This document shows, piece after piece, positions 1 through 64,000 of a stretch of 64,000 bases of DNA; the first letter of the stretch is position 1, and the number at the start of each line of letters is the position of its first letter. The stretch is from an uncultured Flavobacteriales bacterium (lineage in GTDB: Bacteria > Bacteroidota > Bacteroidia > Flavobacteriales_D > Sanyastnellaceae), in the NCBI GenBank assembly GCA_938085105.1, contig CALKGK010000052.1, forward strand, positions 1-64,000, given 5' to 3'. The position numbers were made by a program, and so were the translations under genes. Under the pieces are notes generated by a model that was not told the origin of the DNA, ran no database searches, and saw nothing but the letters and a program-made list of their open reading frames with translations.

Positions 1-410
1 CTGCTTCCGGAAGTCTCTGCATAGAGTGCATAAGGCACACTTAACAATTGAGAGCTTGCTTCAATGGAATAATCCACTCCACCATTGGGATCCATCTCCG
101 TTTTAATGAAGAAAGGACCTTCTGACCAATCGATTTCTTCAAAAACTCCCTCTTCAACATCTCCATCACCCATAAGCAACGTCAGGAGACCATTATCATT
201 GGTTTGTCCATCGTGCGTTTCGATATAAACCGGCATACCATCAATGGATTGAGCAATGATGCTCAGGCGAACTCCAACATTTGAGTTGCTGACCAATTGA
301 TTGTTGGCATCCCTCACTACAGCTTGATAACTGATTTTTTGGGGTGTTTGTGCAAAAGTAAATAAGCTCAGATGAAAGAAGAGGAAGAGAAAAAAGAATC
401 TAATATTCAT
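1..410 (-). CDS. Secreted surface protein, N-terminal part (runs off the window)
   Basis: Reading back from the ATG at 408-410 gives 136 codons with no stop, so the 3' end lies outside the window. The product starts with a clear signal peptide: a basic MNIR start, a Phe/Leu-rich core and cleavage near TFAQ. It continues with QKISYQAVVRDANNQLV, a sequence typical of the N-terminal domain of many secreted Bacteroidota proteins, often paired with collagen-like, tail-fibre-like or T9SS-sorted C-termini. The motif LLSVPYALYAETSGS near the visible end is also usual for that family. The C-terminal part that would define its role is missing. It shares its strand with two other secreted-protein genes. 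That it is a secreted protein is clear; its function is unknown. Confidence 0.8.
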   Translation of the reverse strand, partial: MNIRFFFLFLFFHLSLFTFAQTPQKISYQAVVRDANNQLVSNSNVGVRLSIIAQSIDGMPVYIETHDGQTNDNGLLTLLMGDGDVEEGVFEEIDWSEGPFFIKTEMDPNGGVDYSIEASSQLLSVPYALYAETSGS

Positions 411-429
411 GGCTATAGGTCTAATGAAC

Positions 430-924
430 TTAGGAAGTTTTGACGATTTTAAGCGTGGATGATTGGAGTGAATCAGTGTTGTAAACATGCAAATAATATG
501 CTCCCCCCGACCAATTGGTGGTTTGGATTGTAAATTTTGAGCTTGATGCTTCTCCTTCTTGAATCAGATTTCCAATTGCATCGTGAACTTGAAACATGAC
601 TGTCCCAGAGAATTCATCTTTCAGCTCAATATGAAGTACGTCCATGATTGGATTGGGAAAAGCCGAGATAGCAAATGAAAAAGGTTTTTCTTCGACCCCA
701 TCAATAATGCTGATTTCAAAAGCTTGTTGTACACCTTCGCTGAAGGAGATTTGTGAATCTTCGACAACTTGAAAAAACACCTGACCGATGCTGAATGCAA
801 CTGAGCCGCCGTTACCGGTTCCATCACCGCCGGAGGTATTTACTGATGTTTGGCCTGTCAGATTTAAGGAAACGAGACAGGTAAGGGTTAAGTTGAAGAA
901 GTGTTTGAAAACCTTGGGCTTCAT
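430..924 (-). CDS. Small T9SS type A cargo protein
   Basis: A 164-residue protein with a signal peptide (residues 1-24, ending around LTGQ). The mature N-terminus contains SVNTSGGDGTGNGGSVAFSI followed by GQVFF, a pattern found at the start of many short Bacteroidota secreted proteins. From about residue 86 it has a T9SS type A sorting domain: FPNPIMDVLHIEL, a central GNLIQEG, then WSGGAYYLHVYN and a C-terminal STLKIVKTS. There is almost no room for a functional domain between signal and sorting region, so the protein is a small exported cargo of unknown role. It lies 19 bp upstream of the partial secreted-protein gene on the same strand. Confidence 0.85.
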   Translation of the reverse strand: MKPKVFKHFFNLTLTCLVSLNLTGQTSVNTSGGDGTGNGGSVAFSIGQVFFQVVEDSQISFSEGVQQAFEISIIDGVEEKPFSFAISAFPNPIMDVLHIELKDEFSGTVMFQVHDAIGNLIQEGEASSSKFTIQTTNWSGGAYYLHVYNTDSLQSSTLKIVKTS

Positions 925-991
925 CTAGTTGTAGATTTCTTGAGTTATTGTACAATGAGCACGAGCAAGCGTATTTCAGATCATCAAGAGC

Positions 992-2095
992 TTAGTTCTG
1001 GAAACGATAAACCCTTTCACGTGTGCCATCTTCATAGATAAAAATGAGCGGTGTATTCGCTTTGAATTCTGTTTCACGACCTAAGAAGTCAATGATTTTT
1101 ACAATTTGCTTTTGTTTTTCTGGTAATTCTTCAACACCTGTGTACACGAAGGGCATACAATCGGAGATAGCGGAACATCCATTGACGGTCACTTCTACTG
1201 CAAAGTTTCCACTATAATCGGGAGCAAAAAACTGGTTTGTTTCACCGTCAATTGGGGCATTGTTGTTATCGCAGTCGATCCATTGATATGTCGCGCCCGT
1301 TTGATTTGCAAATAGCTGATTAGCTGATTGAGTTGTATGTACGAGCATTCCTGCGGTAAATAATTCTACTATTTCACAATGATCCAAGACCCGATTCCAT
1401 AAGCAGACATCGTCGATTTTACCGTGGAGATTGTATTCGTATTGTTGCGCAAAATTTGCTTTGTAGTGACACCCAATTAGGAGATTACTTGCCTCATTGC
1501 TATCAATGGTGCCCCCCCAGGGCTGTGTATCAATTGTATTTCCATTCACTAGTAGTCTGATTTCTAGATTTTGAAAGTCAATGATTCCTGTCAAGAAATA
1601 CCAAGTGTTTTGTGCTAAGACATCGGTTCCAGACGCTGTTACATACCAATTTGGAACACCTCCTTCATTCGAAATTGTGAACTTAGGTGTGCCATCGTTC
1701 AGCCATAAAGAGTACGCTCCAAGAACATTGTTACTGTTGGAGCCATTTTTTGATAAAATAACTCTTTGATTTGAAACCGTAGTGTAGTTCACCCAAGCCG
1801 AAATGGTAAGACTTTCGCCATCGTTAACCGTTAGCATTGGATCGTTACCAGCGTTGATGTAGGTAAGTGAAGCTCCATCAAACATATATGAACTCTCCTC
1901 ATTGTCAAAACGGTCTTCAGAGGGAGTGACTCCTCCTTGGATTGTGCCATTATTTCCGTTGAAGCTTTCATCCAGGGTGTTACCGTGAAATGGAAACCAA
2001 CAAATTAGACTATCCGGTGATATGTAATTAGGTATTTGAGCTTTTGCTTCGGAAATGAGCCACACTAAGCTGAAAATGGTAAGAAAATACTTCAT
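992..2095 (-). CDS. Secreted LamG/concanavalin-like domain protein with T9SS-type tail
   Basis: I place the start at the ATG encoding MKYFLTIFSLVWLISEAKAQ, a textbook signal peptide. An in-frame GTG 14 codons upstream would add a non-signal extension. The product is 367 residues. After the signal comes CWFPFHGNTLDESFNGNNG and a laminin-G/concanavalin-like beta-sandwich (about residues 30-240), recognisable from SYMFDGAS, SLTISAWVNY, NTWYFLTGIID and HGKIDDVCLWNRVL. An Ig-like stretch with NGCSAISDCMPF follows. The C-terminus IIDFLGRETEFKANTPLIF then IYEDG resembles the short sorting tail of Bacteroidota secreted proteins. The LamG domain suggests carbohydrate or protein binding at the surface; the ligand is unknown. 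Confidence 0.82.
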   Translation of the reverse strand: MKYFLTIFSLVWLISEAKAQIPNYISPDSLICWFPFHGNTLDESFNGNNGTIQGGVTPSEDRFDNEESSYMFDGASLTYINAGNDPMLTVNDGESLTISAWVNYTTVSNQRVILSKNGSNSNNVLGAYSLWLNDGTPKFTISNEGGVPNWYVTASGTDVLAQNTWYFLTGIIDFQNLEIRLLVNGNTIDTQPWGGTIDSNEASNLLIGCHYKANFAQQYEYNLHGKIDDVCLWNRVLDHCEIVELFTAGMLVHTTQSANQLFANQTGATYQWIDCDNNNAPIDGETNQFFAPDYSGNFAVEVTVNGCSAISDCMPFVYTGVEELPEKQKQIVKIIDFLGRETEFKANTPLIFIYEDGTRERVYRFQN

Positions 2096-2163
2096 GTTTC
2101 TGACTTTTGTCAAAATTGCAAAATGCAAGGTGAACACGACATGAATTTTTATTTCATCTTATT

Positions 2164-3678
2164 TCATCTTACCATCATCACCCAAAAGACAAGGAGCACA
2201 ACGAATAACATCGCTCCCAAAGTCACTGCCCAAAGCAAGCTGAGCATGGACTTTTTCACGTTGATGGAGAGCAGGCCTTTGAATTGAAGATGATGTTGAT
2301 GGTCGAGATCGCTCGGTAGCGAGAAGGCAAGCACTAGGACCAATAGTAAATTCAGGCAACTGATAAAAAGCATATGGAAGGGATAGGCCTCGTTAAACAG
2401 GAGTTCGAGGGAGGGAAAGGTGTTCCAAATAAGGATAGAAATAGGGTAGAGCAAAAGCGCTCCAAGCATGCTTGCCAGTTGGATTTTCGCTGTTATTCTC
2501 CACCAAAACCACCTCAAGGTAAACACTGGACCGACTCCAGCACTGATGCCAAGTAAGAACTCAAATGCGTCTTGAAGCGCATTAAAAAAAAAGGTGAAAA
2601 AGAGAGCAACGACCGCCGGAAGAATTAAGTAAATACGTTTAGCCTGAATGGTGTTTTTCGAAGCGTTTTTGTTTGCCGAATACAGCATTCCTCCGGCCCA
2701 ATTGCACAGGTTTTGGTGGGTTGAAACAAACATACCAAATAAACCAAGAACCAAAATGGGGTGCATTACGTCGGGAAGAAAAAAGTAATAGGCCTGCAAG
2801 TATGCCGCGTCTCCTTTTCCTAATTGAAGTTGCAAAGCTTGGTAGCTCAGAATTGCGATTCCTATTGCGAAGAAAATGTTGATGACCTTTGAAAGGGTAG
2901 CTGCTTTTAAAGCGAAGAACTTGTCGTGTTTCGATAACAATTGCTGGGCCTGCTGTCCGCTTCCATCATATATGGTGCTCGACCACCATTGTAGTCCAAT
3001 AAAAATAAGAACTGAGTTGAAAGAGTATGATTCAGTATTTCTTGGAATGAAGAAAGTCTCAGGTTCCGGGTGCTCATATGTATATGCATTTACCAAGGCC
3101 ACCACCAAAGGAGCAATAAACAGGAGCACATGGAAAACATCAGAGATACTCTTTTCTTTGAAGCTGGATTGATAAGCAATCAGTATTCCTATTACCGCTA
3201 CCAACACAAGGATTCGTTTGTTTTCCATTGGCAGTAGCGTTTCAATCAAATCAATTAAAGCGAGGTAGCCGAAACACAGGATGATGGGAATAATAATTAG
3301 ACCTAGATAATAGGCTCGAAAATGGAAGAGATAGGTAGCCCATTTTCCACGGTATCTTTTCAAAATGAAGTCGTTTTCAGATAAAAAATTCAATTTCGCC
3401 CAGAGAGGAGCAAATACCAACGGAAAGATAAAAACACCAATGAACCCCGACCACAAGAAATAAACCCCAGATATTCCGTGAGTGGTGATGATTCCGCTTA
3501 CCAATCCTGCATTATTGATGGAGTATAAAGCAGCGGTTAGCATCAATCCGCTTTGTACCCAGTTCTGTTTTTTTGGCGTTGTCCAAATTTCTCGTTCATT
3601 TTTGGCCTTCCACTTCATTTGAATGATGCCGAGAATTATCAGGTAGAGCGCAATCGTGCTCATCCAATAGATGCTCAT
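2164..3678 (-). CDS. Sodium:solute symporter (SSS) family membrane protein
   Basis: A 504-residue polytopic inner-membrane protein with about 13 hydrophobic segments. The segment SAGVGPVFTLRWFWWRI (around residues 378-394) corresponds to the conserved G-x-G-(x)n-LRWxWWRI block of the SSS (SLC5-like) family. IGLQWWSSTIYDGSGQQAQQ around residues 226-245 matches the conserved middle of the same family. Substrate cannot be read from sequence. Its ATG overlaps the stop of the upstream helical protein gene (3675-4907) by 4 bases, so the two are probably translated together. The family couples Na+ entry to uptake of a small organic solute. Some SSS members in this phylum act in sensing, but no kinase domain is fused here. 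Confidence 0.85.
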   Translation of the reverse strand: MSIYWMSTIALYLIILGIIQMKWKAKNEREIWTTPKKQNWVQSGLMLTAALYSINNAGLVSGIITTHGISGVYFLWSGFIGVFIFPLVFAPLWAKLNFLSENDFILKRYRGKWATYLFHFRAYYLGLIIIPIILCFGYLALIDLIETLLPMENKRILVLVAVIGILIAYQSSFKEKSISDVFHVLLFIAPLVVALVNAYTYEHPEPETFFIPRNTESYSFNSVLIFIGLQWWSSTIYDGSGQQAQQLLSKHDKFFALKAATLSKVINIFFAIGIAILSYQALQLQLGKGDAAYLQAYYFFLPDVMHPILVLGLFGMFVSTHQNLCNWAGGMLYSANKNASKNTIQAKRIYLILPAVVALFFTFFFNALQDAFEFLLGISAGVGPVFTLRWFWWRITAKIQLASMLGALLLYPISILIWNTFPSLELLFNEAYPFHMLFISCLNLLLVLVLAFSLPSDLDHQHHLQFKGLLSINVKKSMLSLLWAVTLGAMLFVVLLVFWVMMVR

Positions 3679-4907
3679 GACACTAGCTTTCCAAAGTGGC
3701 GAAAACCGGTTCTTTGAATCAAGCTGCTCGTTAGGCTTTTCTGTGGTTTTTGCTTGGAGTTTTGCAATAGGAGTTGGATCATCAATTGATGATAATCACT
3801 TTCTTGTTCACCCAATTGAAAGCGATAGTCTTGCGCTAAAAGGAGCACTTTTGCCTGGTTTTTAATGAAAACTTTTCGGTACAATTCGAGTCGGATACTG
3901 GTGGGGTCAAAGGCAATGCGTTTTTCGTTGGGATTAGGAAACTTTTCGAGTAAAAAAGTAAGTTTTTCTCGTTTTTGAAGCAGTAAAAGCGCATCACAAA
4001 CAATGGCTAGCGAAAATTCTCTCGATGAGATGGAGCTGTTTCTCGTTTGCAAATGAATGAACTCCTCAAGCGTTCGATTTAATTGAACGGTATCATTTCT
4101 CTTTCCGAAAGCTAAAATGCGTGCGACATACAACCTACTTGCCGGAATGGGAATCCTTGTTTTACGTTCTTCGAGCATTTCATTGATGCTTGGGTGAAAG
4201 ATCATTTCTTCCCAATTCACATCGTCTTTTTTCCTCCCCAAAAAGCACAGAAGATATGCGAGGCTCATGCTGAACAAGCTCGAACCAAAACTATTCAAGT
4301 CTCGTGCTTCAATTCGTTTCAAATCAAAGAGTTGTTGGTGAGCTCCTATTTTCTTTAAAAGGGGTAGATAAAAACGAAAAGGTTGGTTGAAATCTACATA
4401 GGTTTCAAGGAGGTAAGTACGAATTTGAGGGAGCTCTAAAAATGGTTCTACGATCGATTTTATGCCTTTTTCCTTCGCAGTTTCTCCCAAGGCACAGGCG
4501 ATAACATACTGCTCCCAACCAAGAGACCAGTGTTCCATAGGAAGTTTTTCAATGAAAGCACCGATGTCATCTATTCTGGAGGAAACAAGTTGCTGTTCCA
4601 AAAGAAGATACAGTGCATTTTCGCTCACCGAACTTTTGGAAAAGTAGTTCGGCGCAAAATGCATTTCGTCCCTTGGGCGGAGTGTTTTCAAGTCAATGAA
4701 CCTTCGCAGGAGTTCCAAGGAAAAAGCATAGGGCTTAACATTTTGCTTCTCTTTGTTGACCATCCTGTAAAGTGTAATTGGGGAAAGCGATTCGCCAAGA
4801 ACAAATTGCATTTCTTTTGAGAGAAACTTACAGTCGCCAATGTTAGGGTTAGATACCCCCATCAGTTCAAAGGCCTCTAAGATCAGGTTTTTAGGATCGT
4901 GTTCCAT
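3675..4907 (-). CDS. Unknown helical protein with HTH-like N-terminus, coupled to the SSS transporter
   Basis: I do not recognise a named family. The preferred ATG gives 410 residues beginning MEHDPKNLILEAF; a TTG 15 codons further upstream is possible. The first 80 residues contain LSKEMQFVLGESLSPITLYR followed by a Tyr/Leu-rich helix, similar to the small helical, possibly DNA-binding domains at the N-terminus of several Bacteroidota regulators. The rest is predicted mostly alpha-helical, with Leu-rich pairs reminiscent of TPR-like repeats (for example residues 100-330). It has no signal peptide or membrane segment, so it is probably cytoplasmic. The stop overlaps the start of the SSS transporter by 4 bases, suggesting a linked function. 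The gene diverges from dnaG. Confidence 0.7.
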   Translation of the reverse strand: MEHDPKNLILEAFELMGVSNPNIGDCKFLSKEMQFVLGESLSPITLYRMVNKEKQNVKPYAFSLELLRRFIDLKTLRPRDEMHFAPNYFSKSSVSENALYLLLEQQLVSSRIDDIGAFIEKLPMEHWSLGWEQYVIACALGETAKEKGIKSIVEPFLELPQIRTYLLETYVDFNQPFRFYLPLLKKIGAHQQLFDLKRIEARDLNSFGSSLFSMSLAYLLCFLGRKKDDVNWEEMIFHPSINEMLEERKTRIPIPASRLYVARILAFGKRNDTVQLNRTLEEFIHLQTRNSSISSREFSLAIVCDALLLLQKREKLTFLLEKFPNPNEKRIAFDPTSIRLELYRKVFIKNQAKVLLLAQDYRFQLGEQESDYHQLMIQLLLQNSKQKPQKSLTSSLIQRTGFRHFGKLVS

Positions 4908-4983
4908 ACCGTGAAGATATTGGTTTTGTCGATTGACAATGATATAGAGCAACTTTAATTCGGTTCACATGAACTTACATTTG

Positions 4984-4991
4984 TATTTTTG
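4984..4991 (+). promoter_or_regulatory. Candidate -7 promoter element of dnaG
   Basis: TATTTTTG fits the Bacteroidota -7 consensus TAnnTTTG and lies 8 bases before the dnaG ATG, implying a very short leader. No convincing TTG -33 box is visible at the expected distance. Confidence 0.45.
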
Positions 4992-4999
4992 GACTGAAA

Positions 5000-6979
5000 A
5001 TGATCCCAAAACACACCATTGACCAGATTTTTGAAGCCGTCTACATCGAAGAGGTGGTGGGAGAATTTGTGCACCTCAAAAAGCAAGGTGCCACCTTCCG
5101 GGGATTGTCGCCTTTCACCAACGAGAAAACACCTTCTTTTTACGTCATTCCCGCAAAAGGGATCTACAAATGTTTCTCTTCTGGAAAGGGGGGGAATGCC
5201 GTGAGCTTCCTCATGGAGCATGAAAAGATGAGCTACCCCGAGGCGCTTCGTTGGATCGCTGCCAAGTACAACATTGAAGTAGAAGAAGAGCAGAAGAGTC
5301 CCGAACAAATGGAGGCTCAAACGGAGCGTGAAAGTTTGGCTGTGGTGATGGCTCATGCGCAACAGTATTTCACGGAGCAGCTCATTTCTAGCGATGAAGG
5401 GAAAGCCATTGGTCTGAGCTACTTCAAGGAGCGCGGATTCCGTGATGACATCATTAAGAAATTCCAACTGGGATACAATCCGGAAGGGTGGGACACCTTT
5501 ACCAAGGCAGCAATTGACGCTGGATATGAGAAGAAGTGGCTCATCGCAGCTGGGCTAACCCGCGATAAAGATGGTAAGGCCTATGATTTTTTCCGAGGTC
5601 GGGTAATGTTCCCCATCCGCAATGTGAGCGGTAAAGTCATCGCTTTTGGGGGGAGAACCCTGAAGACGGAAAAGAAGATTGCGAAGTACTTTAATAGTCC
5701 GGAAAACGCCCTTTACAACAAGTCAAAAGTTTTGTACGGTATTTACCTTGCGAAACACGAAATGAGTAAGCTCGACATGGCTTATTTGGTGGAAGGATAC
5801 ACTGACGTTATCGCAATGCACCAGGCCGGAGTGGAGAACGTGGTGGCCAGTTCCGGTACGTCGCTCACGGAGGGGCAGATTAAGCTGATTAGCCGGTACA
5901 CCAAGAACATCACCATGCTTTATGATGGTGACCCTGCGGGAATTCGTGCCTCTTTCCGAGGAATTGACTTGATTTTGAAGCAAGGGCTCAACGTGAAGGT
6001 TGTTTTGTTTCCGGATGGTGACGATCCCGATTCCTATTCGAAAAAGGTTAGTTCAAGCGAGCTTCAAGAGTACATTCAGAACAGTGCAAAAGACTTCATT
6101 GTTTTCAAAACTGATCACCTCTTGGGAGATGCTAAGGGAGACCCAACGAAACGTGCTAGTCTCATTTCAGAGATTGTAAATTCCATCTCTCAGATTCCAG
6201 ATAACATCAAGCGCTCGGTTTACATTCAGGAGTGCTCGTCCTTGTTGGACATCGAAGAAAGGGTGTTGTTGAATGAGATGAACCGTCTTCTTCGGGTCAA
6301 CACCACAAAGCAGAAGAGTCCATCGCCATATGGAGCACCACCTCCGCCACCAGACGACTTGTTTCTTCCACCCCCCATCGAGATTCCAGCGATCCAACCC
6401 GGTTCGGCAAAAAACCCTTACCAAACGGAAGCTCAAGAGGCAGATTTTATTCGACTCTTGCTCAATTATGGAAACTACCCTGTCCGACTCGCCATTCAAG
6501 ACGACAATACTGGAGAGGAGGAAGAGGTCAATATATCGGTGGCAGAATACCTTTTGGAAGAACTGGAACACGACCAGTTTGATTTGAACAATGAGGTTTA
6601 CAAGCGCATCGTAGCGAGATATGCCACCTATTTAGAAAAGGAGGAGTTTCCAGATATTAAAGCCTTCACCAACAGCGAGGATAATGAGATGGCTCAAGCT
6701 TGTGTTCAGTTTCTCGCCTCGCCTTATGTGATGAGTGATAATTGGGAATTGAGGCACGGAATTTATCCTGAAACGGAAGACATGAAGCTGGACCGTGCAG
6801 TTCGGGATTGCATCAACCGTTTAAAGTTGAACAATGTCATGAGTTTGATCCAGCTCACTCAAGAAAAGATTCGAGAAAGCGAGAACGATGACGAGCTCAT
6901 GCTTCTTTTGTATGAGAAGAAAAAGCTAGATTCGGTGAAAATCACCCTTTCCAATTATTTCGGAAGCTCAATTTTATGA
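5000..6979 (+). CDS. dnaG: DNA primase DnaG
   Basis: A 659-residue replicative primase, which synthesises RNA primers at the replication fork with DnaB helicase. Domain order is normal: an N-terminal zinc-finger-like domain (1-100), the catalytic core with Toprim (about 255-345), and a C-terminal helicase-binding region after a Pro-rich linker (about residues 445-465). Toprim signatures are visible: VEGYTDV with Glu265 and MLYDGDPAG with Asp309 and Asp311. The zinc site is degenerate. At the positions of the four CHC2 ligands the sequence has Ser37, Thr40, Cys58 and Ser61, so only one of four is kept (GLSPFTNEKTPSF, YKCFSSGKGG). The fold motif around it is well conserved. The start ATG follows a TATTTTTG element. 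The 3' end overlaps the MscS gene by 4 bases. Confidence 0.97.
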   Translation: MIPKHTIDQIFEAVYIEEVVGEFVHLKKQGATFRGLSPFTNEKTPSFYVIPAKGIYKCFSSGKGGNAVSFLMEHEKMSYPEALRWIAAKYNIEVEEEQKSPEQMEAQTERESLAVVMAHAQQYFTEQLISSDEGKAIGLSYFKERGFRDDIIKKFQLGYNPEGWDTFTKAAIDAGYEKKWLIAAGLTRDKDGKAYDFFRGRVMFPIRNVSGKVIAFGGRTLKTEKKIAKYFNSPENALYNKSKVLYGIYLAKHEMSKLDMAYLVEGYTDVIAMHQAGVENVVASSGTSLTEGQIKLISRYTKNITMLYDGDPAGIRASFRGIDLILKQGLNVKVVLFPDGDDPDSYSKKVSSSELQEYIQNSAKDFIVFKTDHLLGDAKGDPTKRASLISEIVNSISQIPDNIKRSVYIQECSSLLDIEERVLLNEMNRLLRVNTTKQKSPSPYGAPPPPPDDLFLPPPIEIPAIQPGSAKNPYQTEAQEADFIRLLLNYGNYPVRLAIQDDNTGEEEEVNISVAEYLLEELEHDQFDLNNEVYKRIVARYATYLEKEEFPDIKAFTNSEDNEMAQACVQFLASPYVMSDNWELRHGIYPETEDMKLDRAVRDCINRLKLNNVMSLIQLTQEKIRESENDDELMLLLYEKKKLDSVKITLSNYFGSSIL

Positions 6980-7815
6980 ACGGATTTAATGAATTTTTGT
7001 CGAGAGGAATTGAATTTGGAAACCACAAGGTGACCATTTCAGACATCCTCATGATTATCGTGATTTTTGTGGTGGTTCGGGTCATTGTAGCCCTGATCAA
7101 TGCGCTCATTCAGCGCACCCTGAAACATCGTCCGCTCGATCAAGGGCGTGGCTATACCTTCACCAAACTGGCGAGTTACGTGCTTTACACCATTGGTCTC
7201 GTGATTGGGTTGGAAATAGCCGGTGTGGATGTGACCATTCTCATTGCTAGTTCTGCCGCATTATTGGTGGGTGTTGGGTTGGGGATTCAGCACATTTTTA
7301 ATGATATCGTTTCGGGCTTCGTGATTCTCTTTGAAGGGGGGATTCGTGTGGGCGATATCATTGAGCTGGACGGAATGATTGCTCGCGTGGAAGAGATTGG
7401 AATTCGAACGTCTTCTGTCATCAACCGAAAAGGGAATTACATCATTGTTCCCAACTCTCAAATGACCTCAAATTCCGTGTTGAATTGGTCTCATGGCGAC
7501 CTCATTTCTCGTCATGATATCAGTGTGGGTGTTGCTTATGGGAGTGATACCGCACTTGTAGCTCGGACGCTAAAAGGGGTTTTGGCAGGCAAGGATTACC
7601 TTATTGCCGACCGACCCATTCAAGTGGTTTTTCAAGATTTTGGTGACAGTGCGTTGCTCTTTGAACTTCGTTTTTGGGCAGAAAAGTCGTGGGAAATGGA
7701 CTTATTCAAGAGTGATGTTCGTTTCGCTATTGATGAAGCCTTTCGTCGCGAAGGTATCAAGATTCCTTTCCCTCAGCGCGACCTTCACCTCGTATCTAAC
7801 TCCGCCAATCTCTAA
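6976..7815 (+). CDS. MscS-family small-conductance mechanosensitive channel
   Basis: A 279-residue inner-membrane protein. It has three N-terminal hydrophobic helices (about residues 19-42, 63-82 and 84-110). The last is the pore-lining helix, rich in Ala/Gly/Val (SSAALLVGVGLGIQHIFND). The beta-domain signature FEGGIRVGDIIELDGMIARV followed by EEIGIRTS and PNSQMTSNSVLNWS is diagnostic. A C-terminal alpha/beta domain completes the cytoplasmic vestibule. Such channels open on membrane tension to release osmolytes after hypo-osmotic shock. The ATG overlaps the dnaG stop (ATGA), so translation is likely coupled. The last 20 bases overlap the 3' end of the convergent recJ gene. Confidence 0.93.
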   Translation: MNGFNEFLSRGIEFGNHKVTISDILMIIVIFVVVRVIVALINALIQRTLKHRPLDQGRGYTFTKLASYVLYTIGLVIGLEIAGVDVTILIASSAALLVGVGLGIQHIFNDIVSGFVILFEGGIRVGDIIELDGMIARVEEIGIRTSSVINRKGNYIIVPNSQMTSNSVLNWSHGDLISRHDISVGVAYGSDTALVARTLKGVLAGKDYLIADRPIQVVFQDFGDSALLFELRFWAEKSWEMDLFKSDVRFAIDEAFRREGIKIPFPQRDLHLVSNSANL

Positions 7816-9544
7816 TTCGAAGTTGAATAGTGCTTTGTCCGCGAAAATCATTTCTTTCGATGGAGTACACCAGTTCAATTTCACTTCCTTGGTGCAATTC
7901 TTTTGCTTTCGCCCCACCATTAAAGTGAACACCTTCAAAGTGCATGGTTCCGTTGTGGTTTGCAGCTAATTTGAACTTAACATGATTTCTGTCTTTGCCC
8001 ATATAAAAAGGTTCAGCCAAGAGCACCATTTTTGATTGGAACAAAGGGCGGCTATTTTTAGGTCCGAAGGGTTCCATTTTTTCTAGAATCAGAAACGATT
8101 TTTTGTCAATTTCTGAAGCATCAATTTCACTAGAAACCATCAGAGTAGGTTGACCCAAAGTGGGTGCCTGTTTTTCAACTGCTTGGTTAAAACACTTCCG
8201 AAACTCATCGAGGTTTTCTTGTGGAAAGCTCAAACCTGCAGCCATGGCGTGTCCACCATATCGATCCAATAAATGGGCACATTCGTTCAAAGCTACATGA
8301 ACATTCACCCCCCGAATGGAGCGAATGGATCCGCTGAGGACTCCATCATGTTCGGCAAGTACCACGCTTGGTCGGTAGTGGGTTTCGATGAGTCTACTAG
8401 CCACAATTCCCACAACGCCCTTGTGCCAGCCTGCTCCGGCAACCACATTGCAATGGCTGCAATCAAAAAAGTTATTGGTTTGGCATTGTTCAAGTGCTTC
8501 TGCTGTGATTCCCTCGTCTAAACTCCGGCGTTCTTGATTGGTTTTTTCCAAGTCTTGAGCCATTTTCCGCAATTCTTCGGCATCTTCGCCTCGATGTCGC
8601 AACACCTCAACGGCCAGTATTCCTGATTTTAATCGACCAGCGGCATTGATTCTTGGAGCGATGACAAAGAGAAGGTCTCCCAAGTTCAGTTTTTCTTTAG
8701 AAAATTGCGCGGCCTCAAGCAGTGCTTTTAGTCCCGGTCGAAGTTGGTTGGAGTTCAATCTTTGCAGGCCTAAGGTGAGGAAAATCCGGTTTTCATCAAT
8801 CACAGGAACGATATCTGCAGCGATACTCACGGCAAGTAAGTCCGTGAAACGAAGCATGTAATCGTCTTCGTAATCAGAGGCTTGAGCATATGCTTGAATC
8901 AGTTTAAAACCCACTCCAGCGCCACTTAATCCGTCAAAGGGATAATTGCATTGAGCTTGTTTAGGGTTGAGAATTGCGTTTGCAGGAGGAAGTATTTCTC
9001 CCGGTTCGTGGTGGTCACAAACGATAACATCGATTCCCGCTTCTCTCGCGAGAGCAATTTTTTCTACGGCCCGAATTCCACAATCCAAGGTGATGAGCAG
9101 TTCAACTCCAGAAGCAATAGCTGTTTGCACCCCTTCTTTACTTAAACCATATCCTTCTTTGTATCGATCGGGGATGTAGGCGGTAAATAGCGCTTCATGT
9201 TGCCAAAGGAAATCGGCCATCATGCTCACTGCCGTGGTTCCATCGACATCATAGTCTCCATAAACCATTACCTTTTTCTTCTTGGAAATGGCATCTTGAA
9301 GCAAGGGAAGGGCTTTGTCCATATTGAGCAAAAGCAGTGGGTCATGACTGTTTTTGAACTGCGGTTGGAAGTAACGATCGAGCTCAGTTTTTGAGGACAA
9401 GCCGCGGGCAAGAAGGATTTTTGCGATCCATTTCGTCAATTTGAATTCTTCTTGAAGCGCGTGAATTTGATCTTCCGGTATTTCAGGAATGGGGATCCAC
9501 TCCAAGTCGGGCGCGATCAAAAATTGGGATGTTGAAGTCGGCAT
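7796..9544 (-). CDS. recJ: Single-stranded-DNA-specific 5'-3' exonuclease RecJ
   Basis: A 582-residue DHH-superfamily exonuclease used in RecF-pathway recombination and mismatch repair. The phosphoesterase motifs are clear: VMVYGDYDVDGTTAVSMM (motif I), LLITLDCGI (motif II) and VIVCDHHEPGEILP (the DHH motif with following His), then a DHHA1 region with YGGHAMAAGLSF and a C-terminal OB-like domain (about 460-580). Length is close to the usual 560-580 residues. The cytoplasmic enzyme needs Mn2+ or Mg2+ bound by the Asp/His clusters, all of which are present. The gene runs convergent to the MscS gene and overlaps its end by 20 bp. Confidence 0.96.
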   Translation of the reverse strand: MPTSTSQFLIAPDLEWIPIPEIPEDQIHALQEEFKLTKWIAKILLARGLSSKTELDRYFQPQFKNSHDPLLLLNMDKALPLLQDAISKKKKVMVYGDYDVDGTTAVSMMADFLWQHEALFTAYIPDRYKEGYGLSKEGVQTAIASGVELLITLDCGIRAVEKIALAREAGIDVIVCDHHEPGEILPPANAILNPKQAQCNYPFDGLSGAGVGFKLIQAYAQASDYEDDYMLRFTDLLAVSIAADIVPVIDENRIFLTLGLQRLNSNQLRPGLKALLEAAQFSKEKLNLGDLLFVIAPRINAAGRLKSGILAVEVLRHRGEDAEELRKMAQDLEKTNQERRSLDEGITAEALEQCQTNNFFDCSHCNVVAGAGWHKGVVGIVASRLIETHYRPSVVLAEHDGVLSGSIRSIRGVNVHVALNECAHLLDRYGGHAMAAGLSFPQENLDEFRKCFNQAVEKQAPTLGQPTLMVSSEIDASEIDKKSFLILEKMEPFGPKNSRPLFQSKMVLLAEPFYMGKDRNHVKFKLAANHNGTMHFEGVHFNGGAKAKELHQGSEIELVYSIERNDFRGQSTIQLRIRDWRS

Positions 9545-9591
9545 GAGCTAGAATGTCAATGTTGACAATGAATTTTATTTTTTTCATTGGG

Positions 9592-9611
9592 CCGAAGATG
9601 CGTATCTTCGG
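9592..9611. promoter_or_regulatory. Inverted repeat overlapping a possible -7 box
   Basis: CCGAAGAT and ATCTTCGG form a perfect 8-bp inverted repeat around GCGT. The right arm is part of TATCTTCG (9603-9610), which resembles the Bacteroidota -7 element. It precedes the lipoprotein gene at 9644 by 33 bases. It could be an operator or a leader hairpin; no regulator can be assigned. Confidence 0.35.
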
Positions 9612-9643
9612 GAGTTCGAAAGGTACGTTAAAAGAAGTACGAT

Positions 9644-10615
9644 ATGAAAAACACTTACAAACTCATAGGGCTCATTGGCACATTTGTTTTGCTCTTGTCC
9701 GTTACGGGTTGTCTCAACGATGACAATAAAATTCCAGAGAATTGTTTCGATGGTATCCTCAACAATGGCGAAGAACGCATTGATTGTGGTGGCGTAAATT
9801 GTCCACTTTGCGATCCATGTGAAAATGGACAATGGGATCCTCTCCTTGGTGAAACTTGGGTAGATTGCGGTGGAAGCTGTGACCCTTGTCCGCAAGAGTC
9901 CAATGGTATTCAAGATGGAGATGAAGAGGGAATCGATTGTGGTGGATCCACTTTGGTGCCGTGTGGAGCACTTTGTGGAGACGGTCTTCTTAACGGAAAT
10001 GAAGAGGACATCGATTGCGGTGGTGATTGCGACCCTTGTCCTACTTGCGTCGATGGAATGCTGAACGGCGATGAGATTGGAATCGACTGTGGTGGTCCGG
10101 ACTGCCCAGATTGTGCAACAGATGGTGATTGTACGAACGGCGAAGTGGATGGTGACGAGGAGTACATCGATTGCGGTGGTACGATTTGCGAGCCTTGTGA
10201 AGAATTCATCGATTATAAAATTGGTGGTTTGGAGATCAGCTCTTTGGGTGGAATTACGGGAACCTTTGATGGCGGTACCAACACCATTACCTTAACAGGA
10301 ACAACCACAACAGGAATTACGGTAACCATCATCTTAAATCAACCACTTTCTGGTTGGCCAGCGATGCCTGAAGATGGTGCGAGCTATAGTTTGAATGCGG
10401 CGAATGTTACCCAAGGAGTTATTGCTGTTGAGGTAGCTGGAGTAACGTATTCAACGGCATTTGATGGAAGTAACGGTTCAGTGAACTTAAGCTATGTGGA
10501 TGCACAAGCTGGCGGCGCCATCGCGGGGTCGTTCTCCGGATTGTTGAAGAACATGGATGATTCAGACACACAGAACTTGAGCAATGGATCGTTTGTCGTT
10601 TTATTGAACGATTAA
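9644..10615 (+). CDS. Lipoprotein with six Cys-rich 'DCGG' repeats
   Basis: A 323-residue predicted lipoprotein. The signal sequence ends in LLSVTGC, a good lipobox with the acylated Cys at residue 23. Residues 33-187 contain six short repeats of the type C-x-(D/N)G-x-(L/Q)-(N/D)G-(D/N)E-x-x-IDCGG-x-C-x-x-C, about 22-28 residues each. Every copy keeps (I/V)DCGG, and most keep the paired Cys after it. The acidic/Gly spacing resembles small Ca2+-binding or disulfide-knotted extracellular repeats, but metal binding is only a guess. The C-terminal 125 residues (from about YKIGGLEISSLGG) form a beta-rich domain with many Thr/Gly, ending in GSFSGLLKN. The gene stands alone, with a terminator behind it. 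It is likely surface- or outer-membrane-anchored; function unknown. Confidence 0.83.
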   Translation: MKNTYKLIGLIGTFVLLLSVTGCLNDDNKIPENCFDGILNNGEERIDCGGVNCPLCDPCENGQWDPLLGETWVDCGGSCDPCPQESNGIQDGDEEGIDCGGSTLVPCGALCGDGLLNGNEEDIDCGGDCDPCPTCVDGMLNGDEIGIDCGGPDCPDCATDGDCTNGEVDGDEEYIDCGGTICEPCEEFIDYKIGGLEISSLGGITGTFDGGTNTITLTGTTTTGITVTIILNQPLSGWPAMPEDGASYSLNAANVTQGVIAVEVAGVTYSTAFDGSNGSVNLSYVDAQAGGAIAGSFSGLLKNMDDSDTQNLSNGSFVVLLND

Positions 10616-10637
10616 ACGTTTCTAAAATATTTGATGA

Positions 10638-10671
10638 AAAAAGGCCTGATGCTCAGCATCGGGCCTTTTTT
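10638..10671 (+). terminator. Rho-independent terminator after the DCGG lipoprotein
   Basis: GGCCTGATGCT and AGCATCGGGCC form an 11-bp stem with one G-T pair, preceded by A residues and followed by TTTTTT. It lies 22 bases after the stop at 10615. Confidence 0.85.
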
Positions 10672-11000
10672 GATTGGGGCAGAAATGTTTGTGTTTTTTG
10701 ACGTGGGTAGTTTTGAGTTTTGTTGAGTTTGTGAATGTAGTGGTTTTGCTTCCCCATCGTTCCGGACTTGGAGTTTTCGGAATGGAAGAATGATACTTTG
10801 GAGTTGTGAAGGGGAGGACTTGGGCGAGAATAAAGGAAGTGTGCTCATCGACAAAGTTTTTCCCACGGGTGTTGGTGGAGCTCGTAAATTGGTACTGGGG
10901 ACAGGGGTGCTGTCCCCGGGCAGGAAATACAGAGCGAGAATGAGGAGGAAAAAGAGGAGTTGGTCTGCTTTTTGATCTCGTTTTATCCAAGCCACAAACG
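10672..11000. other. Non-coding spacer between two terminators
   Basis: This stretch of about 330 bases has no convincing gene. Reading frames of 61 to 132 codons exist on both strands, but they are low-complexity (Ser/Pro/Lys-rich), lack signals, and run through the flanking hairpins. The only clear structure is the GGGGACAG palindrome listed separately. Confidence 0.6.
10897..10917. repeat. Isolated palindrome, REP-like
   Basis: GGGGACAG and CTGTCCCC are perfect complementary arms around GGGTG. The GC-rich hairpin sits in a non-coding spacer with no T-run, so it is not a terminator. It has the look of a repetitive extragenic palindrome, but only one copy was noticed in this window. Confidence 0.4.
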
Positions 11001-11034
11001 AAAAAAACCGCCAGAAGCAATGCTCCTAGCGGCT
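11001..11034 (-). terminator. Terminator of the OmpA-type lipoprotein gene
   Basis: Read on the minus strand, CCGCTAGGAGCA pairs with TGCTTCTGGCGG (two non-Watson-Crick positions), followed by TTTTTTT. It is 37 bases after the stop of the gene at 11071-12060. Confidence 0.75.
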
Positions 11035-11070
11035 GTATGTTGACTTTGCAGGTTTCAACATTATCAAGGC

Positions 11071-12060
11071 TTAGCCTTGTTCAATTAATTGAAATAACTC
11101 ATTCAAGTTTGGAGATAAAATAATTTCGATTCTCCTGTTCTTCGCCTTGTCATCTGGATCGATGGGGTGAAACTCTGAACGACCGGAGGCGCTCAATATT
11201 TTTGGTTCAACCTGTGAATTGCTCACCATGATCTTCACAACTGCGGTAGCTCTCAATACACTAAGTTCCCAGTTGTCGCTTGGGATAGTGTTGCTTCTGA
11301 TCTGATCGGTGTCTGTATGTCCTTCAACAATAATTTCGAGATCTGCTTCTGTTTCGATGGCTTTTGCAAGGTCAATCAAGGCTTGTTTTCCTTCTGCGTT
11401 GATGTTCGTGCTGCCCGAAGGGAACAAGAGTTTTGCTTCCAGGCTCACGTAGACCTTCCCATTTTTTTGTTCAACCGTTAGTCCCTTGTCTTTGAAGCCT
11501 AAAAGCGCTTGAGAAACACGGTTTTTGAGATCATTAACGGCAGCATCTTTCTTTGCGATGAGCTCTTCCAGCTCTTGAACTCTTGCTTCACGTGCCTGAA
11601 GTTCTGTGCTCATTTGTTCGATATTGGCTTCCTTCGCATTCAATTCACCTTCAAGAATTCTGAGCTCATCTTCTTGCATTTGCAATTCGTTTTGCGTTTT
11701 CTGAAGATCGGCAAGGAGTTTTTTGTTTTCCGAAGTAATATCAGCCATCATTTTGGTGTTCTTGTTCACCAAGATGTCGTTCAACTCATTGATCTTATCG
11801 TATTGAGTGCGTAGTTGTCGTGATGTACTGCCCAAGAATGCGGTGTCTGCCCTAAGCGCCTCATTATCTTTCAATAATGACTCTTGCAAGCTTTCACCTT
11901 CTTTCACTTGTGCACGAAGTAGTTCGTTATCTGAAGTGGCTTTGTTTAGTTTTTCAGTGCAGGCTTGCTCTTTGTTTTGCAGTTCTTCAAACTGCCTTCC
12001 GCTTACACAAGAGCTTAAAATCAATACACTGACAATTCCAAGGGTGAATATGGATCTCAT
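11071..12060 (-). CDS. OmpA-family coiled-coil lipoprotein
   Basis: A 329-residue lipoprotein: signal peptide with lipobox LILSSC (Cys18), a long coiled coil (about residues 25-190, rich in Glu, Leu, Lys, Gln), then a C-terminal OmpA/MotB-type peptidoglycan-binding domain (about 205-315). Key OmpA motifs are LLFPSGSTNINAEGKQAL, VEGHTDTDQI, NWELSVLRATAVVKIM and the terminal KNRRIEIIL. The NWELS variant is typical of the MotB-like branch. The protein should be anchored by lipid to the outer membrane and bind peptidoglycan non-covalently, acting as a spacer or tether. It is a single gene with its own terminator. A specific partner cannot be assigned. Confidence 0.9.
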   Translation of the reverse strand: MRSIFTLGIVSVLILSSCVSGRQFEELQNKEQACTEKLNKATSDNELLRAQVKEGESLQESLLKDNEALRADTAFLGSTSRQLRTQYDKINELNDILVNKNTKMMADITSENKKLLADLQKTQNELQMQEDELRILEGELNAKEANIEQMSTELQAREARVQELEELIAKKDAAVNDLKNRVSQALLGFKDKGLTVEQKNGKVYVSLEAKLLFPSGSTNINAEGKQALIDLAKAIETEADLEIIVEGHTDTDQIRSNTIPSDNWELSVLRATAVVKIMVSNSQVEPKILSASGRSEFHPIDPDDKAKNRRIEIILSPNLNELFQLIEQG

Positions 12061-12260
12061 ATCAAAGGGTTAAATAGGACAATACGAATTTCGGAAGTAC
12101 TGAGGCTGTAAGGGCTGTTTTCCTTCAATGTTGTGAACAGGGAGATGTGAATGAGTGTCTGATGCTGCGATGAGCAGAAACGCTTGAACAAAAACCCCTA
12201 GGCATTACATCAAAACATAGAATTTGTGCTTTATGTTACTAATACCTGAACAGAAAGCAC

Positions 12261-12268
12261 TAACTTTG
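12261..12268 (+). promoter_or_regulatory. Candidate -7 promoter element before the 29-codon gene
   Basis: TAACTTTG is a perfect match to TAnnTTTG and lies 18 bases before the ATG at 12287. It supports transcription of the short reading frame on the plus strand. Confidence 0.45.
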
Positions 12269-12286
12269 TGGACCTAACTTTAAAAA

Positions 12287-12376
12287 ATGATCAATTTCCT
12301 TCACAAAGCTGAGCATTGGTTCAATGACCGGTTTGGTTGGTTTTTCACGAACGGCCACAAATCGAACAAGCGATAG
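12287..12376 (+). CDS. Candidate 29-residue small protein
   Basis: ATG to TAG encodes 29 residues that start MINFLHKAEH and continue WFNDRFGWFF then TNGHKSNKR. The peptide is aromatic-rich and amphipathic with a basic tail, and unlikely to be random: five Phe, two Trp and three His in 29 residues, organised as a helix plus basic end. A consensus -7 box lies just upstream. The stop abuts the 3' end of the convergent aldehyde dehydrogenase gene without overlap. It could be a small membrane-associated protein. I do not know a family with certainty and cannot check conservation; a non-coding leader or chance frame is the alternative. Confidence 0.5.
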   Translation: MINFLHKAEHWFNDRFGWFFTNGHKSNKR

Positions 12377-13822
12377 CTACAGCTCGATACACACATTTTG
12401 TGCTTCTGTAAAAAAGCGCAATGCCTCAAATCCACCTTCTCTTCCTACACCGGATGACTTCGTTCCCCCGAAAGGTGTTCGCAGATCGCGAACGAGCCAA
12501 CAATTGATCCAAGCGATGCCTGTTTGTAATTCGTTGGCTACTCGATGGGCTCTGCTCAATTCTTGAGTCCAAATGGTTGCGCTCAAACCATATTCTACGC
12601 TATTGGCCATTTTGATTGCCTCTTCCTCAGTGCTGAACGGGGTGATGGTAACTACTGGGCCAAAGATTTCTTCTTGATTGGTTCTGCAATCGAATTTTAA
12701 TCCTTCAATGACCGTTGGGGAAATGAAGAACCCTCCACTGATCTCTTCATTTTCAGGAATGACCTGCTCACCCCCACAGAGCACCTTCCCTCCTTCTTCC
12801 TTCGCTAGTTGAACATAGGAAAGCACTTTTTCCATGTGACTCTTCGAGACCACCGCACCCATTTTGGTTTTTGGGTCTTTTGGGTCTCCTACTTTCATTT
12901 TGCTCACTTTAGCAACAAAGTCGGTCTTGAACTTTTCATACAAGCTTTCTTCTACGAATATGCGCGAACCACAAAGACAAATCTGCCCTTGGTTAGCAAA
13001 ACTGCTTCGAAGCGTTGTAGAAAGCATTTTGTCATAATCGCAATCGGCAAAAATGATGTTGGGGTTTTTCCCGCCCAACTCAAGGGATAGCTTTTTGAAT
13101 TTTGGAGCAGCTTCTCTCGCAATGTGCGCACCAGTGTTGGTACCACCGGTGAAAGAGATGGCTTTGATGTCTGGATGAGAGATGATGGCATTCCCTGTTG
13201 TAGGCCCATCGCCGTGGACAATGTTCAGCACTCCATTCGGCAGGCCTGCTTCGATACAAAGACGAGAAAGAAGATAGGCTGTTTGAGGGGTGATTTCTGA
13301 TGGCTTCGCGACGACACAATTACCAGCGGCAAGCGCTGGAGCAATCTTCCAAGTGAATAAGTAAAGCGGCAGGTTCCAAGGTGAAATGCAAGCAACTACT
13401 CCAATGGGTTTTCTATTGGTGTAATTCACATGAGTGTTTTCCATGATGTGCGCTTCACTTGCGTAGTGGTTGATGGCACTGGCGAAAAACCGAATATTAC
13501 TCTCCGCTCTCGGAATATCGACATGCGCCGCGAGCGAAACAGGTTTTCCATTATCAATACTTTCGGCCAAGGCCAAATCGGCAGCATGCTTTCCTATGAG
13601 GTCGGCCAACACATTTAAACAGCGAGATCGCTCAGTGTAGGGAGTTGTACTCCAAGCTGGAAATGCTCTTTTTGCGGCCTGAACGGCGTTTTCTACATCT
13701 GAATTGTCCGATAAAGGAATTCTGCCATAGACTTTTCCCGTCGAAGGATTGATGTTGTCCATCCATTGATTCCCTTGTGGATTCCGCAGTTCTCCGTCGA
13801 TGTAGTTTTGAATGGTCTTCAT
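12377..13822 (-). CDS. Aldehyde dehydrogenase, 2-hydroxy/2-aminomuconic semialdehyde type
   Basis: A 481-residue NAD+-dependent aldehyde dehydrogenase with the full set of catalytic motifs: SPWNLPLYLFTWKIAPALAA (NAD-binding entry), SFTGGTNTGAHIA, the general base in LSLELGGKNP, and the nucleophilic Cys in NQGQICLCGS. The C-terminal CWLVRDLRTPFGGTKSSGVG is characteristic of the 2-hydroxymuconic semialdehyde dehydrogenase/ALDH8 branch. In Bacteroidota such genes usually serve 2-aminomuconate semialdehyde oxidation in tryptophan (kynurenine) breakdown, but no other gene of that pathway is in the window, so the substrate is inferred. Cytoplasmic. A TAACTTCG sequence at 13840-13847 (minus) upstream of the ATG may be its -7 box. 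Confidence 0.9.
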   Translation of the reverse strand: MKTIQNYIDGELRNPQGNQWMDNINPSTGKVYGRIPLSDNSDVENAVQAAKRAFPAWSTTPYTERSRCLNVLADLIGKHAADLALAESIDNGKPVSLAAHVDIPRAESNIRFFASAINHYASEAHIMENTHVNYTNRKPIGVVACISPWNLPLYLFTWKIAPALAAGNCVVAKPSEITPQTAYLLSRLCIEAGLPNGVLNIVHGDGPTTGNAIISHPDIKAISFTGGTNTGAHIAREAAPKFKKLSLELGGKNPNIIFADCDYDKMLSTTLRSSFANQGQICLCGSRIFVEESLYEKFKTDFVAKVSKMKVGDPKDPKTKMGAVVSKSHMEKVLSYVQLAKEEGGKVLCGGEQVIPENEEISGGFFISPTVIEGLKFDCRTNQEEIFGPVVTITPFSTEEEAIKMANSVEYGLSATIWTQELSRAHRVANELQTGIAWINCWLVRDLRTPFGGTKSSGVGREGGFEALRFFTEAQNVCIEL

Positions 13823-13880
13823 GGTTCGCCTCTTTTTTGCGAAGTTAATGAAATGTCAAAGTTTTTTTTTCGTGAAGTTC

Positions 13881-13912
13881 TTGACAAACAAATCTAAAGT
13901 TGTTTATCTTTG
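13881..13912 (+). promoter_or_regulatory. Promoter of tRNA-Gln
   Basis: TTGACA at 13881-13886 and TATCTTTG at 13905-13912 are separated by 18 bases, matching the Bacteroidota -33/-7 arrangement. The tRNA begins 24 bases after the -7 box. Confidence 0.7.
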
Positions 13913-13936
13913 CCGTCCCTTTCGAGGGAAAGGTTT

Positions 13937-14007
13937 TGCCCTATGGTGTAAAGGTAGCACACCGGTTTTTGGTACCGTTTGTCTTGGTTCGAATCCAGGT
14001 AGGGCAA
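13937..14007 (+). tRNA. tRNA-Gln (UUG)
   Basis: The acceptor arms TGCCCTA and TAGGGCA pair perfectly and are followed by discriminator A; CCA is not encoded. The D arm GTGT/GCAC, anticodon loop TTTTGGT with anticodon TTG, and T arm CTTGG-TTCGAAT-CCAGG are all present. The top pair of the anticodon stem (C27 with U43) is mismatched. The anticodon identifies glutamine. It has its own promoter and terminator, so it is a single-gene unit. Confidence 0.97.
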
Positions 14008-14012
14008 CTTTG

Positions 14013-14047
14013 AAAAGGTCTTCTTATATTTGGAGGACCTTTTTTTT
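14013..14047 (+). terminator. Terminator after tRNA-Gln
   Basis: AAAAGGTC and GACCTTTT form an 8-bp stem, extended by TTC/GAG, and run into a stretch of T residues. It starts 6 bases after the tRNA. Confidence 0.8.
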
Positions 14048-14174
14048 ATGGCTATCGGCGAAGTAAGAGCAATCTTACTGTAATGTAGGACTAACCCAGA
14101 CGAAATCGGGCGAAATTCTTACAAGAAGCAAACACTTCTTTCTGAATTTTACGGTTCGTCTTATCCTTGAAATT

Positions 14175-17100
14175 ATGGGAACTATCCCTCGTCTAATGGC
14201 TGTTATTGCGGCCGCCTTTTTCTGTGGCACTGTCTATGCCCAAAATCTTAACCTGAGTGTAAACGGGAATCAAAGCCCAATGCTCGGAGAAGAATTGTGT
14301 TTCAGTTTGAATTTAGAGCACAATGGACCAACGGGGTTTCAACCTTACCTTCGGATTTTTCTCCCCCCTGAAGTAGAATTCTCCTCACTCACGGGAACAT
14401 TTTTTGGCGATGACTTGAACGCTTTTACCTTCGGAGGAACATTTTCTGGAGGAATTACTGGTGATCCTATTCTAGCAGATGAACTTCCAGAAAATAGCGT
14501 TTCTGGAACCGATGGACACCGCCTCTACACACTGCTCCTTCCCGTTGGTTCTCTCGTGAATGATGGTATTGCAATTGAAGCGGAAGTATGCGTCAACATG
14601 AGCGGATTGGCAGAGGTAGACCAAAGTTTCAATATAGGCTTTGCTCCTGTTTATAAATTGGGAGATGACCCCAACGGTTTGAACGGACCCATTGTATTCC
14701 CAACATCGACTTTAGAAATCACCCCTTTAGGCTACACCTTTGGCTTGAGTTCAAGCGTAACGAAGACACCCGCGGGAGCTTGTTGGCCAAATGAGTACAT
14801 CATGTCAATGGACATTGCGCCGGGCTATCAAATGTCTGATTTGGTTTTGACCCAAGAATTGCCTGCGGAATACCGTTTTAACGGCGTAGCTTTTTTGACC
14901 CCAGGATGTTTTGTCCTTTCCTCTCCAAATGCAGGAAGCAACGGAGGAACACTGAGCATTCAATGCGATAATACGGTGGGTGATTCTGAACCAGGAGATA
15001 TTGTTTGCAGCACTCAGGGTTTCTACTCTGATGTACTGGATCCCAACTCCTGCAGTGTTGATGCTGCATTGAGTACGGCTACGCTTTCCATTAACGATGT
15101 TTTGAGTGCGGATGCCAGTTCTTCTGCAATTCTGTCCCACATCGGCGTTAGCGGAACAACTTTCGCAGCCAACGGGATTCAGCCCGGGGCTTCTGTCAAT
15201 CTCGGCTTTGAATTCAAAATCCAAGAGTACATTACAGGATTAGAGAACATTCGTTTTAACGTTACTCTACCGGATGGAATTTCTTACGGAAACTCGGCGC
15301 TATTGAATTCAAGCAGCATAAGTCCAGTAAACGTTCAAGACTTGGGCAACGGTGAAACACTCCTGCAGTTTGAATTGGATCAGACAGGTTTCGAATCCTG
15401 TGAATTGGGCTTCTTCTCTTATGATGTGACCATCGAATCATTCTATGAAAATGGTGACATGATTGCCAATGGTGATGCTTTTAGCATTCCGTCAGAGTTG
15501 GTCTATGACATAATTGGTGGTGTTGATGACTGCATCCTTACTTTGGATGGAGGGTTTGCCATTCCTCGCGGGGATTTTGCAAAGGCTTTGGTGTCCTCAC
15601 CACAAAACGGGGATGCTTTCGTGCCTGGTGAGAACATTACCTACCGATTGACGAGCACCTTGAGCCCAGGTAGAGCTACCAACATTCTTTTTGAAGACCT
15701 TTTCCCAATTCCCATCCATGATGTGGAAGACTTGGACCTAACTTTTGGTAATGATATTGTCTTGAGTCCGCTTGATGATGCAGGACTCATTCCTAGCGAC
15801 ATCTACATTGACGCTCAAAGCAACAAACTATTCATTGAGTTTGACGATGATGACCGACTTGTAGAGCGAATCATCTCCTTGGACATAACAGTTCCCGTAT
15901 CAACAACAGCGAGTAGTACGAGCCTATTCCACATCAATTTTGCTCGTTTTTTCAGTAGCGGGAATGACGGTATCTCCGCCACAACACAAGCAAAAGCGTC
16001 TTTGGCAGTAGGTCAGTCTAACCTCAATTTAATTAAAGGAGTTTCAGGAACGAACAATACAGGTGTCGTTTTCGCACCAGCAGGTTTCCCAGTGAATGCC
16101 AACGCCAACGGAGTGGATGCTTTTGATTGGGTGGATTATGTGCTCACCATCACCAATTCTGGCGAAGCACCGGCCTATGATTTGATTGTCAACGATTTTC
16201 CGGACACTCCACAAATGGGGGCGTGTTCCTTGGTGAGTGTATTGGACGAAGCGGGTAACCCTGTATCGAGCTCGGGAAATTTGTTTGGTGCCGGTTTGGC
16301 CATTCCTGTGGTTCCAACCCAAGCAGAGTCTCCCGACGGGAATCGAATTTTTGTGAATTATCAATGTCAAGTGGCTGGTGGAGCTTTGAGTAGAGATCAA
16401 AACGTCAATACAGCACAAGTAACTTGGGCAGCTGTTCCAGGAGGAACTAACCGATTTGACCCTGTGAGTGATGAAGCTTCTGTGACCATTCGAAGACCTC
16501 AAATCAGCACTTTAGTGAGTGATATTGTTCCTGGGTATAAAGGAAATCTCGAAGAGGTGCATGTAGGAGAAGTAGTTGAGTTTGAAACGGTGCTCACTTT
16601 TCCAGAGGGCCGAACAAGAGATGCTGCCTACGAGTGTGTTTTTCCAGCGGGCTTGGTGTTTGAAGACATTGTTTCAGCTACGGCAGACCTTAACGTTTTC
16701 GGGTACAACAACGGTAACTTGAACAGTATTGTGGAGGATGTTGAAGTGAGCAGTGTGGGTACTGGTGTTGAAAATGAAAGAAGACGTATTCTTTTGAATT
16801 TTGGGGATGTGGTAAATATAGCCAGCGACAACTCCGACCCAGAAGAAGTCGTGATTAGATTTCGAGCGGTGGTAGCCAATGTTGAAGAAAATGTTGCCGG
16901 ACATCTTCTCACGGTTCAGAGCAATTTGAATTATCGGAAAGGAAGCAATTCCGCCCCTTCTAATGAAATTACGGAGGTGGGTGTGCGCGTGCGAGAAGCC
17001 CAACTCCAGTCCAACTTAAGTCTCAGCGAAACAATTCTTAGTCCGGGAGAAACCACTCAAGCCACCATCAGTGTTTCCCATTTGAATGCTTCTGAAAGTA

Positions 17101-19547
17101 CGGCCTACGATGTGGAAATTGTTCAAGACCTACCCTTTGGAATGAGTCTCGTTCAAGGTTCTTTTTTGACCGAATGCGATGAGCTCGTTCAGGTTTTTCC
17201 GAACGAAAACCTTGGCTTGATTACCATGAAATGGGACAGTATCCCTCAAGACATTGAGTGCGATTTGGTCTTTGAACTTCGGGTGAATGAGAATTTCCCA
17301 CCATGCAATGATATCGACTTGTGTGCTGATGTACTCTGGTCCAGTGCTTTTCAACAAAATTTGGACACCTTGGATTACGGACCAATTCATCCATTGGCTT
17401 ATCCAAGAACGGGAAGAGAAGAGGATCCTGGCGACATTCAAAACGATTATCGCAATGAGAGCTGCTTGAGCATTGAGGTCTCCAGCGGTGATCTGAGTAC
17501 ACCGAATATTTTTGGAAACGGTACCGTCTGTGAAGGCGAGGTGATGACCCTTCAAGTGGAGGAATACGAGGGTTTCGATGTGCAGTACGCATGGTCGGGT
17601 CCAGGCGTTCCCAACGGATTTAATGGTCCGGTGCTCAACATTCCCAACGCAAGCGCATCTCTGGAGGGGGCTTACAGTTTGGTAGTGAACATTGGAGAGT
17701 GTAGTACGCCCCAAAGTTTACCTTTTCAAGTAGAAGTAGCTGGAGTTCCCGAGCTTTCTTTGCAAGATGTTTCTATTCAGTGCGCCAATGGTACGGATGA
17801 TCTTATTCTAGAAGCATTGGTGAACGGTGAAACGGAAGGCCTCGACTATTTCTGGACTGGTCCAGGAGGGTTTCAGTCCAACAGTCCACAAGCAGTGATT
17901 CTCAACGTCAATGAGTCTGACGAGGGAACATACAGTTTATACGTGAGCAATGCATTTGCTTGTGTGTCAGAAACGGAAAGCAGTTTAGTACAGATAACCG
18001 CTGCTCCTGCTCCCCCAAGCATTTCTGGAGACACCCAATTATGTGTTGGCGAGGAGATCAATCTCTCTTGTACGAGCACGCCCAACGCAAGCTCCTATAC
18101 TTGGCAACTTCCTAGTGGTGTGCAAGTGAATACTTCTGCAGCAGCTTTGAGTATTGACCCAAGCAGTGCGGAAGACGATGGAAGTTATCAAGTACAAGTG
18201 AGTGCAGAAGGTTGTACTAGCGGATTATCTGCACCGATCAATGTCAATATCAACCCCATTCCTTTTGCGGCAGATATTGATGGAGCCGAGGGTATTTTGT
18301 GCGAAGGAGGAAACTTGTCCTTGGCTACACAAAGCGATGCAGATGAGTATCAGTGGCTCGGTCCTAATGGTTTCTTTTCCACTTTAGCTGTTCCACCTGT
18401 AATTCAAAACTTGAGTGCGATTAATGAAGGAACATACACCCTTACAGTAACGAATGGAGGTTGCTTGAGTCCAGAAAGTACGGTTGATTTGAGCATCACC
18501 CCAAGGCCTGACGCTCCCATAGTGAGTAGCAATGCACCCCTGTGTGAAGGAGAGGACTTGGAGCTTGATGTTTTGGCTTCGGCTCAAGCCTTTGAATACC
18601 TGTTGGCTTCTGGAGAGAGTATCATTTCGAGTTCGTCTAATTTTTCTTTGGAAGACCTCAATCAGGAGGCTTCAGGCGATTATTTTGTGTCGATTTTTGA
18701 TGGATTCTGTTGGTCTGAACAAGAATTGATCGAAGTTCAAGTTGACTTCATCCCAACCATCGTTGCGACGGTTAGCGATAGCACCTTGTCTTGTGATGGA
18801 AATTCAGCCGTTCTTCAATCCTTGAACGATCCAAGTTATTTTGGAGAGTGGACCACTACTGCTCCTGATGTGAATATCGTTGCTCCAAACGCCAACCAGA
18901 GCGCCGTGCTCGGGCTGGTAGAAGGCGATGTTTACGATTTTGTTTGGAGCCTTTCAAACCCAGGTTGTGGTGTTTATTCAAGTGCAGTGCAACGGGTTTT
19001 TGTACCCGAAGTTCCGACCGCTTTTCCTGATGTTTATGAGGTTGTAGCAGGCGACCCTGTTGACTTGGAGGTGCAGCTCAATGATGAGGAAAGCGCATTT
19101 GAACTGGAAATTTCGATGTTCGATGTGCCCGATTTTGGTACTTGGAATATTGCCGGTGGAGATGTGGTTGAGTATCGTCCCGAGATTGATTTCTTTGGGG
19201 TGGATCAATTCATTTATCTCCGCTGTTTTGAAGCTTGTCCGCAACGCTGTGATACTGCCCTTGTGAAAGTAGACGTCGATCCTTTCTTAGGCATTCCAGA
19301 CATCATCACTCCGAATGGAGATGGTGTAAACGACGCCTTGAGGATTGAGGGCTTGGACCGCGTTCCAGAGCACCGTTTCATTGTTCACAACCGCTGGGGA
19401 AGTGTTGTTTTCGAAGCTGAAAACTATCAAAACGATTGGCAAGGAACCCATCGAGGGGAGCCCTTGCCGTCAGGAACTTATTTCTACACCTTCATCGATA
19501 CTTCAAGACAGAAGACGATGAAACAGGGATACATCACCATTCAATAA
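14175..19547 (+). CDS. Giant T9SS type B surface protein (cassette A)
   Basis: A 1790-residue exported protein. The signal peptide ends at TVYAQ (residue 23). Residues 25 to about 1100 are beta-rich modules with conserved-repeat (DUF11-like) character, for example DWVDYVLTITNSGEAPAYDL. From about 1110 to 1640 there are five or six Ig/PKD-like modules of about 85-90 residues with a C-x-G-E start and a YxWxGPxGF core (YFWTGPGGFQSN, YQWLGPNGFFST). A cadherin-like segment follows (about 1615-1700). The C-terminus is a type B (gliding-motility-associated) sorting domain: IITPNGDGVNDALRIEGL, IVHNRWGSVVFEAE, LPSGTYFYTF. It should be secreted by T9SS and held at the surface, as adhesin or scaffold. 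A PorP/SprF gene follows after 9 bp and an OmpA/TPR gene after that, one probable operon. Confidence 0.92.
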   Translation: MGTIPRLMAVIAAAFFCGTVYAQNLNLSVNGNQSPMLGEELCFSLNLEHNGPTGFQPYLRIFLPPEVEFSSLTGTFFGDDLNAFTFGGTFSGGITGDPILADELPENSVSGTDGHRLYTLLLPVGSLVNDGIAIEAEVCVNMSGLAEVDQSFNIGFAPVYKLGDDPNGLNGPIVFPTSTLEITPLGYTFGLSSSVTKTPAGACWPNEYIMSMDIAPGYQMSDLVLTQELPAEYRFNGVAFLTPGCFVLSSPNAGSNGGTLSIQCDNTVGDSEPGDIVCSTQGFYSDVLDPNSCSVDAALSTATLSINDVLSADASSSAILSHIGVSGTTFAANGIQPGASVNLGFEFKIQEYITGLENIRFNVTLPDGISYGNSALLNSSSISPVNVQDLGNGETLLQFELDQTGFESCELGFFSYDVTIESFYENGDMIANGDAFSIPSELVYDIIGGVDDCILTLDGGFAIPRGDFAKALVSSPQNGDAFVPGENITYRLTSTLSPGRATNILFEDLFPIPIHDVEDLDLTFGNDIVLSPLDDAGLIPSDIYIDAQSNKLFIEFDDDDRLVERIISLDITVPVSTTASSTSLFHINFARFFSSGNDGISATTQAKASLAVGQSNLNLIKGVSGTNNTGVVFAPAGFPVNANANGVDAFDWVDYVLTITNSGEAPAYDLIVNDFPDTPQMGACSLVSVLDEAGNPVSSSGNLFGAGLAIPVVPTQAESPDGNRIFVNYQCQVAGGALSRDQNVNTAQVTWAAVPGGTNRFDPVSDEASVTIRRPQISTLVSDIVPGYKGNLEEVHVGEVVEFETVLTFPEGRTRDAAYECVFPAGLVFEDIVSATADLNVFGYNNGNLNSIVEDVEVSSVGTGVENERRRILLNFGDVVNIASDNSDPEEVVIRFRAVVANVEENVAGHLLTVQSNLNYRKGSNSAPSNEITEVGVRVREAQLQSNLSLSETILSPGETTQATISVSHLNASESTAYDVEIVQDLPFGMSLVQGSFLTECDELVQVFPNENLGLITMKWDSIPQDIECDLVFELRVNENFPPCNDIDLCADVLWSSAFQQNLDTLDYGPIHPLAYPRTGREEDPGDIQNDYRNESCLSIEVSSGDLSTPNIFGNGTVCEGEVMTLQVEEYEGFDVQYAWSGPGVPNGFNGPVLNIPNASASLEGAYSLVVNIGECSTPQSLPFQVEVAGVPELSLQDVSIQCANGTDDLILEALVNGETEGLDYFWTGPGGFQSNSPQAVILNVNESDEGTYSLYVSNAFACVSETESSLVQITAAPAPPSISGDTQLCVGEEINLSCTSTPNASSYTWQLPSGVQVNTSAAALSIDPSSAEDDGSYQVQVSAEGCTSGLSAPINVNINPIPFAADIDGAEGILCEGGNLSLATQSDADEYQWLGPNGFFSTLAVPPVIQNLSAINEGTYTLTVTNGGCLSPESTVDLSITPRPDAPIVSSNAPLCEGEDLELDVLASAQAFEYLLASGESIISSSSNFSLEDLNQEASGDYFVSIFDGFCWSEQELIEVQVDFIPTIVATVSDSTLSCDGNSAVLQSLNDPSYFGEWTTTAPDVNIVAPNANQSAVLGLVEGDVYDFVWSLSNPGCGVYSSAVQRVFVPEVPTAFPDVYEVVAGDPVDLEVQLNDEESAFELEISMFDVPDFGTWNIAGGDVVEYRPEIDFFGVDQFIYLRCFEACPQRCDTALVKVDVDPFLGIPDIITPNGDGVNDALRIEGLDRVPEHRFIVHNRWGSVVFEAENYQNDWQGTHRGEPLPSGTYFYTFIDTSRQKTMKQGYITIQ

Positions 19548-19556
19548 CGCCATTCC

Positions 19557-20486
19557 ATGAAAGCATATTTTAAAATAGCGCCTGTTTTCCTATTGCTGCT
19601 GATCGCTTCTTGTGTTTGCGCGCAACAGGAAATCCAACACACTCAGTTCATGTGGGATCAAAGTTCCATCAACCCTGCTTATGTGGGGATGAAGGAGAGC
19701 ATGAGTGCCAATTTATTTTTAAGAAGACAATGGCTCGGTTTGGAAGGAGCCCCAGCCACTGAAAATGTTTCGCTTCACAGCCCTCTAGCCAATCGAAAGT
19801 TGGGGGCTGGCTTGCTCGTTTGGCACGATCAAATTGGCATTAGTGAACGCATTGCTGTTAGAGCTCAAGGAGCCTATAATTTGGAGTTGAGCCGAGGCTA
19901 TCTGCGCTTTGGGCTAAGCACTCAGGTGAGTAATTGGAACGTGAGGTGGACGAGCACCAATCCAGACCAAGAAGGAGACGAGAGTATTCCTCAAGCCGAT
20001 CTCAGCGATCATGCTTTTAACCTTGGCTTTGGGATGTTTTATCACACGGAGAAGAGCTATGTTGGTTTTTCAGCTCCCCAACTGCTGGAAGAGAAGTATG
20101 AATATATGGGACAACAAAGCGACCGTGAAGCGCAAATGTTGGGAAGTCAAGCCATGTTTTTCAACGGAGGCCACGTTTTTTCCCTCTCTCCGAAAATCGA
20201 CCTTAAAACGAGTGCCATGATGAGGTACTTTCAAGGAGTTCCACTTCAGGTGGATGTGAGCGCAAGTGTATTGCTGAAGAAACAATTTTGGACGGGCTTG
20301 TCTTACCGACACCTCGATGCCATTTCTGCAAGCTTTCAGTACCTGATTACCCAAGAGTTGAGCATCGGTTATGCTTATGATTGGACTTTTTCGGAACTCC
20401 AAGGAAATGGAGGTGCCCACGAATTGTTCATTGGTTTTGATCTCAGAAAGAAAAAAGACGGATTCTATCACCCACGATTCTTTTAA
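19557..20486 (+). CDS. PorP/SprF-family outer-membrane protein (cassette A)
   Basis: A 309-residue protein with a signal peptide ending in CVCAQ. The family hallmarks are visible: QHTQFMWDQSSINPAYVGMK, followed by LRRQWLGLEGAPATENVSLH and RKLGAGLLVWHDQIGISE, then alternating beta strands of an outer-membrane barrel ending in YDWTFSEL, HELFIGFDLRKKK and a terminal Phe (PRFF). PorP/SprF proteins are associated with the T9SS and with secretion or surface attachment of type B cargo. Here the gene lies 9 bp after such a cargo gene and one base before the OmpA/TPR gene, so it is the dedicated partner of the 1790-residue protein. Confidence 0.94.
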   Translation: MKAYFKIAPVFLLLLIASCVCAQQEIQHTQFMWDQSSINPAYVGMKESMSANLFLRRQWLGLEGAPATENVSLHSPLANRKLGAGLLVWHDQIGISERIAVRAQGAYNLELSRGYLRFGLSTQVSNWNVRWTSTNPDQEGDESIPQADLSDHAFNLGFGMFYHTEKSYVGFSAPQLLEEKYEYMGQQSDREAQMLGSQAMFFNGGHVFSLSPKIDLKTSAMMRYFQGVPLQVDVSASVLLKKQFWTGLSYRHLDAISASFQYLITQELSIGYAYDWTFSELQGNGGAHELFIGFDLRKKKDGFYHPRFF

Positions 20487-20487
20487 C

Positions 20488-22776
20488 ATGAAGGAACTTA
20501 CAAGCACATTATTCTTCCTGATTTTTTTGCTGGTTCAAAACGCATCAGCCCAAATGAAACAGGCAAATGAAGCCTTTGAGCACCATCATTATGATGTTGC
20601 CATTGAGCTGTACAACAAGGCCATTCGAAAGGACTTGGACAATGCTGAGGCGGTGAGCAATCTCGCACAGTGTTATTGGAGAACCGACCGGAGCAACTTG
20701 GCTGAATACTGGTTCAATCGGGCGGTTTACATGGATGAACAACCGGAGGTGAAACTGTGGTATAGCCAATTGCTCATCAGCAACGAGAAGTACGAAACGG
20801 CCATTCAATGGCTTGGGAAATACATGTTGGCAGAAACCGATGCTTCAAAAATTCAACTCGCACAACAATTGAGTGATTACTGTGAAGCGCTCATGGCGGG
20901 AGTTCCTGAAGATGAGTCTTGCATCATCCAGCCCCTGATTTTGAATTCAAATGAACTCGATTTTTCGCCATACATCTTGGGTTCGAACTTGCTTTTTGTG
21001 ACCAATAGAGCGGGTGTGAACGCTCGTCCGGGGGAACTCGATCCTTGGACAAGTGCACCGTTCACCGATGTTTTTGTAGCTCCGCTGATCAATGATTTTC
21101 CTTCAGACCGGGCAGAACGATTCGATGAAATCCCCCAAGGTCAATTGCACGAAGGTCCGCTGTGCTTCAACGAAGACGGAACGGAACTCTTCATTACAAC
21201 AAGCGGTGTAAACGACAAGAAACGTTGGTTTGATGCCTCCAACAATACCCGATTGTGCATCAAACATTATTTGAAAACCGATAGCACATGGGTGCTGCAA
21301 GACCTTCCTTTTGTAGACCCGATGTTCAACTATGCACACCCTGCGCTTTCTCCAGATGCCAAAACTTTGGTGTTTAGTTCTGACGGTTTTGGGAGTATTG
21401 GGGGGATGGACCTCTTCTCTGTTGAAAGAGATAGCGAAGGAAAGTGGGGTATTCCCACACCCCTTCCAGAAGGCATCAACTCTCCGGGAAGAGAGGTTTT
21501 CCCAAGTTTCAAGCAAAACGGTGAACTCTATTTTTCTTCAGATTTGTTGGTTGGTTTTGGAGGTTTGGATTTGTTCAGAACTGCTTTGAATGATGGCCTT
21601 TGGTCGCTTCCACAGAACATTGGAGCGCCCCTCAACAGTCCAAAAGACGATTTCTCAATTGTGTTTTTTGAAGACGGTAAACATGGGTTTTTGAGTTCAA
21701 ACAGAAACGCAAATCGATCGGATGATGTGCTGAGCTTTCGTTTTGAAAAAGGAATATTCATTGAAGGCCAAGTGGTGGATTGCAGTACTGGCCTCCCAAT
21801 TCCAGGAGCTCGAATAGAGATTCAAGTAGACAATGAAGCGCAAAGGACCGCGTATTCCAAAGGCTTGGGTGAATTTAAGTTGATGATTCCCGAAGCGAAG
21901 TCCCTGAATGTAAAAGCGATTGCCGAAGGTTTTGATGCGAATGAGGTGTGCAGCAGTTCTCAAGATTTTGAGATTGAATTGATGAAGGAAGGTGATGTTC
22001 TTCAAGTGAAATTGGGCTTGAGTAGGAATGATGCCGGTTTAAATCAACAACGATACCTTGCTGGGACCGTGAAGGAAATGCCGTACGAAAGTCCTCTAAG
22101 CGCCTGCAATATTGAGTTAATTAACCTCATTACTAACGAAGCGGTGGCGATGCAAAGCAATGCTTACGGTGCATTTTTGCTTCCAGTGGAGGCCAATGTT
22201 CCTTATGGAATCATAGCGGCAAGCACAGATGCAAGTTCTGAATTGATTGAGTTCATGCTCGAGGAGGAGACGCAAGAGTACGTTCTGGACATCGAAATTT
22301 GGCCCAGCGGAAAAACATCGCTCGCAAGAAATGAGCTTCACCCTGAAATGCGCTTAGTAGAAGGACAAATTGTTGAGCTCTATCACATTTACTTCGATCG
22401 AAACAGCACTGAATTGATCAAAGCAGCCAAGGAAGATTTGGAAGTGCTTTACACACTGTTGCAGAAGTATCCCGACATGACGGGTGAAATCATGGCGCAT
22501 GCCGATGCTCGTTCAAGTCATGAATACAACCTGCAATTGTCTCAGAAAAGAGCCGATGCTGCGGTAGCTTGGCTCGTTGCACGCGGAGTTGATCCTTCAA
22601 GACTCAGCGCTATGGGCTATGGGGAAACCATGCCTAAAATTCGTTGCGAAAATGAGGAAGACTGCACCGAGGAAATGCACGCGAGAAACCGTAGAGTGGA
22701 ATTCCGTGTGATTGACTTGGTGAAAGAAATTGATGCCGTAAGCCGAGAGAATAAAAAGCAATTTTCTCCCAATTAG
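20488..22776 (+). CDS. TPR / PD40 / OmpA-domain protein (cassette A)
   Basis: A 762-residue exported protein. I use the ATG at 20488, which gives MKELTSTLFFLIFLLVQNAS and a signal peptide ending SAQ; an upstream in-frame ATG lies inside the PorP/SprF gene. Domains in order: TPR-like repeats (about 25-145), WD40-like PD40 beta-propeller blades (about 165-450, e.g. AHPALSPDAKTLVFSSDGFG), carboxypeptidase-regulatory-like domains (about 460-640) and a C-terminal OmpA domain (about 645-750) with YFDRNSTELIKAAKEDLEVL, AHADARSSHEYNLQLSQKRA and HARNRRVEF. A Cys-bearing insertion CENEEDC sits just before the NRR motif. The architecture is that of PorE-like periplasmic T9SS accessory proteins that link the outer-membrane complex to peptidoglycan. 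Its stop overlaps the convergent leuS end by 4 bases. Confidence 0.92.
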   Translation: MKELTSTLFFLIFLLVQNASAQMKQANEAFEHHHYDVAIELYNKAIRKDLDNAEAVSNLAQCYWRTDRSNLAEYWFNRAVYMDEQPEVKLWYSQLLISNEKYETAIQWLGKYMLAETDASKIQLAQQLSDYCEALMAGVPEDESCIIQPLILNSNELDFSPYILGSNLLFVTNRAGVNARPGELDPWTSAPFTDVFVAPLINDFPSDRAERFDEIPQGQLHEGPLCFNEDGTELFITTSGVNDKKRWFDASNNTRLCIKHYLKTDSTWVLQDLPFVDPMFNYAHPALSPDAKTLVFSSDGFGSIGGMDLFSVERDSEGKWGIPTPLPEGINSPGREVFPSFKQNGELYFSSDLLVGFGGLDLFRTALNDGLWSLPQNIGAPLNSPKDDFSIVFFEDGKHGFLSSNRNANRSDDVLSFRFEKGIFIEGQVVDCSTGLPIPGARIEIQVDNEAQRTAYSKGLGEFKLMIPEAKSLNVKAIAEGFDANEVCSSSQDFEIELMKEGDVLQVKLGLSRNDAGLNQQRYLAGTVKEMPYESPLSACNIELINLITNEAVAMQSNAYGAFLLPVEANVPYGIIAASTDASSELIEFMLEEETQEYVLDIEIWPSGKTSLARNELHPEMRLVEGQIVELYHIYFDRNSTELIKAAKEDLEVLYTLLQKYPDMTGEIMAHADARSSHEYNLQLSQKRADAAVAWLVARGVDPSRLSAMGYGETMPKIRCENEEDCTEEMHARNRRVEFRVIDLVKEIDAVSRENKKQFSPN

Positions 22777-25760
22777 AGCACGACGTTCACAATTCTTTTT
22801 GGCACCACAATTACCTTCTTGGGCGTTTTGCCTTCGAGGTACTTTTCTGATTGTTCATTAGCCAACACAGCTGCTTCAATTTCTTTTGGAGACATTGTTG
22901 CCGGAAAAGAGAGTTTGAATCGCATTTTTCCGTTGAAGGATACCGGATATTCAAATTCATCTTCCACCAAAATGGAGGGGTCAAAAGTTGGCCAAGCCGC
23001 TTTGCTTACACTGGTTTCGTGACCAAGTTTATTCCACAACTCTTCCGCCATGTGAGGAGCATAAGGAGAGAGCAATACACACAATCCTTCCAAAACTTCC
23101 CGTTTGTTGCACTTGAGATCGGTGAGTTCGTTGGTGGCAATCATCATGGCTGATACCACCGTATTCCAAGAACCGCGATTGAGGTCATCACTCACCTTTT
23201 TAATGGTTTTATGAAGCACTTTCAATTCGTCTTTTGACGGCGTTTCATCACTCACAATGAAGGTGTTTTCTTGACTGTGGAAAAGACGCCAGAACTTCCT
23301 CAAGAAGTTGTGCACTCCGTTGATTCCTTTCGTGTCCCAAGGTTTACTCTGTTCCAATGGCCCCAAAAACATTTCATACAAACGCAAAGTGTCTGCTCCG
23401 TAATGCTCGCAAAGGTCATCGGGATTTACAACATTGTACCAGCGTTTCGACATTTTATCGATTTCGTAGGCACAAGTGAACTCTCCTTTGCCATTTAAAA
23501 TGAACTGAGCCGTTGCAAATTCTGGCTGCCAGCTTCGAATGCTTTCCAAGTTCAATAGGTCGTTGTCTACATGGTCAATGAGCACATGCTGACGAGAAAA
23601 CCATACTCGAGCATCTCCACCATCTTCCAGCTTTTCAAGTCGATCTTTCAATGCTTCTAAGTTGATCTGGGCTTCATGCTTTTCTAGCGCTGAGATGAGT
23701 TCAGCTACTCCCCATTCTTTACTTTCTTTTTCAAGTACCTCACGGAGATCATTGGAGAGGTAGAAGCCTGAAGAAGCGTCTTTGTTCAATCCCTTTTCTT
23801 GGGTTTTAACTTGAAGGCGATAAACCAAGCTTGAGCGACCAAGAATCATCCCTTGGTTGATCATTTTTGCAAAAGGCTCGTGGAAGGGAAGGTATCCACG
23901 ATCGTAGAGAAACTTGGTCCAGAAACGAGCATAGAGCAAGTGTCCGGTAGCATGTTCTGCACCACCAATGTACAAGTCAACTTGTTTCCAGTAGTCGATT
24001 TTAGATCTATCAGCGAAGCATTCGTCGTTGTTGGGATCCATGTAGCGAAGGAAATACCAGCTCGACCCTGCCCAACCCGGCATGGTGTTGTGCTCCATTT
24101 GTTCGCCGAAGAACACGGGCCAATCTTCTTTCTTTGCTCTTGCGAGTGGTGGTTCACCATCTGCTGTTGGAAGGTATTTATCTACTTCCGGTAAGCTCAC
24201 AAGACTTCCTTCAGGAACCAAACGTGCTTGTCCGTCTTCGTAATAAATTGGGAAGGGTTCTCCCCAGTAACGCTGTCTGCTAAACACAGCATCGCGCAAA
24301 CGGAAATTGGTTTTTCCTTGGCCAAATCCAGCTTGCTCCATGGCTAGAATGGCGTCATTGATGGCTTCTTGTCCGGATTTCCCATTCAAGAATTCACTGT
24401 TTTGAAGAGGATGATTTTTATCTGTAGTCGCGGCTTCACTGAGGTCTGCTCCTTCAAATACGTTGATGATGGGGATTCCGAAATGATTCGCAAAATCAAA
24501 ATCGCGTTGATCACCAGCTGGAACGGCCATCACAGCCCCAGTTCCATAAGAAGCGAGCACGTATTCTCCAATCCAAATTGGGATTTGTTTTCCGTTGAAT
24601 GGATGGATAGCATAAGCTCCAGTGAAGGCTCCAGAAATATTTTTTACATCGCTTTGACGATCGCGCTCCGTTTTCAAGGATGCATTGTGCACGTAGGCAT
24701 CGATGTCTTCTTTATACTCAGCGGTAGTAATCTGTTCAACGAGCTCGTGCTCAGGGGCCAACACCATGAAGGTAGCACCGAAGATGGTGTCCGGACGAGT
24801 AGTAAATACTTCAATGCTCGCATCTGCATCTTGTACTTGGAAGATTACCCGTGCACCGGTTGATTTACCAATCCAGTTACGTTGAATTTCTTTGATGGAC
24901 TCGCTCCAATCGATGCCGTCCAAATCTTGAATCAATCGGTCTGCATAGGCTGAAATACGCATGCTCCATTGACGCATCAATTTGCGTTCTACGGGGTGTC
25001 CTCCACGCTCAGAAACACCGTCTTTAATTTCGTCATTGGCCAACACGGTTCCGAGTTCCGGACACCAATTTACCCATGAATCCGCCAAGTAAGCCAAGCG
25101 GAAGTGCATCAACACCAATTCTTGTTGCTTTGGAGTGAAGCTGTTCCAATCACTTGCGGTAAGTTCTCCCTCGAAATGCTCACCGAAATGCGGGAAATCT
25201 TCAGCTTTGAGTGCTTTCCACCAATGGTCTTCACAAGCTGCTTCAACGTTGTAAGTTCCGTTGCTTTCGAGTTTTTCAATGAGGCTTGAAATGGGCTCTG
25301 CTTTATTGGTTTCGAGGTTGTACCAAGAGTCAAATATTTGAGCAAAAATCCACTGGGTCCATTTGTAGTAAGCAGGGTCGCTGGTTCTTACTTCTCTGCT
25401 CCAATCAAAACTAAATCCAATTTGATCGAGCTGCTCACGGTAGCGTTGGATGTTGTTTTCGGTGGTGATTGCCGGGTGTTGCCCGGTTTGAATGGCGTAT
25501 TGTTCTGCAGGAAGACCAAAGCTATCGTAGCCCATGGGGTGAAGCACGTTGAAGCCAAGGTGGGTCTTGTAGCGGGCAAAAATATCGCTGGCAATGTAGC
25601 CTAGAGGGTGACCAACGTGCAATCCAGCCCCTGAAGGATAGGGGAACATGTCGAGAACGTAGTATTTTTCTTTGGAGGGATCTTCTTCAACACGGTAAGT
25701 TTGCGCTTCTTTCCACTTTTTTTGCCATTTCTTTTCGATGGCAGAAAAATCGTATTCCAT
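22773..25760 (-). CDS. leuS: Leucyl-tRNA synthetase
   Basis: A 995-residue class Ia aminoacyl-tRNA synthetase that charges tRNA-Leu. The HIGH-type motif is YPSGAGLHVGHPLGY near residue 45. The second signature reads DKMSKRWYNVVNPDDL, with Arg in place of the usual last Ser of KMSKS. The CP1 editing domain is present (residues about 280-430, FTTRPDTIFGATFMVLAPEH). The protein is longer than the roughly 860 residues of the E. coli enzyme because of inserts (about 150-185 and 670-760), which is usual for this phylum. C-terminal anticodon-binding and Leu-specific domains are intact. No operon partner; convergent with the OmpA/TPR gene. Confidence 0.97.
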   Translation of the reverse strand: MEYDFSAIEKKWQKKWKEAQTYRVEEDPSKEKYYVLDMFPYPSGAGLHVGHPLGYIASDIFARYKTHLGFNVLHPMGYDSFGLPAEQYAIQTGQHPAITTENNIQRYREQLDQIGFSFDWSREVRTSDPAYYKWTQWIFAQIFDSWYNLETNKAEPISSLIEKLESNGTYNVEAACEDHWWKALKAEDFPHFGEHFEGELTASDWNSFTPKQQELVLMHFRLAYLADSWVNWCPELGTVLANDEIKDGVSERGGHPVERKLMRQWSMRISAYADRLIQDLDGIDWSESIKEIQRNWIGKSTGARVIFQVQDADASIEVFTTRPDTIFGATFMVLAPEHELVEQITTAEYKEDIDAYVHNASLKTERDRQSDVKNISGAFTGAYAIHPFNGKQIPIWIGEYVLASYGTGAVMAVPAGDQRDFDFANHFGIPIINVFEGADLSEAATTDKNHPLQNSEFLNGKSGQEAINDAILAMEQAGFGQGKTNFRLRDAVFSRQRYWGEPFPIYYEDGQARLVPEGSLVSLPEVDKYLPTADGEPPLARAKKEDWPVFFGEQMEHNTMPGWAGSSWYFLRYMDPNNDECFADRSKIDYWKQVDLYIGGAEHATGHLLYARFWTKFLYDRGYLPFHEPFAKMINQGMILGRSSLVYRLQVKTQEKGLNKDASSGFYLSNDLREVLEKESKEWGVAELISALEKHEAQINLEALKDRLEKLEDGGDARVWFSRQHVLIDHVDNDLLNLESIRSWQPEFATAQFILNGKGEFTCAYEIDKMSKRWYNVVNPDDLCEHYGADTLRLYEMFLGPLEQSKPWDTKGINGVHNFLRKFWRLFHSQENTFIVSDETPSKDELKVLHKTIKKVSDDLNRGSWNTVVSAMMIATNELTDLKCNKREVLEGLCVLLSPYAPHMAEELWNKLGHETSVSKAAWPTFDPSILVEDEFEYPVSFNGKMRFKLSFPATMSPKEIEAAVLANEQSEKYLEGKTPKKVIVVPKRIVNVVL

Positions 25761-25829
25761 GGTGCTTTGGCTTTCTAATTTTGCGTAAAATTAGACAAAA
25801 GAACGCAGTAAGTCATGCACAAACTTTGC

Positions 25830-26852
25830 TCACCACTTCACGGCAATTTTGCCTTCGGTTCTGCGGTGTTCCAAATCGTCATGAGCCCTTGCGAGATCTC
25901 CAATTCCGACAATTTCACCCACTTTAGGGTCAATGATGCCCTGGTCGAGCAATTCAACGAGGTCGCGAAGTGCGCTTCCAATTCGTTCTGGGCGATGATC
26001 TGCTACCTTCAGCATGTTCACCCCCAGGATGGACCTACTTTTGGCCATCAACAATATGGGCATGAGGAGCCCCATGCTCCAAAGGAATCGCAACGTAGCC
26101 CATTTTCCTCCCTTTTTTCCTGAGCGCTCTGCAGCTCCAAACAAGACCATCCTACCTGATGACCCCAATAAACGAAGGTCTTTTTTGAAGGTGCTCCCGG
26201 CAATGGGGTTAAAGGTGAGGTCCAATCGCTTTCCTGCTAAAAGACGCGAAACCTCTTTTTCATAATCGTGTTTTCGGTAGTTGATGGGGTGATGAACGCC
26301 TGCTTTTTTGAGGGAGGCAATTTTTTCATCACTTCCAGCAGTGGCGAAGATGGTGCAGCCCTTCCAAAGTGCGAGTTGAACAAGAGCTGTTCCCACTCCA
26401 CCGGCAGCAGCGTGAATGAGCACACGATCTCCCGCTTGAAGCTGGGTGAGTTGAAAGGCAGCGTGGTAGGCGGTGGCGTACTGTGTGCCGAGTGCTGTTG
26501 CCTTAGCTGCATCAAGATCTTCACTGATTTCCACAATACCATCGCTTTGAGTTGCAATCAAAGCGGCATAAGCACCAAAGCGCGATAGTCCTGCCACCCG
26601 TTTTCCCATCCAATGGTTCAATTCTGGAGAGCCAACACCAACAACCCTTCCAACAAAATCATATCCCAAAACGCTGGGAAGTGGTGGCGCTTCGCGATAG
26701 AGTCCGTTCCGAGCCATCACATCTGCGAAGTTGAGACCAAAGGCTTCACTTTTGACCAAAACTTGTCCTTCTTTTGCTTGAACATCTTCGATTTCTTGCA
26801 CCTGAAATGCCTCCGAAGCTTTTCCGTTTTTGACGAGTACTGCTGCTTTCAT
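25830..26852 (-). CDS. Zinc-type alcohol dehydrogenase-like quinone reductase (VAT1-like)
   Basis: A 340-residue medium-chain dehydrogenase/reductase. The GroES-like N-terminal domain (1-125) carries SEAFGLNFADVMARNGLYRE, and the Rossmann domain has the NADPH motif HAAAGGVGTALVQLA. Structural and catalytic zinc ligands of true alcohol dehydrogenases are absent, as in the quinone oxidoreductase/VAT1 branch, so it is probably an NADPH-dependent reductase of quinones or enones. Substrate unknown; cytoplasmic. The gene diverges from the polysaccharide deacetylase gene across a 51-bp gap. Confidence 0.87.
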   Translation of the reverse strand: MKAAVLVKNGKASEAFQVQEIEDVQAKEGQVLVKSEAFGLNFADVMARNGLYREAPPLPSVLGYDFVGRVVGVGSPELNHWMGKRVAGLSRFGAYAALIATQSDGIVEISEDLDAAKATALGTQYATAYHAAFQLTQLQAGDRVLIHAAAGGVGTALVQLALWKGCTIFATAGSDEKIASLKKAGVHHPINYRKHDYEKEVSRLLAGKRLDLTFNPIAGSTFKKDLRLLGSSGRMVLFGAAERSGKKGGKWATLRFLWSMGLLMPILLMAKSRSILGVNMLKVADHRPERIGSALRDLVELLDQGIIDPKVGEIVGIGDLARAHDDLEHRRTEGKIAVKW

Positions 26853-26903
26853 ATTTCAATCTCAAAACTAAACATTTCTGCTGCAGCCATTGTATCTTGC
26901 GGT

Positions 26904-27530
26904 GTGTATTTCACCAAAACACCCAAGATTGTTCAACCTTTTGGAAAGGATTTGCTTTGGACGGTAAACACTACCGAAAAGCGGGTTTTTCTCACTTTTG
27001 ATGATGGACCCCATCCGCAGATTACCCGAGAGGTACTCGCTTTGTTGAAAGACTATGATGCTTTGGCTACTTTCTTTTGTGTGGGTGAAAACGCGAGGAA
27101 ATACCCCAAGGTTTTGGAAGAGATGGTTCTTGCAGGACACTCAATTGGAAATCATACAGACCAGCACTTGAATGGTTGGAAGACCAACACTTTTCAATAT
27201 GCCAGAAGTTATTTGAATTGCGCTAAGGTTGTTGATTCAAGATTGTTTCGTCCGCCATATGGAAGAATCACCAAAAGCCAAATTCAATGCTTGAGAAAGC
27301 GCAGTACCATTGTGATGTGGGATGTGTTGAGTGGGGACTTTGACCCAAAAGTGAGTGTGAGCCAATGTCATCAAAACGTTGTTCAACAAGTAGAGCCGGG
27401 ATCCATCGTGGTGTTCCATGACAGTGAAAAAGCGGCTAAAATCATGCTGGAAGCATTGCCGATGGTCTTGAAAGACCTGAAAGAGGAGGGCTATGAATTC
27501 CACGCTATAAACCAAGATCATGAAAAATAA
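26904..27530 (+). CDS. Polysaccharide deacetylase (NodB domain), GTG start
   Basis: A NodB-family deacetylase of 208 residues when started at GTG 26904 (protein begins VYFTKTPKIVQPF). Upstream in-frame codons reach back to an ATG at 26613, but that lies inside the divergent reductase gene and adds about 97 residues without family character, so the GTG is preferred. Catalytic motifs are complete: FLTFDDGPHP (metal and base Asp), GHSIGNHTDQH (metal His pair), FRPPYGR, MWDVLSGDFD and IVVFHDS. The family removes N-acetyl groups from cell-wall or exopolysaccharide sugars using Zn2+ or Co2+. No signal peptide is seen, so a cytoplasmic or membrane-adjacent role is possible. The 3' end overlaps the next gene by 11 bp. 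Confidence 0.87.
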   Translation: MYFTKTPKIVQPFGKDLLWTVNTTEKRVFLTFDDGPHPQITREVLALLKDYDALATFFCVGENARKYPKVLEEMVLAGHSIGNHTDQHLNGWKTNTFQYARSYLNCAKVVDSRLFRPPYGRITKSQIQCLRKRSTIVMWDVLSGDFDPKVSVSQCHQNVVQQVEPGSIVVFHDSEKAAKIMLEALPMVLKDLKEEGYEFHAINQDHEK

Positions 27531-28515
27531 TCTCTACCGCGCTTTAGTGGTGCGTGAAATCGAAGAAGGTAAATTTGAAAAGAGCATCGAGGAGCAGGGA
27601 ATGGGTTTCCTTCCCGATCATGATGTCATCATTCAGGTGAAATATGCGGCCTTGAATTATAAAGATGCCCTGTCTGCTTCTGGACACAAAGGAATCACAC
27701 GAAATTACCCGCACACACCTGGCGTAGACGCTTGTGGAGTGGTGCAAAAAGACAAAACTGGAAAGTTCAAGCCGGGCGATGAAGTGATTTGCACGAGTTA
27801 TGATTTGGGGATGAATACCAAAGGGGCTTTTGCTGAACTCATTTCAGTACCTGCTTCTTGGGTGCTTCCACTGCCCAAAGGTTTGTCGCTCAAAAACGCT
27901 ATGGTTATTGGTACTGCTGGATATACGGCTGCTTTGGCACTTTATAAGATGGAGAATAACGGACAACATCCAGAAATGGGTCCCATCATGGTCACGGGAG
28001 CCAGCGGAGGAGTGGGCTCCATGGCTTTGGCCATTCTCAAAAAGGCAGGATACGAAGCACTCGCATCAAGTGGAAAGCAGGAAGCCAAGGAATACCTAGA
28101 GTCCATAGGTGCAAGCGAAGTAATGGATAGATCAGCTGTGAATGATGATAGTGGTCGACCCCTTCTGCGCTCTGAATGGGCAGGAGCAATTGATAATGTT
28201 GGCGGCAATACCCTGGTTACGCTTTTAAAGAAATGTGGAAGGAACGGCTCAGTGGCGAGCATAGGATTGGTAGACCGTCCTGATTTTGCCATGACCATCT
28301 ACCCCTTTATTCTGAATGGTGTGAACCTTTTGGGGGTGGATAGTGCAGAAACACCCATGAAAATCCGCACGCATGTTTGGGAAAAATTGGCCAATGAATG
28401 GAAGCCCGATCACTTGGATGAAATTGCACATTTTGTTTCCCTTGAAGAGATTCCTAAGCAAATGGATTTGATCCTAGAAGGAAAAACCACAGGAAGACTT
28501 GTGGCTGAAATTTAA
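27520..28515 (+). CDS. YhdH/YhfP-family NADPH quinone reductase (AcuI-like)
   Basis: A 331-residue medium-chain reductase of the YhdH/YhfP (acrylyl-CoA reductase AcuI-like) family. Recognisable segments are VKYAALNYKDALSASGHKGI, the loop YPHTPGVDACG, VIGTAGYTAALAL, MVTGASGGVGSMALAILKKA (nucleotide binding) and GRLVAEI at the C-terminus. No zinc ligands are present. The family reduces enoyl-type substrates with NADPH; acrylyl-CoA is the best-known one, but that specificity is an inference here. Cytoplasmic. It starts within the last codons of the deacetylase gene, so the two are probably cotranscribed. Confidence 0.9.
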   Translation: MKNNLYRALVVREIEEGKFEKSIEEQGMGFLPDHDVIIQVKYAALNYKDALSASGHKGITRNYPHTPGVDACGVVQKDKTGKFKPGDEVICTSYDLGMNTKGAFAELISVPASWVLPLPKGLSLKNAMVIGTAGYTAALALYKMENNGQHPEMGPIMVTGASGGVGSMALAILKKAGYEALASSGKQEAKEYLESIGASEVMDRSAVNDDSGRPLLRSEWAGAIDNVGGNTLVTLLKKCGRNGSVASIGLVDRPDFAMTIYPFILNGVNLLGVDSAETPMKIRTHVWEKLANEWKPDHLDEIAHFVSLEEIPKQMDLILEGKTTGRLVAEI

Positions 28516-28614
28516 GCGAGAAACTTTGTGAATGCCCCTTTTGACTTTGTGGATGAGATGGCTTTTTTGATTGATCTGGTGTAACTTGTGTTCTTCAATG
28601 AATACTTCTATTCC

Positions 28615-28995
28615 ATGCCACACACTCAGCTCAAATCGATCATCAGTAAAAACATAAAACGCTTTCGAGAGGAGCGTGGGATGTCTCAAGAAGAAATGGC
28701 GCTTGCCTTAGAGATGAGCACCAGTGGTTACAGCAAAGTGGAGCGCGGATCAGTAGATGTAAGCGTTTCAAGGGTGGAGCAAATTGCCCACTTGCTTTCT
28801 GTGAAGCCAGCAGTTTTATTCGATGTTGAACAGTCTCAAGTTTTCAATATCCACCAAAACAAATATGTTCAAGGGACGGGAGCAAAGGCAGAAAACATGC
28901 AGTTTTCGAGCAATGAATATGTGCAGCGCTACATCGAACACCTCGAAAAAGAGATCATCGAACTCAAAGAAGAAAAACGAAGCGGTTACAATTAA
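28615..28995 (+). CDS. XRE-family helix-turn-helix regulator
   Basis: A 126-residue protein from the ATG at 28615 (MPHTQLKSIISKNIKRFREE); a TTG-type extension upstream is less likely. Residues 10-66 form an HTH_3 (Cro/C1) domain: IKRFREERGMSQEEMALALE, then MSTSGYSKVERGSVDVSVSR. The C-terminal third (about 85-126) is a charged helix likely to form a coiled-coil dimer (YIEHLEKEIIELKEEKR). It is a cytoplasmic DNA-binding regulator of unknown targets, with no obvious operator or phage neighbour. It is convergent with the lipase gene, only 15 bp apart. Confidence 0.85.
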   Translation: MPHTQLKSIISKNIKRFREERGMSQEEMALALEMSTSGYSKVERGSVDVSVSRVEQIAHLLSVKPAVLFDVEQSQVFNIHQNKYVQGTGAKAENMQFSSNEYVQRYIEHLEKEIIELKEEKRSGYN

Positions 28996-29010
28996 ATTCG
29001 AGGAATAAGT

Positions 29011-30663
29011 CTAACGAATGATCATGACCCTTCTCGAATACGAAGCTTGCTTGGTCGTAATTTCAACGGTGTAGATTCCATCCTTCAAGCCTTCACAAGA
29101 GAGCGTGTTTAAACCGGTTTTGATTTGGCCTTTTTGAACCAATTGCCCTTGAGCATTTCTTACATCAAAGCTACCGGCTTCAAAGGGCCAATCGATGTTG
29201 ATGTGTCCGTTGCTTGGATTGGGGTAAAGGTTCCAAAGAAGCGCTTCTTCAAATACATCTCCAATAAAAGAAACAGTATAGGTATTCGTAGATGAACAAC
29301 CCATTGCATCGGTAAGGTTCAAAGAATATTCTCCAGGACTCAAACCTTCGATGATTGGGCCATCTTCCCCCGTACTCCAATCCAAGGTGTACAATTCTTG
29401 GCCATTCAAAAGAACGAATTCCAACATTCCATCACTTGCATCGCCGCTACTTGCATCGCTTACAGTTACTTCATATTCGAGAGAAAACGGACTGGTTCTG
29501 TATTCTTCAAAGAAAAAATAGCCTCCCAAAAAAGCAAGAGGAGCACAGCCACCATGGTCAAACGGACCTCCATTCAACGCTTCCACATTTTGCGCTCCGT
29601 TGGCGAGCATGGCTTCTAAGGCCACTAAAGAATTATTATAATCAACCTGCTCATCTTCTGTGCAGTAGTACATGGTGGTTGGTGCAATGGGCGCCCAGTC
29701 ATAAACATCATTGTCTGCCAAAACCAGTCTTAAGGGATGGTTGGGATCGTTCTGAAACGCCTCGAAGAAGTCTTCACGCAACATTTCATTTGGGATGGCA
29801 GGCAATTGTGAAGAGATGTAAGCAATGTTATTCGTTCCATCAAAAAGTTCAGGGAGTTCGGAAGCGTAAGGTTCAATGAAGATTTCGTCCAAATCCGTGT
29901 ACACGTTGCCATAAGCGGCTTGATAGGCCATGGTAACGTATGGAAGAAAGCCTGAAAACGAAAAAGGCTCGTCTGCGATGATCATGTTGGTTTGCGTTCC
30001 AGAGATGTCATATGGGCCGCTCATTGGGGCGCTGGCCGTTACGTTAAATTCATCAGGAAAATCTTCTTCAATCATCTTGTGCAAGGCCATGGTAGCGTGC
30101 CCACCTTGAGAATATCCAAAAAGGAAAAGCTCATCACTCCAAACATAATTCAACTCGTCTTGAAGTTCCCCAGATGCCAATCGAATCAAATCCAGACTCG
30201 TGCTTGCTTGTGATTCAGCGTGTACATACAAATGAAAGAGTTCAGAAACACCCAAACCAATAAAATCGGGAAGCGTCACCACATATCCAGCACCAGCATA
30301 CATCACCCCCAACAGCCCTTCTGTATTTTCAAAAGAGGGTACTTCTGTTCGCACCGTCGTTGTTCCATGTTGATAGGATGCAATGGGTTTCGGACATGAA
30401 GGAGCTTCGCTAGGAACAGCAATTGCTCCAGATACGAGCACGGAGTCTCCATTGGGGTGAAGGGTCATGTATTCCACCCGATAATAGTTTACACCGCTGG
30501 TGATCTGAAGCGTGTTCTCGGGAACCCCAAAGTCATCAATAATTTCGTTCACTTCTTCAATGGTGTATGAGGAGAGTAACTCTACATTCATGATCTGAGC
30601 GAAAGATATGGCAGGCGATAATGCAAGGATGAATAGAAAAGATGCTTGGAGAGATCGAAACAT
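29011..30663 (-). CDS. Secreted lipase-like alpha/beta hydrolase with T9SS type A domain
   Basis: A 550-residue exported enzyme from the ATG at 30663, with the signal peptide MFRSLQASFLFILALSPAIS then FAQ. The hydrolase domain (about 45-400) resembles secretory lipases: SYQHGTTTVRTEVPS, the nucleophile elbow FGYSQGGHATMAL (Ser185 in GYSQGG) and a later Asp/His region (VLADNDVYDW, FDHGGCAPLAFLGG). Residues about 400-470 match SprB-like or Ig-like repeats found in Bacteroidota surface proteins (MLEFVLLNG, LSPGEYSLNLTDAMGCSSTN). The C-terminus is a type A sorting domain with LYPNPSNGHINIDW and DGIYTVEITTKQ. It should hydrolyse esters of lipids or similar substrates outside the cell. The specific substrate is not deducible. 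Confidence 0.88.
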   Translation of the reverse strand: MFRSLQASFLFILALSPAISFAQIMNVELLSSYTIEEVNEIIDDFGVPENTLQITSGVNYYRVEYMTLHPNGDSVLVSGAIAVPSEAPSCPKPIASYQHGTTTVRTEVPSFENTEGLLGVMYAGAGYVVTLPDFIGLGVSELFHLYVHAESQASTSLDLIRLASGELQDELNYVWSDELFLFGYSQGGHATMALHKMIEEDFPDEFNVTASAPMSGPYDISGTQTNMIIADEPFSFSGFLPYVTMAYQAAYGNVYTDLDEIFIEPYASELPELFDGTNNIAYISSQLPAIPNEMLREDFFEAFQNDPNHPLRLVLADNDVYDWAPIAPTTMYYCTEDEQVDYNNSLVALEAMLANGAQNVEALNGGPFDHGGCAPLAFLGGYFFFEEYRTSPFSLEYEVTVSDASSGDASDGMLEFVLLNGQELYTLDWSTGEDGPIIEGLSPGEYSLNLTDAMGCSSTNTYTVSFIGDVFEEALLWNLYPNPSNGHINIDWPFEAGSFDVRNAQGQLVQKGQIKTGLNTLSCEGLKDGIYTVEITTKQASYSRRVMIIR

Positions 30664-30786
30664 GGCTAGAATTTTATGTGTTGACAAGATATGGATTTGT
30701 AAGAGAATTCCTACATTCTTGTGGGAGACGTCCTTACCAAGAGATGATGTGTTTACCTGTAATTTCGTATTCCTGACTATAAGAAT

Positions 30787-31155
30787 ATGAAGAAAAGGCT
30801 ATTGTTGATAGATGATGAGATTGTCACTTTAAAAATGACAAAGATGCTGTTGGATCAGCATGGCTTTGATGTTGAAACCTCTCTAAATACTTCCGAAGCA
30901 ATTTCGGTGTTAACTGGGGATGGCATTGATTTGATTTTGCTCGATATTTCCATGCCCACGATTGATGGTTTTGATTTTATCAAACTCATGGCGAGCTTAA
31001 GGATTCGGGTTCCGGTGGTCTTTTTATCGAATTCGAACGATGAATACACGGTTAAGCTAGCCCTTTCGGAGGGAGTGAAGCGCTGTATCAGCAAGAACAA
31101 GCAATTTGCAGAATTGCCGATGATTATTGACGAAGTTTTATCAGAAAATGCCTGA
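30787..31155 (+). CDS. Single-domain response regulator
   Basis: A 122-residue receiver domain with no output domain. The acidic pocket is at Asp9/Asp10 (LLLIDDE) and the phosphoacceptor Asp53 is in LILLDISMPTIDGFDF. The switch Ser is in VVFLSNSND. The usual Lys-Pro near the C-terminus is replaced by SKNK. Such proteins relay phosphate or bind partner proteins. It opens a three-gene operon: its stop overlaps the histidine kinase start by 8 bp. A TAATTTCG at 30760-30767 could be a -7 box. Confidence 0.93.
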   Translation: MKKRLLLIDDEIVTLKMTKMLLDQHGFDVETSLNTSEAISVLTGDGIDLILLDISMPTIDGFDFIKLMASLRIRVPVVFLSNSNDEYTVKLALSEGVKRCISKNKQFAELPMIIDEVLSENA

Positions 31156-31864
31156 GCTCAAAGAAATGGCCACACAAAAGCCAAAATTAAATCCCCCCAA
31201 GACGGACCTTGACCGTTTCGTTTATGCCATCTCGCACGATTTGAATGAACCCTTACGCATGGTTAGTTCGTTCATCAAACTTGCGCAGAGCAGGCCTCAA
31301 AATGCTGTTGTGACTGACATGGATACCGATTACCTTTCCATGGCTTTGGACAACGCCAATCAAATGACGAAGATGATTTCTGCTTTGGTCGATTTATCTC
31401 GGGTATCGAGATCTACAGACCAGCCTGCTGAGGTTTTTCCATCGTCCTTACTCGTTGAGGTAAATAGCATGTATCAGGCTGAATTAGAAGCGAGAGATAT
31501 TCTGCTCGAGTTTGATTGTTCCAGTCCCGTTCTTGCCATTGAAGAACAGTTAATTACAGTGTTTAAGGTTTTGATCCAAAATGTTTTGGATCACGCTTCA
31601 GAGGGGGTGAAACGTTATACCATCATTGGTAGAGATCAAGGAGACTTCGTAGAATTTGTTTGTGAGGCAGAGAATGATCGCTTAAAAACGATAACTTTAA
31701 GTCAGATTTTCGATGTCTTTGCCCGAGGAAACAAGAGAGAGCAACACATCGGGATTGGTCTCACCCTCGCACGAGCCATTGTTGAGAACAATGGTGGTGA
31801 AATGTGGTCGGAAGAGCAAAAGAATTTTAACATCCACTTTACCCTACCCAAGGCACAGCTATGA
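31148..31864 (+). CDS. Histidine kinase without sensor domain, atypical ATP-binding region
   Basis: A 238-residue cytoplasmic kinase from ATG 31148 (MPELKEMATQ). The HisKA motif FVYAISHDLNEPLRMVSSFI has the phospho-His at residue 30. The HATPase part keeps an N-box-like VLIQNVLDHAS and a G2 box QHIGIGLTLARAIVENNGG, but the usual DxGxG (G1/D box) is replaced by FVCEAENDRLK, so ATP binding may be weakened. There is no transmembrane or PAS region. The start overlaps the response regulator stop, and the stop overlaps the hybrid kinase start (ATGA). It could be a weak kinase, a phosphatase or a phosphotransfer partner in this module. Confidence 0.85.
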   Translation: MPELKEMATQKPKLNPPKTDLDRFVYAISHDLNEPLRMVSSFIKLAQSRPQNAVVTDMDTDYLSMALDNANQMTKMISALVDLSRVSRSTDQPAEVFPSSLLVEVNSMYQAELEARDILLEFDCSSPVLAIEEQLITVFKVLIQNVLDHASEGVKRYTIIGRDQGDFVEFVCEAENDRLKTITLSQIFDVFARGNKREQHIGIGLTLARAIVENNGGEMWSEEQKNFNIHFTLPKAQL

Positions 31865-34038
31865 GCAGTCTCAAAGTAAAAATTCTGGTGGTTGAAGACA
31901 ACCTTCAAGACTTCATCATTATACGTGAAGTGCTGGGACAAATACGTGGCTTTTTCATTCAGGTTGATCATGCCGATTGCATAGCAAAGGCCCTGAATAT
32001 GATCCAAGACAGTCAGGGAGGGAAGGAATACGATATCGTGTTCCTCGATTTGTTTTTACCCGACAGTTTTGGACAAGACACCTTTAAATTGGTTCAGGAC
32101 AGTCTGGAAGTAGCTCCACCAATCGTTGTACTTTCTGGTTTGAGCGATAGAAATATTGCTGTTGACATTGTAAAACAAGGTGCACAAGATTACTTGGTGA
32201 AGGGGGAGTTTGACGCAAACCTGCTCGAAAAATCCATTATTTATTCCATTGAACGAAAGAAGTATCAAGACATTCTTCGCGCATCGGAAAAGAAATACCG
32301 AACCACATTTGAGTCTGTAGGTGTTGCCATTGGTGAGTATGATTATTCCGTCATGCATCAGTATGTGATGGATCAAAAAGATTCAGGTACGGAGCATCCT
32401 GGAGTTACACCGCTTGTGCATGGTGGAAACATCATGGAGTTTCGAGCTATGCTGAAACTAAAAGCACTCAACCCAGAGGCATTGCGTTTGTATGAGTGTG
32501 CAGATATTAAAGAATTTTCAGAAAACATTTCCCTGCTTTATACAGAGCAGATCCCGGAGTATTTCAATAATTTATTGATTGCTATTTGGGATGGAAAAGA
32601 CAATATGCAGCACGAGGTTGACTTTTTCACAGTAAAAGGGACCCGATTAAAAACACTGAAGCGTGTTCGTTTTCTGGCAACGGATTTTTCCTATTCGAGG
32701 TTGCTCGTCAGCACGGTAAATATTACTGCGCTGAAGAACAAAGAAGAGGAAGTGAAAAAGCAGTCGAAAATGCTGTCTGCAATTGCGGATTCATCGGCGA
32801 TGCTTTTAGCGGAAGAGTCATACAGCCTTGGAGTACAGCAAGTGATCGAACATATCGGACCAGCACTTGAAAGCGACCGGCTATCCTATCTTAGTCTCAC
32901 AAATCATGGAGACGGGTATACCTATCAACTCTCCAATATTTGGTCAAAGGATGAGAACTGTGAAATCATGCACGGGTTCATGGAGCTCCAATCAGAACCA
33001 GATTTGCTTTCAGTTCTAGTCTCAGGAGATGTTGTGGTGTATGACAAAAATTCGGGAGAACGTAAGCCAAGATTTTTATGCGAACAATCGAATGCGGCTG
33101 TGATGGCGCCTATTTTGAAAAATGGTGAACTTGAAGCTTTAGTGATTATTGCTCGATTTTCCGATGATAATGCGTTTCAAGCATTTGAGGTGAATGGCCT
33201 CAAAACCGTGGTTCGAAATTTTGAATCAGCACTTGAACGTGCATCTGCTCAAAAGCGACTGAAAGTACTGAACGATAACCTGGAAGAAATGGTGGTTGAG
33301 CGAACGTCTAAAATGAGGGATGCGATCAACGACTTGGAGAGTTTCAGTTATTCGATTTCACACGATTTACGAGCCCCATTACGGGCAATCAATAATTTCT
33401 CTGATGTGCTCGTGGAAGACTACGCGGATCAATTGGACGATGAGGCTAAAAGGTATCTGGGAATCGTTCAAAAAGGAGCGAAACAGATGTCTAAACTTAT
33501 TGATGCGCTCCTCAACTTCTCAAGAACAGGAACCAAAACCCTCAACTTCACCGACATCGACTCCAAAGAATTGGTGACGGATGTTTTTGAAGAGCTGAAG
33601 ATGCAGGTCCCCAACCGTTCTGTAGAGCTAATCATGGGAGATTTGCCCATTTGCCAAGGAGATGCTCAGTTGGTGCGTCAGGTGTTTGTTAACTTTTTGT
33701 GGAATGCGATCAAATTTACCAGCAAGAGAGAGCATGCACTTATTCGAGTTCGTGGTCAAGAGTTAGATGGAATGATTCACTTCGAAATTGAAGACAACGG
33801 AGTTGGTTTCAATATGGCTTATGCCGAGAAGCTTTTCGGTGTGTTTCAGCGGCTCCATCCACAGGAAGATTTCCAAGGTACCGGAGTAGGTTTGGCAATC
33901 GTCCAGAGGATCGTTTCCCGACACGGAGGAAAAGTCAATGCCTTGGGAGAGGAAAACAAAGGAGCCGTATTTACCTTCAGTCTACCTGCGGTAGGCACAA
34001 AAGTAAAGCCGGCTCCAGCACAATTAGGTGTAATCTAA
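31861..34038 (+). CDS. Receiver-first hybrid histidine kinase (REC-PAS-GAF-HK)
   Basis: A 725-residue soluble kinase. Domains in order: receiver (1-125; acidic VEDN near residue 12 and Asp63 in FLDLFLPDS), a PAS-like domain (about 135-300), a GAF-like domain (about 305-460), a coiled linker (EEMVVERTSKMRDAIND), HisKA (His501 in YSISHDLRAPLRAINN) and HATPase with an intact N box (NFLWNAIKFTS), D box (FEIEDNGVGFN) and G2 box (GTGVGLAIVQRIVSRHGG). An N-terminal receiver suggests that a phosphorylated receiver controls the kinase. No membrane segment is present. It is the third gene of an overlapping operon with a response regulator and an atypical kinase. The signal is unknown. Confidence 0.92.
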   Translation: MSSLKVKILVVEDNLQDFIIIREVLGQIRGFFIQVDHADCIAKALNMIQDSQGGKEYDIVFLDLFLPDSFGQDTFKLVQDSLEVAPPIVVLSGLSDRNIAVDIVKQGAQDYLVKGEFDANLLEKSIIYSIERKKYQDILRASEKKYRTTFESVGVAIGEYDYSVMHQYVMDQKDSGTEHPGVTPLVHGGNIMEFRAMLKLKALNPEALRLYECADIKEFSENISLLYTEQIPEYFNNLLIAIWDGKDNMQHEVDFFTVKGTRLKTLKRVRFLATDFSYSRLLVSTVNITALKNKEEEVKKQSKMLSAIADSSAMLLAEESYSLGVQQVIEHIGPALESDRLSYLSLTNHGDGYTYQLSNIWSKDENCEIMHGFMELQSEPDLLSVLVSGDVVVYDKNSGERKPRFLCEQSNAAVMAPILKNGELEALVIIARFSDDNAFQAFEVNGLKTVVRNFESALERASAQKRLKVLNDNLEEMVVERTSKMRDAINDLESFSYSISHDLRAPLRAINNFSDVLVEDYADQLDDEAKRYLGIVQKGAKQMSKLIDALLNFSRTGTKTLNFTDIDSKELVTDVFEELKMQVPNRSVELIMGDLPICQGDAQLVRQVFVNFLWNAIKFTSKREHALIRVRGQELDGMIHFEIEDNGVGFNMAYAEKLFGVFQRLHPQEDFQGTGVGLAIVQRIVSRHGGKVNALGEENKGAVFTFSLPAVGTKVKPAPAQLGVI

Positions 34039-34045
34039 AAAACCC

Positions 34046-35746
34046 TTATTCGTCGTTTCTCAGAATTCTAAGCTTCTCTTTGATTTCTTCAATCTCTTTT
34101 TTAGCATCGTCCACTTTGCGTTCGATGTCCTTCTTCATGGCTTCCGCTCCTTTCCCAGAGAAAAAGCCCATGTTGTTCTCGTATTGAATTACGCGTTGTT
34201 TCAAACGATCGATTTTGTCGCGCAAGAGATACTGTTCTTTCTTCAACACTCGGTTCGCATCGTCAGCATTGCTGAGATCCGCAACACGCTCTCGGTAGGC
34301 TTCAACCGATCTTTCAGATTGGTTTGCTTTCAAGAGGGCGTATTTCGCGTCCAACACTTCCTTGTAGGCTGCCCAGGTGGAGTCGAGGTGCTTTTTAGGG
34401 ATGAAACCGATGTCTTTCCAACTGGCCGAGAACTGCTTCAAGGCGGCTAAATCATTCCCTCTGTTTCCAGTGAGTTCATAAGCACCAATTTGCTCGATGA
34501 GGTCTTTCTTCATGCGAAGATTCTCTTTTTGCTCATCGTCTTTACCAGCAAAATGCTCTTTTTTGGCATTAAAGAATTGATCACAAGCAGCTCTGAATCT
34601 GGACCAAAGTCTTTGTTCATCGCCTTGGGCAGCAGGACCAACTCCTTTCCATTCACCCTGTAGCTTGATCAAGGCATCGCCGGTTGCTTTCCAGTCGGTG
34701 CTGTCTTTGATTCCTTCCGCTTTTTGAATGAGGAGTTCTTTTTTGTCGCGATTGAGCTTTTGTTCTGCTTTTCTCGCTGTGTAGAACTGTTGTTTTTTTT
34801 CAAAAAAGAGATCACAAAGTCCTCGGAATTCCTGCCAAACTTCTTCGTTGTCTTTCTTGCGAGCAAAACCAATTTCTTTCCATTGGCTTTGTGCAGCAAT
34901 CATCTCTTCGGTTTTCTTACTCCAAGTTGCGTGATTGCTAATTTCTAGGGAAACAATACCGCGAACGTGCTCCACCATGGCTTTTTTCTTCTCAAGATTT
35001 TGGTCTTGTTCAGCATGGATCGCATCGTAGTGGGTTTGAATTTTCCTGAAACCTTCTCTGCACGTGTTGAAGAATTCATCTCCAACGGCTTGGTAGGTTT
35101 CTCGGGGTGATGGACCAATCTCCATCCACTCCTTTTGACAGGAACGAAGCAAGATCTCCATTTCCTTCAAGTTCTCAAGCGAAACGGCTTCTTTGGCTTT
35201 TTCGATGAGGTCTTGTTTCTTTTTATCGTTGATTTTCAGGTCGTTTTCCTGAAGCTCTTTGTAGATGTTGATGTTGTAGAAGAACTCTTCACGAAGCTGC
35301 TGGTAGCGGTCGGAAACCTCTTTGTACTTGTCTCCCGGAATGTTGCCAATGGCGTCCCATTTTTCCTTCAGCTCGTTAAACACGCCAAACATTTTACCAA
35401 TGTTCTCCTCTTCCTTCAAAAGCGCTTCAAGCTCCTTGAGGATGCTCTCTTTGTTTTTAAGGTTGTTGGCTTGTTCTTCCGCAATTTTCTTCCCGTGCTC
35501 TTTAACGCGCTCTCGGTAAGATTGCATCAACTCGTCCATGGCGGCATCTTCCTCCGCTGGGGTATAGTTGAAATCTTCACCTTCTTCGTGTTCTTCAGCA
35601 TTCCAGGCTTCCAATTGAAGTTGTTTTTCTTTCGCCACTTCAGCTTTGAAGTTGGCCAGCAGATCTCTCACCTCGCTTTTGATTGAAGTGATGTCATCTG
35701 TCTGCAGCAATTGCGCAATCTGCGCAGTAATTTCCGTCTTTGTCAT
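34046..35746 (-). CDS. DUF349 repeat protein
   Basis: A 566-residue cytoplasmic protein made of repeated DUF349 units of about 65-75 residues, each with a W-x-x-I/V-G core: KEKWDAIGNIPGDKYKEV, CQKEWMEIGPSPRETY, AAQSQWKEIGFARKKDNEEV, LQGEWKGVGPAAQGDEQRLW and FSASWKDIGFIPKKHLDSTW. The N-terminal 100 residues are acidic, and the C-terminus is a charged coiled coil. The family is widespread in Bacteroidota, sometimes linked to DNA or RNA metabolism, but the function is not established. It is convergent with the hybrid kinase (7-bp gap). A TAATTTTG at 35769-35776 (minus) is a perfect -7 match. Confidence 0.9.
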   Translation of the reverse strand: MTKTEITAQIAQLLQTDDITSIKSEVRDLLANFKAEVAKEKQLQLEAWNAEEHEEGEDFNYTPAEEDAAMDELMQSYRERVKEHGKKIAEEQANNLKNKESILKELEALLKEEENIGKMFGVFNELKEKWDAIGNIPGDKYKEVSDRYQQLREEFFYNINIYKELQENDLKINDKKKQDLIEKAKEAVSLENLKEMEILLRSCQKEWMEIGPSPRETYQAVGDEFFNTCREGFRKIQTHYDAIHAEQDQNLEKKKAMVEHVRGIVSLEISNHATWSKKTEEMIAAQSQWKEIGFARKKDNEEVWQEFRGLCDLFFEKKQQFYTARKAEQKLNRDKKELLIQKAEGIKDSTDWKATGDALIKLQGEWKGVGPAAQGDEQRLWSRFRAACDQFFNAKKEHFAGKDDEQKENLRMKKDLIEQIGAYELTGNRGNDLAALKQFSASWKDIGFIPKKHLDSTWAAYKEVLDAKYALLKANQSERSVEAYRERVADLSNADDANRVLKKEQYLLRDKIDRLKQRVIQYENNMGFFSGKGAEAMKKDIERKVDDAKKEIEEIKEKLRILRNDE

Positions 35747-35768
35747 TGGTACACAATGTATATTGAGG

Positions 35769-35776
35769 CAAAATTA
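35769..35776 (-). promoter_or_regulatory. Candidate -7 promoter element of the DUF349 gene
   Basis: On the minus strand this reads TAATTTTG, matching TAnnTTTG, 22 bases before the ATG at 35746. No clear -33 box was found. Confidence 0.4.
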
Positions 35777-35874
35777 AGAATATTTAATCGGCCTTTCTTT
35801 GGGCATTAACGTTAAATCGAAGTAAAAGGTTTCTTTGTAGCTGTAGTGGATGCTTTGCGCAGGAGCATTCCTCT

Positions 35875-36324
35875 TTATTTCACCCATTTTTTAACCGCTT
35901 CGTACGACGGGCCATAGGTGAATCCGCGCTGAAGTAGAAATCGCAGCACCTTCGCTGGATCGCTGGTTTGTTGGGCTTTCTTCTTGGTGAGCGCTTCAAT
36001 TCGTTCCAAGTTGGCTTCTTCAGGGAGTTCTTCTCTGCACGCTCGATCAATGAATGCTCCATCAACGTGAAGTGCTTTGAGGTGGTGCCGGATTTTAACT
36101 TCACCCCATTGCTTGTAAACAAACTTACTTCTCACATAAGATTGGGCAAAGCGAAGGTCATCAAGGTATTTCTCACGAAGCAAGAATGATAAAATGCGTT
36201 CCCGCTCCTCTTCCGAGATTTCATGCGCGGCGAGTTTTTTCTTGGCTTGAGAAATGGCCCTGTCTTGAAGCGAGCACCACTTGGCAAGTCGCGTTTGGAT
36301 AAGTGCAGGATTGATGGACTTCAT
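35875..36324 (-). CDS. recX: Regulatory protein RecX
   Basis: A 149-residue all-helical protein of the RecX family, which binds RecA filaments and limits RecA activity in recombination and the SOS response. Typical segments: LAKWCSLQDRAISQAKKKLA, ISEEERERILSFLLREKYLD then DLRFAQSYVRSKF, and the C-terminal LRFLLQRGFTYGPSYEAVKK. Length is in the usual range. The gene lies 12 bp downstream of a membrane-protein gene on the same strand, so they may be cotranscribed. recA itself is not in the window. Confidence 0.93.
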   Translation of the reverse strand: MKSINPALIQTRLAKWCSLQDRAISQAKKKLAAHEISEEERERILSFLLREKYLDDLRFAQSYVRSKFVYKQWGEVKIRHHLKALHVDGAFIDRACREELPEEANLERIEALTKKKAQQTSDPAKVLRFLLQRGFTYGPSYEAVKKWVK

Positions 36325-36336
36325 TCGTTCAAGCCC

Positions 36337-37086
36337 TTATTCGGCTTCGGCTCTGCGAGATGCAAGTCCGAAAACATCTTCATAAGCTAAGTATCGGAAA
36401 ATCTCTGTGAAACCAGCGGTAAAGAAGAGTCCGATCCCACAAGCGATGACACCAATTTGGGCGAATATTCCGGCCAATAGAGACACCAATAGGATCCACC
36501 AAAAGTTCTTCTTAGCAATGCGGAAGGAGTATTTCAATGCTTGGCTTGGGCTAAGTTCACCATAAAGAATAAGCGGCAAGCTAAAATAGGTAAGCACAGT
36601 GAAGGCCATGATCAAGACATAGAAAATCAACTGAAGGAAAAGAGTAAAAACCATCAAAACGGCACCTGCATCTCCACCCATTTCAGCAGCAATGGCCGGA
36701 AAGATGCCCATGGCGAGCGAGGGAACGACAATAATGGCAAATTGAATAAGCGACAAAACCACAAAGTCTCCAAACTTACTGAAGCCACCAAAGAAATCAG
36801 AAAAGGAAAGTGTTTCGCCGTTTTGGATCTTCCGACATGCGATGTGATAGCCCGCAGCCAGCGGAAAAGCAATTAAAACCGGGCCTATAATGGTGATGAT
36901 TGACACCAAGAAGATCAAAATCATCACAAAGGTATAGGCACCAAACAAGGCCCATTCCTTCTGGAAGATCTCGAAAGACTTGTTCATGTATTTCGAGAGG
37001 TCAATCTTGTAGTCCCCGTTGCACAGGTCTTCAAGTGTTTTGTGTTCCGCAGAACGGGAAGCGTCTTGGTCGAGAATGGTCTCCAT
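36337..37086 (-). CDS. Multi-pass membrane protein of unknown function
   Basis: A 249-residue protein with a short acidic N-terminus (1-45) followed by about six hydrophobic segments, for example residues 50-75 and 95-125 plus the LLVSLLAGIFAQIGVIACGI region near 205-225. The segment MNKSFEIFQKEWALFG and the ending LAYEDVFGLASRR are typical of a Bacteroidota family of integral membrane proteins with no assigned role. SPSQALKYSFRIAKKNFWWI resembles a motif of DUF975/YciC-type membrane proteins. It is likely an inner-membrane protein. It is upstream of recX and diverges from prfB. Confidence 0.8.
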   Translation of the reverse strand: METILDQDASRSAEHKTLEDLCNGDYKIDLSKYMNKSFEIFQKEWALFGAYTFVMILIFLVSIITIIGPVLIAFPLAAGYHIACRKIQNGETLSFSDFFGGFSKFGDFVVLSLIQFAIIVVPSLAMGIFPAIAAEMGGDAGAVLMVFTLFLQLIFYVLIMAFTVLTYFSLPLILYGELSPSQALKYSFRIAKKNFWWILLVSLLAGIFAQIGVIACGIGLFFTAGFTEIFRYLAYEDVFGLASRRAEAE

Positions 37087-37151
37087 TTGAATTAAGTTTT
37101 TACCAAACCTATGAATTTTGTCTTAATTCTCGTCCAAAGTCAATTCTGTAT

Positions 37152-37159
37152 TACCTTTG
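37152..37159 (+). promoter_or_regulatory. Candidate -7 promoter element of prfB
   Basis: TACCTTTG matches TAnnTTTG and is only 5 bases before the prfB ATG, which suggests an almost leaderless transcript. The -33 box is not convincing. Confidence 0.4.
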
Positions 37160-37164
37160 CGGCC

Positions 37165-38284
37165 ATGATTACAGCAGACAACATTAGTCAACTAGTTGGG
37201 CGCTTGGAAGCGTTAAGGGGGTACCTTTGACGTCGATCACAAGTTAATGCTCATCAGCGAGAAGGAAAAGCACACGCAAGATCCCGATTTCTGGAACGAT
37301 GCCAAGAAGGCAGAACGTATGATGAAGGAGATCCGAACGCTCAAAGTTTGGACCGATGCTTTTGGAGCTTGTCAATCTTCCTGCGAAGATCTCAACGTGC
37401 TCTTTGAATTTTTCAAAGAAGGAGATGTAGACCAAGCAGAACTCCAAACGCAATATGACGAGACACTCAAACAAATCGAAGAACTCGAGTTCAAAAACAT
37501 GCTCTCCTCTCCAGAAGATAGCCTCAATGCCGTGATGCAGATCACTTCAGGGGCCGGAGGAACCGAGAGTTGCGACTGGGCCTCCATGCTCATGAGAATG
37601 TACATCATGTATGGAGAAAAAAGCGGATTTAAAGTTTCAGAACTGGAACTCCAAGAAGGGGACGTTGCAGGCATCAAGCAAGTGACCCTAGAGTTTTCGG
37701 GCGACTTTGCCTTTGGTATGCTGAAGGGAGAAAATGGAGTGCACCGTTTGGTGAGAATTTCTCCTTTTGATTCCAATGCTCGCCGACACACCTCTTTCGT
37801 TTCAGTGTATGTTTATCCGTTGGTGGATGAAAGTATCGAGATTCATGTTAATCCGGCCGATATCACTTGGGAAACGTTCCGAAGTGGAGGTGCTGGTGGA
37901 CAAAACGTGAATAAGGTAGAAACAGGGGTTCGACTTCGACATAAGCCCACGGGAATTGTGATCGATAACACGGAAACACGTTCTCAGCTCGGCAACAAAG
38001 AAAAAGCCATGCAATTGCTGAAATCCCAACTCTATGAAATGGAACAGGCTAAACAAAACGAGGCCCGTGCAGAAATAGAGGCCGGGAAGAAGAAAATTGA
38101 ATGGGGATCTCAAATTCGATCTTACGTGATGCAGCCATATAAACTGGTGAAAGACAATCGATCTGGTTTTGAAACAAGCAACGTAGACCAAATTATGAAC
38201 GGGGAAATTGAAGACATGCTCAAAGCCTTTTTGATGACCCAAGGAAGCGGAGCAAATCACAATAACTATGAAAATATTTCATAA
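37165..38284 (+). CDS. prfB: Peptide chain release factor 2, programmed +1 frameshift
   Basis: RF2 recognises UGA and UAA and triggers peptide release at the ribosome. Translation starts at ATG 37165. Codon 22 is an in-frame TGA (37228-37230), and the reading frame continues in +1 from GAC at 37229. The product is 21 + 351 = 372 residues, normal for RF2. The stop-codon-recognition tripeptide SPF appears in [17 protein letters not shown], and the catalytic GGQ in [17 protein letters not shown]. An unshifted reading stops after 21 codons, and a caller that starts at 37247 would lose the first 27 residues. Its last 17 bases overlap the following ArsC-like gene. Confidence 0.97.
37216..37231 (+). 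promoter_or_regulatory. prfB programmed frameshift site
   Basis: AGGGGGTACCTTTGAC: the Shine-Dalgarno-like AGGGGG, the slippery CTT, the in-frame TGA and a following C match the autoregulatory site of prfB in other bacteria. When RF2 is scarce, ribosomes pause at UGA and slip +1. Confidence 0.97.
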
Positions 38285-38609
38285 TCCACGGTGCAGAAAG
38301 AGCAGAGAGGTATTGGCCTTTTTGGAGGAAAAGAAAGTTCCACATGAGGTGGTGCTCTATTTGAAAGATGCGCCTTCTTTGGAAGATCTCACCAACGTCC
38401 ATAAAGCGCTTGGTATTCCCGCAGAAGGCATGCTTAGAAAAGGAGAAAAACTGTTCAAGGAGAATTTTAAGGGACAAGAGCATTCAGACCAAGAGTGGTT
38501 GAAAATCATGCACGAAAACCCTGTGCTCATTGAACGACCAATTATTTGGAGCAACGACCAAGCGGTAATTGCTCGTCCGCTAGAAAATATCAATCAACTA
38601 TTCGAATAA
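38268..38609 (+). CDS. ArsC-family thioredoxin-fold protein (arsenate reductase-like)
   Basis: A 113-residue cytoplasmic protein with the ArsC signature near the N-terminus, [20 protein letters not shown], with catalytic-type Cys9. The rest, [19 protein letters not shown], fits the ArsC/YffB/Spx-like fold. No other ars gene is nearby, so arsenate reduction is only one possibility; many homologues of this size have unclear roles. It starts inside the 3' end of prfB, so the two are probably cotranscribed, and fumC starts one base after its stop. Confidence 0.87.
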
Positions 38610-38610
38610 C

Positions 38611-40002
38611 ATGAGTTTTAGAATTGAAAAGGATACCATTGGAGAAATCCAAGTGCCTGCAGACAAGTACTGGGGAGCACAAACAGAACGATCACGCAAC
38701 AACTTTAAAATAGGTGCACCTGCTTCCATGCCCGTAGAGATTGTGGAGGCATTTGCTTACCTCAAAAAGGCAGCGGCCTACACCAACTGCGAATTGGGGG
38801 TGCTTTCAGAAGAAAAGAGAGACCTTATTGCAAAAGCGTGTGATGAAATTGCAGCAGGCAAATTGGCAGACCAGTTTCCTTTGGTGATTTGGCAAACCGG
38901 TTCTGGAACACAAAGCAACATGAACGTTAATGAAGTGGTTGCACACAGAGCCCATGTGCTCAACGGAGGTGTTTTGGGTGTTGGTGAGAAGCCCATTCAC
39001 CCCAATGATGATGTGAACAAATCTCAAAGCTCCAATGACACTTTTCCAACAGCGATGCACATTGCTGCTTATAAAAAGATCGTTGAGGTAACCATTCCTG
39101 GTGTTGAGCAACTGAGAGATACCCTTCAGAAAAAATCAGAGGAACTTAAAGATGTTGTGAAGATTGGAAGAACACACTTGATGGATGCAACTCCATTGAC
39201 CTTGGGACAGGAATTCTCAGGCTATGTGAGTCAGCTCAATCACGGCTTAACAGCACTTCGAAATACACTTCCTCACTTGAGTGAGCTTGCTTTGGGTGGA
39301 ACAGCTGTGGGCACAGGAATCAATACACCAAAAGGATACAGCGAGCTGGTGGCAAAACACATTGCTCAGTTCACCAATTTACCTTTGATTACCGCTCACA
39401 ATAAATTTGAAGCCCTTGCTGCCCACGATGCCATTGTGGAATCTCACGGTGCTTTGAAGCAATTGGCGGTGAGCTTGAATAAAATTGCCAATGATGTTAG
39501 AATGATGGCTTCCGGACCAAGATCGGGAATCGGTGAGCTCATCATCCCTGCCAATGAACCAGGCTCAAGCATCATGCCCGGTAAGGTGAACCCAACACAG
39601 TGCGAGGCCTTAACCATGGTTTGTGCTCAAGTGATGGGGAACGATGTGGCAATTACTGTGGGAGGAACCCAAGGCCATTACGAATTGAATGTATTCAAGC
39701 CCATGATGGCAGCCAACATTCTTCAAAGTGCACAACTCCTTGGAGATGCTTGTGTTTCCTTTGATGAACATTGCGCTTCAGGAATTGAGGCCAATCAGCA
39801 GCGCATTGACGAGCTTGTGAACAACTCATTGATGTTGGTGACAGCACTCAACACCAAAATTGGATACTACAAAGCCGCAGAGATTGCTGGTAAAGCACAT
39901 GCCGAGGGAACAACCCTCAAAGCAGCGGCTTTGTCTTTGGCCTACCTCACTGAAGAAGAATATGATGAGTGGGTAGACCCGAAAAAGATGATCGGAGAAT
40001 AA
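38611..40002 (+). CDS. fumC: Class II fumarate hydratase
   Basis: A 463-residue fumarase of the TCA cycle that interconverts fumarate and L-malate without an iron-sulfur cluster. The superfamily signature [17 protein letters not shown] is complete. Other typical blocks: [53 protein letters not shown] and [16 protein letters not shown]. Length matches the homotetrameric class II enzymes. It is the last gene of the prfB-arsC-fumC run and is followed by a strong terminator. Confidence 0.97.
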
Positions 40003-40021
40003 TTCAGTCTCTTTAAAAAAC

Positions 40022-40062
40022 AAAAAAGCCCCACTTTCTTCATGGAAGGTGGGGCTTTTTTT
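40022..40062. terminator. Bidirectional terminator between fumC and the guanylyltransferase
   Basis: AAAAAAGCCCCAC and GTGGGGCTTTTTT form a 13-bp stem. It has A and T runs on either side, so it can serve fumC (plus) and the convergent gene 40075-41163 (minus). Confidence 0.88.
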
Positions 40063-40074
40063 CGCGTTTCGTTT

Positions 40075-41163
40075 TTAGACGTGCGGACTCTTTCTCGACT
40101 TCAAATCCGTCACAATATTCTTGATTCGCTGTTCGTCATCCTTTTTGCAAATCATCAATACATCGCCGGTATCCACCACAATGCAATTGTCAATTCCCTG
40201 AAGTACGACCAGCTTGTCTTTCGGACTGTGGATGATGTTCCCTTCGCTTTGGTAGCAGAGTACTTGTTCGCTCACGATGGCATTCTTTAAGTCGTCTTGC
40301 TCGATTTGTTGCGCCAAAGAGCCCCAAGTTCCAAGATCGCTCCAACCAAAATCACTCAAAACCACGTCCACATTTTTGGCCTTTTCCATGATGCCATAAT
40401 CAATACTAATGTTCTCACAAACAGCATAAATTCGTTCAACCGCAGCGTTTTCGTCGGGAGTTCCAAATGCAGCATTTTCCTGAGAAAAGGTACTTGACAT
40501 ATCTGGCAAATGCTCTTGAAATGCCTTTTGAATGCTGTTGAGCGACCAAATGAAGATTCCGCTATTCCAATAGAAGTCTCCAGACTCGATAAACTGTTCT
40601 GCCAGCTCCTTGTTGGGTTTTTCAGTGAAGGTGCGCACTCTTTTGATTTTCGGGTTGATGCCTTCATCGCTGTCCTCAAATTGAATGTAGCCATACCCAG
40701 TATCAGGTCGGCTTGGCTTGATTCCGAGGGTCAACAAACGATCGTTCTCCTCTGCGCGCTCAATGGCAAGCTGAAGGGTATCTACAAACTCAGCTTCATT
40801 TACGATGAGGTGATCGGAAGGCGCAACCACAATATTGGCATCCTTACACTTGCTTGCAATGTGATGGTTGGCATATTCAATGCACGGAGCGGTGTTGCGC
40901 ATAAAAGGCTCACACAACACTTGATCTTCCATAATCTCTGGAAGTTGCTCTAGTACGAGGTCTTTGTACTGCTTGTTGGTAACAATGAGGATGTTTCGCG
41001 CAGGGGCAATGTTGCACATGCGGTCAAAGGTCATTTGAAGCAAGGATTTTCCCGTGCCGAGAATGTCGTGAAACTGCTTCGGAAAGGCGCTTTTGCTCAT
41101 GGGCCAAAAGCGACTACCAATGCCGCCTGCCATGATTACACAATAATTTTTTTCTTGAGCCAT
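40075..41163 (-). CDS. manC: Mannose-1-phosphate guanylyltransferase
   Basis: A 362-residue nucleotidyltransferase that makes GDP-mannose from GTP and mannose-1-phosphate, for glycan and capsule precursors. The signature MAGGIGSRFWPMSKSAFPKQ is at the N-terminus, followed by NILIVTNKQYKDLVLEQLPE, VAPSDHLI and the FTEKPN block. ERIYAVCENISIDYGIMEKA and VVLSDFGWSDLGTWGSL are typical of the family. The C-terminal phosphomannose isomerase domain found in some homologues is absent. It is in the same direction as the aminotransferase, 3 bp apart, which suggests cotranscription but no pathway link. Confidence 0.93.
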   Translation of the reverse strand: MAQEKNYCVIMAGGIGSRFWPMSKSAFPKQFHDILGTGKSLLQMTFDRMCNIAPARNILIVTNKQYKDLVLEQLPEIMEDQVLCEPFMRNTAPCIEYANHHIASKCKDANIVVAPSDHLIVNEAEFVDTLQLAIERAEENDRLLTLGIKPSRPDTGYGYIQFEDSDEGINPKIKRVRTFTEKPNKELAEQFIESGDFYWNSGIFIWSLNSIQKAFQEHLPDMSSTFSQENAAFGTPDENAAVERIYAVCENISIDYGIMEKAKNVDVVLSDFGWSDLGTWGSLAQQIEQDDLKNAIVSEQVLCYQSEGNIIHSPKDKLVVLQGIDNCIVVDTGDVLMICKKDDEQRIKNIVTDLKSRKSPHV

Positions 41164-41166
41164 TTT

Positions 41167-42462
41167 TTAGCTGAGTTTTTCAAGCGCTGTTCTCAAACGA
41201 GCAGTCACTGCATGTGCATCTTTGTCTTTTGCTGTTCCAACGGAAATTCTAAACCAAGTTGAGCTGCGCTCTGCTCCAAAAGCATAAAACGGCACAATGG
41301 CCAGTCCGGCTTCACGAAGAACGTAGTCGGTCACTTCGGCTGTGTTTTCCAAGACTTGTCCGTTTTCTGTCCTTTTGCCAATCAAGTTCAATTGGGCAGT
41401 AAGATAAATCGCGGCTTGTGGAGCGATGGCATCTACTTGGTGTCCTTCCGACTTGAGGGATTGAAAACCTTCATAGAAATCGTTCAAGCGCTGAGATACA
41501 CGAGATTTAATACTGGTGAGGTAGGCATCAACGGCATCATCCATTCCCAAAAATTCGGCCGTGGCGAGCTGCTCTGCTTTGGGCGACCATGCGCCAACAT
41601 GACCCAAAATGGATTTCATCTTGCTCATGATTTTTTCCGGACCCATCGCCCATCCAACGCGAACACCGGTAGCGGCAAAAGCCTTAGAAAGTCCGTCAAT
41701 GTAAACGGTATATGGTCGGAGCTCAGGCATTAAGGAAACAGGGTCATAATGCTTGGTTTCTCCCAAAGTCAACTGCCAATAAATCTGATCAAAGAGCAAG
41801 TAGAGCGGTTTTTCCCCCTGCTGCAAACGTTCTTGGTTGATTTTCAAAACAAGCTCACAAATGCCCAGTAATTGTTCTTTCGAAAACACGGTTCCTGTTG
41901 GGTTTAGGGGAGAACACAGGGCCAGTAAACGCGCATCTTTCAAAGCCGTGGTGAGCTGTTCTGCCTTGGGCATAAAGTGGGTTTCGGGCCCGGTCATGAT
42001 CAATTCGGCATGGGCTCCACTCAAATGACTGTAGTGATTGTTGTTCCACGATGGAACGGGAAATACAACCTTATCTTTTGGATCTACCAGAGCTTGATAT
42101 GCAGCATAGATGAGTGGACGAGCACCTCCTGCAATCAAAACCTCATTTGCACTGTATTTTAAGCCTTGGCGTTTTTCGATAAAAGCGGAAACTGCCTCGC
42201 GCAGCTCTTGCATTCCATTGGCCGCCGGATAATTGGTGTGCTGCGCCTTGTATTTGGCGAGAATGCCTTCCAAAAGTTCTTTTGGAATCGGGAAAATCGC
42301 TGGATCGAAATCGCCAATGGTGAGGTTGAAAATCGATTCACCTTGTGCAATTCGCGCTTTGATTTCACCAGCCAGTTTAATGATCTCGGAACCAACGAGG
42401 GCTTCGGCCATATCTGAAACGGGCAAATTTTGAAGGTCTGTGGGCGATTGAGTCTTGTTCAA
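41167..42462 (-). CDS. PLP-dependent class I/II aminotransferase
   Basis: A fold-type I aminotransferase of about 431 residues with TTG 42462 as start. An earlier TTG at 42501 overlaps a TACTTTTG promoter box, so it is rejected; ATG 42411 is the next alternative. Motifs include FNLTIGDFDPAIFPIP, YPAANGMQELREAVSAFIEK, SPLNPTGTVFSKEQL, FDQIYWQLTL and the PLP lysine in YIDGLSKAFAATGVRVGWAM. The C-terminal Arg in STWFRISVGTA that binds the substrate carboxylate is present. It belongs to the aspartate/aromatic aminotransferase group, and the amino acid cannot be fixed from sequence. Confidence 0.88.
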   Translation of the reverse strand: MNKTQSPTDLQNLPVSDMAEALVGSEIIKLAGEIKARIAQGESIFNLTIGDFDPAIFPIPKELLEGILAKYKAQHTNYPAANGMQELREAVSAFIEKRQGLKYSANEVLIAGGARPLIYAAYQALVDPKDKVVFPVPSWNNNHYSHLSGAHAELIMTGPETHFMPKAEQLTTALKDARLLALCSPLNPTGTVFSKEQLLGICELVLKINQERLQQGEKPLYLLFDQIYWQLTLGETKHYDPVSLMPELRPYTVYIDGLSKAFAATGVRVGWAMGPEKIMSKMKSILGHVGAWSPKAEQLATAEFLGMDDAVDAYLTSIKSRVSQRLNDFYEGFQSLKSEGHQVDAIAPQAAIYLTAQLNLIGKRTENGQVLENTAEVTDYVLREAGLAIVPFYAFGAERSSTWFRISVGTAKDKDAHAVTARLRTALEKLS

Positions 42463-42490
42463 TGGAGTTAATGGGCTTGGTTTACAGCGG

Positions 42491-42498
42491 CAAAAGTA
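42491..42498 (-). promoter_or_regulatory. Candidate -7 promoter element of the aminotransferase/manC operon
   Basis: On the minus strand it reads TACTTTTG, a match to TAnnTTTG. A transcript from here would start downstream of the TTG at 42501, which excludes that codon as the start and supports 42462. Confidence 0.45.
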
Positions 42499-42525
42499 CA
42501 AATTTCGATGTGGATATTTGGCTCA

Positions 42526-43125
42526 TCAACTACTTTGCACGGGCGTATTGGCCATAAAGAGGTACTGTTTTTTATTGTCCAATCGCAGGCAAAGAATGCG
42601 GGTTCTTCTCAAAGCTCCTCGTTCATAGGTCTTCGCACGAAATGTAAACCTGCTTCCCACTTCTAGTTCATTCAACTTCTTCAGACCATCATCCCCTTTT
42701 TTGCCAAGCAAGGCTTCATAGAGTTCGGGGGAAGAACTAATGGCCGCACTCGGGTTTTGGAAATAACGTTTCAATAAGGGAAGTACGGTCGCTGAAAAAT
42801 GGCTTTCATTCAGAAAAGGAGACATCAATTCAGCAAAACATCTTTTCCAAGCATCCCCATGCGGAGCGCCTCTGTACCTTTCTTTCCAGAGTTTGTAATG
42901 CGCCCATTCATGCACCAAAGTGAGTAAAAAAGCTTCTTTGCTTAAATCACCGTTCACACTAATTCGAGAAAGTTTATAAGCACCGTGCGGAGCTCTGAAA
43001 TCTCCCCATTTGCTTTGCCTTGATCGGCTGATTTTTAACGCTACGGGTTCTCCCTCCATCATGGTATCGAGCAAGGGAATGGACGACTCAGGAACAAAAT
43101 CCCTAAAGTTCAATCGGGGCTTCAT
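42526..43125 (-). CDS. SprT-like zinc metalloprotein
   Basis: A 199-residue cytoplasmic protein with an SprT-like domain. The metal and catalytic motif is TLVHEWAHYKLW (His72, Glu73, His76), followed by HGDAWKRCFAEL, where the His is the likely third ligand. GYRAPHG-like text upstream (WGDFRAPHGAYKLSRISV) fits the family. The C-terminal 60 residues (LEVGSRFTFRAKTYERGALR and beyond) form a small beta domain that may bind DNA or RNA. SprT-like proteins include DNA-protein-crosslink proteases (Spartan), but this bacterial branch is uncharacterised. Its start overlaps the stop of a small lipoprotein gene by 4 bases. Confidence 0.88.
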   Translation of the reverse strand: MKPRLNFRDFVPESSIPLLDTMMEGEPVALKISRSRQSKWGDFRAPHGAYKLSRISVNGDLSKEAFLLTLVHEWAHYKLWKERYRGAPHGDAWKRCFAELMSPFLNESHFSATVLPLLKRYFQNPSAAISSSPELYEALLGKKGDDGLKKLNELEVGSRFTFRAKTYERGALRRTRILCLRLDNKKQYLFMANTPVQSS

Positions 43126-43271
43126 TGCGGAAGTTCTTGCTTCAATTCAACGTTGTCTTTCCAAACCGGACAAGTATTGCACCTGTTTTTTTTGCGGAAA
43201 ATACTGCACGAACTGAGCAGTGCTATCACAACAAAAAGAAGAAGAAAACGAGTGGTATTGGAACGTTGCAT
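43122..43271 (-). CDS. Small lipoprotein, 49 residues
   Basis: ATG 43271 to TGA 43122 encodes 49 residues: a basic start (MQRSNTTR), a hydrophobic core (FLLLFVVIALL) and the lipobox LLSSC with Cys22, then SIFRKKNRCNTCPVW with a CxxC pair at Cys31/Cys34 and a short charged end. This is a clear lipoprotein signal followed by a tiny mature peptide of 28 residues. The TGA overlaps the ATG of the SprT-like gene (ATGA), so they are very probably translationally coupled. It could be a membrane-anchored peptide with a metal or disulfide site. No family is known to me with certainty. Confidence 0.72.
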   Translation of the reverse strand: MQRSNTTRFLLLFVVIALLSSCSIFRKKNRCNTCPVWKDNVELKQELPQ

Positions 43272-43375
43272 AAGTGTTTTTTGGAGATGGAAAATTAATA
43301 ATTAAACGAGGAGTATTAAAAATTATTCCGAAACCACCTGCAGAGCTACAAGCATTGACTTAATTTAGCCCTGTT

Positions 43376-44116
43376 ATGCAACTATTTTATCATACCGGAA
43401 GATATTTTGAATTGGTCTTCAATGCGTTTCGCCGCCCTGAGCGCTTTTCCATTTACTGGAAGCAGATTGTTCATGAGGTGGACAAGATTGGAGTGCAAAG
43501 TGTCGGGATCATTTCGCTCTTGTCGCTTTTCATGGGGGCAGTCATTTGTATCCAGACCGCGGCCAATATTGATTCAGGCTGGATCCCCGCTTACACCATC
43601 GGTTTTACCGTTCGGCAAACGCTGATCCTTGAGTTCTGTCCTACCATCATCCCTGTGATCATGGCTGGAAAAGTGGGCTCCAACATCGCTTCAGAAATTG
43701 GAACTATGCGCATCAAGGAAGAAATTGACGCTTTGGACATTATGGGTGTCAATTCTGCGGGCTACCTTATTCTTCCAAAAATTGTTGCAGCCTTGTTCAT
43801 CTTTCCCTTCTTAGTTGTGATTTCAATGTTTCTAGGGATTGGAGCTGGAGCAGTGGTTGGAGAACTCGCGGGTGTTGTTGGTTATGCGGACTATGAAGTA
43901 GGCATTCAGTATGACTTCCGTCCTTTTCAAGTGATCTACGCCATTATAAAAACCCTCGTGTTTGCCTTCATCATTACAAGCGTGAGTGCATATCATGGTT
44001 ACTATACCAAAGGTGGAGCGCTCGAGGTGGGTAAATCAAGTACGCAAGCAGTGGTGTACAGCATTGTTCTGATTATGGTGACCAATTACATCATCACTCA
44101 ACTCTTGCTGGTATGA
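43376..44116 (+). CDS. MlaE-type ABC transporter permease
   Basis: A 246-residue inner-membrane permease of the MlaE/YrbE family, part of ABC systems that move phospholipids between the membranes. It has about five hydrophobic segments and the family block AGKVGSNIASEIGTMRIKEE followed by IDALDIMGVNSAGYLILPKI and VAALFIFP. The conserved GYYTKGGALEVGKSSTQAVV near the C-terminus is also characteristic. The gene overlaps the ATPase gene by 4 bases (ATGA). No MlaD/MCE gene is in the window. Confidence 0.92.
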   Translation: MQLFYHTGRYFELVFNAFRRPERFSIYWKQIVHEVDKIGVQSVGIISLLSLFMGAVICIQTAANIDSGWIPAYTIGFTVRQTLILEFCPTIIPVIMAGKVGSNIASEIGTMRIKEEIDALDIMGVNSAGYLILPKIVAALFIFPFLVVISMFLGIGAGAVVGELAGVVGYADYEVGIQYDFRPFQVIYAIIKTLVFAFIITSVSAYHGYYTKGGALEVGKSSTQAVVYSIVLIMVTNYIITQLLLV

Positions 44117-44868
44117 TCGAAGTTAAAGACCTCTTCAAGTCCTTCAACGGTCAGCAAGTTTTGCACGAAGTAAACGCAACATTCGACCCAGGGAAGGTAA
44201 ATTTCATCATTGGGCGAAGCGGGTCGGGTAAATCGGTGTTGACCAAGTGCATCGTTGGCTTGTTTGAAGTAAGCTCGGGAAGCATTCTTTATGATGGTCG
44301 GGAGTTTACTTCCATGAATCGTGGAGAGCGAAAGGCCATTCGTCAGGAAATCGGGATGCTTTTTCAAGGTAGTGCGCTATTTGATAGCCTTACGGTCCTT
44401 GAAAATGTGATGTTTCCGCTCACCATGTTTGGAAACATGAGCAAAGAGGAAATGAAAGAACGCGCTAATTTTTGTCTGAAGCGAGTTCAACTTGAAGCTG
44501 CCCACAACAAGTTCCCCTCAGAGATCAGTGGAGGGATGCAAAAGCGGGTGGGAATTGCGCGAGCCATTGCCATGAGGCCAAAGTATTTGTTTTGTGATGA
44601 GCCCAACTCGGGACTCGATCCTCAAACGTCCATCATCATTGATAACCTCATTCGTGAAATTACAGTCGAATACGACATTACTACCGTTGTTGTGAGTCAC
44701 GATATGAACTCCGTGATCGAAATTGGCGATAACATCAATTTTGTGAATAAAGGCACCATTTGGTGGAAAGGAACACGAAACGATATCCTCAAAACAGAGA
44801 ACCAAGAGCTGAATGATTTCGTTTACGCCTCTGAGTTTTTGAAGCAGATCCGACACAATTTAGGTTAA
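44113..44868 (+). CDS. MlaF-type ABC transporter ATP-binding protein
   Basis: A 251-residue ABC ATPase partnering the upstream permease. Walker A GRSGSGKSVLTKCI, Q-loop MLFQGSALFDSLTV, ABC signature EISGGMQKRVGIARAIAM and Walker B LFCDEPNSGLDPQTS with the following Glu and the switch His in VVSHDMNSVIEI are all intact. The ISGGMQKR variant is typical of the MlaF branch. The pair likely drives retrograde or anterograde lipid transport that maintains outer-membrane asymmetry. Start and stop overlap with the permease indicate one operon. Confidence 0.93.
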   Translation: MIEVKDLFKSFNGQQVLHEVNATFDPGKVNFIIGRSGSGKSVLTKCIVGLFEVSSGSILYDGREFTSMNRGERKAIRQEIGMLFQGSALFDSLTVLENVMFPLTMFGNMSKEEMKERANFCLKRVQLEAAHNKFPSEISGGMQKRVGIARAIAMRPKYLFCDEPNSGLDPQTSIIIDNLIREITVEYDITTVVVSHDMNSVIEIGDNINFVNKGTIWWKGTRNDILKTENQELNDFVYASEFLKQIRHNLG

Positions 44869-44928
44869 GAGCAAAGAAAAGGTACTGACGTTTTTTTGAA
44901 TTCACTCGCAAAGACGTATCTTCCAAAC

Positions 44929-45594
44929 ATGCGTGAAGAAAACTTTGTTGTTTACGAACATGAAGAGCTGTCTGAAGAGGAATCCATTTCTCGGAGCGAG
45001 TCGTTTTATTCTGAAATGAATAAGCGGAGGAGTGTCCGCCACTTCAGCCAAAAGTCCGTCCCTGAAGAAGTAATTCAGAACATCATCAAGACTGCAGGAA
45101 CCGCTCCCTCTGGTGCCCACAAGCAGCCTTATACTTTTTGTGTAGTGAGCAATGATGAGCTTAAAAGCAAGATTCGCAAGATGGCGGAGCAGGAAGAGTT
45201 CATCAATTATAATGGGAGGATGAGCGATGAATGGCTGGATGATTTGAAAAAGTTTGGCACCGATCACATCAAACCTTTTATCGAAGATGCTCCCTATCTC
45301 ATTATTGTTTTCAAGAAGAGTTACAACGAAGGTGAAGAAGGGAAAACCCGGAATTATTACGTGAATGAAAGCGTGGGAATCGCTGTTGGTTTCTTGCTGG
45401 CTGCCATTCAGAATGCCGGACTCGTTGCCTTAACGCATACCCCAAGCCCAATGAATTTTTTGGCAGAAGTGTTGGGCCGACCGAAGAATGAACGCGCTTA
45501 TTTGAATATTCCCGTGGGCTACCCGCATTCTTCAGCAAACGTGCCTAAAATAGAAAGAAAAGAGCTTGACGAAATCGCCCAATTTTATCGGTGA
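44929..45594 (+). CDS. Nitroreductase-family flavoprotein, iodotyrosine-deiodinase-like
   Basis: A 221-residue FMN enzyme from ATG 44929 (MREENFVVYEHEEL); a TTG 11 codons upstream is less likely. FMN-binding motifs are RRSVRHFSQ and TAGTAPSGAHKQPYTF. The lid region EEFINYNGRMSDEWLDDL and DHIKPFIEDAPYLI holds Glu90, Tyr94 and Lys115, at the positions that bind the halotyrosine zwitterion in iodotyrosine deiodinases (human Glu157, Tyr161, Lys182, from memory). LTHTPSPMNFLAEVLGRP and IPVGYP also fit that subfamily. The likely reaction is reductive dehalogenation of halotyrosines, but the natural bacterial substrate is unknown. Cytoplasmic, single gene. A TATCTTCC lies just upstream. Confidence 0.87.
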   Translation: MREENFVVYEHEELSEEESISRSESFYSEMNKRRSVRHFSQKSVPEEVIQNIIKTAGTAPSGAHKQPYTFCVVSNDELKSKIRKMAEQEEFINYNGRMSDEWLDDLKKFGTDHIKPFIEDAPYLIIVFKKSYNEGEEGKTRNYYVNESVGIAVGFLLAAIQNAGLVALTHTPSPMNFLAEVLGRPKNERAYLNIPVGYPHSSANVPKIERKELDEIAQFYR

Positions 45595-45625
45595 GTCAGC
45601 AGAAAAACCGCGGATGCGTTTTAAT

Positions 45626-45657
45626 TTTGTTCAGTAATTGAACTTTTGTTTACTTTG
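45626..45657 (+). promoter_or_regulatory. Candidate promoter of the acpP operon
   Basis: TTTG at 45626-45629 and TTACTTTG at 45650-45657 are 20 bases apart, close to the Bacteroidota -33/-7 arrangement (one mismatch in the -7 box). It lies 30 bases before the acpP ATG. Confidence 0.5.
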
Positions 45658-45687
45658 CAGCCGATTTAAATCTCTAAACAATTCAGT

Positions 45688-45924
45688 ATGTCTGATATTC
45701 GTTCTAAAGTAACCGCAATTATCGTTGATAAGTTGGGTGTAGACGAAAGCGAAGTTTCAAATGAAGCAAGCTTTACAAATGATCTAGGGGCAGATTCCCT
45801 TGATACCGTAGAATTGATTATGGAATTCGAAAAAGAATTCAACATTGCTATTCCCGATGACCAAGCTGAGAAGATTGGTACTGTAGGTCAAGCAGTGGAA
45901 TACATCGAGAACAACACAAAATAA
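45688..45924 (+). CDS. acpP: Acyl carrier protein
   Basis: A 78-residue acidic protein that carries fatty acyl chains on a phosphopantetheine arm. The attachment site is Ser37 in [16 protein letters not shown]. Length and helix pattern fit AcpP. It is the first gene of the fatty-acid pair with fabF, which starts 9 bp downstream, followed by rnc, a common Bacteroidota order. Confidence 0.97.
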
Positions 45925-45933
45925 GCTACGTCG

Positions 45934-47181
45934 ATGGAATTGAAGCGCGTTGTAGTTACCGGTCTTGGGGCACTGACTCCCATTGGTAGTAATGTAACAG
46001 ATTACTGGAATTCATTGCTCAATGGAGTGAGCGGAGCAGCTCCCATTACCTTATTTGACGCCTCCAAATTCAAGACACAGTTTGCTTGTGAAGTCAAGAA
46101 TTTCGATCCGAACGATCACTTCGATCGGAAAGAAGCCAGAAAATTGGATCGCTTTTCTCAATATGCACTTGTGTCTGTTGAGGAAGCGATTCAAAATGCC
46201 GGCATTACTCCAGATAATATCGACCCAGACCGGGTAGGAGTTATTTGGGGTTCTGGAATTGGCGGTCTAGAAACATTCCAAAATGAATGTTTCAACTTTG
46301 CCCAAGGAGATGGAACACCACGTTTCAATCCCTTCTTTATCCCTAAAATGATTGCTGATATCGCCTCTGGGCACATCTCGATCAAATACGGATTTAGAGG
46401 TCCAAACTTTACTACCGTTTCCGCTTGTGCTAGCTCAACCAACGCCCTCATTGACGCCTTCACCTACATTCGTTTGGGTAAGGCCGATGTTTTTGTGGCT
46501 GGAGGTTCTGAGGCTGCAGTAAATGAAGCTGGAATTGGTGGTTTCAATGCGCTCAAAGCACTTTCGACCAACAACGAAAACTACCAAACTGCATCGCGTC
46601 CTTTCGACTCGACAAGAGATGGTTTCGTTTTGGGTGAAGGAGCAGGAGCCATCATCCTCGAAGAATACGAACACGCCAAAAAACGTGGTGCGCACATCTA
46701 TTGCGAGCTCGTTGGTGGAGGGATGTCTGCAGATGCTCACCACATGACCGCCCCGCATCCAGAAGGACTCGGAGCTAGCAACGTGATGAGATATGCACTT
46801 GATGATGCTGGTATGAGCATCGATGAGGTAGATTACATCAATGTGCACGGAACGTCAACACCTCTTGGAGATGTGGCTGAGTCGAGAGCCATTCTTGAGG
46901 TCTTCGGAGAGCATGCCTACAACCTGAACATCAGCTCGACCAAATCAATGACAGGACACCTTCTCGGTGCTGCTGGTGCTATTGAGGCCATTGCTTGTAT
47001 TTTGAGTGTTGTCAACGATGTGGTTCCTCCAACCATCAACCATGTGCACCCGGATGAAGAGTTGGATGCTAAATTGAACTTCACGTTCAACAAAGCACAA
47101 CACAGAACCGTGCGCGCTGCTTTGAGCAATACCTTTGGCTTTGGTGGACACAACACCTCAGCCATCTTTAGAAAAATCTAA
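45934..47181 (+). CDS. fabF: 3-oxoacyl-[ACP] synthase II
   Basis: A 415-residue beta-ketoacyl-ACP synthase that extends acyl-ACP with malonyl-ACP. The Cys-His-His triad is present: Cys165 in TVSACASSTNALIDAF, a His in NVHGTSTPLGD and a His in KSMTGHLLGAAGAIEAI. The N-terminal VVVTGLGALTPIGSNV is typical. Length matches FabF. It follows acpP after 9 bp and precedes rnc. Confidence 0.97.
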   Translation: MELKRVVVTGLGALTPIGSNVTDYWNSLLNGVSGAAPITLFDASKFKTQFACEVKNFDPNDHFDRKEARKLDRFSQYALVSVEEAIQNAGITPDNIDPDRVGVIWGSGIGGLETFQNECFNFAQGDGTPRFNPFFIPKMIADIASGHISIKYGFRGPNFTTVSACASSTNALIDAFTYIRLGKADVFVAGGSEAAVNEAGIGGFNALKALSTNNENYQTASRPFDSTRDGFVLGEGAGAIILEEYEHAKKRGAHIYCELVGGGMSADAHHMTAPHPEGLGASNVMRYALDDAGMSIDEVDYINVHGTSTPLGDVAESRAILEVFGEHAYNLNISSTKSMTGHLLGAAGAIEAIACILSVVNDVVPPTINHVHPDEELDAKLNFTFNKAQHRTVRAALSNTFGFGGHNTSAIFRKI

Positions 47182-47191
47182 GTCCCTTCTT

Positions 47192-47917
47192 TTGAACTTT
47201 GCCAATTGGTTCAAACGTACATCTCAACGTGAGAAAGAGCTCCGCGCTTTTGTGAAAACCCAATTCGGGTTCTCCTTGAGAGACTATGAACTTTACGAAC
47301 TTGCATTGAGGCACAGTTCTGCAGCTAAACGCATCGGAGGAGGAATCAAAAACAGCAATGAACGCCTGGAGTTTTTAGGCGATGCCGTGCTGGATACCAT
47401 AGTAGCCCATTATCTCTATTCGAATTACCCCAAACTCCCTGAAGGTGAACTCACCAAAATGAAGGCGAAGGTGGTTAACCGGAAAACGCTCAATCAGTTT
47501 GGGGAAAAGCTCGGACTAATGAAGTACATGCAGATGAGGCTTGGGAACCAAGAAGTGCATCAAACCATCATCGGAAACGCCTTTGAGGCCATCGTGGGAG
47601 CGATGTATCTCGATCAAGGATTCGAGCGAACCTCCAAAGTAATTACCCAATTGCTCGTGGAAAATCGAATTGATGAGAGCATCCATGAGATTACCGACTT
47701 CAAAAGTAGACTCCACGAGTGGTGCCAAAAGGAAAAAATGTCACTAACTTTCGAAGTGATGGAAGAGAACCAACAAGGCAAACCCGACGCCTATGTCGTA
47801 CAAGTCTTGGTGAATGATCTCCATCAAGGTAAAGGAAGTGCAAAATCCAAGAAAACCGCTGAACAAAAGGCAGCCAAGGAAGCTTTCCACCGTTTAAAAT
47901 TAGATGAGCTTAATTAG
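47192..47917 (+). CDS. rnc: Ribonuclease III
   Basis: RNase III cleaves double-stranded RNA in rRNA maturation and mRNA decay. The catalytic signature NERLEFLGDAVLD and the second acidic motif IGNAFEAIVGAMYLDQGF are complete, with a C-terminal double-stranded-RNA-binding domain (DFKSRLHEWCQKE, then GSAKSKKTAEQKAAKEAFHR). I choose TTG 47192, 10 bases after the fabF stop, giving 241 residues and a family-like N-terminus. ATG 47135 would add 19 residues inside the conserved end of fabF and is the alternative. Confidence 0.93.
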   Translation: MNFANWFKRTSQREKELRAFVKTQFGFSLRDYELYELALRHSSAAKRIGGGIKNSNERLEFLGDAVLDTIVAHYLYSNYPKLPEGELTKMKAKVVNRKTLNQFGEKLGLMKYMQMRLGNQEVHQTIIGNAFEAIVGAMYLDQGFERTSKVITQLLVENRIDESIHEITDFKSRLHEWCQKEKMSLTFEVMEENQQGKPDAYVVQVLVNDLHQGKGSAKSKKTAEQKAAKEAFHRLKLDELN

Positions 47918-47951
47918 TGTAAGTTGTACACTTATTGGTTATTTTTACATT

Positions 47952-48362
47952 ATGAAGCACCTCCTGAGTGTTGAACTGGAATTTGATTTTTTACTTTTCG
48001 GGCTGAGTTGCCACGAAAGAGAGTACCGATTGGCATGGTACATCAATAAAGAGTTGGGTCTGTTGTTCACGTGCGAGGAGGATTTGAAAGTACACCAAAA
48101 AAGCGTTGAAAGTGCTCACGCATTTTACCGTCATTTTGATGAAGAATCCGAGCTTCAAATTGTACTATTACAGAATAGATCGAGCGAGGGCTGGGTTTTG
48201 CCTGAATTGAAGGAGATTGACTTTTTTATCAAAGTGGAGTCGGACGGAGAGTTCGAAGAAGAAGATTTTTTTCAACGGCTGAAGAAAATCCCCGTAGTTA
48301 ATGCCTGCTTTAAAGTGGATCCCAATAAGCTCAAAAACAGAGAGAATTTAATTTTTGATTGA
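47952..48362 (+). CDS. IPExxxVDY-family protein
   Basis: A 136-residue protein from ATG 47952 (MKHLLSVELEFDFLLFGLSC); an ATG 16 codons upstream overlaps rnc and is less likely. The motif LPELKEIDFF (residues 83-92) corresponds to the IPExxxVDY signature of a Bacteroidota-specific family with no known function. The gene sits between rnc and pyk, which is the usual place for this family and supports the assignment. The protein is small and acidic, without signal peptide or membrane segment, and probably cytoplasmic. Confidence 0.85.
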   Translation: MKHLLSVELEFDFLLFGLSCHEREYRLAWYINKELGLLFTCEEDLKVHQKSVESAHAFYRHFDEESELQIVLLQNRSSEGWVLPELKEIDFFIKVESDGEFEEEDFFQRLKKIPVVNACFKVDPNKLKNRENLIFD

Positions 48363-48370
48363 AGCCTGAA

Positions 48371-49789
48371 ATGAAAAGAACAAAGATAGTAGCAACGATT
48401 GGTCCTGCGACCTCATCCTATGAAATGCTCAAGGAAATCATTCATGAAGGAGTGGATGTCATTCGTTTGAATTTTTCCCATGGTGCACACGAAGATCACA
48501 AAAAGGTGATTGAGCACGTGAGAAGAATCAATGCAGAAACCGATTACAACATTGCCCTCCTGGCAGATCTTCAAGGTCCGAAATTGAGAACCGATGATAT
48601 GACCGATAATGGAGTGGAGTTAGTGGATGGAACCGAAGTGGTGATTACCACGAAAAAAGTGCTCGGTACCTCAAAGATGTTCAGTACCAACTATCAAAAC
48701 TTCGCTCAAGATGTGAATGCCGGTGAAGAAGTGCGTTTGGATGACGGTAAGCTGCACCTCTTGGTAAAGTCAACCAACAACAAAGACCAAGTGATTTGCG
48801 AAGTGATTCACGGTGGTATTTTGAGTTCGAAAAAGGGAATCAACCTACCAAATACCAACATTTCACTGCCTTGTTTGACCGAAAAAGATTTGAAAGACTT
48901 GGATTTCGCCCTGGAACAAGATGTGGACTGGGTAGGATTGTCTTTTGTGCGTTCAGCCAGAGATATTATTGAATTGAAGCACATCATCCGAGAACGCGAG
49001 AAACACGCCCTGGTGATTGCTAAAATCGAAAAACCCGAAGCTTTGGATGAGATTGATGATATCATCCTAGAAACCGATGCCTTAATGGTTGCACGTGGAG
49101 ATTTGGGTGTGGAAATTCCAATGCAAAATGTTCCTTTGGTGCAGAAAATGCTCATCAGAAAGTGCAAACAAAACAGCAAGCCTGTGATTGTTGCTACCCA
49201 AATGATGGAAAGCATGATTACCAACATCACCCCAACCCGCGCCGAGGTGAATGATGTAGCCAACGCAGTATTGGATGGGACAGATGCTGTCATGCTTAGT
49301 GGAGAGACTTCAGTAGGAAAGTATCCTGCAGCGGTGATCAAAGCCATGGGGAAAATCATCGATGAGGTGGAAAATTTTGACAATGTCTACTACCATGAGA
49401 ATCCACCAGCAGAAAGCAGCGAAGACCGATTTATCTCAGATTCCATCTGTTACAACGCGTGCCGTTTGTCTAAGAGGGTGAATGCAACAGCAATTGTTAC
49501 CATGACTTTCTCTGGATATACTGGGTTTAAAATCTCGAGCCAGCGACCAAAAGCAACCACTTTTGTGTTTACTGGAAACCGCAAGATCCTCACCATGATG
49601 AACTTGGTTTGGGGAGTTAAGGCGTTTTATTACGATAAAATGGTGAGTACTGACCACACGATTGCCGACATCAAATACATTTTGAAGAAAAGTGGAATGG
49701 TGAAGGAAGGTGAACTCATTATCAACATCGCAAGTATGCCGATTTCTGAGCAAGGTATGAGTAACATGTTGAAGCTGAGCAAGGCCTAA
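48371..49789 (+). CDS. pyk: Pyruvate kinase
   Basis: The last enzyme of glycolysis, making pyruvate and ATP from phosphoenolpyruvate and ADP. ATG 48371 (MKRTKIVATIGPATSSYEML) gives 472 residues; a TTG 4 codons upstream is possible. Signature motifs: VIRLNFSHGAHEDH, the active-site VIAKIEKPEALDEIDDII, MVARGDLGVEIP and VATQMMESMITN, TPTRAEVNDVANAVLDGTDA then VMLSGETSVG. The C-terminal allosteric domain is present. It starts 9 bases after the IPExxxVDY gene stop and ends at a good terminator. Confidence 0.97.
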   Translation: MKRTKIVATIGPATSSYEMLKEIIHEGVDVIRLNFSHGAHEDHKKVIEHVRRINAETDYNIALLADLQGPKLRTDDMTDNGVELVDGTEVVITTKKVLGTSKMFSTNYQNFAQDVNAGEEVRLDDGKLHLLVKSTNNKDQVICEVIHGGILSSKKGINLPNTNISLPCLTEKDLKDLDFALEQDVDWVGLSFVRSARDIIELKHIIREREKHALVIAKIEKPEALDEIDDIILETDALMVARGDLGVEIPMQNVPLVQKMLIRKCKQNSKPVIVATQMMESMITNITPTRAEVNDVANAVLDGTDAVMLSGETSVGKYPAAVIKAMGKIIDEVENFDNVYYHENPPAESSEDRFISDSICYNACRLSKRVNATAIVTMTFSGYTGFKISSQRPKATTFVFTGNRKILTMMNLVWGVKAFYYDKMVSTDHTIADIKYILKKSGMVKEGELIINIASMPISEQGMSNMLKLSKA

Positions 49790-49820
49790 TTGAAAAGGCT
49801 TAAAAGCAAAAGGAAATGAG

Positions 49821-49857
49821 AAAAGGGACGCATCGTTGAACGATGGTCCCTTTTTTT
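49821..49857 (+). terminator. Terminator after pyk
   Basis: AAAAGGGAC-CATCGTT and AACGATG-GTCCCTTTT form a long stem with one internal mismatch (G opposite G), ending in TTTTTTT. It begins 32 bases after the pyk stop and is also near the end of the convergent OmpA/TPR gene. Confidence 0.85.
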
Positions 49858-49873
49858 ATGCTTGTTTGTGTGC

Positions 49874-52084
49874 TTAGTTTCTTAACTCAGCAGCCATTTC
49901 TTCGGTAATGAAAGCAAACTCTGCTCTTCTGTTTTTTTCGTGAGCCAAATCATCACAAGTTCTTCCATCTACACAGTTGTTCACGAGTTGTTCCTCTCCG
50001 TGCCAAGTAAGTACAACTTGTTTTTGAGTTATTCCCATGCCCGCAAGGTAACGCTGCACAGATTCTGCCCTTCTTTTTGAAAGATGCTCGTTGTAGGTTT
50101 TACTTCCGCGCGAGTCGGTATGCGTGCTGATCTGAACGACCAAGCTTGGATTTTCTTTAATCAATTCAGCCAAAGCGTTCAGTTGTTCTTTAGCTGCATG
50201 GCTCAACTTACTGCTGTCAAAACCAAAGTAGACATTGCCCATGTTTCTTTCAGACATCATAGCGTTGAGTCGATTCAGGTCTTCCTTGTTTAAACCAGCT
50301 TCGATACCATTCTTCATCCTTGCTCTTGGGTCTGGATAAACTTCAGAATCACTAGTGTTGGAGCCCGCAAGATCGGGTTCGCTGTCTTGATTTTCCTCCA
50401 TTTCCAAATCAGACGCTTTGTCTGCGGCAAGCTGATTGGTTTGTTCACGCAACTCCAGCATGGCCTTCATTCGGCGTTCATTCTCTTGAGCAAGTGCTTC
50501 ATTCGGGTTGATCAGTTTCTTACCTAAACTAGCAACATATGCCTCTTCTGATAATGAAATGTTTCCTGCGTCATAGTAAGTGTCTTGCAGTGGACCTTCA
50601 ACGCTGTGTTCAAAAATTGGCTCGCCGTGGGCATACTCTTTTCCGCCAAAATAAAAAGCCAATTCATCGCCAGCATTCACAGTAAACTGAAATGCATTCT
50701 GCGCATCCAAGGTAGTTTCACGAAGTTCACCACTAGTAATGTTTTTCATGGTTATGGTCTCTCCTTCTAAGGTTTGCATCATGTCAGCACTCTGCAAAGT
50801 AGCAGCAAAGATTTGCTTCATGAATTCCAAAGTGGAGAAGTAGTAGATGTTGTCCTGACCCTTACCGTCGCGGTTCGAGCTGAAATACCCCGATTCATTA
50901 TCTGCTTCATACATCATCCCAAAATCATCATGCGAGGAATTAATCGGAAAACCTAAGTTGACTGCTGGGGAATAGGTACCATTTTCTTCATTGCTCACAA
51001 ACAAGTCCAATCCGCCCAATCCAGCGTGACCGTCAGAAGAGAAGAACAATTTTCCATCTTCAGAGAGGAAGGGGAACATTTCATTTCCTTCCGTATTTAC
51101 AGAAGCACCAAGGTTCTGAGGTTCTCCCCAACCCGCTTCGGTTTTTTTGCTCATGTACAAGTCGGTTCCGCCAAAGCCTCCAGGCATGTTCGAGACGAAG
51201 TATAAGGTACTTCCGTCCATGCTTGCACAGGGGTGTCCGGTGGAATAATCGTTGCTATTGAAGGGCATGTCTGCAATTTTATCCCACTTATCCTCATCCT
51301 TATGTGCCTCATAAATTTTGAGGTTTACATTTCCGTTCTTGTCAAGAACTGGTCGACCATTTTTAATGTTGTTTCGGGTAACATAAATGGTTTCGGTAGA
51401 AGGATCGTAGTATGCCGGACCGTCATGGTACTTTGAGTTGATGTCTCCTTTGATGGGAGAAATCTGCACAAACTCATCACGAGCATCTTTTTCACAAACG
51501 TAGAGGTCGAGATATGAAAGTCCTTCGGCGTAATCTTCACCACCGGCCAAATTTCGAACTCCTGCTGAGGAGAAGAGGTAACCATCGCCATATTTGGAAA
51601 CACCAAAAGAAGGCTGGTCGGTATTCACTTCAAGTTTTTTCACGAAGTACTTCAAACTATCTGCCTGTAGGTCGTGGAAATATTTTGGATCACGGATGTG
51701 ACTTTGAGCTCTTTGATCTTCGGGCTCCATCATGGCATACCGCGCATACCAAAAGACACTCAAGGTGTAATCTTCTTTGGATTTTAGGGCTTCTGCGTAG
51801 TGGAGCATATCCGATGGGTTACTATCGTCAAGATCCAGGGTTTTTTTGAACCATTCGGCACTCTGGTCAATTCCTCCTAATCTTCGAAGGCAAAGACCAA
51901 TTCGACGAGTGAGCTCCGGATTGTCCTTTTCATGCTCGTAAGCCAGTTCATACATTTCAAGCGCCTGGCCGAAATCGAATTTATCGAAATACTTATTACC
52001 GCGTTCTAAATCGCTTTTTTGAGCTAATACGACATTTCCGCAAAGCACTACTAGGGTGAGAGCAACGTACTTTTTAATTTTCAT
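49874..52084 (-). CDS. TPR / PD40 / OmpA-domain protein (cassette B)
   Basis: A 736-residue exported protein with start ATG 52084 (MKIKKYVALTLVVLCGNVVL then AQ as signal peptide); an upstream in-frame ATG would lie inside the PorP/SprF gene. Domains in order: TPR repeats (about 25-130), PD40 beta-propeller blades (about 150-420, e.g. GHPCASMDGSTLYFVSNMPG), a linker with Glu/Gln-rich helices (about 540-620), and an OmpA domain (about 625-735) with VYFGFDSSKLSHAAKEQLNA, STHTDSRGSKTYNEHLSKRR and HEKNRRAEF. A Cys-containing insertion CVDGRTC precedes NRR, as in the cassette A copy. It is a PorE-like periplasmic T9SS accessory protein and the distal gene of the minus-strand cassette. Confidence 0.92.
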   Translation of the reverse strand: MKIKKYVALTLVVLCGNVVLAQKSDLERGNKYFDKFDFGQALEMYELAYEHEKDNPELTRRIGLCLRRLGGIDQSAEWFKKTLDLDDSNPSDMLHYAEALKSKEDYTLSVFWYARYAMMEPEDQRAQSHIRDPKYFHDLQADSLKYFVKKLEVNTDQPSFGVSKYGDGYLFSSAGVRNLAGGEDYAEGLSYLDLYVCEKDARDEFVQISPIKGDINSKYHDGPAYYDPSTETIYVTRNNIKNGRPVLDKNGNVNLKIYEAHKDEDKWDKIADMPFNSNDYSTGHPCASMDGSTLYFVSNMPGGFGGTDLYMSKKTEAGWGEPQNLGASVNTEGNEMFPFLSEDGKLFFSSDGHAGLGGLDLFVSNEENGTYSPAVNLGFPINSSHDDFGMMYEADNESGYFSSNRDGKGQDNIYYFSTLEFMKQIFAATLQSADMMQTLEGETITMKNITSGELRETTLDAQNAFQFTVNAGDELAFYFGGKEYAHGEPIFEHSVEGPLQDTYYDAGNISLSEEAYVASLGKKLINPNEALAQENERRMKAMLELREQTNQLAADKASDLEMEENQDSEPDLAGSNTSDSEVYPDPRARMKNGIEAGLNKEDLNRLNAMMSERNMGNVYFGFDSSKLSHAAKEQLNALAELIKENPSLVVQISTHTDSRGSKTYNEHLSKRRAESVQRYLAGMGITQKQVVLTWHGEEQLVNNCVDGRTCDDLAHEKNRRAEFAFITEEMAAELRN

Positions 52085-52094
52085 CGTTTTTAGT

Positions 52095-53036
52095 TTAAAA
52101 GTATCTCGGGTACACGATTCGTTTACGCTTATTGGTAAGTACATAACTCACCATGAGCTCGTGGCTTCCGAAATTTGTTCTTATCAGTTTAGAGGCAGCG
52201 ACATCTACGGAGTAACCAAACTTCCAACGTCTTTCATATTCATACTGTACAACCGCTCCGGCAACTTCATTGTAGTGGTAGAAAACACCTAATCTGAGTG
52301 CATGATGAATGTACAGATTAGCGTAGGCTCCTACCGATACTGGAGCATTTTGCATGGCACGAACAGAGATTGTTGGTTGAAACTGGTAGTTTCGGTCGAT
52401 TTTCCACATCTTCCCTGCCATTAAATAAAGTGTGGGTTCCTGCGCTCCCTCCATAAGATTCCACGCATCGGTTCCCTTCTTATCCAACTGATTACGAAGA
52501 ATTCTAGGAATAGATACACCAAAGAAGGATTTTCTGTCATAAAAAAGAGCTCCAAATCCTACATTCGGTAACAATAGGCCTTTTGGATTGGCTTGAAAGA
52601 AGTCGTCTTGCTGACCTTCCAGCTCTGAAATGAGGTCCAATTCAACCAAATTGTTCTGATATAAATCAAAACCTCCCTTGAGTCCAAAACTCATGTACGA
52701 GCGGTTGGTCATTTTAAAGCGGTAGGAAAAATCGCTGTAAAAGCTCATCGTGCTGGTTGGCCCAATTTGATCGAATCTCAAGGTTCCACCCAAGGCCATT
52801 TCGTCTTTTGGCAATGGCGTGTCGAAACTTAGTGTGGAAGTCATCGGTGCTCCTTTAAAGCCTACCCATTGTTGTCTGTGGTTGAGCGTCATTACAGGTT
52901 GCTCTTTGTAGCCAGCATATGCCGGGTTCACAATCAGCATGTTGAGTACGTACTGCGAACTGCTTGCGTCTTGCTGTGCAATGCTGGAAAAGCTCAACAA
53001 AAGGGCAAAAAGAGAAAGATATATTCGAGTTGTCAT
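52095..53036 (-). CDS. PorP/SprF-family outer-membrane protein (cassette B)
   Basis: A 313-residue protein with a signal peptide (MTTRIYLSLFALLLSFSSIA then Q). Hallmarks: SSQYVLNMLIVNPAYAGYKE, LNHRQQWVGFKGAPMTSTLS and KDEMALGGTLRFDQIGP, followed by beta-barrel strands and a C-terminal aromatic (PRYF). It shares the pattern of the cassette A protein but differs in sequence, so the two are paralogs. It lies 40 bp after the giant adhesin stop and 10 bp before the OmpA/TPR gene. It is probably the membrane partner of the adhesin, in secretion or surface attachment through T9SS. Confidence 0.94.
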   Translation of the reverse strand: MTTRIYLSLFALLLSFSSIAQQDASSSQYVLNMLIVNPAYAGYKEQPVMTLNHRQQWVGFKGAPMTSTLSFDTPLPKDEMALGGTLRFDQIGPTSTMSFYSDFSYRFKMTNRSYMSFGLKGGFDLYQNNLVELDLISELEGQQDDFFQANPKGLLLPNVGFGALFYDRKSFFGVSIPRILRNQLDKKGTDAWNLMEGAQEPTLYLMAGKMWKIDRNYQFQPTISVRAMQNAPVSVGAYANLYIHHALRLGVFYHYNEVAGAVVQYEYERRWKFGYSVDVAASKLIRTNFGSHELMVSYVLTNKRKRIVYPRYF

Positions 53037-53076
53037 AATCGTGTAATTCTTGGGTAATTAATTTAAGCTGAGGTGA

Positions 53077-56000
53077 TTAGTGGTTGAGGTAAACATATCC
53101 CTTCACTGGCTTGATGGGGACATTGCCCAGTTCAAGCACATAGAAGTAGGTCCCTTCAGGCAAGTATGAGCTTCCAATGGTGAGGATTGACTGTGAAGTT
53201 CCGTCCCAATCACTTTGGTATTCCTCGGCTTCAAATACTTTGTGTCCCCATCGGTTGTAGATGGTAAGCACATTTCCTGGGTAATCTTCCAAGCCGAGGA
53301 TTTCAAAGGTGTCGTTCACTCCATCGGCATTCGGTGAGAACCCTTCAGGGATGATGAGGTCAATGAAGCATTCTACCTGTACAATCACTTGAGCGGTATC
53401 ACAGGCCATGAAAGGATCGCAAACAATGTAGGTCACCGTATCTGTTCCACACCATTCTCCAAGCGGCTCATAAACCAGCATTCCATTTTCAATGTACACT
53501 TCAGCGTTGTCAGAACTTACATCACCGATGAAGATGTCATCTCCGTCGAGGTCAAAGTCATTGTCCAACACGTCAATGATGATTTCTTCATCTTCCTCAA
53601 AGTGATCGGCTTCATCATCTACACCTACAGGTGGTGTGTTGATCAAGACCTCAAAGCTACATTCGCTCGTGTTTCCAGCTTCATCAGTGGCTACATAGGT
53701 CACAGTAGTATAACCATGTGGGAATACACTTCCGCTTTCAAGACCTTCCACAAGCTCGATGTTCGCTCCACAGTTGTCAGAGAAAACTGGGAGTTCATAC
53801 TCCACATAAGCGTCTTCTTGACTGATGTCTTCCGGACAAACAATCACAGGATCCTCAGCGTCGATAACGGTGATGGTGAAGCTGCAGTTGTTCTGGTTTC
53901 CATGAATGTCGGTTACTTCGAAGGCAAGGGTTGTTGTGCCCACTTCGAAAACACTTCCACTTTCCATTCCTTCTGTCATTACAAGGCTGTCCGCAGCGCA
54001 GTTATCACTGATGATAGGCAGATTGTAAATCACACTCGCTCCACAGATTCCAAAGTCGTTGAACACGGTAATGTCGTCCTGACAAGTGATGTTCGGTACT
54101 TGGGTGTCTTCAACGATCACGTCAAATGAACAGAGGGTTTCGTTCCCAGCAAGGTCAACGAAAGAGTAAGTAACTGTAGTTGTGCCTACAGGGAACTGTT
54201 CTCCACTTGCGAGTCCGCTGATCATGCTCGTTGATGCTACTTCACAGTTGTCTGAAGCTTCAGGCGTGTTGTAGGTCACCACAGCACCACATTGATCCAA
54301 GTCGTTGGCAACAACGATGGTTGAGTTGCACGACAACACCGTCGGTGCTTCAACATCCAATACAGTAACATTGAATGAACAAACACTGCTGTTTCCGTGC
54401 AAGTCGATTGCTTCGTAAGTGATGAGTGTAGTTCCTACAGGGAATGTACTTCCGCTATCAAGACCTTCAAGCATTACGATCGAGGCAATTCCGCAGTTAT
54501 CTTCAACTACCGGCATGGTGTAGTTTACAAGCGCTCCACACACGCCAAGGTCGCTGTCAGCAGTGATGTCTTCCGGACAAGTTATGCTCGGAGCTTCGTC
54601 GTCACTAATGCTCACTTCAAAGCTACATTGAGCTGTGTTTCCAAAGGCATCTGCTACTTCGTAGGTAACTACTGTTGTTCCCACAGGGAAAACACTTCCT
54701 GAATCCAAACCTTCAATGAGGGTAAGTGATGCAACGGTACAGTTGTCATAAGTTTCTGGCAAATCGTAGTCAATTACGGCTCCACAAACACCTAAATCAG
54801 CTGTGCTAGAAATGTTATCAATACAAGTAATTTCAGGTGCGATGTAATCTTCAAGTGCTACTTCAAAGTTACATGTAGAGATGTTATTATAATCATCTGT
54901 AACAATCATTTGAATGGTAGTATTAGTGGTGATGATGGTTCCTGGTGCTGGTACTTGCTCGATGGTAACATCAGAACAGTTGTCTCCAGTGGTCATCATG
55001 CTTCGGTAATCGATCAATTCGAATTCACATGCATCGGTCAAAGCCTCAACTTGATCGTCCGGACAAAGGATGCTTGGAGGAGTGTTGTCCAAGATGCTAA
55101 CTGTGAAAGTGCAGCTCGTTGCGTTTCCATCGGCATCCGTTGAAGTCATTGTTACTTCTACATCTCCCAAGCTGAATGTTGTGCCAGGCAGAGGTGATTG
55201 GGTAATTACTGGTGCAGTACAGTTGTCATCGCTCAATGTCAAGCCAGTGTAATCCAATAGACTGAATTCACAGAGTTCGTTAGCATAAGAAACTTGATCT
55301 TCAATGCAAGTGATGCTCGGAGCAATGGTGTCCAATAGCGTCACATTGAAATCACAGCTGCTTGAATTGCCATATTCATCTGTAGAAGTGATAGTAATAA
55401 CTTCAATATGATTTGCTCCTGAGATGATAGTACCTGCAAGAGGTAATTGGGTCAATACTGGTGCTAAATCACAGTTATCAGAAGTGATAGCATTCACAGT
55501 ATAATCAGGTAGAATGAATTCACAGTTGCTGTCGATGTATTCTTCGGTGTCGTTTTGACAAGTAACAGCAGGAGCTTCATCATCGGTAATGATTATTTCG
55601 AAGCTGCATGTTGTTGTGTTCCCATGAATATCCGTTACCAACCAGTACACGGTTGTGGTTCCAACAGGGTAAGTGTCAGAAGCATCTGAAGTTCCGTTAT
55701 AATCGTTGCTCACAGAAAGAACTCCACAGTTGTCGCTGTTAACAAGCATTGGTACGCTTACAATAGCGTCACACATTCCGGCATCGGCAGTATGCTCAAT
55801 GGTTTCAGTGCACTCGATGCTTGGCGCTTCTTCATCATTGATCACAATTTCAAAGCTGCATGTGCTCACGTTTCCAGCAAGGTCAGTCACGGTCCAGGTA
55901 ACGATTGTGCTGCCTTCGTTGTAAACGTCGCTTGCATCATCTGTTCCATTGTAATCGTTGACAATGCTAGCGATGTTGCAGTTATCTGTCGCAATCAATG

Positions 56001-59000
56001 CTGGTACAGTTACCTCAGCAGAGCACATTCCAAGGTCAGTTGTCTGTACGATGTTTTCAGTACACTCAATGCTTGGCGCTTCAACATCATTTACTTCAAT
56101 GTTCATTGAACATGTTGCAAAGTTTCCTGCGAGGTCAGTCACGGTCCAAACCACAGTGGTGATTCCTACTGGGTAGAAGTCGCTAGCATCGGCTGTTCCG
56201 TTGTAGTCGTTCAATACACTTGCTACGGCACAGTTGTCTTCGCTTACTGGAATGGCAACGCTTACTAAAGCACCACACTCACCAAGATCAGTTCCAACGC
56301 TAATGTTGTTTGGACAAACGATGCTTGGAAGGTCGGTATCCTCCACCAAGATGCTCATACTGCAGTTGCTAGAGTTTCCGTGAATATCAGTAACGGTCCA
56401 AGTAACGATGGTTTCTCCTACAGGATATACATCGCTGGCGTCCGCAGTGTTATTATAGTCATTCACGATGCTGGCTACCGCGCAGTTATCTGCAGTTGTT
56501 GGTGCAGCTACACTAACTGCTGCATTACAATCCACGTCGCTTGAAGGTACTGTGATGTTTGCCGGACACTCGATGCTCGGTGCCTCATCATCAGTAATGG
56601 TGATGTCAAAGTCACAAGTTGTGGTGTTTCCGGCGTTATCAGTAACAGTCCAAGTCACAGTCGTAGTTCCAACAGGGTATACATCGGAAGCATCAACCGT
56701 TCCGTTGTAGTTGTTAATTATTGAAGCTACAGCACAGTTATCATCCGTTACAGGAGCAGCAACACTTACCATTGCTTGACAAACAGAGGCGTCAGCAGTT
56801 TGGTTGATGTTTGTCGGACAAACAATGCTTGGTGCCTCATCATCAGTAATGGTGATGTCAAAGTCACAAGTTGTGGTGTTTCCGGCGTTGTCAGTCACTG
56901 TCCAAGTCACAGTCGTAGTTCCGACAGGGTATACATCAGAAGCATCAGCTGTTCCGTTGTAGTTGTTGATTACTGAAGCTACACCACAGTTATCATCTGT
57001 TACAGGTGCAGCAACACTGACCATTGCTTCACATACTCCTGCATCCGCCGTTTGGTTGATGTTAGAGTTGCATACAATGCTTGGTGCTTCATCATCGGTG
57101 ATGGTGATGTCAAAGTCACAAGTTGTGGTGTTTCCGGCGTTGTCAGTAACAGTCCAAGTCACAGTCGCAGTTCCGACAGGGTATACATCAGAAGCATCAG
57201 CTGTTCCGTTGTAGTTGTTGATTACTGAAGCTACACCGCAGTTATCATCTGTTACAGGAGCAGCAACACTGACCATTGCTTCACATACTCCTGCATCCGC
57301 CGTTTGGTTGATGTCAGAGGTGCATACAATGCTTGGTGCCTCATCATCGATGATGGTGATGTCAAAGTCACAAGTTGTAGTATTTCCGTGAATATCAGTA
57401 ACAGTCCAAGTCACAGTCGTAGTTCCAACAGGGTATACATCAGAAGCATCCGCCGTTCCGTTGTAGTTGTTGATCACTGAAGCTACACCGCAGTTATCAT
57501 CTATTACAGGAGCAGCAACACTGACCATTGCTTCACAAACAGCGGCATCCGCCGTTTGGTTGATGTCTGGAGTACAAGCAATGCTTGGCGCTTCATCATC
57601 CGTTACGGTCACAGTGAAATCACAAGTAGTTGTGTTCCCTGCGATGTCGGTTACGGTGAAGGTTACGGTTGTTGTTCCCACAGGGTATACATCAGAAGCA
57701 TCGGCTGTTCCGTTGTAGTCGTTAGTTACAGTATCAATACCGCAATTATCGGCTACAACAGGAGCAGGGATGGTGATGTTAGCTTGACACACACCCAAGT
57801 CTGCACTTTGCGTTAGGTTGGCAGGACAGTTAATCGTAGGTAGGGTGTTGTCAAGAATGTTTACGTTGAAGTCACACTGTACTTGGTTACCATTATCGTC
57901 CGTAGCAAAGATGCTCACAGGGATATTGGTATTGTGTCCACTGAAGATCGCTCCTGGTGCAGGCACCTGAGAGAGTTCAATGTCAAGGTCACAGTTGTCA
58001 GTAGCGCTCACAAGTGATGTGTAATCAGCAAGAGCGATTTCACAGTTGTCGTCAACAAATACAGTTTGATCTGTTGCGCACACGGTGATCACTGGGTTGG
58101 TGTTGTCTTCCACAATCACGTTGAATGTGCAAGTTGTTGTGTTCCCAGCATCGTCAGTAATGTTGATGTCCACAGCTGTAGTTCCACTCACTACCGTTCC
58201 TGGTGCAGGTACTTGAACGATGTCCAAGTTGTTGTCACAGTTGTCAGTAGCAGCAATCAAAGCCGTGTAATCGGTCATGGTGAAGTTACAAGCTGCGTCA
58301 GCTGATACAGTTTGATCACTAATACAAGTCACAACAGGCGCTTCATCATCGTTCACGGTCACAGTGAAATCACAAGTAGTTGTGTTCCCAGCGTTGTCGG
58401 TTACTGTCCAAATCACCGTAGTTACACCAACTGGATAGATACCAGAAGCATCGGCTGTTCCATTGTAGTTATTGATGATCGAAGCAATTCCACAGTTGTC
58501 GCTTGCAATCAAAGCAGGAACAGAAATGATAGCTTCACAATTACCGTTGTCGTTCGATACGTTGATGTTTGAAGTACAACTGATCGTTGGATCTTCGTTA
58601 TCGGTTACGGTCACATCTTGAGCACAAGTTGCTGAGTTCCCTTCGTTATCTGTTACGGTCCAGGTTACTGTTGTCGTTCCGATAGGGAAGGTTGCAGGAG
58701 CATTGTTCGTTACGGATGCTACTCCGCAGTTATCAGCAGTAGTAGGATTGGTAAGAACGATGGTCGCAAAGCAAGAGCCAAGATCTGTATTGATGTTCAA
58801 GTCAGGAGCACAGGTGATTGTTGGATCAGTGTTGTCTTCAAGAATCACTTCAAAAGTACAGGTGCTCACGTTTCCAGCACTATCCGTCACACTCATGGTG
58901 ATGATGGTATTGGTAGTAATGATCGTGCCTGCAGCTGGTGACTGAACGATGGTCAATACTGGATCAGAGTTGTCTGTTGCCGAAGCAAGAGCAGTGTAGT

Positions 59001-62000
59001 CAGGCAAAGTGAAATCACAGCTAGCACTTAAGTCTTCGATTTGATCTGCCGGACAAGTTATTTCTGGAGCTTGGTCATCGGAAACATTGATGATTTGCTC
59101 GCAAGTAGTTGTATTTCCGTAATTATCAGTCACGGTCCATGTAACAGTGGTCAAACCAAGTGGATATTGAGCTGAAGCGTCAGCGGTTCCAGTGAAGTCA
59201 TTTGTTACTGATGCTACACCACAATTATCAGCGGTAGCTGGAACAGCGATAGAAATCGTAGCGAAAGACTCTCCTTCATCAGCGCCTTGAACGATGTCGT
59301 CAGGACAAACAATGCTTGGGTCTTCGTTATCGGTTACCGTCACATCCTGAGTACACGTTGCTGTGTTCCCTGCGTTGTCGGTTACCGTCCACGTTACAGT
59401 GGTCGTTCCGATAGGGAAGGTCGCGGGAGCGTTGTTGTTCACAGAAGCTACACCGCAGTTATCAGCAGTTGCTGGAGCAGTGAGTGTTACCGTTGCGAAG
59501 CAATCATCAGCATCAGTTGTCGTATTCACATCCGCAGCGCAAGTGATCGTTGGGTTTTCGTTATCGGTTACGCTTACATCTTGAGTACACGTTGCAGTAT
59601 TTCCAGCGTTGTCTGTTACGGTCCATGTTACAGTGGTCGTTCCGATAGGGAAGGTCGCAGGAGCGTTGTTGTTCACAGAAGCTACACCACAGTTATCAGC
59701 AGTTGCAGGAGCAGTGAGTGTTACCGTTGCGAAACAATCATCGGCATCAGTGCTCGTGTTAAGGTCCGAAGCACAAGTAATGACCGGCGCAACGTCATCG
59801 ACCACAGTCACGTTCATACTGCAAGTTGCGGTGTTTCCGTTGTAATCAGTAACTGTCCACACTACTGGGGTGACTCCAAGCGGATAAACACCAGAGGCAT
59901 TGTTGGTTCCGTTAAAGTCATTCGCCAAACTAGAAATTGAACAGTTGTCATTCGTAAATGGTACAATAACAGCCACGTTTGCGTTGCAGCTCGCGGCACT
60001 TGTTGAAACGCTCATGTCTGACGGACAAACAATTGTTGGGTCAGTGTTGTCAATGTCGTTGATGGTAAAAGTGCCGAGTTCTACCGGACACTCATTATTT
60101 CCCCATCTGGCGAAAAGGGTATAGTTTCCAGGAGCAAGACCATTGTAGCTTACACTTCCGGTGTTGTCATTAACTCCGTTCTCATAACTTGTACCTCCAT
60201 CCAAGCTAAAAGCAATAAAGCCTCTGTTGGGGTGATTGTTGTATGAAAATGTAATACTACCATTGTTCAAACCGCAGTTAGCATCGCTCACGCTAACACT
60301 TGCTTGTGGCACAGAAAGTATAGTAAAATTCACAGTTTCCGTTGCTGTACATCCGTTCGCATCGCTAACGTTCACAGTATATGTTGTTGTATTGTTTTGG
60401 TAAGAACCTAGGGTTGAGGTAAAGCTGTGACTTTGTCCGTTACCCAAGCCATTGTCCCAAGTATAATTGAATGGTCCAGAACCGGTTGCCACTGCGTTCA
60501 ATGTAACTTCTTCGCCTTCACAAACGGTGATGTTACCCCCCACGTTAACGCTGAGGTTATCCACAACAATGATGTTTTGTGAGCATGTCGCAGCATTGCC
60601 ATAGTTATCGAGAATGGTCCAAACAACGGTGGTGGTTCCTACTGGGTAGTTTCCACTTGCATTGGCTGTTCCGTTAAAGTCATTGCTCAACACTCCCAGA
60701 CCACAGTTGTCTGCTGTACTTGGCACGGGAACAGTAACATTCGCTCTACAACCTGGTGCGTTGGTGTTTACAGTGATATCACCGCTGCAAGTGATGATTG
60801 GGTTTTCATTGTCAGAAACCACCACATCTTGGCTACAGGTATTGGTGTTTCCAGATGCGTCGCTCACGGTCCATACTACAGTGGTCGTCCCGATTGGGAA
60901 ATTTGCAGGTGCGTTGTTCGATACAGATGCTACACCACAATTATCATTAGTGGTTGGAGCGCTTAAAGCAACACTCGATGTACATAAACCTGCGTCGGTT
61001 GAGGTGTTCACTGTTCCTCCACAGGTGATGCTTGGAGCAATGTTGTCTTCAACACTCACCATTGAAGTGCAGGTACTGCTATTTCCGTTCACGTCCTCAA
61101 CGGTCATAATTACCGGTACGGTTGAAGGATTCAATGTGATGGTTTGGTTTGAGATTCCTGGACCAGAGATTTGAATATTGATGGTGTTACAGCCTAGACT
61201 CTCTGGAGTTACTGTTGCACAATCGCTGGTGTTTGAATATGCGTTGGCTGAAATCACAGTTCCCGATCCTCCTGAGTTAGGCAAATTGAAGAAGTGGCTG
61301 TTTGGTCCACATCCAATGGTTCCTTGTAAGGTCCACAAGTTGGCTGGGATGTTGGCACCATCAAAGGTGATATCGTAATCAAGTTCAACGGTGTAGTTGT
61401 ATCCAAATGCACAAGAATAACTTGAAGGAATGATGTTGATAGCGTTTACGTCAATGTTCACGTTGTATCCATTGCTTGAACTCACGCTTGCTCCTGAAGA
61501 AAGGTCGCTACAATCAAAGCTTGTTTGGCTCAAAGTAATCGAGCTAATTCCGCAGTTATCCGTCGAACCATCGTCAACCATTGCGCTGGTGATGCTTGCG
61601 TTTCCAGATGCGTTCAACTGAACAACAAGGTCTTGACAAACAGCGTTCGGGTCTTCATTGTCTGAAACAACCACTGTTTGTGTGCAGTTTGATGTGTTTC
61701 CCGCGGCATCAGTGGCGGTCCATACAACATTGGTGCTTCCAATTGGAAAGGTAGCTGGTGCGTTGTTACTGATGTTTACCGATCCACAGTTGTCTGAAAC
61801 AACGGGGTTTGTCAAGCTCAAGTTAGCACCGCAGATTCCTGGGGTGTTGGATACGTTGAGGTTGGTCGGACAAGTGATGTTAGGATCCTGATCATCCGTT
61901 ACGGTAATGATTTGTGTACATGCACTGTTGTTTCCAGAAGTGTTGGTAGCGGTCCAAATAACGTTGGTGCTTCCCACAGGATAGGTTCCAGAGGCGTCTT

Positions 62001-64000
62001 CCGTACCAGTGATGTTGTTGGTTAAGGTGATGCATTCGCTGATCAAATCAGAGTTCACCCAAACGGTGTTCACGTTCATGTTGTTGAGCGCTCCGTCATT
62101 TCCGTTCGGACTAGAATCGCTTGCAACAGCACTTCCCGCTCCATCTTCGAACTGAAGGTTCATGATCAAATTGTTCGGCACACTTGATAGATTTGAACAG
62201 GCTACTTCATTTACTTCAGCCAAAGAAAGATTGGTGTCGAAGATTCTAAAGTTGTCGATTTGTCCGCCAAATGATTCTTGAGGAACAACGTAAGCAGACC
62301 CGTAATTACCAATGCGCGGTGCGCGATAAGTTGTGGGCTTGGCGCTCATTGCAGTGTTGGAGCTAGCTTCTACACTTCCGTCAACATAAATTTGATGAGG
62401 ACCAGCTGCGTTGAAGTTTCCGTTTACAACAACATGGTACCACCTTACTGTGCTGAGGTCTAAGTTGGCATTGAGGTTCACATCGGTGTCGTCGTCCGAC
62501 TCAAAGCTGAATTCCAATCCATTTTCATCACCGTGGATGTAGAAGTAGCGTTGATTTGTTCCATTTGCAGGGTCGTCTTCCGACATATCAAACAAGGTTC
62601 CGCTCCAGTTTGAACTTGGTGGTTTGAACCAAAAATCAAAAGCGAAAGCTCCGTCATTGATGCGATTTGGAATCTGAATGAAATCGTTGTTTCCATCAAA
62701 ATCAACGGCAGTAGTTCCAAAACAGGTACTCACAACACTTGGTGAAGTTACGTTCACATTTGCGTCACAGCTATTGAGGTCGGTTCCCGTGTTGATGTCT
62801 GCTGAGCAGGTGATGGTAGGAGGGGCTGAACAAGTACAGTCAAGCACGTTCACAATCAAGTCAATGTTCGTGGTTTCAGGCTCTACGTCATCGTCTGTTG
62901 CAGAAAAGCTTACGGTGTAGGTACCCACAGCGTCTCCCGTGATTTCAAGAACAGCATTGGCCGGGTTTCCGTTTAAAGATGAGATCAAGTTTGCACCACT
63001 CCAACCGTTAGTGTTCACTGAGAGATCTACAGTTTCATCGGTTTCCGGACCTGAAAAACCAAGGTTGAGGGTTTCAGTGGCTCCGAAGCAAATGTTGATG
63101 CTGTTTCCTTGGGGAAAACCTTGAGCTACAGGAGGGAAGTTCTCAGAGCTGGATACATCCCACTCAAAACATCCGTCATCCAACCAGTTTACTCCGTCGT
63201 TGTTTCCTCCCGGACCATCGTATGCGGTGTCGTCGGTGTTGTACATTCCAAGCAAAACATAATCAACGCCGTTTCCAGCATTGACACCCACGGTTGCAGG
63301 TGATCCGCCAAAACCGTCTGTTCCACCTGAAGCAGAACCTGTGGTCCATTGCATATCGCCATAGAAGAAACCAATGTTGTTTCCTGGCGCAAGAATAGGG
63401 TCCGTTCCATCAGACATCACCAAAGTAAAGGTGTTCTGAAGATCATCATTCACAGCAGAATAAGCGTTGTATGGTCCAACGTTCATCCAGGTAACATAAA
63501 CTGAATTTGAGTTGATGGTGTACCATACTTCTCCTTGGTAGCCATAAGGCCCCCAGTCGCGCGTGTCAACATCACCCCAAAACGGTGCAATCATCGGAGT
63601 ACCAATGGGAAAACCGGATGAAGTGTACCAAGAATATGGGTTGTCGAAAGATACATTACCATTGTTGTTGATGTACAATGAGTTGTAGGTAGTACCATAC
63701 AATTCAAAGTCAAATGGAATGTTCAATTGGGGTGTTGAACCGTCATCGTTAGCAGGAAGTTCAGTCCAAGTATAAGGATCGAACCCTTCAACACAGTTGT
63801 CAGGAGATCCGCTGTAAATAAGCTCAACGCTTACTTCATCAAAAAGACCTGCAGCCGCACATGTGGTGTTGTCTGCCAAAATGTATGTAAACGTATCAAT
63901 TCCAATAAAATCAGGGTTGGGAGTGTAGGTAATGGTTCCGTTACCGTTTACTGTTGCCGTTCCGTTGCTTGGCGCAGTACCAATAGCATAAACGTAAATA
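53077..64000 (-). CDS. Giant HYR-repeat T9SS type B adhesin (5' end outside the window)
   Basis: The frame stays open to the window end, so the N-terminus is missing; at least 3,640 residues are visible. From the visible end: a cadherin-like segment (GNGTITYTPNPDFIGIDTFT), a nidogen-like domain (about 63850-63130), a cadherin-like domain, then about 31 HYR-type modules (62830-53640) of about 84 residues with (I/V)xC, DNCGVAS, YPVGTTTVTWTVTD and a C-x-(Q/D/S) end. A LamG domain (about 62040-62725) is inserted in the first HYR unit. A PKD-like pair (about 60550-60040) lies between units. A cadherin-like segment (NTPPVGVDDEADHFEEDEE) precedes the type B sorting domain: FSPNADGVNDTFEILGL, TIYNRWGHKVFEAEEY, LPEGTYFYVLEL. 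It is a surface adhesin or scaffold exported by T9SS, with PorP/SprF and OmpA/TPR genes downstream. Confidence 0.93.
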   Translation of the reverse strand, partial: IYVYAIGTAPSNGTATVNGNGTITYTPNPDFIGIDTFTYILADNTTCAAAGLFDEVSVELIYSGSPDNCVEGFDPYTWTELPANDDGSTPQLNIPFDFELYGTTYNSLYINNNGNVSFDNPYSWYTSSGFPIGTPMIAPFWGDVDTRDWGPYGYQGEVWYTINSNSVYVTWMNVGPYNAYSAVNDDLQNTFTLVMSDGTDPILAPGNNIGFFYGDMQWTTGSASGGTDGFGGSPATVGVNAGNGVDYVLLGMYNTDDTAYDGPGGNNDGVNWLDDGCFEWDVSSSENFPPVAQGFPQGNSINICFGATETLNLGFSGPETDETVDLSVNTNGWSGANLISSLNGNPANAVLEITGDAVGTYTVSFSATDDDVEPETTNIDLIVNVLDCTCSAPPTITCSADINTGTDLNSCDANVNVTSPSVVSTCFGTTAVDFDGNNDFIQIPNRINDGAFAFDFWFKPPSSNWSGTLFDMSEDDPANGTNQRYFYIHGDENGLEFSFESDDDTDVNLNANLDLSTVRWYHVVVNGNFNAAGPHQIYVDGSVEASSNTAMSAKPTTYRAPRIGNYGSAYVVPQESFGGQIDNFRIFDTNLSLAEVNEVACSNLSSVPNNLIMNLQFEDGAGSAVASDSSPNGNDGALNNMNVNTVWVNSDLISECITLTNNITGTEDASGTYPVGSTNVIWTATNTSGNNSACTQIITVTDDQDPNITCPTNLNVSNTPGICGANLSLTNPVVSDNCGSVNISNNAPATFPIGSTNVVWTATDAAGNTSNCTQTVVVSDNEDPNAVCQDLVVQLNASGNASITSAMVDDGSTDNCGISSITLSQTSFDCSDLSSGASVSSSNGYNVNIDVNAINIIPSSYSCAFGYNYTVELDYDITFDGANIPANLWTLQGTIGCGPNSHFFNLPNSGGSGTVISANAYSNTSDCATVTPESLGCNTINIQISGPGISNQTITLNPSTVPVIMTVEDVNGNSSTCTSMVSVEDNIAPSITCGGTVNTSTDAGLCTSSVALSAPTTNDNCGVASVSNNAPANFPIGTTTVVWTVSDASGNTNTCSQDVVVSDNENPIITCSGDITVNTNAPGCRANVTVPVPSTADNCGLGVLSNDFNGTANASGNYPVGTTTVVWTILDNYGNAATCSQNIIVVDNLSVNVGGNITVCEGEEVTLNAVATGSGPFNYTWDNGLGNGQSHSFTSTLGSYQNNTTTYTVNVSDANGCTATETVNFTILSVPQASVSVSDANCGLNNGSITFSYNNHPNRGFIAFSLDGGTSYENGVNDNTGSVSYNGLAPGNYTLFARWGNNECPVELGTFTINDIDNTDPTIVCPSDMSVSTSAASCNANVAVIVPFTNDNCSISSLANDFNGTNNASGVYPLGVTPVVWTVTDYNGNTATCSMNVTVVDDVAPVITCASDLNTSTDADDCFATVTLTAPATADNCGVASVNNNAPATFPIGTTTVTWTVTDNAGNTATCTQDVSVTDNENPTITCAADVNTTTDADDCFATVTLTAPATADNCGVASVNNNAPATFPIGTTTVTWTVTDNAGNTATCTQDVTVTDNEDPSIVCPDDIVQGADEGESFATISIAVPATADNCGVASVTNDFTGTADASAQYPLGLTTVTWTVTDNYGNTTTCEQIINVSDDQAPEITCPADQIEDLSASCDFTLPDYTALASATDNSDPVLTIVQSPAAGTIITTNTIITMSVTDSAGNVSTCTFEVILEDNTDPTITCAPDLNINTDLGSCFATIVLTNPTTADNCGVASVTNNAPATFPIGTTTVTWTVTDNEGNSATCAQDVTVTDNEDPTISCTSNINVSNDNGNCEAIISVPALIASDNCGIASIINNYNGTADASGIYPVGVTTVIWTVTDNAGNTTTCDFTVTVNDDEAPVVTCISDQTVSADAACNFTMTDYTALIAATDNCDNNLDIVQVPAPGTVVSGTTAVDINITDDAGNTTTCTFNVIVEDNTNPVITVCATDQTVFVDDNCEIALADYTSLVSATDNCDLDIELSQVPAPGAIFSGHNTNIPVSIFATDDNGNQVQCDFNVNILDNTLPTINCPANLTQSADLGVCQANITIPAPVVADNCGIDTVTNDYNGTADASDVYPVGTTTVTFTVTDIAGNTTTCDFTVTVTDDEAPSIACTPDINQTADAAVCEAMVSVAAPVIDDNCGVASVINNYNGTADASDVYPVGTTTVTWTVTDIHGNTTTCDFDITIIDDEAPSIVCTSDINQTADAGVCEAMVSVAAPVTDDNCGVASVINNYNGTADASDVYPVGTATVTWTVTDNAGNTTTCDFDITITDDEAPSIVCNSNINQTADAGVCEAMVSVAAPVTDDNCGVASVINNYNGTADASDVYPVGTTTVTWTVTDNAGNTTTCDFDITITDDEAPSIVCPTNINQTADASVCQAMVSVAAPVTDDNCAVASIINNYNGTVDASDVYPVGTTTVTWTVTDNAGNTTTCDFDITITDDEAPSIECPANITVPSSDVDCNAAVSVAAPTTADNCAVASIVNDYNNTADASDVYPVGETIVTWTVTDIHGNSSNCSMSILVEDTDLPSIVCPNNISVGTDLGECGALVSVAIPVSEDNCAVASVLNDYNGTADASDFYPVGITTVVWTVTDLAGNFATCSMNIEVNDVEAPSIECTENIVQTTDLGMCSAEVTVPALIATDNCNIASIVNDYNGTDDASDVYNEGSTIVTWTVTDLAGNVSTCSFEIVINDEEAPSIECTETIEHTADAGMCDAIVSVPMLVNSDNCGVLSVSNDYNGTSDASDTYPVGTTTVYWLVTDIHGNTTTCSFEIIITDDEAPAVTCQNDTEEYIDSNCEFILPDYTVNAITSDNCDLAPVLTQLPLAGTIISGANHIEVITITSTDEYGNSSSCDFNVTLLDTIAPSITCIEDQVSYANELCEFSLLDYTGLTLSDDNCTAPVITQSPLPGTTFSLGDVEVTMTSTDADGNATSCTFTVSILDNTPPSILCPDDQVEALTDACEFELIDYRSMMTTGDNCSDVTIEQVPAPGTIITTNTTIQMIVTDDYNNISTCNFEVALEDYIAPEITCIDNISSTADLGVCGAVIDYDLPETYDNCTVASLTLIEGLDSGSVFPVGTTVVTYEVADAFGNTAQCSFEVSISDDEAPSITCPEDITADSDLGVCGALVNYTMPVVEDNCGIASIVMLEGLDSGSTFPVGTTLITYEAIDLHGNSSVCSFNVTVLDVEAPTVLSCNSTIVVANDLDQCGAVVTYNTPEASDNCEVASTSMISGLASGEQFPVGTTTVTYSFVDLAGNETLCSFDVIVEDTQVPNITCQDDITVFNDFGICGASVIYNLPIISDNCAADSLVMTEGMESGSVFEVGTTTLAFEVTDIHGNQNNCSFTITVIDAEDPVIVCPEDISQEDAYVEYELPVFSDNCGANIELVEGLESGSVFPHGYTTVTYVATDEAGNTSECSFEVLINTPPVGVDDEADHFEEDEEIIIDVLDNDFDLDGDDIFIGDVSSDNAEVYIENGMLVYEPLGEWCGTDTVTYIVCDPFMACDTAQVIVQVECFIDLIIPEGFSPNADGVNDTFEILGLEDYPGNVLTIYNRWGHKVFEAEEYQSDWDGTSQSILTIGSSYLPEGTYFYVLELGNVPIKPVKGYVYLNH
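56573..57580 (-). repeat. Four near-identical 252-bp HYR repeat units
   Basis: Units starting at 56573, 56825, 57077 and 57329 have exact 252-base spacing (84 codons) and differ from each other at few positions; the next unit starts at 57581 and is more diverged. Other HYR units in the gene are much less similar at DNA level. This points to recent tandem duplication or gene conversion, and is a place where assembly could gain or lose copies. Confidence 0.85.

Follow-up and report, generated by a model that had tools for sequence, protein, structure and literature searches.

RESULTS

A 29-codon frame abuts an aldehyde dehydrogenase gene

In the window, by which we mean the whole 64-kb stretch of DNA analysed here, a frame of 29 codons lies between an OmpA-family gene and an aldehyde dehydrogenase (ALDH) gene, divergent from the former and convergent with the latter (Table 1). 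The initial annotation had proposed this frame as a gene, and its coordinates, length and sequence were all borne out. The same holds for the claim that it ends exactly at the end of the dehydrogenase gene, since the last base of its stop codon is 12376 and the ALDH stop, read as its complement, starts at 12377, with a gap of zero bases. The encoded microprotein is as aromatic and basic as had been described, with five F and two W among its 29 residues and five K/R plus three H versus two acidic residues, and no long hydrophobic stretch was seen by inspection of its sequence.

Table 1. Features at and near the microprotein gene (positions in the window)
Feature	Position	Strand	Remarks
Cysteine-rich protein, 323 aa	9644..10615	+	repeated DG..NG.E..IDCGG..C.PC units
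OmpA-family gene	11071..12060	-	divergent, upstream of the microprotein; context
Promoter box TAACTTTG	12261..12268	+	Bacteroidota -7 type (TAnnTTTG); separated from the ATG (12287) by the 18 bases 12269-12286
TAAAAA	12281..12286	+	immediately 5' of the ATG; A at -3
Microprotein ORF, 29 aa	12287..12376	+	MINFLHKAEHWFNDRFGWFFTNGHKSNKR; core W11-F-N-x-x-F-G-W18-F-F-T-N22-G-x-K25
ALDH, 481 aa	12377..13822	-	Pfam Aldedh; best NCBIfam model TIGR03216, below cut-off
tRNA-Gln	13937..14008	+	flanked by the ALDH gene and the gene of a 1790-aa protein bearing a CHU_C type IX secretion signal

The perfect TAnnTTTG box reported upstream of the frame was confirmed, together with its spacing. Promoters with TAnnTTTG at -7 and TTTG at -33 are found in Flavobacterium and Bacteroides, the -33 element is dispensable for expression and required for full activity, and the start-region element of Flavobacterium is TAAAA, 2-12 bases from the start (PMC2483708). 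At the usual spacing (about 20 bases 5' of the box) we found no perfect -33 TTTG; the nearest TTTG (12223-12226) is 34 bases upstream of the box. An A at -3, as present here, promotes initiation in F. johnsoniae (PMC6847099). In the sister species, the box at the aligned position reads TACATTTG and differs at degenerate positions only. Among 64 lower-GC loci of the family, a perfect TAnnTTTG occurs no more than 80 nt upstream in 9, where 1.5 were expected, and the remaining 55 lack one within that distance. The idea of a promoter element belonging to the gene itself is thus supported at this locus and not across the family at large. Because the window contains 190 ATG-started ORFs of 25-40 aa, the length of the microprotein is by itself no evidence of a gene; TAnnTTTG sites number 51, both strands counted. 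Size and box taken by themselves are weak proof, and it is conservation that lifts the ORF above chance.

The frame is conserved as a protein

The orthologue in a genome of the same genus, that of the sister species (G001), has 29 codons in an open frame (MFNMLNKAESWFNAKFGWFFTNGQKSNRG) and zero indels relative to the window. Between the two, 13.5 of 14.7 synonymous sites are changed (pS 0.92) versus 15.5 of 72.3 nonsynonymous sites (pN 0.21). A similar bias was obtained for the cores from bacterial genomes, with pN/pS 0.19 and pS 0.90, near saturation (97 distinct cores from the 99 of 102 loci that gave a scorable core), and for phage cores, with pN/pS 0.18 (39 distinct sequences); as the bacterial-genome loci were partly picked by their core, the value for the sister species carries less bias. 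The initial annotation had suggested searching relatives for an HWF/GWFFTNG core conserved with synonymous changes, and homologues with this pattern of substitution were indeed found. The kept frame and the purifying selection support a short protein-coding gene; judged from sequence, the frame is selected as a protein, and 12287-12376 is almost certainly a gene.

The abundance of short ORFs in the window could speak for a chance open frame. That reading is hardly credible: 33 of 60 relatives match, the sister species shows the substitution pattern given above, and the core recurs in 21 of the 40 genera sampled among relatives and in phages with synonymous change near saturation. A structured RNA was also considered and rejected, given that one tRNA was the only Rfam family to reach its gathering threshold in the window.

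Distribution of the family among bacteria

With the single sequence as query, 38 of 60 related genomes matched at E <= 10, and a profile of 36 homologues retrieved 33 of the 60 at E <= 1e-3, with 1 to 3 copies per genome among relatives. At the same threshold 70 of 399 genomes of the order matched; at the level of the class, 59 of 395 did so at E <= 0.1, of which 25 reached 1e-4. A sample of the phylum gave matches in 3 of 296 genomes, one of which (G1020) was discarded on reading, the other two belonging to the window's own family; the weak match in G138 was likewise set aside as a non-member. A scan of 84,980 bacterial and archaeal species genomes yielded 107 pattern matches. The loci confirmed number 75, every one in a record of a metagenome-assembled genome and nearly all labelled Flavobacteriales, Bacteroidetes or Bacteroidia. 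The conserved core that defines the family is WFNxxFGWFFTNGxK, its most constant residues being W18, F19, N22, G23 and K25; alignment A1 comprises 36 of 49 homologue rows, those with start and core. In one genome (L242, G679:C83), a frame with the core peptide lies between genes that by eye resemble NusG and polysaccharide-synthesis genes, and most sampled members of the family to which that genome belongs gave no match.

No member of the family was recognized in the libraries searched. None of 36 members matched Pfam, two of the 36 matched an unrelated regulator in NCBIfam (best E 0.038), and no convincing match was found in the PDB (best E 0.49) or, for 71 members scanned, in PHROGs (best E 0.033) or PADLOC (best E 0.028), so that a known defence protein was rejected. 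A literature search with five core strings returned no paper containing any of them, and among papers on small proteins of Bacteroidetes, phages and Flavobacteriales no title or abstract opening names such a family, the motif, sharing between host and phage, or a function.

Chromosomal neighborhood

The neighborhood was surveyed at 102 bacterial-genome loci, which represent 101 distinct peptides (L115 and L250 are identical), omit loci without start or without core, peptides already counted and the unparsed L251, and include the prophage-like L056 and L109 as well as L082 and SL022, which are near a contig end downstream. At 75 of them the same ALDH, with 59.9% or more identity to that of the window, is convergent downstream, and in 70 of these 75 the gap between the two genes ranges from -32 to +51 bases. 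Another eight loci have a divergent RidA gene on one side and a Xaa-Pro peptidase gene downstream. The other 19 have neither setting; one of them adjoins an unrelated ALDH and two are near a contig end. The ALDH beside L252, 26% identical, was discarded as not the same ALDH. An OmpA-related gene lies upstream in 21 of 75 microprotein loci, divergently in 20, and a relative of the cysteine-rich protein of the window is present at 20 of 75. Just upstream of the microprotein, several genomes of the class encode similar proteins of some 90 aa (..INDLREKEF..YRIAELN..; L247, 463-732; L248, 4440-4709; L254, 4525-4839); the one member scanned (L247) matched neither Pfam nor NCBIfam.

The window's genome has one copy of the ALDH type and one of the RidA/Xaa-Pro type. 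The second copy, L259 (G000:C66:4000-16000, about 5730-5860 on the minus strand), encodes 43 aa between RidA and Xaa-Pro peptidase genes, and some 2 kb away is a gene of the tryptophan 2,3-dioxygenase family, which passes the Pfam Trp_dioxygenase cut-off and fails that of the NCBIfam equivalog. This match suggests that both copies adjoin genes of tryptophan-breakdown type, a putative function for the neighbors given that the best NCBIfam model of the ALDH is also below its cut-off.

The ALDH is not an obligatory partner. Among the 60 relatives it is present in 56 and the microprotein in 33, and G042, which carries the microprotein, gave no ALDH match at E <= 1e-120. In G042 the microprotein is upstream of a histidine kinase and a response regulator, which by eye are like those beyond the ALDH in other loci. 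In G008 and G027 the microprotein is elsewhere, convergent with what by eye is a NusA-like gene.

Phage contigs carry the peptide alone and as part of longer proteins

In phage contigs the peptide is re-used as a module. A profile search of IMG/VR confirmed 57 loci out of 87 pattern matches, falling into 15 neighborhood groups (20, 7, 6, 6, 4, 3, 2 and 2 contigs, plus seven single contigs), a number that short contigs may inflate; eight groups have at least two contigs. A broader pattern scan of phage contigs confirmed 116 of 221 matches, of which the best 80 were taken. For the comparison of phage copies, 140 viral loci gave 136 rows (none for L335, L336, L337 and L341), and locus numbers are not contig numbers, some viral contigs having been entered twice with different flanks. 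A second phage type reads KWFELNxGWFF[IV]NGRKQxxWxxYLxxKY. Both the phage and the genome scans were seeded on the core, which overstates its invariance, and phage variants with NARK, NGRN and ISGRK exist. In isolated phages and plasmids we found no convincing homologue, a few weak matches (E 2 to 7) being taken as chance. The phages with the peptide presumably infect related bacteria.

Across 83 distinct phage DNA windows, the core was scored as stand-alone in 65, which include hairpin tails scored in this way by the script, as the head of a longer protein in 14 and as the tail in 4. Heads are placed before DUF6378 (Pfam E 3.7e-9, above cut-off) or before a zinc-ribbon-like segment (Pfam match below cut-off); for another protein of the DUF6378 sort, a PHROG with the label phosphofructokinase was matched (E 8e-12). 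In seven phage contigs the module directly follows a two-helix hydrophobic hairpin, with the exact core in four, NGRN in two and NARK in one. This hairpin-tail family (L334-L340; also L312, L323, L325 and L329) has proteins of about 100 aa that start with MFEIIG in all seven contigs read, and the AlphaFold model of the hairpin (four sequences) has a pLDDT of 72 and a pTM of 0.36. Coming from one phage protein family, these fusions may represent one event. Directly upstream of the phage copies L199, L284, L302, L304, L313 and L320 is a hydrophobic microprotein of 46-50 aa (MKKI.YY..RVLS..LAIPAL...; its call in L302 is 73 aa) that may be a partner of the peptide; the one member scanned had no PHROGs match.

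In 20 of 81 distinct cases the phage copy shares 4 bases with the gene that follows, as in operons. The positions of the phage copies are mixed, near replication genes, terminase or lysis genes. Two stretches that look prophage-like by eye were seen, in G384 and G294, and both genomes possess a chromosomal copy as well.

Predicted structure and membrane tests

For a 36-aa homologue, AlphaFold returned a single helix (residues 2-27), with a mean pLDDT of about 92 over residues 1-20 and low confidence for the NG-K end (about 65 over residues 21-30). The microprotein is thus predicted to be helical. Its helical hydrophobic moment is ordinary when compared with shuffles (mean z about 0.9), with p < 0.05 in 2 of 93 host segments and in none of the 33 and 44 phage segments. 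The mean net charge is +1.7 for host peptides and +5.1 for phage peptides. The neighbors of the phage copies show no enrichment in membrane proteins or lipoproteins (22 of 133 versus 153 of 1182, p 0.28).

DISCUSSION

Because the module occurs by itself as well as at either end of unrelated small proteins, we consider a docking or anchoring peptide to be the best explanation. We propose that a short single helix, as predicted, ending in WFFxNGxK may act as a docking peptide, in which the helix and the aromatic/NG/K end would together recognize a single conserved component of the host, probably on the cytoplasmic side of the inner membrane, and that phages would carry the module alone or as the head or tail of small proteins to reach the same host partner. 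Docking itself, its place at the membrane, the partner and whatever the phages gain are inferences of ours, and we assign this mechanism as a whole a probability of about 0.4. The hairpin fusions and the hydrophobic microprotein upstream of phage copies point to the membrane surface, whereas neither the helical moment nor the genes beside the phage copies lent support to this reading. The near-invariant W, F, N, G and K are placed all round the end of the helix, so that protein recognition fits better than lipid binding. A bolder form of this proposal, doubtful though conceivable, is that WFFxNGxK may be a docking signal of Bacteroidota hosts taken over whole by phages. It would be a portable plug, some 15 residues long, into one essential host complex, with host and phage competing for one socket; the phage proteins recruited would then be membrane hairpins, DUF6378 proteins, zinc ribbons and free peptides.

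MreB, FtsA and bactofilins use amphipathic membrane-targeting helices, and the microprotein could be an anchor of this kind that binds lipid and has no protein partner. The resemblance lies in a short terminal module, helical in form and aromatic and basic in composition, that is found on unrelated proteins; a lipid anchor would also suit the positive charge of host and phage peptides and the fusion to a hydrophobic hairpin. The microprotein differs in being mostly a free-standing gene, in its weak helical moment, in being common to bacteria and phages and in its near-invariant WFF.NG.K, which is stricter than such anchors require. With a moment close to that of shuffles and no enrichment of membrane neighbors in phages, we hold a lipid anchor to be unlikely. 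An arms-race role is appreciably less probable. In that reading the peptide would serve in lysis, exclusion, the triggering of defence or counter-defence, and the chromosomal copies would be domesticated or protective, as might be expected from its presence in phage contigs of at least eight neighborhood groups, from prophage-like stretches alongside a chromosomal copy, and from some phage copies that by eye are near holin-like or endolysin-like genes. The chromosomal copies, syntenic and few per genome, look instead like housekeeping genes, PADLOC gave nothing convincing, and the phage positions follow no single theme.

The conserved neighborhood could suggest that the microprotein serves the dehydrogenase, or tryptophan breakdown, as a subunit or modulator. 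The ALDH, of the TIGR03216 type (2-hydroxymuconic semialdehyde dehydrogenase; best match below cut-off), which we take to be related also to 2-aminomuconic semialdehyde dehydrogenase, is a conserved convergent neighbor at most loci, and the second copy in its RidA/Xaa-Pro setting has the dioxygenase-family gene close by. Unlike in a system bound to this enzyme, however, the ALDH is not needed for the microprotein to be present, as seen from the counts among relatives, from G042 and from the copies facing a NusA-like gene; no such genes were noticed by eye nearest to 18 phage copies, and passive inheritance can explain linkage at the DNA level. We regard this role as very unlikely. More improbable still is an action in cis, as a leader or arrest peptide or as an antisense RNA. 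The product is small and aromatic, its WFN string is reminiscent of the TnaC leader, and a read-through transcript would be antisense to the ALDH gene. Since the next gene is the convergent ALDH, here and at 75 of the 102 loci, there is no same-strand gene directly downstream to regulate; the core also starts or ends longer proteins, and conservation is at the protein level, with synonymous sites near saturation.

Returning to the docking peptide that we favor, the family to which it belongs has counterparts among catalogued small proteins. It resembles the phage families that Fremin et al. reportedly catalogued in 2022 in being conserved, below 50 codons and without annotation. It is likewise akin to the conserved unannotated ORFs below 50 codons in GMSC, a small-protein catalogue of microbiomes that takes ORFs of 30 nt or more (PMC11364881) and may hold members of the family as unnamed clusters.

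This work illustrates that a reading of raw sequence, combined with knowledge of promoters, can reveal very short genes; the second copy, the spread of the family and the phage homologues are beyond what a first reading of the sequence could know. A gene of 29 codons, from a family absent from the libraries used, proves to be under strong selection at the protein level across many genera of the order, and the presence of the same module in many uncultured phages suggests that bacteria and phages both need it. If the docking proposal is true, any tagged form, from host or phage, should pull down the partner, and if host and phage do compete for one socket, that socket would be a new control point in these bacteria, most of which are uncultured.
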